From Nitrospirota bacterium (GTDB lineage Bacteria > Nitrospirota > UBA9217): a stretch of 33,730 nucleotides of DNA. Below are positions 1 through 33,730 of this stretch, piece after piece (position 1 is the first letter of the stretch; each line of letters opens with the position of its first letter). Location of the stretch: positions 1 to 33,730 of the forward strand of contig JAOUEV010000040.1 of the NCBI GenBank assembly GCA_029858565.1, read 5' to 3'. The translations under genes were made by a program, and so were the position numbers. The notes beneath the pieces are model-generated. The model worked only from the letters and a program-made list of their open reading frames with translations. It had not been told where the DNA came from and made no database searches.

Positions 1-202
1 CTGCTCGGTCCGTAAGGATGCCCTCGGACAGCAGGAATCCAACGGCAAGTTCCTTGAGCTCCGTGGGGGTGCAAAGCAGGGTGACGAGCTGCGTATCGTT
101 CAGGACCAGCCGGACCGGAAGCTCGGCCGCCACTTCATCCACAGCGCCTTCCAGCCGGTCGCCTGAAACCTTTATAATAAGGGAGTCTATCTTCGATCTC
201 AC
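1..202 (-). CDS. fdhD: FdhD, formate dehydrogenase accessory sulfurtransferase (N-terminal part, runs off the left edge)
   Basis: The minus strand from a GTG at 202 is open to base 1, giving about 67 residues. The stretch reading LVTLLCTPTELKELAVGF followed by LLSEGIL matches the conserved FdhD N-terminal block (CTP...LAVGFLxSEGI). In known members FdhD passes sulfur from IscS to the molybdenum cofactor of formate dehydrogenase in the cytoplasm. The catalytic cysteine loop lies beyond the window. GTG is chosen because no ATG occurs in frame in the visible part. No good ribosome binding site is seen, so the true start may lie further up, inside the heptamer repeat at 221-361. The family call is firm from the motif; the start is uncertain. 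Confidence 0.8.
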   Translation of the reverse strand, partial: MRSKIDSLIIKVSGDRLEGAVDEVAAELPVRLVLNDTQLVTLLCTPTELKELAVGFLLSEGILTDRA

Positions 203-220
203 GCAGGGAATATACCATAA

Positions 221-361
221 AGAAGAGACGAGAGACAAGAAGCAAGAGACGAGAGACAAGAAACAAGAGACAAGAAACAAGAGACGAGAGACGAGAGACG
301 AGAGACGAGAGACGAGAGACGAGAGACGAGAGACGAGAGACGAGAGACGAGAGACGAGAGG
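221..361. repeat. Heptanucleotide (GAGACGA)n tandem array
   Basis: The plus strand from about 281 to 360 is an almost perfect run of the 7-base unit GAGACGA, roughly eleven copies. It is preceded at 221-280 by degenerate copies in which CGAGAGA alternates with CAAGAAA and CAAGAGA. The array lies between the putative fdhD start (202) and the terminator at 381-420. It therefore occupies nearly all the space available for the fdhD promoter and leader. There are no unique spacers, so it is not a CRISPR. Confidence 0.95.
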
Positions 362-380
362 AACCTCTCTGGCTACAGTG

Positions 381-420
381 CAAAAAAAGAAAAGCCCCCG
401 ACAGCTATTGCCGGGGGCTT
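381..420 (-). terminator. Rho-independent terminator of the outer-membrane protein gene
   Basis: Read on the minus strand, a GC-rich stem (AAGCCCCCG pairing with CGGGGGCTT, short loop) is followed by TTCTTTTTTT. It begins about 24 bases after the stop of the 444-1190 gene. It should isolate that gene from fdhD downstream on the same strand. Confidence 0.9.
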
Positions 421-443
421 TGTGCGTTCGCTGGAAAGAAGTT

Positions 444-1190
444 TTAGAAATGCAGGTTCAAACGTGCTGAGTAGGAATTCACTTCCGCGAAGTCCGCTTC
501 AACCACAAGGTTCATGAGCGGGAAGAAAGTGAACTTGCAGCCCACGAATGCCTTGTTCTCGGAGATCTTCTCCTCCTGCAGCGGCAAATTGGTGTTTTCC
601 TTGCTCGTGATCCAGACCCTGCCGTAGCCTGCGTAAGGAGTGAACATCAGGATCCCCTTGCTGATCGAAAGGTCCACTGACTTGGTGTTGATGTCCAGGT
701 CCTCGACGCCCGACAGCTTGGTGTAGGCGCCGCGCACGGCAAGCGCCGGCCAGACCACGCCGCCCTTGAAAATGGAGTACTTCAGCTCGCCGCCCATGTA
801 TTTGATGTTGGTGCCCGGGACTGCCGAGTACACAACGCCCAGGTCAATGGGTACGACCGGAAGACCTACCTGGAGATGAAGCTTGGGAAAGGGCAGGGTG
901 GTCGGGATTTTGTCCCCTGATACCGCTTCCACGGTCTGCCAATATACCTTTTTCGTATCGATCTGAACTCCCGTGACCTCGATGCCCAGGTCTAATCCCG
1001 GAAGTACGCCGCCCAGAGGCTCGGCTGTGGCCAGCGGTACATAGCTGATGGCAAGACCAAGGTCCCTGCTCAGGTCTTTGAACTGTTCCTGGGTATATGC
1101 ACCAGGCAGGGTGATCTCAGTCTTTGCGTAAGCGGGAAGGGCTGAACAGAGAAGCAGGATCGCGACAAGTACGACAAAACCTTTCTTCAT
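444..1190 (-). CDS. Outer-membrane beta-barrel protein of unknown function
   Basis: The 248-residue product begins with a clear Sec signal peptide (MKK, a hydrophobic stretch to about residue 20, cleavage after AYA near residue 22). It ends in SARLNLHF, a terminal phenylalanine in an alternating polar/apolar strand, which is the typical C-terminal barrel signature read by BamA. The rest is rich in alternating strands and glycines with no catalytic motif seen. I infer a periplasm-exported beta-barrel, perhaps a small porin or adhesin-like protein; no specific family is recognised. It is transcribed alone, divergently from nikR, and ends at the terminator at 381-420. A weak minus-strand promoter lies at 1236-1264. 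Signal peptide and barrel end are visible; any function would be a guess. Confidence 0.75.
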   Translation of the reverse strand: MKKGFVVLVAILLLCSALPAYAKTEITLPGAYTQEQFKDLSRDLGLAISYVPLATAEPLGGVLPGLDLGIEVTGVQIDTKKVYWQTVEAVSGDKIPTTLPFPKLHLQVGLPVVPIDLGVVYSAVPGTNIKYMGGELKYSIFKGGVVWPALAVRGAYTKLSGVEDLDINTKSVDLSISKGILMFTPYAGYGRVWITSKENTNLPLQEEKISENKAFVGCKFTFFPLMNLVVEADFAEVNSYSARLNLHF

Positions 1191-1235
1191 GGTATCCTCC
1201 TGATGAATGGGAACGTATTGTTATCGAATGTCTTA

Positions 1236-1264
1236 ACACTAACAAAGCGGGTAATCCTTGTCAA
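1236..1264 (-). promoter_or_regulatory. Candidate sigma-70 promoter for the outer-membrane protein gene
   Basis: On the minus strand TTGACA (1264-1259) is followed after 17 bases by TAGTGT (1241-1236), about 45 bases upstream of the ATG at 1190. The -35 is perfect and the -10 is weak. Confidence 0.45.
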
Positions 1265-1328
1265 GATGTTTATACTTTACAGGGAGATTCCTGCTGCATG
1301 ACGACTGTGCCGGAGCGCGGAAAATTAC

Positions 1329-1375
1329 TTGACAGAGCGTCGGCGTAGTGTTACTAATTAGCATAATAGTAACAC
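1329..1375 (+). promoter_or_regulatory. nikR promoter with overlapping NikR operator
   Basis: A TTGACA box (1329-1334), a 17-base spacer and TACTAA (1352-1357) form a sigma-70 promoter. Overlying the -10 is a perfect inverted repeat, GTGTTACTA (1348-1356), ten bases, TAGTAACAC (1367-1375). In the usual notation this is GTGTTAC-N14-GTAACAC, the operator type described for NikR of Geobacter and relatives. Its position predicts that nickel-loaded NikR blocks polymerase, giving autoregulated repression of nikR and the transporter genes behind it. Confidence 0.88.
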
Positions 1376-1390
1376 GACCCAGGAGGACCC

Positions 1391-1810
1391 ATGGCCGGCA
1401 TCACCCGCTTCGGCATGTCCATTGACAGTTCGCTGATCAAAAAGTTCGATACCCTGATCGACCGCAAGGGGTACCCGAACCGCTCAAAAGCGATCCAGGA
1501 CCTGATCCGCGACAAACTCATCGAAGAGGAATGGGAGGCCGGTGACCAGGAGACCGTTGGCACCATCACCATCGTCTACAACCATCACACCCGTGAACTG
1601 GACCATGCGTTGAACGATCTGCAGCATCAGTCCTTTCACCAGATCGTTTCAGCGCTTCATATTCACCTGGACGCGCACAATTGTCTTGAGGTGCTGGTCG
1701 TGAAGGGCAAGAGCAAGGAGATCAAGAAGATCGCTGATAGCCTGATCGGCACCCGGGGCGTGAAGCACGGCAAACTGACCATGACAACCTCGGGAAAGGA
1801 CCTTGCGTGA
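1391..1810 (+). CDS. nikR: NikR nickel-responsive repressor
   Basis: The 139-residue protein has an N-terminal ribbon-helix-helix DNA-binding domain (about residues 1-45, with RSKAIQDLIRDKL in the second helix) and a C-terminal ACT-like metal-binding domain. The square-planar nickel ligands of E. coli NikR (His76, His87, His89, Cys95) match His79, His90, His92 and Cys98 here; the block reads LHIHLDAHNCLEV. Length is typical. The ATG has a strong AGGAGG ribosome site directly upstream (1381-1386). The gene heads the nickel transport cluster and sits behind its own palindromic operator, so it most likely represses the transporter when nickel is sufficient. All key residues are present. Confidence 0.95.
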   Translation: MAGITRFGMSIDSSLIKKFDTLIDRKGYPNRSKAIQDLIRDKLIEEEWEAGDQETVGTITIVYNHHTRELDHALNDLQHQSFHQIVSALHIHLDAHNCLEVLVVKGKSKEIKKIADSLIGTRGVKHGKLTMTTSGKDLA

Positions 1811-1837
1811 TGCGATCCGGCCAGAGAAAGGGAACCT

Positions 1838-2506
1838 ATGCATATCCCTGACGGGTATTTGGGACCACGGACATACGGTACTCTGTTCGCCGTCATGGTC
1901 CCGGTCTGGGCCGCGGCATCGTGGAAGCTCAACAGAACGCTCAAGGCGCGGCAGGTGCCCTATCTTGCCATCGGCGCGGCCTTCAGTTTCGTGATCATGA
2001 TGTTCAACATCCCGGTGGTCGGTGGAACGACCGGCCATGCCGCGGGGGCCGCCCTTGTGGCGATCCTGATCGGCCCCTGGGCCGCTACGATCTCGGTGTC
2101 TGTGGCCTTGATCATTCAGGCCTTGCTCTTCGGAGACGGAGGCATCACGGCGATCGGCGCCAACTGTTTCAACATCGCCGCCGCAGGTTCATTTTCAGGA
2201 TATCTTGTTTATCGCGCGTTGGCTGTCGGGTCAGCGGTTCCCTCGAGACGGGGATGGATAGCTGCCGGTGCTGCGGCCTACGTCAGTCTGAACCTCTCGG
2301 CGCTTTTAACCGCGGTGCAGCTCGGTCTGCAGCCGGTCCTTGAGGTATCGTCTGAGGGCCATCCCCTGTACGCGCCTTTTCCGCTCAAGGTCACGGTGCC
2401 GGTGATGATGCTGGAGCATCTGCTGCTGTTCGGCATTGTCGAGGCTTTTATCACGGTCATGGTGATCCGCTATATCCAGAAGAACGAACCGGAGCTGCTC
2501 GAATGA
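1838..2506 (+). CDS. nikM: NikM/CbiM, substrate-binding membrane subunit of a nickel ECF-type transporter
   Basis: The 222-residue multi-spanning membrane protein starts MHIPDGYLG, the hallmark of CbiM/NikM. In this family the N-terminal Met-His segment folds into the membrane and chelates Ni(II) or Co(II). About six to seven hydrophobic segments follow, and GGTTGHAAGAAL around residues 62-73 supplies the conserved second histidine region. By sequence alone the metal could be cobalt or nickel. NikR with its operator directly upstream, and no cobalamin genes nearby, favour nickel. The start is fixed because residue 2 must be His. The stop overlaps the next start in ATGA (2503-2506), showing translational coupling. 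Confidence 0.93.
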   Translation: MHIPDGYLGPRTYGTLFAVMVPVWAAASWKLNRTLKARQVPYLAIGAAFSFVIMMFNIPVVGGTTGHAAGAALVAILIGPWAATISVSVALIIQALLFGDGGITAIGANCFNIAAAGSFSGYLVYRALAVGSAVPSRRGWIAAGAAAYVSLNLSALLTAVQLGLQPVLEVSSEGHPLYAPFPLKVTVPVMMLEHLLLFGIVEAFITVMVIRYIQKNEPELLE

Positions 2507-2904
2507 TCGAAATGCGGAATATAAGAAAAAGACTGCAGAACATGCAGACACACAACAAGCTGTGGTTCGGCATTGGATTGCTCGCTTTGCTTTCGCCGCT
2601 CGGCATCCTTCTGCCCTCCCTGTTCAACAGCGGGGGAGCATGGGGAGAGTGGGGGCTTGCGGACCTGGAGCGCATGGTGGGATTCGCGCCCGAGGGGATG
2701 AAGCACAGTTCCGATCTCTGGAATGCTCCGATGCCTGACTATGCCCTCCCCGGCCAGGGCACGGGGAGGCTGAGCGAGAGCCTCGGGTACCTCCTGACGG
2801 GCATCGTCGGGATTGCTGTAACGGTCGCGGCAGCTTACGGGATCGCAAAAGCACTGGCAGGAAAGAGCGCGAAGGAAAAGGACGTACGGAACGGTCATGG
2901 CTAA
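2503..2904 (+). CDS. nikN: PDGLE-domain protein, NikN-like small transporter subunit
   Basis: The 133-residue protein has a hydrophobic helix near residues 23-44, an extracytoplasmic middle, and a second helix near 96-118. Between them is MPDYALPG, followed by a segment around LSESLGYLLTGIVG. This layout fits the PDGLE (CbiN/NikN-like) proteins that accompany CbiM in transporters lacking canonical CbiN. These small subunits are thought to help the M subunit load metal. The gene overlaps nikM by 4 bases and cbiQ by 8 bases. A second in-frame Met lies four codons in, so the exact start is open. Family assignment rests on the motif and on context. Confidence 0.82.
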   Translation: MIEMRNIRKRLQNMQTHNKLWFGIGLLALLSPLGILLPSLFNSGGAWGEWGLADLERMVGFAPEGMKHSSDLWNAPMPDYALPGQGTGRLSESLGYLLTGIVGIAVTVAAAYGIAKALAGKSAKEKDVRNGHG

Positions 2905-3772
2905 GATCGGATTTCTTGACAAAACGCTGCTTGCGATCGCACGGTTAGGAGAACAGGCCCTGTTCTCGGAGCAGAGCGGTCTTCAGCAGGGTCTTCTCCA
3001 GGGGATCGACGTGCGGGTAAAACTGCTCACCTTCGCCTTTCTGCTGATCCTCATCAGCATCAGCCGGACCCCGGCCGTGCTCTGGGTATTCACCGTCGTC
3101 GGCATTGTCCTTGCTCTGCTTTCCCGGGTACCGCTGGGTCCTTTTCTGCAGCGGGTTTCCCTCTTCGGCCCCGTGTTTACAGCGCTTTTCGCGTTCCCGG
3201 CCCTGTTCAATATCATCACTCCGGGCGACCCTGTTCTGACGCTGTTCGTGCTGCCTTCTTCCTACTCCTGGGGGCCCTACGTTGTGCCCCGGGACCTGAC
3301 GATCACGCATCAGGGGATCGCGGCGGTCATCCTTATCGTTTCCCGCGTAACCGCATCGGTCTCCATCGCCGTGCTCCTGACCGTTACCACGCGGTGGCAC
3401 GATATCTTTGCCGGTCTGCGGGCGCTGTTCGTGCCCCGCGTGTTCGTAATGACGCTTTCCATGACCTACCGGTACGTATTCGTGTTCCTCCGGGTCATCC
3501 AGGACATGTACCGCGCCAGGAAGAGCAGGACCATCCACGCGGGCACCGCTTCCCTGGAGCGGAGCTGGGTCGCTTCCCGCATCGGTTTTCTGTTCAAGAG
3601 GTCAACGGACATGAGCTCTTCGATCTATCTTGCCATGGTCTCCCGGGGATATCACGGAGAGATTATCACCGTGAACCGTTTCAGGCTTTCGGCGGCTGAT
3701 GTGCTCTGGACCCTGGGTGTGGTCGTCGCGGGCTGCGCAGGTATCGCCTGGGAAAGGGGCGTGCTGCCATGA
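2897..3772 (+). CDS. cbiQ: CbiQ/NikQ, energy-coupling transmembrane (T) subunit
   Basis: The 291-residue protein has an N-terminal cytoplasmic segment, about five hydrophobic helices, and two cytoplasmic motifs typical of ECF T components: MYRARKSRTI near residues 205-214 and AMVSRGYHG near 245-254. In known systems such Ala-Arg motifs form the coupling helices that engage the two ATPase subunits. It transmits ATP-driven motion from CbiO to NikM. It overlaps its neighbours by 8 and 4 bases, so the four transporter genes form one translationally coupled unit. Confidence 0.92.
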   Translation: MAKIGFLDKTLLAIARLGEQALFSEQSGLQQGLLQGIDVRVKLLTFAFLLILISISRTPAVLWVFTVVGIVLALLSRVPLGPFLQRVSLFGPVFTALFAFPALFNIITPGDPVLTLFVLPSSYSWGPYVVPRDLTITHQGIAAVILIVSRVTASVSIAVLLTVTTRWHDIFAGLRALFVPRVFVMTLSMTYRYVFVFLRVIQDMYRARKSRTIHAGTASLERSWVASRIGFLFKRSTDMSSSIYLAMVSRGYHGEIITVNRFRLSAADVLWTLGVVVAGCAGIAWERGVLP

Positions 3773-4872
3773 ACCCGCTGTTCACGCTCAGGGATGTCAG
3801 CTTCGGCTACTCCCGCGCCACGCCCGTGCTGAAGGACCTTGCCCTGGACATCCATGCAGGCGAACGGGCGGTTGTCCTCGGTTCGAACGGTTCGGGTAAA
3901 TCAACGCTCCTGTCCCTGCTGAACGGGCTGCTGTTCCCCCAGGCCGGAGTGATCACCGCATTCGGCAGGGAGCTTACGGAAAACACCCTGGAACAGCGGG
4001 ATTTCGGCCGGGAGTTCCGGAAGCGGATCTCTTTCGTGTTCCAGAATCCCGATGTGCAGCTTTTCTCGTCAACGGTCTGGGACGATGTGGCTTTTGGTCC
4101 GCTCCAGCTGGGGCTTCCGAAAGCGGTTGTTCGGGATACCGTGGACGACCTGCTCCGCTCCCTGCGGATCGAGGACCTCCGGGACCGGCCGCCGCACACG
4201 CTTTCCGACGGCCAGAAGAAGAAGGTCGCGATCGCGTCGAGCCTGGCCACGGACCCCGATGTCCTGCTGCTGGACGAACCCACGAACGGTCTTGATCCCC
4301 GCACCCAGGTATGGCTCATCGAGCTGCTCGCCGGGCTCCACGCGCGGGGAAAGACCATTGTCACGGCGACCCATGATCTGTCCATCGCAGGCGACATAGC
4401 GGAGCGCGCCATCGTTTTCAGCGAGGACCACACCCTGGCGGCCGACGACGATCTTCGCCGGGTGCTGGACAACGACGAACTGCTGCTGTCGGTCAACTTG
4501 ATCCATGAACATGCGCATATGCACGGGGGCACAAAGCACGCGCACCGCCATTATGGACATCATCACCACCACGACGAAGGGACGGAACAGGACATGCACA
4601 AGGGACATACGCACGGCCATGGTCACGACCACCAGCACTCCCATGAGGAGACCGAAGGGCTTCGCAAGCTCCTTGCCATGCTCGAACACTGGATCGAGCA
4701 CAGCGACTCCCACGTGGAAAGCTACCGGGAATGGGCGGGAAAGGCCGGCAGCGCGGGCGAGGAAGAGATCGCCCGGGAGATCCATCTGGCAATCGACGAC
4801 AGCGACTCGGTCAAGAGCCACCTGAAACGCGCCAAGGCCATCCTCGCTGCGAAGCTGGTGCTGAAGAAATAA
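3769..4872 (+). CDS. nikO: CbiO/NikO nickel transporter ATPase with histidine-rich C-terminal metal-binding tail
   Basis: The 367-residue protein carries an ABC ATPase domain at about 1-240: Walker A GSNGSGKST (38-46), Q-loop Gln92, signature LSDGQKKKVAIA from 145, Walker B VLLLDE (165-170) and switch His202. Residues 246-292 are extremely histidine-rich (HEHAHMH, HHHHH, THGHGHDHQHSH). A helical domain of about 75 residues follows (EGLRKLLAMLEHWIEH onward). Ordinary CbiO proteins stop near 250-280 residues. The tail is probably a nickel reservoir or sensor on the cytoplasmic side, like the His-rich tails of nickel chaperones such as HypB and SlyD. That role is an inference. It is the last gene of the coupled transporter unit. 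Confidence 0.93.
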   Translation: MNPLFTLRDVSFGYSRATPVLKDLALDIHAGERAVVLGSNGSGKSTLLSLLNGLLFPQAGVITAFGRELTENTLEQRDFGREFRKRISFVFQNPDVQLFSSTVWDDVAFGPLQLGLPKAVVRDTVDDLLRSLRIEDLRDRPPHTLSDGQKKKVAIASSLATDPDVLLLDEPTNGLDPRTQVWLIELLAGLHARGKTIVTATHDLSIAGDIAERAIVFSEDHTLAADDDLRRVLDNDELLLSVNLIHEHAHMHGGTKHAHRHYGHHHHHDEGTEQDMHKGHTHGHGHDHQHSHEETEGLRKLLAMLEHWIEHSDSHVESYREWAGKAGSAGEEEIAREIHLAIDDSDSVKSHLKRAKAILAAKLVLKK

Positions 4873-4916
4873 CAAAGAAGGGTATTGTAAAATATTGCGT
4901 TCGCACAACATCTTTT

Positions 4917-5005
4917 CGCGCAAAGCCGCAAAGTCGCAAAGGGGATCAGGCAATCAGGGACGGGAATTGATCTGGCCTTTCTTTGCGCCTTGGCGGCTTT
5001 GCGCG
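4917..5005. repeat. Word-repeat inverted element A (nikO-fmdE gap)
   Basis: The left arm at 4917-4941 iterates GCAAAG-type words (CGCGCAAAGCCGCAAAG...). The right arm at 4981-5005 is its reverse complement with 2 mismatches in 25 bases; about 39 bases separate the arms. No ORF with coding character lies inside. The element lies immediately before the FmdE leader and could fold into a long hairpin in the transcript. Confidence 0.85.
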
Positions 5006-5046
5006 AGCTATCTTTCGGATTCAATCCTTGTTTCGAGGAGCTTTAC

Positions 5047-5637
5047 ATGAGCCATCAATTCGACGACGATCTGCGGGAGACGATCCAGTTCCACGGCCAT
5101 CTCTGTCCTGGGCTGGCGCTGGGCTACCGGGTGGCCAAGGCGGCGCTTCGGGAACTCGATGCGGAGCGGCCGGGGGACGAGGAACTGGTCGCTGTAGTGG
5201 AGAACGACTCCTGCGCGGTTGACGCGATCCAGTTCATCACCGGGTGCACCTTCGGAAAGGGGAACCTGGTATTCCGGGATTACGGCAAGCATGTCTATAC
5301 GTTCCACAATCGCAGGACCGGCGCCGCGGTTCGCATCTCCGAGGATTACCAGGGATTCCGGAACGATCCGCGGTATCGGGAACTCAGGAAACGGATGGAT
5401 ACCGGAGAGAACGTCTCGCGTGAAATGCAGGCATTTAAAATGGAAAAAGCATCGGCTATTCTCTCGGCTGAAGAGGCTGAACTGATGAGGATCACGGCAG
5501 TGACGGCTCCTCCACCGTCAGAGGCCAGGATCAGGCAGTCGGTTTTGTGCAGCATCTGCGGTGAACGGTTCATGGAGACCCGCGGCCGCGAACTCCAGGG
5601 CCGGATCATTTGTATTCCCTGCTCCGAGAAGGGATGA
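5047..5637 (+). CDS. FmdE-domain protein with C-terminal zinc ribbon
   Basis: The 196-residue protein has the FmdE fold signature: FHGHLCPGLALGYRVA (from about residue 15), ENDSCAVDAIQFITGCTFGKGN in the middle, and YTFHNRRTGAAVRI. It ends with a CxxC...CxxC zinc ribbon (CSICGE and CIPC). The domain is named after formylmethanofuran dehydrogenase subunit E, but in bacteria it occurs mostly as a stand-alone protein of unclear role, often near molybdenum, tungsten or nickel enzyme genes. I chose the ATG at 5047 because GAGGAG lies six bases before it; the frame stays open further back through the repeat element, which I regard as noncoding. The position behind the nickel transporter suggests a metal-related role, which is an inference. 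Confidence 0.88.
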   Translation: MSHQFDDDLRETIQFHGHLCPGLALGYRVAKAALRELDAERPGDEELVAVVENDSCAVDAIQFITGCTFGKGNLVFRDYGKHVYTFHNRRTGAAVRISEDYQGFRNDPRYRELRKRMDTGENVSREMQAFKMEKASAILSAEEAELMRITAVTAPPPSEARIRQSVLCSICGERFMETRGRELQGRIICIPCSEKG

Positions 5638-5671
5638 CGGTATCCCAGGCTCGCCTCCCGAGCAAATCCCC

Positions 5672-5700
5672 TTGACAATGCAGGGACCTGCCGTTATTAT
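5672..5700 (+). promoter_or_regulatory. Sigma-70 promoter for the OmpA-like lipoprotein and probably the rib-pur run
   Basis: TTGACA (5672-5677), 17-base spacer, TATTAT (5695-5700). It lies 52 bases before the ATG at 5753. Gaps downstream as far as purF are short and no terminator is seen, so it may serve the whole run. Confidence 0.82.
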
Positions 5701-5752
5701 GACCGTGCTTATTTTGCCCCGGTATCCCCCTGCTTTTATCAAGGAGCCTGCA

Positions 5753-6484
5753 ATGAAAAAACATCTTGTTTTTCCGGTAGTTTCCTTGTTTTTCCTGCTT
5801 GCGGCATGCGGTGTACCCACGGCACAGTTCGACAAGGCCGTAGCAGACCTCAAGGATTGCTCAAAAGAACGAGACGATGCGATCATGCAGTCGAGTACCT
5901 GCAAGAACCAGGTGGTCAATCTGACCACGCTGAACGACACGGTCAAGAAGGAACGTGACGATCTGAAGGTAAAAGTCGATGAATTGAACGCCAAGGCGGA
6001 AAAGGCCGCAGAGCTGGAAAAGGCCACGGCGACCTACCAGGACCTTCAGAAGAAACTGGAAAAGGAGATCCAGGAAGGCAAGATCCAGATCACCGAAATG
6101 AAGAACCGTCTGACCATGACCATGGTGGACAAGATCCTCTTTCCCTCGGGAAGCGCCGATGTGAGCAGGGACGGCAAGCTCGTTCTGGACAAGGTCATTT
6201 CGATCATCAAGGATGTGGCGGACAAGCGCATCCAGGTCGAGGGCCATACGGACAACGTGAGGATCTTCAGCTCCATTAAAACGAAATATCCGACGAACTG
6301 GGAGCTCTCCACTGCCCGTGCGACCCAGGTTGTCCGCTACCTCCAGGAGGAGGGCGGGATCGATCCCAAGCGCCTCTCCGCCACGGGATATTCCGAATAC
6401 CAGCCGGTCGCGGCGAACGACACCGATGAAGGCAAGGCCAGGAACCGGCGCATCGAGATCGTCCTTCTGCCGCTTCTGAACTAG
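5753..6484 (+). CDS. OmpA-family lipoprotein (peptidoglycan-binding, MotB/Pal-like C-domain)
   Basis: The 243-residue product starts with a lipoprotein signal peptide (MKKHLVF, hydrophobic core, lipobox LAAC with Cys19). Residues 25-115 form a Lys/Glu-rich coiled coil. Residues about 125-240 are an OmpA/MotB C-terminal domain with ILFPSGSADVS, VEGHTDNVRI, NWELSTARATQVVRYL and the closing NRRIEIVLLP. Such proteins anchor the outer membrane to peptidoglycan. ATG 5753 is preceded by AAGGAG and a strong promoter; the upstream extension of the frame has no support. ribE begins only 9 bases after its stop. Family is certain, cellular partner unknown. Confidence 0.9.
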   Translation: MKKHLVFPVVSLFFLLAACGVPTAQFDKAVADLKDCSKERDDAIMQSSTCKNQVVNLTTLNDTVKKERDDLKVKVDELNAKAEKAAELEKATATYQDLQKKLEKEIQEGKIQITEMKNRLTMTMVDKILFPSGSADVSRDGKLVLDKVISIIKDVADKRIQVEGHTDNVRIFSSIKTKYPTNWELSTARATQVVRYLQEEGGIDPKRLSATGYSEYQPVAANDTDEGKARNRRIEIVLLPLLN

Positions 6485-6493
6485 GATCTCCGC

Positions 6494-7132
6494 ATGTTCA
6501 CCGGGATCATCGAGGAAATGGGGAGCGTCAGGTCGCTCCGCAGGAGCGGCGGATCGGCCCGCCTGACCTTGTCAGCCTCCAGGGTCCTTGCGGGAACCAT
6601 CCTCGGCGACAGCATCTGCGTGAACGGCGTCTGCCTCACCGTGGTCGAGATGAGCGCGAGCGAGTTCTCCGCCGATGTGGCGGTTGAGACGCTGAAGGTC
6701 ACGAACCTCGGTGATCTGACGCCGGGATCGAACGTCAACCTGGAACGTGCGCTGCAGTTGTCCGCCAGGATCGGCGGCCATCTCGTAAGCGGTCACGTCG
6801 ACGCAGTGGGCCGGCTCCGCGAAAGACGCGAGGAAGGGAACGGCTGGCGTGTTCTGTTCGATGCGCCTGACGCGGTCCTGCGGTACGTGATCAAGAAGGG
6901 CTCCATTGCCATCGACGGCATCAGCCTGACGGTCGCCGATCTGGACCCCGCGGGTTTCTCGGTCGCCATGATCCCCCATACTGCGAAGCTCACGACGCTG
7001 GGCCATAAGAAGGCCGGCGATACGGTCAATCTGGAAGCTGATATCATCGGAAAGTACGTGGAACGGCTGCTTGGAGGAAGGGCCGAAGGCGGCGTGAGCC
7101 TGGAGTTGCTGAAAAAAAGCGGATTCGCCTGA
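6494..7132 (+). CDS. ribE: Riboflavin synthase, alpha chain
   Basis: The 212-residue protein starts MFTGIIEEMG, the invariant N-terminus of riboflavin synthase, and contains two similar lumazine-binding barrels (about 1-95 and 96-195; the second has GHVDAVG, then IDGISLTVADL). It dismutates two 6,7-dimethyl-8-ribityllumazine molecules into riboflavin and the pyrimidinedione in the cytoplasm. It is followed by ribBA and ribH in pathway-related order. No FMN riboswitch is visible in front of it; the gap to the lipoprotein gene is only 9 bases. Length is normal. Confidence 0.95.
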   Translation: MFTGIIEEMGSVRSLRRSGGSARLTLSASRVLAGTILGDSICVNGVCLTVVEMSASEFSADVAVETLKVTNLGDLTPGSNVNLERALQLSARIGGHLVSGHVDAVGRLRERREEGNGWRVLFDAPDAVLRYVIKKGSIAIDGISLTVADLDPAGFSVAMIPHTAKLTTLGHKKAGDTVNLEADIIGKYVERLLGGRAEGGVSLELLKKSGFA

Positions 7133-7174
7133 TGATCGCGGATTTCGGATTATACAAGGTAAAGGTGAGGTCTG

Positions 7175-8380
7175 ATGAAGTTCAACACTATCGAAGAAGC
7201 ACTGGAAGACATTAAAAAAGGCAAGATGGTCATCCTGGTGGATGACGAGGACCGGGAGAACGAGGGCGATCTGACCATGGCAGCAGAGAAGGTGACGCCC
7301 GAGGCGATCAACTTCATGGCCAAGCACGGACGCGGGCTGATCTGCCTGTCCATGACGCCGGAGCGCGTGGAGCATCTCCAGCTTCCCATGATGACCACGG
7401 ATAATACCTCTTCCTTCGGGACCGCCTTCACGATATCCATCGAGGCGAAGAAAGGGGTCACCACGGGCATCTCCGCTGCGGACCGCGCCAGGACCATCAA
7501 GACCGCGATCGATCCCAAGTCCGGTCCCGAGGACCTGGCCCGTCCCGGACATGTGTTCCCCCTTCGCGCGAAGCCGGGCGGCGTGCTGCAGCGCGCGGGC
7601 CAGACCGAAGGGTCCGTGGACCTCGCGCGGCTTGCCGGACTGAATCCCTCCGGCGTGATCTGCGAGATCATGAACGATGACGGCACCATGTCCCGCGTTC
7701 CTCAGCTGGTGGAGTTCGCCAAGAAGCACAGCATGAAGATCGTAACGGTCAAGGACCTGATCGCCTACCGCGTCAAAAAGGAGTCGCTGGTCCGGCGCGC
7801 GGCCGTGGTGAGCCTGCCCACTGCCTACGGTGACGAGTTCACGGCGATCCTGTACAGCAACGATATCGACCGTCAGAGCCATATCGCGCTCGTCAAGGGG
7901 GACATCAAGGCCGGCGACGAAGTGATGGTCCGCGTCCACTCCGAATGTCTGACCGGAGATGTGTTCGGGTCGCTCCGCTGCGACTGCGGTGAGCAGCTGC
8001 ACAACGCCATGAAAATGATATCCCAGGAAGGCAAAGGGGTGATCCTCTATATGCGGCAGGAAGGCCGCGGGATCGGGCTGGAAGGCAAGCTCAAGGCCTA
8101 TGAGCTCCAGGACAAGGGCAAGGACACGGTCGAGGCGAACCTCGCGCTGGGCTTCAAGGCGGACCTCAGGGACTACGGCGTGGGCGCTCAGATCCTGCGC
8201 GATCTTGGCATCCGCAAGATCAAGCTCCTGACCAATAATCCCAAGAAGATCATCGGCCTCGAAGGATACGGTCTTACGGTCACGAAGCGGCTCGCGATCG
8301 AGATGCATCCGCATCCCAAGAACGTGCATTACCTGAAGATCAAGAAGAGCAAAATGGGACATATACTGGAGAAAGTGTAG
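7175..8380 (+). CDS. ribBA: RibBA, bifunctional DHBP synthase / GTP cyclohydrolase II
   Basis: The 401-residue protein joins two riboflavin enzymes. Residues 1-200 are 3,4-dihydroxy-2-butanone 4-phosphate synthase, with the acidic active-site motif [11 protein letters not shown] (23-33) and the HGRGLIC block. Residues 205-401 are GTP cyclohydrolase II, with zinc ligands Cys258, Cys269 and Cys271 in the block after VRVHSE, and RQEGRGIGL near 294-302. It supplies both precursors of riboflavin. Catalytic residues of both halves look intact. ATG 7175 follows an AAGGTGAGG ribosome site. Confidence 0.96.
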
Positions 8381-8537
8381 CCAATTGCGGATTTCGGATT
8401 GCGGGATGCGGATTGGAAATCAGAGCAAGGGCTAACAATTTGAAGTCGAATATATCTGCGGTAGGCCGATACAAAGGCAGGCAGCGGAATTCGGAATGCG
8501 ATAGTAAATCCGCAATCCGAAATCCGCAATCCGAAAT
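8381..8537. repeat. Word-repeat inverted element B (GCGGATT family, ribBA-ribH gap)
   Basis: The left arm 8381-8415 iterates GCGGATT/TCGGATT words. The right arm 8506-8537 iterates AATCCGC/AATCCGA, the reverse complement; over 20 consecutive bases can pair. About 90 unrelated bases lie between. The element begins right after the ribBA stop and ends at the ribH ribosome site. A short single copy of the same word occurs at 7138-7152. Confidence 0.88.
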
Positions 8538-8552
8538 GTTCCGGAGGAACTC

Positions 8553-9020
8553 ATGCCGAAGACAATTCAGGGCGATCTGAGCGCAAAAGGGATCAAGGTC
8601 GGGATCGTTGCCGCGCGATTCAACGATTTCATCACCGCGAGGCTGGTTGACGGGGCCATGGACGGCCTGCTGCGGCACGGAGCCGCGGAGACCGACATCG
8701 AACTGGCCCGTGTGCCCGGGGCTTACGAAATACCGCTGGTCGCGCAGCGCATGGCCCGTTCCAAGAAATACGATGTGGTTATCTGTCTTGGCGCGGTCAT
8801 CCGCGGCGCCACGCCGCACTTCGAGTACGTGAGCGGTGAGGTGAGCAAGGGGGTCGCCGCTGTTTCCCTGGAGACCGGTGTTCCGGTCATCTTCGGGGTT
8901 CTGACCACCGATACGATCGAGCAGGCGATCGAGCGGGCAGGCACCAAGAGCGGGAACAAGGGATGGGACGCGGCCCTCTCGGCGATTGAAATGGCAAACC
9001 TGATGAAGCAGCTCCCCTGA
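8553..9020 (+). CDS. ribH: Lumazine synthase (6,7-dimethyl-8-ribityllumazine synthase)
   Basis: The 155-residue protein has all family blocks: ARFNDFIT (21-28), VPGAYEIPL (54-62), [14 protein letters not shown] (80-93, with catalytic His89) and [17 protein letters not shown]. It condenses DHBP with the ribitylamino-pyrimidine, feeding riboflavin synthase, and usually builds a 60-mer or pentamer. GGAGG lies upstream of ATG 8553, just beyond the right arm of element B. Together ribE, ribBA and ribH cover the early and last steps; ribD is not in this window. Confidence 0.96.
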
Positions 9021-9061
9021 CGGGTTGAGCGGAAGGGGATGGTCCGGACCTCGGGAACGGT

Positions 9062-9490
9062 ATGAAGCGAAGAAAGGCCAGGGAGTACGCACTCCAGCTG
9101 CTTTTTCAGCTGGACATCAGGAAGGAAAAGCCGACGATCACGCTGTTCAAGCGGTTCTGGATCGACGAGGACCCGGACGAAGAGGTGCGCGCCTTCACCG
9201 AGGAGATCGTCAAGGGCACCTACAAGCATCTGCGCTCGATCAACGAAAAGATCCTCGCCTGCGCCAAGAACTGGAGCCTCGACCGCATGGCGACGGTGGA
9301 CCGGAACGTGCTCCGCATGGCGACCTATGAGATCCTCTACCGGATCGATATTCCCCCGAGCGTGACCATCAATGAAGCGATCGAGCTGGCGAAAAAATAC
9401 GGCACCGACGAGTCCGGCGCATTTGTGAACGGCATTCTCGACAGCGTGGCGCGTCTCGCGGGAAAGGTTGACGCGTCACAGCTGCGGTAG
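9062..9490 (+). CDS. nusB: NusB transcription antitermination factor
   Basis: The 142-residue protein begins [19 protein letters not shown], the typical arginine-rich NusB N-terminus, and has the C-terminal block [24 protein letters not shown]. NusB with S10 (NusE) binds boxA of rRNA leader transcripts and supports antitermination. It directly follows ribH, an order seen in many bacteria. Length is normal and no anomaly is seen. Confidence 0.95.
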
Positions 9491-9997
9491 GTGTCCGGGA
9501 GGGTGGGCGTGGTCCTTCGAGTGGATATGTGCGACATCAGCACCGTCGATGTCGATGCTGTGGTGGTTGGATTTTACGAAGATGTGCGGCCGCTGAAGGG
9601 GGGCGCCGGAGCCCTGGACTGGATCCTCTGCGGAGCGCTTTCGCGGCTGCTCCTCGATGATCGCATTCGCGGAAGGCTGGGCGAGGTCGCTTTGTTGACC
9701 TCGGCAGGCAAAATGCCCGCGGAGAAGATCTTCCTCCTGGGGATGGGACCTCGCGCCGGGCAGACGCCGGAGAGCCTGCGGGCTGCGGCTCGGTCCGCGG
9801 CGGCAACGGTCGCCGGAGCCGGCATCCGCACCGCATTGATCGATTGCATGCCGATGGGGGAGGGGCACAACGACCAGGCGCTCGCCGAGGTCCGTGCCGG
9901 AATCCTTGAAGGCTCCGCCGGCCGTGCTCTTGAGTTAACCCTTCTCGCGTCAGACAATGCTTCCCTGGAACACATGACCCGCATTATGCAGGCATGA
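9491..9997 (+). CDS. Stand-alone M17 leucyl-aminopeptidase N-terminal domain protein
   Basis: The 168-residue protein resembles only the N-terminal (macro-like) domain of M17 leucyl aminopeptidases: VDAVVVGFYEDVRPLKGGAGALDWILCGAL, then a basic segment and a strand leading into IFLLGMGPRAGQTPESLR. The metal-binding catalytic domain (NTDAEGRL-type motifs) is absent, and no remnant follows before purB. It may be a regulatory or ligand-binding protein; its function is unknown. The start is ambiguous: GTG at 9491 abuts the nusB stop, while GTG 9509 lies 7 bases after a GGGAGG site (9496-9501), and ATG 9527 is also in frame. It sits tightly within the nusB-purB run. Confidence 0.72.
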   Translation: MSGRVGVVLRVDMCDISTVDVDAVVVGFYEDVRPLKGGAGALDWILCGALSRLLLDDRIRGRLGEVALLTSAGKMPAEKIFLLGMGPRAGQTPESLRAAARSAAATVAGAGIRTALIDCMPMGEGHNDQALAEVRAGILEGSAGRALELTLLASDNASLEHMTRIMQA

Positions 9998-10024
9998 CCG
10001 CTCAAGATTAGCAGGAGTTTCCCA

Positions 10025-11326
10025 ATGATCGCTCGCTATAGCAGACCGGAGATGACCTCACTCTGGGACGCCGAGAATCGCTATCGCGCCTGGCTTCTTG
10101 TCGAGATCCTCGCATGCGAGGCCAATGCCAGGCTCGGTCTTATTCCCCGCCGTTCCCTCGCGGTCATCAAGAAAAAAGCGGATTTTTCCGTCAAACGGAT
10201 CGATGAACTCGAGAAGGTCGTCAAACATGACGTGATCGCGTTCCTGACCGCTGTCGGGGAGCACGTCGGTCCTGATTCCCGCTTCATCCACCTTGGCCTT
10301 ACGTCCTCCGATGTCCTGGATACATCGCTTGCCTATCTTATGCGGAATGCCGCGGACATCATCATCGACGACATCAAAACGCTTCGCACGGTCCTGAAGA
10401 AGAAAGCGCTGCAATACAAGGACACCGTCATGATCGGCCGGTCCCACGGTGTCCACGCGGAGCCCGTCACCTTCGGTCTCAAGATGGCGCTGTGGTACGA
10501 GGAAATGGGCCGCGCACTGGACCGGATGGTCCGCGCCCGGGACGCGGTGAGCGTCGGGAAGGTATCCGGCGCGGTGGGCACGTTCGCCAATATCGATCCG
10601 TTCGTGGAGCGGTATGTGTGCAAGAAGCTCGGCCTGACGCCTGAACCGGTGGCGACTCAGGTCGTGCAGCGCGACCGCCACGCGGAGTATCTTTCGGCGC
10701 TCGCGCTCATCGCGTCGTCCCTGGAGAAGTTCTCCGTGGAACTGCGCCACTTGCAGCGCACCGAAGTGCTGGAAGCCGAGGAATATTTCTCCGAGGGCCA
10801 GAAGGGCTCCTCCGCCATGCCGCACAAGCGGAATCCCATCTCCGCGGAGAACCTCTCCGGGCTTGCACGCGTGGTGCGGTCCAACATGCTGGCGGCCTTT
10901 GAGAATGTTGCGCTCTGGCACGAGCGGGACATAAGCCATTCATCGGTGGAACGCATCATCATGCCGGACAGCACCATCCTGATCGATTACATGCTTGCCC
11001 GGTTCACCAAACTGGTGGACGGCCTGTTCGTCTATCCGAAGAACATGGAGCGGAACATGGCCTTGTCCAAAGGGCTGTTCCACTCCGAGACCGTTATGCT
11101 CGCGCTGGTTGCCAAGGGCCTGAGGCGGGAGACGGCATATAAGTATGTCCAGCGCAATGCCATGGAGGTCTGGAAGTCGGGTGGTGATTTTGCCGAGCGG
11201 CTGAAGAAGGACGCCGACATCGGGAAACACCTGGCCCCCCGGGAGATCGACAAGTGCTTCGACCTCAAGCATACGCTCAAGAAAGTCGATTATATCTTCA
11301 AGCGGGTCTTTAAAAGCGGGAAATAA
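10025..11326 (+). CDS. purB: Adenylosuccinate lyase
   Basis: The 433-residue protein carries the fumarase/aspartase superfamily signature GSSAMPHKRNP at about 260-270, with the flexible catalytic serine loop. It also has the blocks HLGLTSSDVLDT and GRSHGVHAEPVTFG. It cleaves SAICAR in inosine monophosphate synthesis and adenylosuccinate in AMP synthesis, releasing fumarate. Length fits the short bacterial type. It lies 27 bases after the M17 N-domain gene and 57 before purF, forming a small purine cluster. Confidence 0.96.
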   Translation: MIARYSRPEMTSLWDAENRYRAWLLVEILACEANARLGLIPRRSLAVIKKKADFSVKRIDELEKVVKHDVIAFLTAVGEHVGPDSRFIHLGLTSSDVLDTSLAYLMRNAADIIIDDIKTLRTVLKKKALQYKDTVMIGRSHGVHAEPVTFGLKMALWYEEMGRALDRMVRARDAVSVGKVSGAVGTFANIDPFVERYVCKKLGLTPEPVATQVVQRDRHAEYLSALALIASSLEKFSVELRHLQRTEVLEAEEYFSEGQKGSSAMPHKRNPISAENLSGLARVVRSNMLAAFENVALWHERDISHSSVERIIMPDSTILIDYMLARFTKLVDGLFVYPKNMERNMALSKGLFHSETVMLALVAKGLRRETAYKYVQRNAMEVWKSGGDFAERLKKDADIGKHLAPREIDKCFDLKHTLKKVDYIFKRVFKSGK

Positions 11327-11383
11327 CGATCGCCACCGGGTCGCGGACAACGGCGCCTATTGGCGAACAGGATCGGGGTTGTG

Positions 11384-12781
<1,398 letters not shown>

Positions 12782-12792
12782 CGACCGCCAGG

Positions 12793-12826
12793 TGCGGAGT
12801 TCGAAGTGAGAAGTTCGGAGTGATAG
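12793..12826. repeat. Single-arm word repeat (GTGCGGAGTTCGGA family) after purF
   Basis: GTGCGGAGTTCGAAGTG and the following AGTTCGGAGTG are iterated related words, the same family as element F at 27881-28028. No matching right arm is found before tRNA-Phe. Confidence 0.6.
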
Positions 12827-12851
12827 GCGAGAAGAAGAACAGGGAAAAGAA

Positions 12852-12927
12852 TGGTGCCGAGGCGCAGAATCGAACTGCGGACACGAGGCTTTTCAGGCCT
12901 CTGCTCTACCAACTGAGCTACCTCGGC
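12852..12927 (-). tRNA. tRNA-Phe (GAA)
   Basis: On the minus strand the 76 bases fold as a complete cloverleaf: acceptor GCCGAGG/CCTCGGC, D-arm GCTC/GAGC, anticodon stem GAGGC/GCCTC around the loop CTGAAAA (anticodon GAA), T-arm CGCAG/CTGCG with TTCGATT, and an encoded CCA end. A minus-strand promoter lies just upstream. Confidence 0.97.
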
Positions 12928-12955
12928 AGGTGTTTTGGCCGCGAAACAGAGCGAT

Positions 12956-12985
12956 ACAATAACAGAGTGGCGGGAGCATTGTCAA
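12956..12985 (-). promoter_or_regulatory. Sigma-70 promoter of tRNA-Phe
   Basis: On the minus strand TTGACA (12985-12980), 18-base spacer, TATTGT (12961-12956), about 29 bases before the mature tRNA 5' end. Confidence 0.75.
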
Positions 12986-13023
12986 GGAAATTTTGTCCGG
13001 CGTGAGCCTGCGGCGGGAACACT

Positions 13024-13767
<744 letters not shown>

Positions 13768-13769
13768 AT

Positions 13770-14309
13770 ATGTACCAGGACCTTATGATCGCAGGTTTTG
13801 GCGGACAGGGCGTGCTGCTTGCCGGGAAACTGCTTGCCCATGCCGGCATGATCGAGGGCAAGCGTGTCACCTGGTTTCCCTCCTACGGCGCGGAGATTCG
13901 GGGCGGTACTGCGAATTGCACGGTCATTATATCGGACCGGGAGATCGGATCTCCGGTGGTCCCGCAGCCATCAGCCATGCTTATCCTGAACGACGCCTCG
14001 TTCGTCAAGTTCGAAAGCCGGATCCAGCCGTCAGGAAACCTCTTTTTAAACACGTCACTGGTCATGCGTCCTTCTTCGCGAGGGGACATCGTGCGGATCG
14101 AGATCAAGGCGAACGATATTGCCGAAGAACTGGGAGATATCCGTATCGCCAACATGGTCATGCTGGGTGCTTTCCTGCGGAAGACCGGCGTCGTCACTCT
14201 TGACTCGATATTGAACGCGCTGAAGGCTCTGCTGCCTCCCCGCCGTCATTCGCTCCTTTCTCTCAATGAGCGTGCACTGAAATGCGGCGGCGATGTGTGC
14301 GCGGCATGA
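13770..14309 (+). CDS. korC: 2-oxoacid:ferredoxin oxidoreductase, gamma subunit
   Basis: The 179-residue protein has the gamma-subunit fold: IAGFGGQGVLLAGKLLAHAG (nucleotide-binding-like loop) near the N-terminus, and WFPSYGAEIRGGTANCTVIIS. In complete enzymes this subunit joins the alpha subunit and is part of the CoA/acyl handling domain. ATG 13770 is 2 bases after the korB stop and fits the family start; AGGAG lies 13 bases upstream. It ends with CGGDVCAA. No alpha subunit is seen nearby. Confidence 0.88.
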   Translation: MYQDLMIAGFGGQGVLLAGKLLAHAGMIEGKRVTWFPSYGAEIRGGTANCTVIISDREIGSPVVPQPSAMLILNDASFVKFESRIQPSGNLFLNTSLVMRPSSRGDIVRIEIKANDIAEELGDIRIANMVMLGAFLRKTGVVTLDSILNALKALLPPRRHSLLSLNERALKCGGDVCAA

Positions 14310-14359
14310 ACCAGACCAACAGGCTGCGTTCGGTGTTTCCTGTCCCGAATAAGGACTTT

Positions 14360-14388
14360 TTGACACCTGCCTGCAGATGTGATACTCT
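14360..14388 (+). promoter_or_regulatory. Candidate promoter for the HEAT/HD-GYP genes
   Basis: TTGACA (14360-14365) is followed by TGTGATACT, an extended -10 (GATACT at 14381-14386, spacer 15), or by TACTCT at 14383-14388 with a 17-base spacer. Transcription would start about 3 bases before the ATG at 14396. Confidence 0.55.
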
Positions 14389-14395
14389 CTAGGCT

Positions 14396-16483
14396 ATGCA
14401 GAAGGAAGTGAAACAGGACCCGCCGGCCGAAGAACTCCCGCCCCAGATCCAGGAGATCATGCGGAATCTCGTTTCCGCGATCCGGGCTGTCAAACTCTAC
14501 CCCCGGAACAATCCCGTTTACGCGCAGTCAGTGAAAAAGGCTTTCGAGCCTCTTGATGCATTTTTACAGACCGAAGCGCAATACCCCGTCGGCATTCAGA
14601 AGACCTTCTTTGCGTTTCAGCAGACCCCCATCGGGAAGGACACGCAGATAAACAAAACGATCGCCGTGGACCTGTTCAACAAGGGGATCAGGGAGATCCT
14701 GTTCCTGACCGGCCTGACAGAACAGGAAATGATCGACCTCTTTACGGCCCTTTCACTTTCGGCCGAGGACATCGCGCTGCGCGGCGGGATAGTTTCCATT
14801 CTCTGGGAGAAAGGCGCAACTCACATAAAGATCACCGAATCCGCACTGGACGATGTCATTACCACGACCAGTGACGAGGATAAGGTCAAACGCGCACTGG
14901 CGGAACCGGCTGTTGCTCAGTTGGACCCGAATGCAGCAAAAGAGGAACTGGTGTTCGTGGGACGGACCCTTGTGCTGGGTGACATCGTAGCTGATCCGCG
15001 GGCATTCGGGGCCACGATGCTTGAGATGGCGCGCGAAACAGCGGGAAAGAACGAGACGGTCGAGGACCGCCTGTTCTCGCTCTATCAGGACGCGGCCCGG
15101 CAGATCGAGGAAAAGCAGCCGGACCAGAGCGAAGTTCTGTTCCAGGGGCTCGCAAAGTCCGTGCTTGCCATGGAGCAGGAACCCCGGGACCGGTTCATCT
15201 CGACAAAGCTGTACGCCGAACTGGACGCGCAGCAGGTGCGGGAGCAGGGCGAGAATATCCACAGCCACGTACCCGATGAACTGCATGAGATCGTGACCGG
15301 ACGCTACTCCAAGGAATGGACGGTCCAGCAGGTGTCTACGTTGCTGCAGAAAACGGCGAAGCAGAAACCGGCAGCGGTTCCCCCGCCGGCATCGCCGGAA
15401 AAGCTGGAGGCGACCCCGCTTCCACCGGACCTCAATGAAGTGGCGCGGGCACTGCAGGAATACTCTCCTGAGGAGCTGGCGTCCATGCAGGTCATCACCG
15501 AGGCGGGCATGGAGTCGGATATCATCGAAGCCACGGTCCGGACCCTCATCTTCCTGCTTCCCAGCGTGAAACGATCAGCCGGCCCGGACGTGACGGAGAA
15601 GGAAATCGCCCTTTTTTCCGGGGTCGTGCATCAGCTCGAGGATATACTGAAGTACCTTCTCAAAATGAAGGATTATGACATGGCCACGCTGATCACCAGG
15701 GCTCTCCATATGCCCGTGGATCCGGCATTTGCTCCCCGGCTCAAGGAAGGGGTGAGGAAAGCCGCCACGCGCGAAGTCCTGAAGAAAGTGATCGCCGACA
15801 TCCACGCAAGTGCGAAGGGGACCCCCGAGTATGCATCATCTTACTCCTACCTTTCCGCGCTTGAGCGTGAGGCGACGCCGGTCCTCCTCGAACTGCTGGC
15901 GGAAGAGAAGGACCGGTCGGTCAGGCGTTACCTTCTTGATCTCCTGAAGGACATGGGAAAGAACCAGATCGAGATGCTCGGCGAACGGCTGAATGATGAA
16001 CGATGGTACTTTGTGCGCAACATCGTGAGCATTATCGGCGAGAGCAAGGCGGATGAATCAATCGCGCTCCTTGAGAAGGTTGCAGGCCACAAGAACCACC
16101 AAATCCGTCTTGAGGTGATCAAGGGTTTGTTGGGTATCGGCGGGAAGAAAGCGGCGGCGCTCCTGGCGCGTTTTCTCAAGGACAGCGATGAAGACATCCA
16201 GATCACGGCGGTCCGCGGGCTCGGCTCGATCCACGGCACCGGGAAAGAAGAACTTCAGGCGGTGACGGAATTCGTGCGCGAGCACGCGGCAAAGTGGAAG
16301 ACCCTTGAAACCGCGCTCGAGGGAATAAAGACCCTCGCTCGCATCGGTGACCGGGATACACAGCAGTTCCTGCAGCAATATCAGAAGGTCCGATGGTGGC
16401 GTTCGCGCAAACCGCAGGAACAGCTGCGGGCGACATCCGCGGCGGCTATAAACGAGATTCAGCGGAGGAGCGGCAATGCCTGA
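14396..16483 (+). CDS. HEAT-repeat protein with an N-terminal module shared with the adjacent HD-GYP protein
   Basis: The 695-residue soluble protein has three parts. Residues about 20-155 form an alpha/beta module (NLVSAIRAVKLYPRNNPVY, then IREILFLTGLTEQEMIDLF and GGIVSILWEKGATHIKI) that is also present at the start of the next gene. A proline-rich linker occupies about 320-345. From about 480 to 650 there are HEAT-like helical repeats (for example RNIVSIIGESKADESIALLEKV and ITAVRGLGSIHG). HEAT arrays are protein-binding scaffolds, so a role in a signalling complex with the HD-GYP protein is likely but inferred. It overlaps the next gene by 8 bases. ATG 14396 has no clear ribosome site and may be nearly leaderless. 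Confidence 0.78.
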   Translation: MQKEVKQDPPAEELPPQIQEIMRNLVSAIRAVKLYPRNNPVYAQSVKKAFEPLDAFLQTEAQYPVGIQKTFFAFQQTPIGKDTQINKTIAVDLFNKGIREILFLTGLTEQEMIDLFTALSLSAEDIALRGGIVSILWEKGATHIKITESALDDVITTTSDEDKVKRALAEPAVAQLDPNAAKEELVFVGRTLVLGDIVADPRAFGATMLEMARETAGKNETVEDRLFSLYQDAARQIEEKQPDQSEVLFQGLAKSVLAMEQEPRDRFISTKLYAELDAQQVREQGENIHSHVPDELHEIVTGRYSKEWTVQQVSTLLQKTAKQKPAAVPPPASPEKLEATPLPPDLNEVARALQEYSPEELASMQVITEAGMESDIIEATVRTLIFLLPSVKRSAGPDVTEKEIALFSGVVHQLEDILKYLLKMKDYDMATLITRALHMPVDPAFAPRLKEGVRKAATREVLKKVIADIHASAKGTPEYASSYSYLSALEREATPVLLELLAEEKDRSVRRYLLDLLKDMGKNQIEMLGERLNDERWYFVRNIVSIIGESKADESIALLEKVAGHKNHQIRLEVIKGLLGIGGKKAAALLARFLKDSDEDIQITAVRGLGSIHGTGKEELQAVTEFVREHAAKWKTLETALEGIKTLARIGDRDTQQFLQQYQKVRWWRSRKPQEQLRATSAAAINEIQRRSGNA

Positions 16484-17909
16484 AGAGCAGGTTGACGCCC
16501 GCGGCGAGGCCAGGCAGTCGTTCCATGCGAAGCAGCAGCTGATCGCTTCCGCAAAACTGACGTTCCAGCATCTGGCCGCGGTGATCAAGAACGTGACGCT
16601 TTACCCGGTCGAGCACCCCTCCCTGCTCGGCGCCGCTGAGCAGCTTCTCGTAAAGATCAGGGAATTGCAGCTGACCCGCAAGGATGTTTCGTTCTATATT
16701 GTCGGCGGCGAGTTGTTCTTTGATGCCCATTCGATTCCCGTGGACCAGGGCCTTTCCCTGCTGATGGAACAGATCAAGAGCCATGATGTCGGCGGCGTGA
16801 TCTTCAAGACCGGTGTCACGCGGGAATCGATCGTGAATTTTGCTGTGTTGATGAACAAGGACGCCCAGCTCTTCTCGGTGGAAGGCGGTATCAATGCTGT
16901 TCTGGCGCAGCATGCCATTACCCATATCGAACTGCATCGCGTATTGCTGGTCGATAAGAAGTTCGGGAATGTGGTCAGGGAAGGGAAGAAACGCGCTGGC
17001 CAGGTGTTCATGGACGCCATAGATACGGTGCAGGATATTGTCCAGTCGGTGCATCTCGACAAGGCGTTCAATATGAAGAAAATGAGCACTGTCGTGCACT
17101 CGATGGTCGATGCCATCCTGGAGGACCGGGATGCGCTCGTTGGTCTGACCAGTATCAAGATGTACGACGAGTACACCTTCGCGCACTCGGTGAATGTGGC
17201 GGTCCTTTCCATCGCCCAGGGGACCTTCCTGTCCTTTGATAAACCGCAAATAGCGGCGCTGGGCATCGCAGGGATGCTGCACGATATCGGAAAGGTGAGC
17301 ATCCCGCTCGAGATCATCAATAAGCCCGATAAGCTCACGGACAGCGAATGGGAGCTGATGAAACGGCACCCGGTCGAAGGAGCATTGTTGCTTTCGGAAG
17401 TGCAGGCCATGACCAAACTGGCGATGGTCGTGGCGTTCGAGCACCATCAGCACGGAGACGTCCGCGGATATCCCAAGTACGACGATGTGGTGCAGCAGCA
17501 TCCTTTTTCCCAGATCGTGGCCATAGCTGATGCCTACGACGCGATAACCGCTGCGCGGGTCTACTACAAGGTAACGACCCCGCCTGACAAGGCCATCCGC
17601 ATCCTTCTCAGCAAGAGCGGCAGCGCCTTCAACTCTGTGCTGGTCAAGGCCTTTGTGAATATGATCGGGATATTCCCCGTGGGGACCTTGCTGAAGCTCG
17701 ATACCGGGGAGATCGGACTGGTCATGCACCAGACCCGCGATCTGACGCGGCCGCGCGTTCTGTTACTCGAAAAGTTCGACGGGTCTGAAAAAACGTCGGG
17801 GACCGAAGTCAGCCTGCTGGAAATGTCCGGTCGAAAATATATTCGCACCGTCGTGGGAACGATCGATCCTTCCGCGGGCAGGATCAACGTGAAGCAGTAT
17901 CTTGAGTAG
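16476..17909 (+). CDS. HD-GYP domain protein, probable cyclic-di-GMP phosphodiesterase
   Basis: The 477-residue protein has an N-terminal module (about 20-160, with VIKNVTLYPVEHPS and VGGVIFKTGVTRESIVNFAVL) related to the upstream HEAT protein. An HD-GYP domain follows at about 205-395: His237, HDIGK (269-273), HHQHGDVRGYP (323-333) and ADAYDA. HD-GYP enzymes hydrolyse cyclic-di-GMP at a binuclear iron site. The GYP stretch deviates from the usual HHExxDGxGYP (Glu to Gln, DG to DV), so activity may be altered. A C-terminal beta-rich domain of about 80 residues follows (FPVGTLLKLDTGEIGLV onward). GGAGG precedes the ATG. Confidence 0.9.
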   Translation: MPEEQVDARGEARQSFHAKQQLIASAKLTFQHLAAVIKNVTLYPVEHPSLLGAAEQLLVKIRELQLTRKDVSFYIVGGELFFDAHSIPVDQGLSLLMEQIKSHDVGGVIFKTGVTRESIVNFAVLMNKDAQLFSVEGGINAVLAQHAITHIELHRVLLVDKKFGNVVREGKKRAGQVFMDAIDTVQDIVQSVHLDKAFNMKKMSTVVHSMVDAILEDRDALVGLTSIKMYDEYTFAHSVNVAVLSIAQGTFLSFDKPQIAALGIAGMLHDIGKVSIPLEIINKPDKLTDSEWELMKRHPVEGALLLSEVQAMTKLAMVVAFEHHQHGDVRGYPKYDDVVQQHPFSQIVAIADAYDAITAARVYYKVTTPPDKAIRILLSKSGSAFNSVLVKAFVNMIGIFPVGTLLKLDTGEIGLVMHQTRDLTRPRVLLLEKFDGSEKTSGTEVSLLEMSGRKYIRTVVGTIDPSAGRINVKQYLE

Positions 17910-17956
17910 TGCCATCCCGGCCCTGTTGCCGGGCCGATCCATCGGGAGGTAAAAGC

Positions 17957-18763
17957 ATGGGTAACATCAATTTCAGGATCATTGCCTTGGGTATCGCGGC
18001 AGTCATCGCGTTCTGGGCACTGATGTCGTTCTTCTTCACCATTGATGCGGGTGAGCGCGGGGTGGTCCTGCGCTTCGGCGCGGTGACCCGGATCGTGGAG
18101 GAGGGCATCCAGTGGAAATGGCCCTTCATGGAAACGGTCGTCAAGATGAACACCCGCGTGCAGAAGAGCACGACCAAGACCGAGGCAGCGAGTCGAGACC
18201 TTCAGGCAGTGCATACTACAATCGTGCTGAATTTCAGCCTGCAGCCGGACAAGGTCGGGGAAGTGTATAAGAACCTGAGGACGAACTATGTCGAGACCGT
18301 TGTCGAGCCGATCGTGAAGGAGGGGTTCAAAGCGGCGTCGGCGCGTTACACAGCAGAAGAGCTCATCTCGAAGCGGGAAACCCTCAAGAATGAGGTTCGT
18401 GACTACCTCAAGAATCGGATGGTGCCCTTCGGGATCATGGTGGTTGAGCTTTCGATCACGGATTTCGAGTTCTCTCCGGAGTTCAACCGGGCCATCGAGT
18501 CGAAGCAGACCGCCGAGCAGCTGGCATTGAAGGCCAAGCGGGACCTCGACCGGATCAAGGTCGAGGCACAGCAGAAGATCGCCAGCGCACAGGCCGAGGC
18601 TGAGGCGCTGAGGCTCCAGAAACAGGCGGTTTCCCCGGAGCTCATACGGCTTCGTGAGGTAGAAGCGCAGATGAAGGCGATCGAAAAATGGGACGGTAAA
18701 CTGCCCAGCGTTACGGGCGGCGCGGTGCCATTCATAGCCACGGGCGATGTAAAACATCGGTGA
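17957..18763 (+). CDS. SPFH (prohibitin/HflC-like) membrane protein
   Basis: The 268-residue protein has one N-terminal transmembrane helix (about 7-27), then an SPFH/band-7 domain: IDAGERGVVLRFGAVTRIVEEGIQWKWPF, TTIVLNFSLQPDKVGEVY and the RDYLKNRMVPFGIMVVELSITDFEFS block. A charged Ala/Gln/Lys coiled coil follows from about 180 (KQTAEQLALKAKRDLDRI). Prohibitin-like proteins form ring cages at membranes and regulate proteases such as FtsH. ATG 17957 is preceded by GGGAGG; the frame extends back to 17909 but without a start signal. A perfect AGGGCC/GGCCCT hairpin at 18768-18783 follows its stop, without a T-run. Confidence 0.9.
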   Translation: MGNINFRIIALGIAAVIAFWALMSFFFTIDAGERGVVLRFGAVTRIVEEGIQWKWPFMETVVKMNTRVQKSTTKTEAASRDLQAVHTTIVLNFSLQPDKVGEVYKNLRTNYVETVVEPIVKEGFKAASARYTAEELISKRETLKNEVRDYLKNRMVPFGIMVVELSITDFEFSPEFNRAIESKQTAEQLALKAKRDLDRIKVEAQQKIASAQAEAEALRLQKQAVSPELIRLREVEAQMKAIEKWDGKLPSVTGGAVPFIATGDVKHR

Positions 18764-18827
18764 ACAGAGGGCCGGCGGGCCCTACCCCGTCAGCCGGTCC
18801 TCCCTGCGTTGGTTGGCACAGGTGTGT

Positions 18828-18856
18828 TGACATATCCCGCCGTTTCCTGTATTTTT
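18828..18856 (+). promoter_or_regulatory. Sigma-70 promoter of the rhomboid-receiver pair, with a downstream palindrome
   Basis: TTGACA (18828-18833), 17-base spacer, TATTTT (18851-18856). The leader downstream contains the perfect 12-base palindrome CCGTTGCAACGG at 18881-18892, a possible operator. Confidence 0.72.
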
Positions 18857-18924
18857 GTATCGTTCCCGTAGTCCATCGGCCGTTGCAACGGTAGGGGCGG
18901 GCGCGAGGACTGCGAGGCAGTATA

Positions 18925-19623
18925 GTGATACCGATCAAGGACTCGAATCCCACGGAACGATTTCCCCTGATCACCGTTGTGTTCATCGTCCTGAATGTAC
19001 TGGTCTTTCTCTATGAGATATCGCTGGGACCGGGCAGGGGAGCGGCGATCATGGCGTCCTTCGCCCTGGTTCCGGCAAAGCTCTTTCACCGGGTCGACGT
19101 GCCCGGCGGACCGGTGCCTGCGGCATTGACCGTATTCACGTCCATGTTCCTGCACGGCGGGGTCGTGCATCTTGCCGGGAACATGCTGTATCTCTGGATA
19201 TTCGGGAACAATGTCGAGGACGCGGTCGGCCGTCTCCGCTTCATCCTGTTCTATGTTCTCTGCGGAGCGATCGCAGCGCTGGGCCATGCCCTGACCGACC
19301 CCCTTTCTCGGGTCCCGATGGTCGGAGCTTCCGGCGCCATCTCGGGGATCCTGGGCGCCTATCTGCTGCTCTATCCCGGCGCGAGAGTGCTCACGCTCTT
19401 CACGCTCGGATTCTTCATCCGAATGATAGAAGTGCCCGCGCTGGTCGTGCTTGTGTTCTGGTTCGTATTCCAGTTCCTGAACGCACTGATGGCGGCGGGT
19501 CAGGGCGGAGGGATCGCCTGGTATGCCCATCTGGGCGGGTTCATCGCAGGGATGCTGTTCATCGGTATCTTCAAACGCCGCGGCGTGCCGTTCTTTGGGG
19601 GGAGGAGAAATCGTTTTCCATGA
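18925..19623 (+). CDS. Rhomboid family intramembrane serine protease
   Basis: The 232-residue protein has six predicted membrane helices and the rhomboid catalytic dyad. Ser136 sits in GASGAISG and His202 in AHLGGF; the block FLHGGVVHLAGNMLYLWIFGNNVED supplies the conserved His82 and Asn86. Rhomboids cut transmembrane segments of client proteins within the membrane; the client here is unknown. The start is a GTG at 18925, with N-terminal MIPIKDSNPT typical of this subfamily. Its stop overlaps the next start in ATGA (19620-19623), so the receiver protein is translated together with it. Confidence 0.92.
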   Translation: MIPIKDSNPTERFPLITVVFIVLNVLVFLYEISLGPGRGAAIMASFALVPAKLFHRVDVPGGPVPAALTVFTSMFLHGGVVHLAGNMLYLWIFGNNVEDAVGRLRFILFYVLCGAIAALGHALTDPLSRVPMVGASGAISGILGAYLLLYPGARVLTLFTLGFFIRMIEVPALVVLVFWFVFQFLNALMAAGQGGGIAWYAHLGGFIAGMLFIGIFKRRGVPFFGGRRNRFP

Positions 19624-20924
19624 TTGTTACCTGTTCATGCGGCATCAAGCTCAAAGTCAGTGACGAAAAGATCACACCTGCGGGGATCAAGATACGCTGT
19701 CCCAAGTGCGGAACGACCCATTTGTTGAAAAGACCTGTTGAAGCGGCGCCACCGGTTCCCGAGCTCTCTATCGATACGCCGCAGGCACCGCCTGCAATGC
19801 CCTGGTTCGCCTCGTCAATGAACATTCCTTCGTCCATGCCCCTTGTCCTGATCGCACATGACAGCAAGGCGGTCGCGGATATGATCAACGGGGTCCTGCA
19901 GGAAGCAGGAATGACGACCGATTACGCGCCCAACGGACTGGAGGCCCTGAAAAAGGCTACCGAACTGAAGCCGCGTGCGATGATCGTGGACGTCGGTCTT
20001 ACCGGTATCTATGGTTTCGAGCTTTGCGAGCGACTGAAGAGCCATCCGGATACGAAGGAGATCAGGATCATCCTGCTCTCGTCGGTCTATGGACTGACAG
20101 CGTACAAGCGGTCACCGGTGACCCTGTACGGCGCTGACGACTATATTGAAAAACATCATATTGCCGATCAATTGATCCCGAAGCTCAGCCGGCTTCTGTC
20201 GGGTGAAGCAGCACCTGCTTCGGTTCCGGCCCCGGAGTCTCTCGAAATGCCTCGCGAGGAGGCCCCGCCTCCGCCGCCCGAATCACGTGAAGAGATCGTT
20301 CCGCTCAACATGTCGGCCCCGCCACACCGTCCCGCACCCGTGTCCCGGAACTTGGACCCGGAGATCGCGCCAGTCGTTGGGGATGACGGAAAACCGGTAA
20401 TGCCAGAGATCCCTTCAGTCCTGCCGCAGGTCCCGGTCACACTCGGGACAACAAGCCGCAAGTCGGCAGCACCTGCTCCCATGACCGCCCCCCCGGCACC
20501 ACCCGTTGAAAAAGAGCCGATGATGACGACAGAACTTCCGCCGTCGAAGCCGGCATCGCCATCTCCGCAGCGGGCGACCGTCAAAGCGGAGGAGGACGCA
20601 TCCGTCAAGCTCGACGCGGATTTCTTTGAGCATGAGGAGTATGAAGCTCCGGTAAAGGCCTCTCCCCGGGTATCTGCGGATCCCGAGGAGATTGAGAAGG
20701 CCCGTCGTTTTGCACGCATCATCGTTTCCGATATTGCGCTCTACAGCCAGGACGCTGTTATCGAAGGAATCAGGGACGGAACGTTCTATGATCTGCTCAA
20801 GGATGATGTTGCCGAAGGACGGGCGCTCTATGACAGCCGGGTGCCTGAGGCTATTCGGGCCACGAAGGACTACCTCCAGGAGGCTTTTGACGATTTTATC
20901 GCCGCGAAGAAGAAACTTCGTTGA
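19620..20924 (+). CDS. Zinc-ribbon, response-regulator receiver protein with a long proline-rich linker
   Basis: The 434-residue protein starts with a zinc ribbon of the MJ0042 type (Cys5, Cys7, Cys27, Cys30). A receiver domain follows at about 73-193: the first acidic pair reads His80-Asp81 instead of two acids, the phospho-acceptor is Asp124 in MIVDVGL, and Lys178 is present. Residues about 197-325 are rich in Pro, Ala and Glu and probably unstructured. The final 80 residues form a conserved helical domain ([27 protein letters not shown] onward, then [22 protein letters not shown]). There is no DNA-binding output domain, so it probably acts by protein contacts. This type of protein is seen in gliding, pilus or polarity systems, but no function can be claimed here. 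Confidence 0.85.
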
Positions 20925-20949
20925 CAGGATGGGAAAGTTAGTATATTAT
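20921..20949 (+). promoter_or_regulatory. Promoter of tRNA-Pro, overlapping the upstream stop codon
   Basis: TTGACA (20921-20926), 17-base spacer, TATTAT (20944-20949). The -35 box contains the TGA stop (20922-20924) of the receiver gene. The tRNA begins at 20961, 12 bases after the -10. Confidence 0.85.
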
Positions 20950-20959
20950 ACAAACCTTG

Positions 20960-21037
<78 letters not shown>

Positions 21038-21118
21038 TTCCTCATCTTTCCTGTGTAACAAGCCCAGCAGAAGTAAAGGGAATGCAAACCGGCGATTTTT
21101 CCTAAGCAAGAGGTGTGA

Positions 21119-22084
21119 ATGAGCGAGCGGGAACGATCGGTCGACGACGTTATGGGCTCCGAGCCCTACGGCGATGAGGTCGAGGGAAAAGAGCCGGTCG
21201 AGAAGCAGAGCCAGCAGGGTTACGATGACGGCGATGACCGTGGCGGAGCGGCCAAGGGACTCGACGCTATCAAGTATTACCTCAAGGAAATCCGCAAGAA
21301 CCCCCTCCTTACCTTCGACCAGGAACAAGAGATCGCAAAGCGGATATCCCAGGGCGATCAGGAAGCCCGTGCCCGGATGATCGAAGCGAACCTCCGTCTT
21401 GTTGTCGCCATCGGCAAGAAATACATCAACCGCGGCCTGCCGTTCTCCGATATCATCGAGGAAGGAAATCTCGGCCTGATCCGCGCTGTAGAGAAGTTTC
21501 AGTACCAGCGGGGCTTCAAGTTCAGCACCTACGCGTCCTGGTGGATCAAGCAGTCCATCGAGCGTGCCATCGTGAACCAAACCCGCACGATACGCCTTCC
21601 CGTACATATCGCAGAAATCGTGAACTCCTACATGCGCGCCATGCGCCAGCTGACTCAGAAACTGGGCCGCGATCCGTCCATCGAGGAGATCGCCAAGAAG
21701 ATGAAGGTCACGGTGGAGAAGGTGAGGAGCATCTCGCAGGTCGTGCGGGAGACCTATTCCCTGGACATGCTCATCGGCGATCAGGAAGAGGACACGCTCA
21801 AGGACATCCTGCAGGACACCAATGCCCTTTCCCCGGCAAGCGTCTCTGATGACATCCGGCGTCGGGAACATATCGACGACTGGCTCCGGCAGTTGTCCGT
21901 GAGCGAGCGCAAGGTCGTGGAAATGCGTTTCGGATTGATCGATGGTGAGTCCATGACCCTTGACGCCATCGGCAAGGAGTTCGGCATCACCCGGGAGCGA
22001 GTCCGCCAGATCGAGACCCAGGCCCTGAACAAGCTTCGTGCTATCACGAAACGGAAAAAGATCGATCTGGAAGGAATGCTATAG
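21119..22084 (+). CDS. Group 2 sigma-70 factor (RpoD/RpoS-like)
   Basis: The 321-residue protein has sigma regions 1.2 to 4.2 but only a short acidic N-terminal leader in place of region 1.1, as in RpoS-type factors. Region 2 includes [21 protein letters not shown] and the -10 reading helix [19 protein letters not shown]; region 3 follows at about 160-235; region 4.2 has the helix-turn-helix [19 protein letters not shown]. It should recognise -10/-35 promoters of the kind seen throughout the window. Whether it is the housekeeping or a stationary-phase factor cannot be decided without a second rpoD for comparison; length and missing 1.1 favour a secondary factor. AAGAGGTG precedes ATG 21119. 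Confidence 0.88.
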
Positions 22085-22085
22085 A

Positions 22086-22172
22086 AATTGCGGATTGCAG
22101 ATTGTAGATTGCGGATTTGGAAGTTCGATTTAAATCGGGGAATCCGTTATCCAAAATCCGCAATCCGCAATT
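22086..22172. repeat. Word-repeat inverted element D (GCGGATT family, sigma factor - tRNA-Arg gap)
   Basis: The left arm 22086-22120 iterates GCGGATT with variants GCAGATT and GTAGATT. The right arm 22151-22172 reads AATCCGC words, the reverse complement. It starts 2 bases after the sigma factor stop and ends 4 bases before tRNA-Arg, filling the whole gap. Same word family as element B. Confidence 0.88.
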
Positions 22173-22176
22173 GAAG

Positions 22177-22253
22177 GCCCCTGTAGCTCAGGTGGATAGA
22201 GCAGCGGTTTCCTAAACCGCGTGCCGGGTGTTCGAATCACCCCAGGGGCACCA
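22177..22253 (+). tRNA. tRNA-Arg (CCT)
   Basis: Complete 77-base cloverleaf: acceptor GCCCCTG/CAGGGGC, anticodon stem GCGGT/ACCGC around loop TTCCTAA (anticodon CCT), T-loop TTCGAAT, and an encoded CCA. It lies at the edge of element D; no separate promoter is seen between that element and the tRNA, so it is probably cut from the sigma factor transcript. Confidence 0.96.
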
Positions 22254-22553
22254 ACTACCTTAAGAACAAAGACCGCTTCCATGAGATGAAGCGGTCTTAT
22301 TGATTTCTGGAACTGAAGCTAAGAAACAGCAGGATGATGCCAAAAGTCCCGCTCTGTGTTATATTCCTTGTAGGATTACCGGGTTCCGACAGATGATGGT
22401 CCATCGCAAACACTCCTGAAGCGCATTGCCCATATTCGGGAGCAGGGTGTGTCTGCTGACCGGGATGGTGTGTGTACGTGATGACGAAGAAATAGCCGAG
22501 CTTGTCGCTCCGGGTGTTGTAATTCTTCTTTTCACTAGCGGCTGTTTTTTTTA
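22254..22553. other. Intergenic region after tRNA-Arg; no confident gene, one possible small minus-strand ORF
   Basis: About 300 bases with lower GC. It begins with a hairpin terminator (22269-22298). On the minus strand a 35-codon ORF runs from ATG 22404 to a TAA at 22297. It has AGGAG eight bases before its start and a hydrophobic stretch GIILLFLSF, and ends in the terminator stem. It might be a small membrane peptide, but nothing else supports it. Otherwise I see nothing. Confidence 0.4.
22269..22298. terminator. Hairpin terminator after tRNA-Arg (possibly bidirectional)
   Basis: Perfect 10-base stem AAGACCGCTT/AAGCGGTCTT around a 10-base loop, 16 bases after the tRNA CCA. The T-tract is poor (ATTGATTTC on the plus strand, TGTTCTT on the minus), so termination may be partial. 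Confidence 0.65.
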
Positions 22554-22582
22554 TTGACAAACCTACTGAAATCTCATAGAAT
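22554..22582 (+). promoter_or_regulatory. Sigma-70 promoter of tRNA-Val and probably the thrS operon
   Basis: TTGACA (22554-22559), 17-base spacer, TAGAAT (22577-22582), about 24 bases before the tRNA 5' end. No terminator separates tRNA-Val from thrS. Confidence 0.8.
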
Positions 22583-22605
22583 TCACGGTCACGTAAACAG
22601 GCAAT

Positions 22606-22680
22606 AGGCTCGTAGCTCAGTGGGAGAGCGCTTCCTTGACACGGAAGAGGTCGGCGGTTCAATCCCGCCCGGGCCTACCA
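22606..22680 (+). tRNA. tRNA-Val (GAC)
   Basis: Complete 75-base cloverleaf: acceptor AGGCTCG/CGGGCCT with one G-T pair, anticodon stem CTTCC/GGAAG around loop TTGACAC (anticodon GAC), T-arm GGCGG/CCGCC with TTCAATC, discriminator A and an encoded CCA. Its first base being A rather than G is slightly unusual. Confidence 0.95.
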
Positions 22681-22722
22681 TTTTTACCTGAATTATCGGT
22701 ATGTTATGAGACACGGCGAATT

Positions 22723-24663
22723 ATGAGTGACATACGGCTTCGGTTGCCTGACGGTTCTGAAAAGCTTGTCCCCGCAGGCACGACCGGTCTGGGTGTTGCC
22801 GAGAAGATTGGTCCCCGCCTGGCAAAGGATGCCCTCGCCATCAAATTGGACGGAAAGCTGCAGGACCTGAACCTTCCCGTTGCGAACGATGCGTCAATAG
22901 AGATTCTTACCTTCGGCAGCAAGGAAGGCCGCGATGTGTACTGGCATAGTACCTCGCACCTCCTGGCCCATGCTGTGAAGCAGCTCTTTCCGACCGCCAA
23001 AATGGCGATCGGTCCGGCGATCGACGAGGGATTTTACTACGATTTCGACTTTGAACGGCCTTTTACGCCCGAGGATCTGGAAAAGATCGAGGGCCGCATG
23101 GCCGAACTGATCAAAGCGGCGCTGCCGGTGAGTCGCAAGTTGTTCACCAAAGCGGACGCGATCGCGTTCTTTCAAAAGAAGTCAGAGACCTACAAGGTCG
23201 AGATGATAAACGAGTTCGCGGACAACGAATTCTCCGTCTACGAGCAGGGCGACTTCGCGGACCTCTGTCGCGGACCGCACGTTGCCTCGACCGCGAAGGT
23301 CAAAGCGGTAAAATTACTTTCCGTTGCCGGCGCCTACTGGAGGGGCGACGAAAAGAACCGGATGCTGCAGCGCATCTACGGGATCTCTTTCCCCACGAAG
23401 GACGAACTGGACCAGTATCTGGTCCGCATCGAAGAGATCAAAAAGCGTGACCACCGCAAGCTCGGCAAGGACCTGGACCTGTTCTCCATCTCCGAGGAAT
23501 CGGGCGGCGGACTGGTCCTGTGGCATCCTCGGGGTGCGTTGATACGGAAGACCATCGAGGATTTCTGGCGCGACGAGCACCAGAAGAATGGCTACGATTT
23601 CGTCTATTCCCCCCATGTGGGCCGGGCGACCCTGTGGGAAACGTCGGGACATCTCGGTTTCTACCGGGAGAACATGTATTCGTCCATGGAAGTGGAAGGG
23701 CAGGAGTTCTATGTAAAGCCCATGAACTGCCCGTTCCATATCATGATCTACAAGAACAAGCTCCGGTCCTACCGTGAGTTGCCGATGCGCTATGCCGAAC
23801 TTGGAACGGTCTACCGGTTCGAGCGGTCCGGCGTGCTCCATGGTCTCCTGCGGGTCCGCGGATTCACCCAGGACGATGCGCATATCTTTGTTGCGCCCGA
23901 GGAGATGGAAACCGAGGTCATCCGCGTTCTCGGATTTGTGGTGAAGACGCTCAGGACATTCGGGTTCGAGGATTTTACGGCATACATCGCCACGAAGCCG
24001 GAAAAGTCCGTAGGCCATGATTCGCTGTGGCAGCAGGCAACGCAGGCCCTCAAGGTCGCGGCTGACAAGGCCGGCCTTGCCTACGAAATGGACGAAGGCG
24101 GCGGCGCTTTTTACGGCCCCAAGATCGACATCAAGATCAAGGACGCTCTGGGCCGGCAGTGGCAGTGCTCCACGGTGCAGTTCGATTTTAATCTGCCCGA
24201 GCGGTTCGATATGACCTATGTGGGCGTGGACAATCAGCCGCATCGGCCCTATGTGATCCACCGGGCGCTGCTGGGATCGATCGAACGGTTCTTTGGCATG
24301 CTGATCGAGCATTACGCGGGCGCTTTCCCCCTGTGGCTTGCGCCGGTGCAGGCGAAGATCGTCACGGTAACAGACCGGCAGCTCGATTTCGCCAAAGGTG
24401 TGCGTGACCAGCTGCTGGCAGCAGGCCTTCGGGCAGAACTCGATAGTCGTTCCGAAAAGATGGGCTTCAAGATCCGCGAGGCAGCCATGGAAAAGGTGCC
24501 TTATATCCTTGTGGTCGGCGACAAGGAAGTGGAGCAGAACGCTGTCGCAGTGCGGGAACGGGGCGGCAAGGATGCCGGCGTATTCCCGTTGCAAGAGTTT
24601 ATCTCCCGGGTGAGCACGCTTTCCCGGAATAAAAGCACGACCATAGAATTGACAAGGGGGTGA
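22723..24663 (+). CDS. thrS: Threonyl-tRNA synthetase
   Basis: The 646-residue protein has the full class II ThrRS layout: TGS domain (1-62), editing domain with HSTSHLLAHA (about 72-81) near the start, catalytic domain at about 245-535 and anticodon-binding domain to the end. The zinc ligands that bind threonine are Cys336, His387 and His513. It charges tRNA-Thr and clears mischarged serine. I start it at ATG 22723; the frame is open back into tRNA-Val, which cannot be coding. The ribosome site is weak. It heads the classical thrS-infC-rpmI-rplT operon, probably read from the tRNA-Val promoter. Confidence 0.97.
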   Translation: MSDIRLRLPDGSEKLVPAGTTGLGVAEKIGPRLAKDALAIKLDGKLQDLNLPVANDASIEILTFGSKEGRDVYWHSTSHLLAHAVKQLFPTAKMAIGPAIDEGFYYDFDFERPFTPEDLEKIEGRMAELIKAALPVSRKLFTKADAIAFFQKKSETYKVEMINEFADNEFSVYEQGDFADLCRGPHVASTAKVKAVKLLSVAGAYWRGDEKNRMLQRIYGISFPTKDELDQYLVRIEEIKKRDHRKLGKDLDLFSISEESGGGLVLWHPRGALIRKTIEDFWRDEHQKNGYDFVYSPHVGRATLWETSGHLGFYRENMYSSMEVEGQEFYVKPMNCPFHIMIYKNKLRSYRELPMRYAELGTVYRFERSGVLHGLLRVRGFTQDDAHIFVAPEEMETEVIRVLGFVVKTLRTFGFEDFTAYIATKPEKSVGHDSLWQQATQALKVAADKAGLAYEMDEGGGAFYGPKIDIKIKDALGRQWQCSTVQFDFNLPERFDMTYVGVDNQPHRPYVIHRALLGSIERFFGMLIEHYAGAFPLWLAPVQAKIVTVTDRQLDFAKGVRDQLLAAGLRAELDSRSEKMGFKIREAAMEKVPYILVVGDKEVEQNAVAVRERGGKDAGVFPLQEFISRVSTLSRNKSTTIELTRG

Positions 24664-24669
24664 TTTCCT

Positions 24670-25191
24670 ATTTCACGGATAACAACGAGGATTAACCAGA
24701 TGATCCGGGCCCGCGAGGTTCGCGTCATCGCTGCCGACGGCGACCAGCTCGGCGTTATGCTGGTCCGGGAGGCCATTCAAAAGGCGGAAGAGATGGGACT
24801 GGACCTGGTTGAGGTCGCCCCAAACGCGGTTCCGCCGGTCTGCAGGATCATGGATTTCGGCAAGTATAAGTACGAGCTGAACAAGAAGGCCAATGAATCC
24901 AAGAAGAACCAGACGGTCATCGAGGTAAAGGAGATCAAGCTCCGGCCAAGGACTGACGACCACGACATCGAGTTCAAGACGAATAATATAAAGCGGTTCC
25001 TTGCAGAAGGCGACAAGGTGAAGGTCACCGTGATGTTCCGCGGCCGGGAAATGGCCCATCCCGAACTGGGACGGGCGGCTCTGGACCGCATCATCCAGGA
25101 ACTGCAGGGCCTGGCGGTCGTAGAGCAGACAGCACGGATGGAAGGCCGCAATATGTTCATGATGCTTGCTGCGGCCAAGAAGCAACAATGA
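24670..25191 (+). CDS. infC: Translation initiation factor IF-3, with an ATT start codon
   Basis: IF-3 always carries an N-terminal block R-(V/I)-N-x-x-I-R-x-x-E-V-R. Here it is encoded as TRINQMIRAREVRVI, and the first ATG (24700) lies inside this block, after RINQ. The real start must therefore lie upstream. The only good candidate is ATT 24670, six bases after AAGGGGGTGA (24654-24663), which is nearly the full anti-Shine-Dalgarno complement. This gives 173 residues, the normal length. E. coli infC also starts at AUU, and IF-3 there represses its own translation by rejecting such codons. ATA 24679 is a weaker alternative. The C-terminal domain (IEFKTNNIKRFLAEGDKVKVTVMFRGREM) is intact. The ribosome site overlaps the thrS stop. 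Confidence 0.93.
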   Translation: MSRITTRINQMIRAREVRVIAADGDQLGVMLVREAIQKAEEMGLDLVEVAPNAVPPVCRIMDFGKYKYELNKKANESKKNQTVIEVKEIKLRPRTDDHDIEFKTNNIKRFLAEGDKVKVTVMFRGREMAHPELGRAALDRIIQELQGLAVVEQTARMEGRNMFMMLAAAKKQQ

Positions 25192-25255
25192 TACAACGCG
25201 GGGACCGCGCAGGTCGCCGAATAACAATATCGAACAAAGAGAAAAGAGGCATACC

Positions 25256-25465
25256 ATGGCAAAGATGAAGCTGAAAACGAACAAGAGCGCATCGAAGCGT
25301 CTGAAAGTGACCGGTACCGGCAAAGTGCTGCGCAGCAAGGGCTGGAAGCGTCATCTGCTCACGACCAAGGACGCGTCTCGGAAACGCGGCCTGTCAGGAT
25401 ATTTCGAGGTCGACAAGGACAATATCAAGAACATCAAGCGAATGATCCCCTACGGTCTGTCATAG
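25256..25465 (+). CDS. rpmI: Ribosomal protein bL35
   Basis: The 69-residue basic protein begins MAKMKLKTNKSASKRLKVTGTG and contains HLLTTKDASRKRGL, the typical L35 core. It belongs to the large ribosomal subunit. I chose ATG 25256; the frame runs further back but the L35 N-terminus is fixed by the family. Order infC-rpmI-rplT is conserved in bacteria. It is a few residues longer than the usual 64-66. Confidence 0.96.
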   Translation: MAKMKLKTNKSASKRLKVTGTGKVLRSKGWKRHLLTTKDASRKRGLSGYFEVDKDNIKNIKRMIPYGLS

Positions 25466-25492
25466 ACTGTCGGGAGCAATCACGCTCACTGC

Positions 25493-25530
25493 GTCCAGGG
25501 TGCTCTCTCAAATCGGCTGCATGCCTGGAC
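25493..25530 (+). promoter_or_regulatory. Possible L20 leader hairpin in the rpmI-rplT gap
   Basis: GTCCAGG (25493-25499) pairs with CCTGGAC (25524-25530); TGC/GCA pairs continue inside after a small bulge. The helix ends 5 bases before the rplT ribosome site AAGGAGG (25535-25541). L20 is known to regulate its operon by binding RNA structures that mimic 23S rRNA. A role here is an inference from position. Confidence 0.45.
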
Positions 25531-25549
25531 CATTAAGGAGGAATAAGAA

Positions 25550-25906
25550 ATGCCGAGAGCAAAAGGCGGCCCGAAAACACGGGCCAGAAGAAAGCGGGTA
25601 CTGAACCTCGCAGAAGGTTACTGGGGAGCAAAATCAAAGCTCTTCCGTTCAGCTACCGAACAGGTAGACCGTTCGCTGAAGTATGCGTACCGCGACCGCA
25701 AGGTGCGGAAGCGCGATTTCCGCAGGCTCTGGATCGCCCGTATCAATGCGGCGGCCCGTCTGAACGGAATGTCCTACAGCAAGTTCATTGCCGGACTGAC
25801 CAAGGCCGGTATCACGCTGGACCGGAAGATCCTGTCCGACATGGCGATCACCGATCCCGCCGGTTTCACGAAGATCGCTGATGCGGCGAAAGCGGCAACG
25901 GCGTAG
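25550..25906 (+). CDS. rplT: Ribosomal protein bL20
   Basis: The 118-residue basic protein starts [29 protein letters not shown] and has [21 protein letters not shown], diagnostic of L20. It is essential for early 50S assembly and in known bacteria represses its own operon. A strong AAGGAGG site precedes ATG. The operon ends at a terminator 50 bases later. Confidence 0.97.
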
Positions 25907-25955
25907 ATCGGAAGCAAGAAGCAGGATTAGATAAGGCAGGATTATGAGGATTAGC

Positions 25956-25995
25956 AGGATTAGAGGGAAACCTTTAATCCTCTAATCCTTTTTTA
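25956..25995 (+). terminator. Terminator of the thrS-infC-rpmI-rplT operon, built from AGGATTA word repeats (element E)
   Basis: Perfect 11-base stem AGGATTAGAGG (25956-25966) / CCTCTAATCCT (25979-25989) followed by a T-run. Upstream, 25921-25965 holds four to five AGGATTA words, so the stem is one arm of a word-repeat array. This is the same architecture as the other word-repeat elements, here with a plain terminator function. Confidence 0.88.
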
Positions 25996-26076
25996 TTGAT
26001 CCTTGTTCTCCGTAATCCCTGCCTCTGTTTTTTATTGACATGCCGCGATAATTCGGTTAAAAAACTACAAGAAATT

Positions 26077-27879
26077 ATGGAGATACGGGGCCGTACATTA
26101 CTGGCGGCCATGACGGCTTGCACGATCACCCTGCTGTTTACCGCCGATTCACTCCCTTCGCCCACCAGCGAGGCGGGGCGCACGTATTCTGTCGCCCGGG
26201 AACGTCTTGCGAAACTGAAGAAGTCCCCCAAGAGAAAAAAATACCGGTCCTACTGGATCGACTGCATCCGTCTGTTCGAGTCAATCGAACAAAAATATCC
26301 TTCCACGGCCGAAGCCGCTGATTCCTGTTTTGACCGCGCCGGCGCTTACCTCGATCTCTACAACTACAACCGCCACACAAAGGACGCGGCAGAGACCGCG
26401 AAAGCCTTCAGCATGTGCCAGGAATCCTATCCCGCCCATCCCCGCGCGCCGGAAGCCTTTTACTGGAACATAGTCATTGCCAAGGATGTGAAGAAGAACA
26501 AAACGGCTGCTCTGGAATCCTTCAAGCGATTGTCCGCGGTCTATCCTGATAGCGACTGGACGGAGAAGGCAAGGACGCGGCTTGGCATCAGGACTGCTGC
26601 TGCGAAGGCCGCCAGAAGGAATGGGAAGAAGAAGGAATCGGAGATCCGTAATGTTCCGGAAACGGTGATAGAAACTCCGAAAGGGCCTCCGGGAACCGTG
26701 ACGAACGTTCGCTACTGGTCCGGCGGGAATTATACGCGCATCGTCATTGACCAGGATAAACCGCTCAGGTTCCAGGCGCATGAGTTGAAAAATCCCGACC
26801 GGTTGGTGTTTGACATTCTGCATTCCCGCGTTTCGGGCTCGGTGAACAAAGAGCCGCTCTCGGTGAACGACGGCATCCTGAAACAGGTGCGGACGAGCCA
26901 GTACGCACCGAACACAGTACGTGTGGTTTTGGATCTTGCAAGCCTCAAGAGTTACGGCGCGTTCCCGCTCCATGAGCCCGAGCGCCTGGTGATCGATGTT
27001 ACGGGCGCTGGGGCGGGAGATGACGACAACGGCGATGCTAAACAGCCGACAGCCGATGTTCCGGGCACGGAGACGAGATCCGCACCGCTGATACCGGACC
27101 ACCCGAAAGCGACGAAGCCGGACCCTGATGTGAGTGCCGATCCAAAGCTATCGCTCTCGCGCCAACTTGGTCTCAAGATAAAAACTATCGCCATAGATGC
27201 GGGGCATGGCGGCCATGATCCAGGCGCCATCGGAAAAAGCGGGCTGAAAGAAAAAATGGTTACCCTTGATATTGCTAAAAGGCTGCAGGTGCTTGTCAAG
27301 GAGCGGCTCGGTTGTCAGGTGGTAATGACAAGAGACCGGGATGTTTTCATCCCGCTGGAAGAAAGGCCGTTCATTGCCAAATCGAAAGGCGCTGATCTCT
27401 TTGTTTCTGTTCATGTGAATGCAAACAGAAAGCGCAAAGTGCGCGGAATCGAGACCTACATTCAGAGTCTCCGGGCGTCGGACCGCGAAGCCATGGCAAC
27501 TGCGGCACTGGAAAATGCCACTTCGACCAAGACGCTAAGTCAGATCGGCTCGGAGCTCGACCGGATACTTAAGGATCTCAGGACAGATGACAAACTGAAC
27601 GAATCGGTAGAACTTGCCGGTTACGTGCAAAATTCGCTCGTAAGGAATGTGCGACCGGCAAAAGGATACGTAGTGAACCGTACTGTGAAGAGGGCATTTT
27701 TCTATGTGCTGGTGAACACGGAGATGCCGAGCATCCTTGCCGAGGTGGGATTTATCAGCAATCCCGATGAGGAGAAACTGCTTAAAACGGAATCCTACCG
27801 TCAGAAGATAGCGGAGGCCCTGTATCAGGGCGTAAAGAAGTACGTTGATGCGCGGGAGCCGCAAACGGCGGGACTGTGA
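26077..27879 (+). CDS. AmiC-like N-acetylmuramoyl-L-alanine amidase (TPR-like, AMIN and Amidase_3 domains)
   Basis: The 600-residue exported protein has an N-terminal hydrophobic signal (about 7-24) and a helical tetratricopeptide-like region at about 40-165. An AMIN domain follows at about 205-320 (VRYWSGGNYTRIVIDQ, PERLVIDVTG). The C-terminal Amidase_3 zinc hydrolase covers about 370-590, with ligands His377 (DAGHGG), Glu392 and His446 (SVHVNA), and catalytic Glu556 (ILAEVGF). It cuts the bond between muramic acid and the stem peptide in the periplasm, usually at cell separation. The helix of about 445-510 probably is the regulatory helix that blocks the site. ATG 26077 is preferred; the frame is open back into the terminator, which I do not count. 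A TTGACA at 26035-26040 may be its -35 box. Confidence 0.9.
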   Translation: MEIRGRTLLAAMTACTITLLFTADSLPSPTSEAGRTYSVARERLAKLKKSPKRKKYRSYWIDCIRLFESIEQKYPSTAEAADSCFDRAGAYLDLYNYNRHTKDAAETAKAFSMCQESYPAHPRAPEAFYWNIVIAKDVKKNKTAALESFKRLSAVYPDSDWTEKARTRLGIRTAAAKAARRNGKKKESEIRNVPETVIETPKGPPGTVTNVRYWSGGNYTRIVIDQDKPLRFQAHELKNPDRLVFDILHSRVSGSVNKEPLSVNDGILKQVRTSQYAPNTVRVVLDLASLKSYGAFPLHEPERLVIDVTGAGAGDDDNGDAKQPTADVPGTETRSAPLIPDHPKATKPDPDVSADPKLSLSRQLGLKIKTIAIDAGHGGHDPGAIGKSGLKEKMVTLDIAKRLQVLVKERLGCQVVMTRDRDVFIPLEERPFIAKSKGADLFVSVHVNANRKRKVRGIETYIQSLRASDREAMATAALENATSTKTLSQIGSELDRILKDLRTDDKLNESVELAGYVQNSLVRNVRPAKGYVVNRTVKRAFFYVLVNTEMPSILAEVGFISNPDEEKLLKTESYRQKIAEALYQGVKKYVDAREPQTAGL

Positions 27880-27880
27880 A

Positions 27881-28028
27881 GAAGTGCGGAGTTCGGAGTG
27901 CGAAGTGCGGAGTAGAGTTAATATGCAAGGCAGCAATAATTAATCATCTGATTGACTATAGATGATTCCCTCGGTTTCTTATCTTGGATTCCTAATTCCG
28001 CACTTTGCACTCAGCATTTCGCACTACT
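27881..28028. repeat. Word-repeat inverted element F (GTGCGGAGT family, between amidase and prfB)
   Basis: The left arm 27881-27915 iterates GTGCGGAGTTCGGA and GTGCGAAG words. The right arm 27994-28028 iterates their reverse complement (TTCCGCACTTTGCACTC...). The best register pairs 17 bases with two mismatches. Spacer about 80 AT-richer bases. It starts 2 bases after the amidase stop, and its right end overlaps the TAG stop of prfB (28024-28026, minus strand). Confidence 0.82.
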
Positions 28029-29149
28029 CCATGTCCTTCCCGCCGCCTGAAGCCCTTTTGCCCATCAAATAAGCTTCAATGAACTGATCGATGTCACCAT
28101 CCATCACCGCGCTGATATTGCCGACCTCATGGCCGGTACGGTGGTCCTTCACCATCTGGTAGGGCTGGAACACATAGGAACGGATCTGGCTTCCCCAGGC
28201 AATGTCCTTCTTTTCCCCGGCGATCTTGTCCAATTTGTCTTCCTGCTCCTTCTGCTTCATCTCGTAGAGCCGCGACTTGAGCACCTTCATGGCCACTGCC
28301 TTGTTCTTCAGCTGGGAACGTTCGTTCTGACACTGAACCACAATGTTGGTGGGCAGGTGGGTGATGCGCACCGCGGAGTCGGTCTTGTTCACATGCTGGC
28401 CGCCGGCACTGGACGCGCGGTAGGTATCGATCCGCAGATCCTTTTCATCGATCTGGATGTCGATCTCCTCTTCGATATCCGGGTAGACGTAGAGCGAAAC
28501 AAAGGATGTATGCCGCCGCTTGTTCGCGTCAAAGGGCGAGATGCGGACGAGGCGATGAACGCCTGCTTCCGCCTTGAGCTTTCCATAGGCATATTCGCCG
28601 CTGACCATGAATGTGACGGATTTGACTCCCGCTTCTTCACCGGCCTGGTAATCGATGATCTCCCGCTTGTATCCGGACTTTTCCGCCCAGCGCAGGTACA
28701 TTCGCATCAGCATCTCGGCCCAATCCTGGGCCTCGGTGCCGCCGGCGCCGGGATGAAGCGCGATTATGGCGTTCGAGTTGTCATGCTCACCCGAGAGGAG
28801 CGCGGAAATCTCGGCTTTCGCCAGATCGGATTTTGCCACGGCAAGATCCGTGGCCAGCTCAGCCTGAAGTGAATCGCCGCCTTCCTCCCCGGCAAGTTCG
28901 ACCATTGCTTCGAGGTCTCCGAGGCGGTTGGTTATGACGATCAGCTCTTTGAGGGACCGTTCGAGGACAGCCTTTTCCTTGAGCGTTGCGTTCGCTTTAT
29001 CCTGTTTATTCCAGAAATCAGGCGCTTCGATCAGGCGGGTGAGTTCCTTGAGACGTGCTTCCTTCGCAGGGGTGTCAAAGATGCCTCCGGAGGGTTTCGA
29101 TCCGTGTGCCAATAGCCTGCAGGTCCTTCTTGATTTCGTCGAGCAGCAT
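28024..29149 (-). CDS. prfB: Peptide chain release factor 2, with programmed +1 frameshift
   Basis: The minus strand encodes RF2 in two frames. ATG 29149 (AAGGAG ribosome site seven bases upstream) gives MLLDEIKKDLQAIGTRIETL and RRHL, then TGA at 29077-29075. A +1 slip on CTT continues as DTPAKEARLKEL to the TAG at 28024, 374 residues in total. The body has the RF2 hallmarks: SPF recognition motif (RISPFDANKRRHTSF) and GGQ catalytic loop (SSAGGQHVNKTDSAVRI). RF2 releases peptides at TGA and TAA. The frameshift is regulation, not damage: scarce RF2 stalls at TGA and favours slippage. Gene is convergent with the amidase gene. Confidence 0.97.
29074..29089 (-). promoter_or_regulatory. RF2 programmed frameshift site
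   Basis: On the minus strand CGG-AGG-CAT-CTT-TGA-C: an internal Shine-Dalgarno-like CGGAGG, then CTT TGA C. It matches the E. coli prfB site AGG-GGG-TAT-CTT-TGA-C codon for codon in spacing. Confidence 0.96.
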
Positions 29150-29282
29150 GCGGTTCTCCTTATGATCATGTGGAACGGAGCGAATTATACCATAGTAGAC
29201 CGATAAATCAAACTGTTCCAGCGGGGATTGTCCAGCGGGGATTTCTGCTGCATCGATCACCCGACCAGGTCGCATAATCGGA

Positions 29283-29338
29283 TTGACGATATTTTCCTAG
29301 CTTGATACACTTGAATAAAATCAGGTGTATTCGTACAC
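29283..29338 (+). promoter_or_regulatory. Candidate promoter with nested palindromes before the GGDEF/EAL gene
   Basis: TTGACG (29283-29288), 17-base spacer, TACACT (29306-29311). Over and after the -10 lie ATACACTTGA (29305-29314) with TCAGGTGTAT (29321-29330), an inverted repeat with one mismatch, and GTGTA-TTCG-TACAC (29325-29338). The two share GTGTA, so only one hairpin can form at a time. A further stem AAATACCC/GGGTATTT lies at 29401-29422. The 355-base gap 29150-29504 holds no other visible feature. Confidence 0.5.
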
Positions 29339-29504
29339 TTCTGAGGATGTCCGGATCTGATCTTCTCTTCGCTGGTTGTTACAGGAACCAAATACCCTTA
29401 AAATACCCTGTTGGGGGTATTTACCCTGATCAGATGGTCAATTAAGCTTAGTTCTGCGGCGGATCGCGAGTCACTTTCAACGATCTGCTGAATTGCGGGA
29501 TCCT

Positions 29505-30989
29505 ATGGAAAAAGTTCAAAAAACACTGATCGCAACACTTCTTCTCCTGACATGCTGCATCCTCCTGGCTGCCTTTTCTCTCGGCGCCTTTCTGCCTGGA
29601 TGGGGGTGGGAAAAGCGACTGATGATCATCTTCCTCATTGCGCTATCACCACTGCCACTCATGATCCTCGTGTTCCTGCTCAGGACCATCAAGGAACACG
29701 ATGAACAGACGCGCAGATTCGCCACACGGGACGCGTTGACGGATTTGTACAACCAGCATACGTTCTGGGATCTGCTTAACTACGAGATCGAGCGTTCCAA
29801 GCGTCAGCAATACCGATTTTCCCTCATGCTGGTGGATATCGACAACTTCAAGGCCATCAATGACCGCTATGGCCATGAGACAGGGGATCGGTTCCTCAGG
29901 CAATTTTCCGTCCTGTTCAAAAATGCCGTACGGAAAGGCGATATCCCTGCCCGGTATGCCGGGGATAACTTCACGGCGATACTACCTTTGTGCGACGAAT
30001 CCCAGGCCCGTACCGTTGCCTTGCGGCTTCTGGAATCCATGCGGCGCTACCAGCTTGTCCTGCCCGGCAATGAATCTGTTCAAACTACCGCATCGATCGG
30101 CATCGCCACCTTTCCCGACCATGCGGCCGATGCTCAGGACCTCTATCTTCTTGCGGAAAGCATGATGGTCCACGCCAAATCGACGGGAAAGGACCGGGTA
30201 AGCGCTCCCTGTGAAGACGTCAATATCGGCACGCTCAAGAGCGCGGGCGCGAAAAGCATTATGGTCATGGAGGCGGTCCGCGAGCTCAGGATCGTTCCGT
30301 ATTTCCAGCCGATCATCAATGTGGCCGATAACACCGTACTCGCCTATGAAGTGCTGACCCGGATCGTGACCGCTGATCGCGTCATTCCGGCAGCAGAATT
30401 CATTGACGTTGCGGAATCCATGGGAGCCATCAGCAAGATAAATAGCATCCTGATGGAGCGCTCATTCAGTTTAGCGAACCAGAATGGCTACCGCGGGACC
30501 CTGTTCATAAACCTTTCTCCAAAAGCGCTCATGCTGGCGGATTTTCTGCCGACACTCCGGGCGCAGATGACGGCACATGATTTTGATCCTTCGCGGATCG
30601 TATTCGAGATCACCGAGCGGGACGCGGTCAAGAATCCCGAGGCCGTTAAAAAGAGCGTGAACGCCCTGCGTAATGAAGGATTCAGGTTCGCCATAGATGA
30701 TTTTGGATCGGGATACGCGACGTTTCATTATATACGGCTCTTCGAGGTAGACTTCCTGAAAGTAGACGGCGATTTTATCCGGAACATGGGGGGCGACGGA
30801 GGAATGGACCGCGCCATTGTGATGAATATCGCCAGTCTTGCCGGCCACCTGGGCATCAAGACGATAGCCGAATATGTCGAATCCGCCGAGATTCTGAGCA
30901 ACGTACGGTCGTCAGGCATTCAGTATGCTCAGGGCTATTTCATAGACCGACCTTCTCCGCATATGCGCAATCCCGCACCTTACGCTTGA
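29505..30989 (+). CDS. Membrane GGDEF-EAL protein, degenerate cyclase and probable cyclic-di-GMP phosphodiesterase
   Basis: The 494-residue protein has two N-terminal membrane helices (about 7-30 and 38-60), a short linker, a GGDEF domain (about 75-230) and an EAL domain (about 245-485). The GGDEF motif reads AGDNF (152-156), lacking the usual GG(D/E)EF, so cyclase activity is doubtful; it may still bind GTP as a regulator. The EAL domain has EVL (282-284) in place of EAL, FEITE ending in Glu371, Asp398-Asp399 (DDFGSGY) and Lys419 (LKVDG), so phosphodiesterase activity is likely. It probably lowers cyclic-di-GMP at the membrane. ATG 29505 is chosen over an upstream TTG at 29493. Confidence 0.9.
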   Translation: MEKVQKTLIATLLLLTCCILLAAFSLGAFLPGWGWEKRLMIIFLIALSPLPLMILVFLLRTIKEHDEQTRRFATRDALTDLYNQHTFWDLLNYEIERSKRQQYRFSLMLVDIDNFKAINDRYGHETGDRFLRQFSVLFKNAVRKGDIPARYAGDNFTAILPLCDESQARTVALRLLESMRRYQLVLPGNESVQTTASIGIATFPDHAADAQDLYLLAESMMVHAKSTGKDRVSAPCEDVNIGTLKSAGAKSIMVMEAVRELRIVPYFQPIINVADNTVLAYEVLTRIVTADRVIPAAEFIDVAESMGAISKINSILMERSFSLANQNGYRGTLFINLSPKALMLADFLPTLRAQMTAHDFDPSRIVFEITERDAVKNPEAVKKSVNALRNEGFRFAIDDFGSGYATFHYIRLFEVDFLKVDGDFIRNMGGDGGMDRAIVMNIASLAGHLGIKTIAEYVESAEILSNVRSSGIQYAQGYFIDRPSPHMRNPAPYA

Positions 30990-31017
30990 TCATCCATCTC
31001 CTTGAGACACCTTTTTC

Positions 31018-31046
31018 TTGCGGCCGCGTGGGTTTTTTCATATAAT
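31018..31046 (+). promoter_or_regulatory. Promoter for the triheme cytochrome gene
   Basis: TTGCGG (31018-31023), 17-base spacer, a perfect TATAAT (31041-31046), 78 bases before the ATG. Confidence 0.7.
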
Positions 31047-31124
31047 TACGGAACAGCGGCTGAAGATGCGGCAGGTCATGGCCTGTGGCGATTCCGCTGA
31101 GCATCGAGAGCGGGGGGGCGTGCG

Positions 31125-31439
31125 ATGAGAAGTATGATCTTCTGTTTGCTGATCATTGTCCTGTGGATATCAGCGGCATGGGCTGTACTAGGAGGAGGGA
31201 ATATCGTGCTCAAGGTGAGCGGGGCGCAGAATGTCCTGTTCAGCCATGATGTTCACGCGGGAAGGTCCCGGGTTGGTTGCAAGGAGTGCCATTACGCTAT
31301 TTACACGACCCGCGTAAACCATCGGACAGCAACCATGGACGAGATGAAAAAGGGGAAGTCCTGCGGTGCCTGCCACAACGGGACACGGGCGTTCAATGTG
31401 ACCGATGCACAGCAGTGTTCCAGGTGTCACAACCAGTAA
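31125..31439 (+). CDS. Periplasmic triheme c7-type cytochrome
   Basis: The 104-residue protein has a signal peptide (hydrophobic core to about residue 20, cleavage after AWA) and three CxxCH heme sites at 52-56, 80-84 and 98-102. FSHDVH (39-44) supplies typical axial histidines. The layout (FSHDVHAG, then GKSCGACHNGTRAF) matches the c7-type triheme domain found in anaerobic metal- or sulfur-respiring bacteria. It would carry electrons in the periplasm; its partner is unknown. A good TATAAT promoter lies upstream, and a small gene follows after 41 bases. Confidence 0.93.
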   Translation: MRSMIFCLLIIVLWISAAWAVLGGGNIVLKVSGAQNVLFSHDVHAGRSRVGCKECHYAIYTTRVNHRTATMDEMKKGKSCGACHNGTRAFNVTDAQQCSRCHNQ

Positions 31440-31480
31440 CTGCGACCCGGTCAAGACATCGCGCCGAATGGAGCAGAGTC

Positions 31481-31744
31481 GTGGAGAAAAGAAGGCGGAA
31501 AACCGACGAAAAGGCATCGGGCAGTTCCTTTTGCCGCTTCGGGTGTGTTGCCGTCCGGCGGGGGTTCGTGACCATCGATCAGTTGAAGCAGGCCCTTGCT
31601 GAGCAGGTGGACGGCAATATCCTTGACCGCGGACACCGCCTGGTGGGATCCATCCTTTTCGAAAAGGGCTGGATTTCGGAACAGGAGCGGGAGCGGGTGC
31701 TGCTGGACCTGCACCGGCCGCCGGAGATGGATGAAAACTCCTGA
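31481..31744 (+). CDS. Small helical protein of unknown function
   Basis: From GTG 31481 the frame encodes 87 residues. After a basic start it reads CVAVRRGFVTIDQLKQALAEQ and then RLVGSILFEKGWISEQERERVLLDL. These are two helix-turn units of the kind seen in the N-terminal region of MshE/PilB-like ATPases and in short stand-alone proteins (A-x-x-x-G-F-(V/I)-(T/S)-x-x-Q-L). The internal repeat and conserved spacing argue that it is real. Function is unknown; it may bind a nucleotide such as cyclic-di-GMP, as MshEN domains do, which would suit the GGDEF-EAL neighbour, but this is speculative. The start is uncertain because the frame stays open back over the cytochrome gene. Confidence 0.6.
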   Translation: MEKRRRKTDEKASGSSFCRFGCVAVRRGFVTIDQLKQALAEQVDGNILDRGHRLVGSILFEKGWISEQERERVLLDLHRPPEMDENS

Positions 31745-31747
31745 CCG

Positions 31748-31766
31748 CGTTCCCTCGGAAGGAACG
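31748..31766 (+). terminator. Weak hairpin after the small helical protein gene
   Basis: CGTTCC (31748-31753) pairs with GGAACG (31761-31766), followed by only three T. Possibly a weak terminator. The next gap, to 32020, otherwise holds the promoter at 31833 and a possible minus-strand coding remnant. Confidence 0.35.
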
Positions 31767-31832
31767 TTTACCAGAGAATAACTCCTCCTGCTCCATCCCC
31801 GGAAAATACCCCGCCCAAAGTACAACTTTAGA

Positions 31833-31861
31833 TTGACAGGCCCCGCAATTTATGGTGTAAT
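31833..31861 (+). promoter_or_regulatory. Sigma-70 promoter of the transglutaminase-like gene
   Basis: TTGACA (31833-31838), 17-base spacer, TGTAAT (31856-31861). It gives a leader of about 150 bases before ATG 32021. Confidence 0.72.
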
Positions 31862-32020
31862 GCACCCCACCTGTAGTCGCATTATCTTCTTTATCCCGTA
31901 GAACCACAACTGAATAGTCAGGATTATAGTCAGGATGTTTCAATCCGGCCAGCCGAGCTATGCGCTCAGACGGCTGAAAATTAATGTGCTTGTGGAGCAA
32001 TTTTGGGGAGGCAGGAATCG

Positions 32021-33730
32021 ATGAAGCTTTTTATCAGGAATATCAGAATACTTTCATCTATTGTACTCTTTTTCTTTCTTTGGTCTTTTGGACCGCTATT
32101 CCAGATTCCGACGGCGATCGCTGCTGATAAGAAAGCGCCGGCGAAACAAACTGCTGGTATCGCATCGCAGGGGCCTGTCTCGTCCGGCGAAAGGTTCGAG
32201 AAAGCTCTGGAGTCGATCCGGGAGAATATCGAGCGGTCAGAGAAAAAGTTCGACAAAGGCGAAGACGACAAGGCGGAGCAAGAGCATATCCGGTCAAAGC
32301 GGGCGGAGATAGACTCGATCGATGCTGAACTGCGGAAGGAATTCAGCGAGACCGAGAAAAAGCTGAAAAGCGCGAAACTGCCGAAGGAGATCCTGGATCG
32401 CCATGCCAAGTTCGTGAAGCATTACGAGGATAATCTCAAAGAACTGAAGTCGAATATGGAAGCAGTAGAGCGGTCAGCAATAAGCGGTAAGCAGGAAAAG
32501 AAAAATGCGCTGGCAAAAGCGAAGCTGCATCTTGAGAAGACAAAAGCGCCTTCGCGGCATCAGAAACTGGACCCGAACAATCTGCCCTTCCGCAACCGGA
32601 AGGAAGTAAAGCCGATCGCGCCGAGGTTGAAGAAGGAGCAGTTCGAGAAGGATTTTCCGTCGAAGAAGAACCGGGGAACCAGAACGGCTTTTTCACCGCA
32701 GAGGTCGCAGAGAACTGCTGAAAACCGCACGCAGAACGGCTATCTCGCGCAGAGCCCGCTGAGTACGCAGAGGACGGCAAGTCTTTTGGACGCGGATCAA
32801 AGCGGATGGACGCGGATTCTGGATTCTTCGTTGCATCGATACATTTCACGTTTCACGTCTCCCGTTTCACGTGTGCAGCTCGCATACAACGGCCCCGCCA
32901 GCGACATGCCTTTTGAGCTCCCTCGCCCCTCCGTGGGAGAGGGCTTGGGTGAGGGGGTTGTTCCGCTTCCCAATTTTGTCTTCTCCGATGCAAATCCTGA
33001 ATCTTCTTTCTCCGCGTCCCCCAGTCTTCGTGTCGCCGCGTCCGGGTCGCTGATGCTCGCTCAAGCGACCGTCGATCTGCCGACAGCAGACGACCTTGCC
33101 GAGACGCCAGATGTTCAATTCACGCCCGAAATCCAGGCTAAGGCGCAGGAAATAGGCGGTAATCCGGTCAAGATCTACGAATGGGTGCGAAACAACATCG
33201 AATATGCTCCAACCTACGGCAGCATCCAGGGTGCGGACCAGTGTCTCCAGTCGAAGATTTGCAACGACATGGATACAGCCAGTCTGCTGATTGCCCTTCT
33301 CCGGACATCCGGCATTGCGGCGAAATATCAGTATGCGACGGTCGAAATCCCGATTGAACAGGCCATGAACTGGGTCGGCGGGGTGACCGATCCGAAGATG
33401 GTCGGGACGATCTTCGCGACGAACGGTGTTCCGGTAACGCTCATGAAGAACAGCAGCAGCGTTTATAAGGCCGTACAACTGGAACATATATTTGTGCAAG
33501 CATTTATCGACTATATCCCGAGCCGCGGTGCGGTGCATCGGCAGGGTGATACCTGGATCTCGCTCGATCCGTCGTTTAAGCAGTACAACTACACCCAGGG
33601 GATCGATATCAAATCAGCCGTGCCGTTCGATGCACAGACCTTTGCCGATCAACTTGTAGCAACAGCAACGACAAACACGGTCGAAGGGTATGTCACGAAC
33701 GTCAATTCCGCGCTGGTTCAGCAGACCATG
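32021..33730 (+). CDS. Secreted coiled-coil and transglutaminase-like protein (3' end beyond the window)
   Basis: The frame is open from ATG 32021 (GGGGAGG site ten bases upstream) to the right edge, at least 570 residues. A signal peptide is visible (hydrophobic about 11-33, cleavage after AIA). Residues about 55-190 are a Lys/Glu-rich coiled coil. Residues about 222-345 are a low-complexity linker that looks assembled from intergenic repeat words. From about 375 a transglutaminase-like domain follows (YEWVRNNIEYAPTYGSIQGAD, then CNDMDTASLLIALLRTSGIAA and EIPIEQAMNWVGG). This domain type often precedes RHS/YD repeats in very large surface proteins; the rest is not visible. The catalytic Cys position may be Asp in this subfamily, so activity is doubtful. 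Confidence 0.85.
   Translation, partial: MKLFIRNIRILSSIVLFFFLWSFGPLFQIPTAIAADKKAPAKQTAGIASQGPVSSGERFEKALESIRENIERSEKKFDKGEDDKAEQEHIRSKRAEIDSIDAELRKEFSETEKKLKSAKLPKEILDRHAKFVKHYEDNLKELKSNMEAVERSAISGKQEKKNALAKAKLHLEKTKAPSRHQKLDPNNLPFRNRKEVKPIAPRLKKEQFEKDFPSKKNRGTRTAFSPQRSQRTAENRTQNGYLAQSPLSTQRTASLLDADQSGWTRILDSSLHRYISRFTSPVSRVQLAYNGPASDMPFELPRPSVGEGLGEGVVPLPNFVFSDANPESSFSASPSLRVAASGSLMLAQATVDLPTADDLAETPDVQFTPEIQAKAQEIGGNPVKIYEWVRNNIEYAPTYGSIQGADQCLQSKICNDMDTASLLIALLRTSGIAAKYQYATVEIPIEQAMNWVGGVTDPKMVGTIFATNGVPVTLMKNSSSVYKAVQLEHIFVQAFIDYIPSRGAVHRQGDTWISLDPSFKQYNYTQGIDIKSAVPFDAQTFADQLVATATTNTVEGYVTNVNSALVQQTM

Follow-up and report, generated by a model that had tools for sequence, protein, structure and literature searches.

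How does a reading frame come to run unbroken through a series of unrelated, repeat-like phrases of a kind that otherwise lies between genes? The question is raised by a secreted protein gene at 32021–33730 (+ strand) of a 33,730-nucleotide stretch of Nitrospirota DNA, here called the window, which makes up the entire contig C102 of a 3.9 Mb genome in 144 contigs; the named genomes nearest to it are Nitrospirota MAGs, GWC2_57_13 and Hainich H41-bin024 among them. The gene encodes a signal peptide, a coiled coil, a linker and a transglutaminase-like domain, and is truncated by the contig end. A first-pass annotation had singled out the segment between coil and enzyme domain (32688–33050) as either a protein linker built from noncoding repeats or a site where such elements accumulate because a disordered linker tolerates them. 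The frame is indeed open for the whole gene, being stop-free from 32003/32021 to 33730 (576 codons), with GGGGAGG upstream of the ATG at 32021, and each of the remaining five frames of 32688–33050 contains at least one stop. For the linker by itself an open frame is unremarkable, because 9% of shuffles of the segment are also open in a given frame. No Rfam family reaches its gathering threshold in 31800–33730.

The N-terminal helical (coiled-coil) domain (32183–32539, +) is conserved among orthologues and corresponds to helices at residues 50–168 of a structural model. The transglutaminase-like core domain (33119–33571, +) matches PF01841 with 40.6 bits, above the curated cut-off of 23. In a putative Cys-His-Asp triad, H484 and D511 are nearly invariant and C409 is variable (G in L060–L062). 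The region in which the catalytic Cys is expected (window ~33260–33310, ICNDMDTASLL) is unconserved, with GNAFDTASLL in the same three loci, and His484 and Asp511 are conserved; judged from these residues, the domain may be inactive. The coil-transglutaminase gene also occurs as neighbouring paralogues, both on contig C99 of this genome (L157, 626–4066 and 7268–8509, −) and in three copies at G003:C12:31071–47445. On C99 the paralogue's reading frame runs open for 1147 codons, and that contig may also carry the continuation of the window gene.

A variable linker between two conserved domains

Seventeen loci were aligned, namely the window gene with its paralogue and fifteen relatives. Apart from two frame-damaged or truncated records, they agree well over the coil and over the enzyme domain, and not over the linker in between. 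Linker length ranges from 41 to 155 residues, with 41–58 in the distant loci L046, L060, L061 and L062, 86–155 in close orthologues and 148–155 in this genome. Because the distant short-linker orthologues have both domains, the expansion of the linker came after the architecture of the window gene. At equivalent slots the words themselves differ: CGCAGAG in the window is matched by CACAGAG (L056), TGCGGAG (L045), CAAGGGT (L046), ACGCGTA (L057) and AGTCAGG (L058). A GC-rich palindrome lies at a common site, SDxPxxLPRP, in the window gene, L056, L033, L044 and L045; its right arm reads GEG in some orthologues and VRGG or VRGD in others, that is in two frames, so that it is the DNA element and not the peptide that recurs. 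By a lag-7/8 array measure, five of the 14 linkers tested, including L055 and L060, contain no array. The same-genus genome G001 has no close orthologue and hence gives no clean empty site for the window gene in a close relative. Within the coil, the paralogue L043 (KLALSEIEGESKG) and L055 (KLALSKVEGTAD) each carry a further in-frame repeat-like insert, presumably of the CCCTGAGCGAAATCGAAGG type, which lies outside the counts given here.

Between the own-genome paralogues, the word block has accumulated 14 nonsynonymous and 6 synonymous changes, where neutrality would give 15:5, and the enzyme domain 12 and 46; small as these substitution counts are, the two regions differ (Fisher p = 1.7e-4). 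By this measure the word block looks neutral, and purifying selection is indicated for the enzyme domain, whose omega is 0.06. Because dS is lower in the word block (0.14) than in its flanks (0.38 and 1.0), the paralogues have probably exchanged this stretch. The AlphaFold model, which is of low confidence for the full protein (mean pLDDT 59, pTM 0.36) and has as its best PDB match the putative cysteine protease 3isr (E = 2e-3), gives a pLDDT of ~27 and no secondary structure at residues 208–345, equivalent to 32657–33070 (+) and bracketing 32688–33050, and the linker is accordingly predicted to be disordered. Predicted disorder and a neutral-looking word block both agree with the suggestion that a disordered linker tolerates repeats. 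Conservation at the amino-acid level under purifying selection, the mark of an ordinary domain, was looked for in these comparisons; what the orthologues display is an unconserved segment of differing length and wording.

Words of the linker and their copies in the genome

The named words lie, to within a few bases, where the first-pass annotation had placed them, and occupy five slots on the + strand. Slot 1 (32691–32775) holds CGCAGAG-type word arrays (TTTTTCACCGCAGAGGTCGCAGAG... and TCTCGCGCAGAG...CGCAGAGGACGGCAAG), with CGCAGAG starting at 32697, 32706, 32748 and 32766. Slot 2 (32789–32817) is made of GACGCGGAT words starting at 32789 and 32809; the orthologue L056 has CACGGAT words here, and the paralogue L043 an extra in-frame 27-nt insert of another type (TCCCCGATTAAGTCATTCGAGGAC). 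Slot 3 (32841–32872) is a TTTCACGT heptamer array in its stop-free orientation, with starts at 32844, 32851 and 32865 and copies elsewhere in the genome (C62:92204, C85:90513 and C66:18206); its period is 7, the CGCAGAG words being looser. Slot 4 (32918–32957) is the palindrome CCCTCGCCCCTCC...GGGTGAGGGG, with arms CTCGCCCC at 32922 and GTGAGGGG at 32949, which has same-site copies in orthologues and further own-genome copies at C135:46946, C126:14574 and C41:410 and in NuoG. Slot 5 (33007–33044) contains CCGCGTC words starting at 33012 and 33036, with own-genome matches at C60:1851, C137:18685 and C17:13062; in other orthologues AACTCCG, AATCCGA or GTCTCAG words stand directly ahead of the enzyme domain. 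An example of the resulting linker peptide is TASLLDADQSGWTR. At −24.4 kcal/mol and z −1.9, the slot 4 palindrome qualifies as a real hairpin. Strong RNA structure across the whole linker was considered and rejected, as only the palindrome folds clearly and the CGCAGAG block folds worse than shuffles.

A BLAST search of the home genome with the 381-nt segment returned the paralogue and ~40 short matches, many of them intergenic, which cover most of the named phrases; one, at C14:148760, extends over 32 nt at 97%. Genome statistics were taken from a sample of 432–434 kb, comprising twenty 20-kb stretches and the window, in which genes were called with a simple in-house gene finder. With the noncoding part of this sample the segment has 48 11-mers in common, where 811 coding segments of the same length average 17.5; only 2 or 3 of these reach its score, and several of the highest-scoring ones themselves contain word arrays. 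Of this linker, 7% lies in lag-7/8 tandem arrays; in the remaining orthologue linkers with arrays the share is 7–29%, and in the transglutaminase part 0%. Across the genome sample such arrays cover 3.4% of noncoding and 0.2% of coding sequence, a few of the 'coding' arrays possibly sitting in over-extended gene starts (e.g. the N-termini of CimA, LspA and MlaE).

When each phrase was compared with dinucleotide shuffles in the 432-kb sample, CGCAGAG pairs (10 observed vs 0 shuffled), TTTCACG arrays (3 vs 0) and the CCCTC palindrome (2 sites vs 0) were enriched, and GACGCGGAT pairs (7 vs 5) and CCGCGTC pairs (4 vs 2.8) were not. CCGCGTC nonetheless has four own-genome BLAST matches of 34–38 nt at 79–84%. 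The asserted resemblance to intergenic word repeats is thus borne out by the dispersed copies, the 11-mer sharing and the three enriched phrases, and GACGCGGAT and CCGCGTC taken singly are not enriched; the failure of these two also led us to reject the idea that the word families are single tight consensus repeats.

Tandem arrays of period 7 and 8 are mostly noncoding and absent from shuffles, period 7 being the commonest and period 8 second. Period 7 also dominates in most of the sampled family genomes, each of which has many different words. Special selection of the words as stop-free was rejected: noncoding arrays contain 0.0244 stop trinucleotides per site vs 0.0277 in composition-matched shuffles, and stop-poor words need no special explanation because composition accounts for most of the effect. 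Elsewhere in the window, the longest heptamer array (GAGACGA/CAAGAAA, 195–376) overlaps an ORF that is open at the contig start. The spacer at 8381–8552 is an intergenic counterpart of the changing words in protein slots: together with its equivalents in relatives (L124–L136), it has different heptamer words, often as inverted pairs, or none; it lies between genes at 7175–8380 and from 8553, which we take to be ribBA and ribH.

Word arrays in loops of conserved enzymes

A scan of the own-genome sample for period-7/8 arrays inside genes led to conserved enzymes. The hisF gene (L081:7699–8553, −), whose product is a curated family match, contains an array at L081:8042–8075, the AATCCGC words of which lie in a loop that is absent from HisF-LUCA. 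Comparison with family loci (L084–L096) and phylum loci (L163, L171–L175) places a word-like insert of 15–39 nt between LFLS and WEVYTHGGR in 12/12 readable family genomes. The words differ between genomes (AATCCGC, ACTCCGC, AACTCAG, AACTCTG and others), and in G002 the slot holds an unrelated palindrome instead. Within genus g6, flank identity is 0.83–0.90 and insert identity 0.38–0.67. Period 7 is significant (p ≤ 0.01) in nine of the 12 family loops and, outside the family, in six genomes that represent three families of the same phylum, with two adjacent arrays in L173–L175; other families have a plain loop. Six further loops, which the pattern used did not read, stand outside these counts. 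One HisF insert reads LSESAIGNPQSAMWEVYTHGGR.

The trpE gene (L069:5944–7428, +) likewise contains an array at L069:6545–6575. In the loop before SNFTQ, period-7 arrays are found in 8/8 close orthologues (family loci L097–L104), each with p ≤ 0.02 against codon shuffles, and the words again vary (GGGTCAA, GGCGTCA, GGGGTCA, AAAGTTC, GCGTGAG and others). In a NuoG-like complex I subunit (L066:1908–4463, −), two in-frame palindrome-derived peptides, PSPPAGEGRGEG and PPLSSGERTEVRGQ, one site being at L066:3571–3605, lie in loops relative to 7p63_G, the best solved relative. Words are also present at the NifE–NifN junction of this genome (L078:18152–18183) and near the junction of the two enzyme domains of MurU-AmgK (L072:13063–13097), where they occur in 3 of 12 genomes, the linkers of the others being plain and shorter. 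Since loops of HisF, TrpE and NuoG also show words, the phenomenon is wider than disordered linkers. Neither a target-site duplication nor a mobility enzyme was found; at the HisF and TrpE slots no such duplication was noticed, and the precise empty site of a recent insertion is lacking there.

Origin of the words and relation to known repeats

The reading we prefer, with a probability of about 0.82, is that repeat words entered the flexible linker in frame and were kept as a sequence-neutral spacer. Repeat DNA of this kind would arise or land genome-wide, with most copies staying in spacers, and copies within genes would persist only if their net length keeps the frame, the array is stop-free in the frame used and the extra peptide is tolerated, as it would be in domain linkers, surface loops and N-termini. 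Because many such arrays are open in several frames, only net-frame-keeping events would be retained. In the window gene, 7- to 9-nt word arrays and a GC-rich palindrome would have entered the frame successively at several linker slots, which can lie side by side because the linker is long and predicted to be disordered; the words would survive, since any open and soluble spacer, within loose limits of length, would serve. Tolerant loops may in the same way take up, keep and exchange repeats of intergenic type. We infer three things: the words came in as copies from elsewhere, cells translate the segment, and its only role is that of a spacer. The first-pass proposal of a linker built from noncoding-type repeats is supported in this form, the direction from intergenic DNA to gene being for most words the presumed one.

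That the arrays instead arose in place is possible, if doubtful: polymerase slippage in a tolerant linker would make and re-homogenise 7-nt arrays, and the same slippage wherever DNA is neutral would lend them their intergenic look. The dominance of period 7 in most sampled family genomes is what slippage would produce, and several HisF words share their register and are only a few bases apart (AATCCGC, ACTCCGC, AACTCNG), as expected of a word sweeping an array. However, slippage does not readily account for long linker matches to distant own-genome copies (32 nt at 97%), for complex palindromes that recur in unrelated genes or for the unrelated palindrome in the HisF slot of G002, and steps of one 7-nt word would shift the frame. 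For at least some words, copying is favoured by the length of the intergenic matches and by the palindromes that recur; the register common to the HisF words fits slippage.

The remaining explanations fare worse. A fusion, in which the genes for a coil protein and a transglutaminase were joined by read-through of a repeat-bearing intergenic spacer, would fit the words near two-enzyme-domain junctions in MurU-AmgK and NifEN, but is very unlikely given that the two-domain protein with a 41–58-residue linker already exists in other families and phyla (L046, L060, L061, L062). We consider it highly improbable that the gene is a pseudogene or an assembly artefact, even though the contig end at 33730 cuts it and the C99 paralogue has a very similar enzyme domain: its 576 codons lack a stop, the paralogue is open over 1147, the orthologues are intact, those from independent assemblies show a like linker, and the enzyme domain bears the signature of purifying selection noted above. 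An ordinary conserved domain or functional motif, to which the recurrence of SDxPxxLPRP at the palindrome site in several orthologues might point, is hardly credible for a segment of unconserved length and sequence, predicted disorder and neutral substitution ratio, with a palindrome whose right arm changes frame between orthologues.

Beyond capture at single sites, we tentatively suggest that a process active in Nitrospirota might swap or rewrite heptamer arrays as units within conserved frames, such that slot, register and array length persist over phylum-scale time and the word changes; loops of HisF and TrpE, and multidomain linkers, would then be standing docking sites for repeat DNA.

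Heptanucleotide repeats are familiar from cyanobacteria, whose STRR are of this class. Others are GGGAATC in Xanthomonas, with related repeats in Nostoc (PMC4692102), and TAACTGA in Beggiatoaceae (PMC4679880); earlier work reviewed in the latter paper reports that, of all such repeats, those of 7 nt are the most frequent in most bacterial genomes. The words described here resemble these repeats in being tandem 7-nt units, mainly intergenic and genome-wide, but differ in that there are many words in place of the one or few fixed consensus words per genome of the STRR type, and in having in-frame copies at fixed slots in conserved enzymes. A closer parallel for the changing word is the P6b loop of the cyanobacterial trnL intron, in which a 7-nt word, TDNGATT or NNTGAGT, has been replaced repeatedly between lineages (PMC4476775). 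There too one fixed slot in a functional gene has its word type swapped, although P6b is an RNA stem-loop and the slots here are protein-coding loops and linkers.

In-frame capture is known from the palindromic elements that Rickettsia carries within coding genes (Ogata et al., 2000, 2002; Claverie and Ogata, 2003; via PMC6649704 and PMC5896051). These elements share with our words in-frame insertion of dispersed repeats into unrelated genes, a tolerated extra peptide and drift over time; unlike them, the present elements are short degenerate heptamer or octamer arrays and small palindromes of many types, several to a linker, and their word type differs between species at the same slot. Instead of a single long palindromic family with a common consensus we find mixed arrays, most of them non-palindromic, and a 40-nt palindrome. 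Enterobacterial RU-1/2/3 and Coxiella QMITEs have also been found in frame (PMC2759123, PMC5896051), and here too intergenic repeats supply coding sequence, but RU elements (103–168 bp) and MITEs contrast with the 7–9 nt units in arrays of ~20–60 nt and the 40-nt palindrome seen here. In the open-licence literature we came across no account of a fixed slot in conserved proteins at which heptamer arrays change their words. In-frame capture and heptamer repeats are thus each known, and changing heptamer words at a fixed protein slot appear to be new.

Whereas earlier cases of in-frame capture mainly concern single element families such as the Rickettsia palindromes, here a whole vocabulary of intergenic words supplies loops and linkers, and the word type changes between species at one codon position while the flanking codons are conserved. 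For annotation, this is a warning that variable peptides such as PSPLAGEGGGEG and SAIRNPQSA are read-through repeats and not motifs. More broadly, the findings suggest a general route from junk-like DNA to protein; they offer an instance, open to direct test, in which noncoding DNA turns into protein sequence, and they can serve as a marker of a heptamer-repeat process that is poorly understood.
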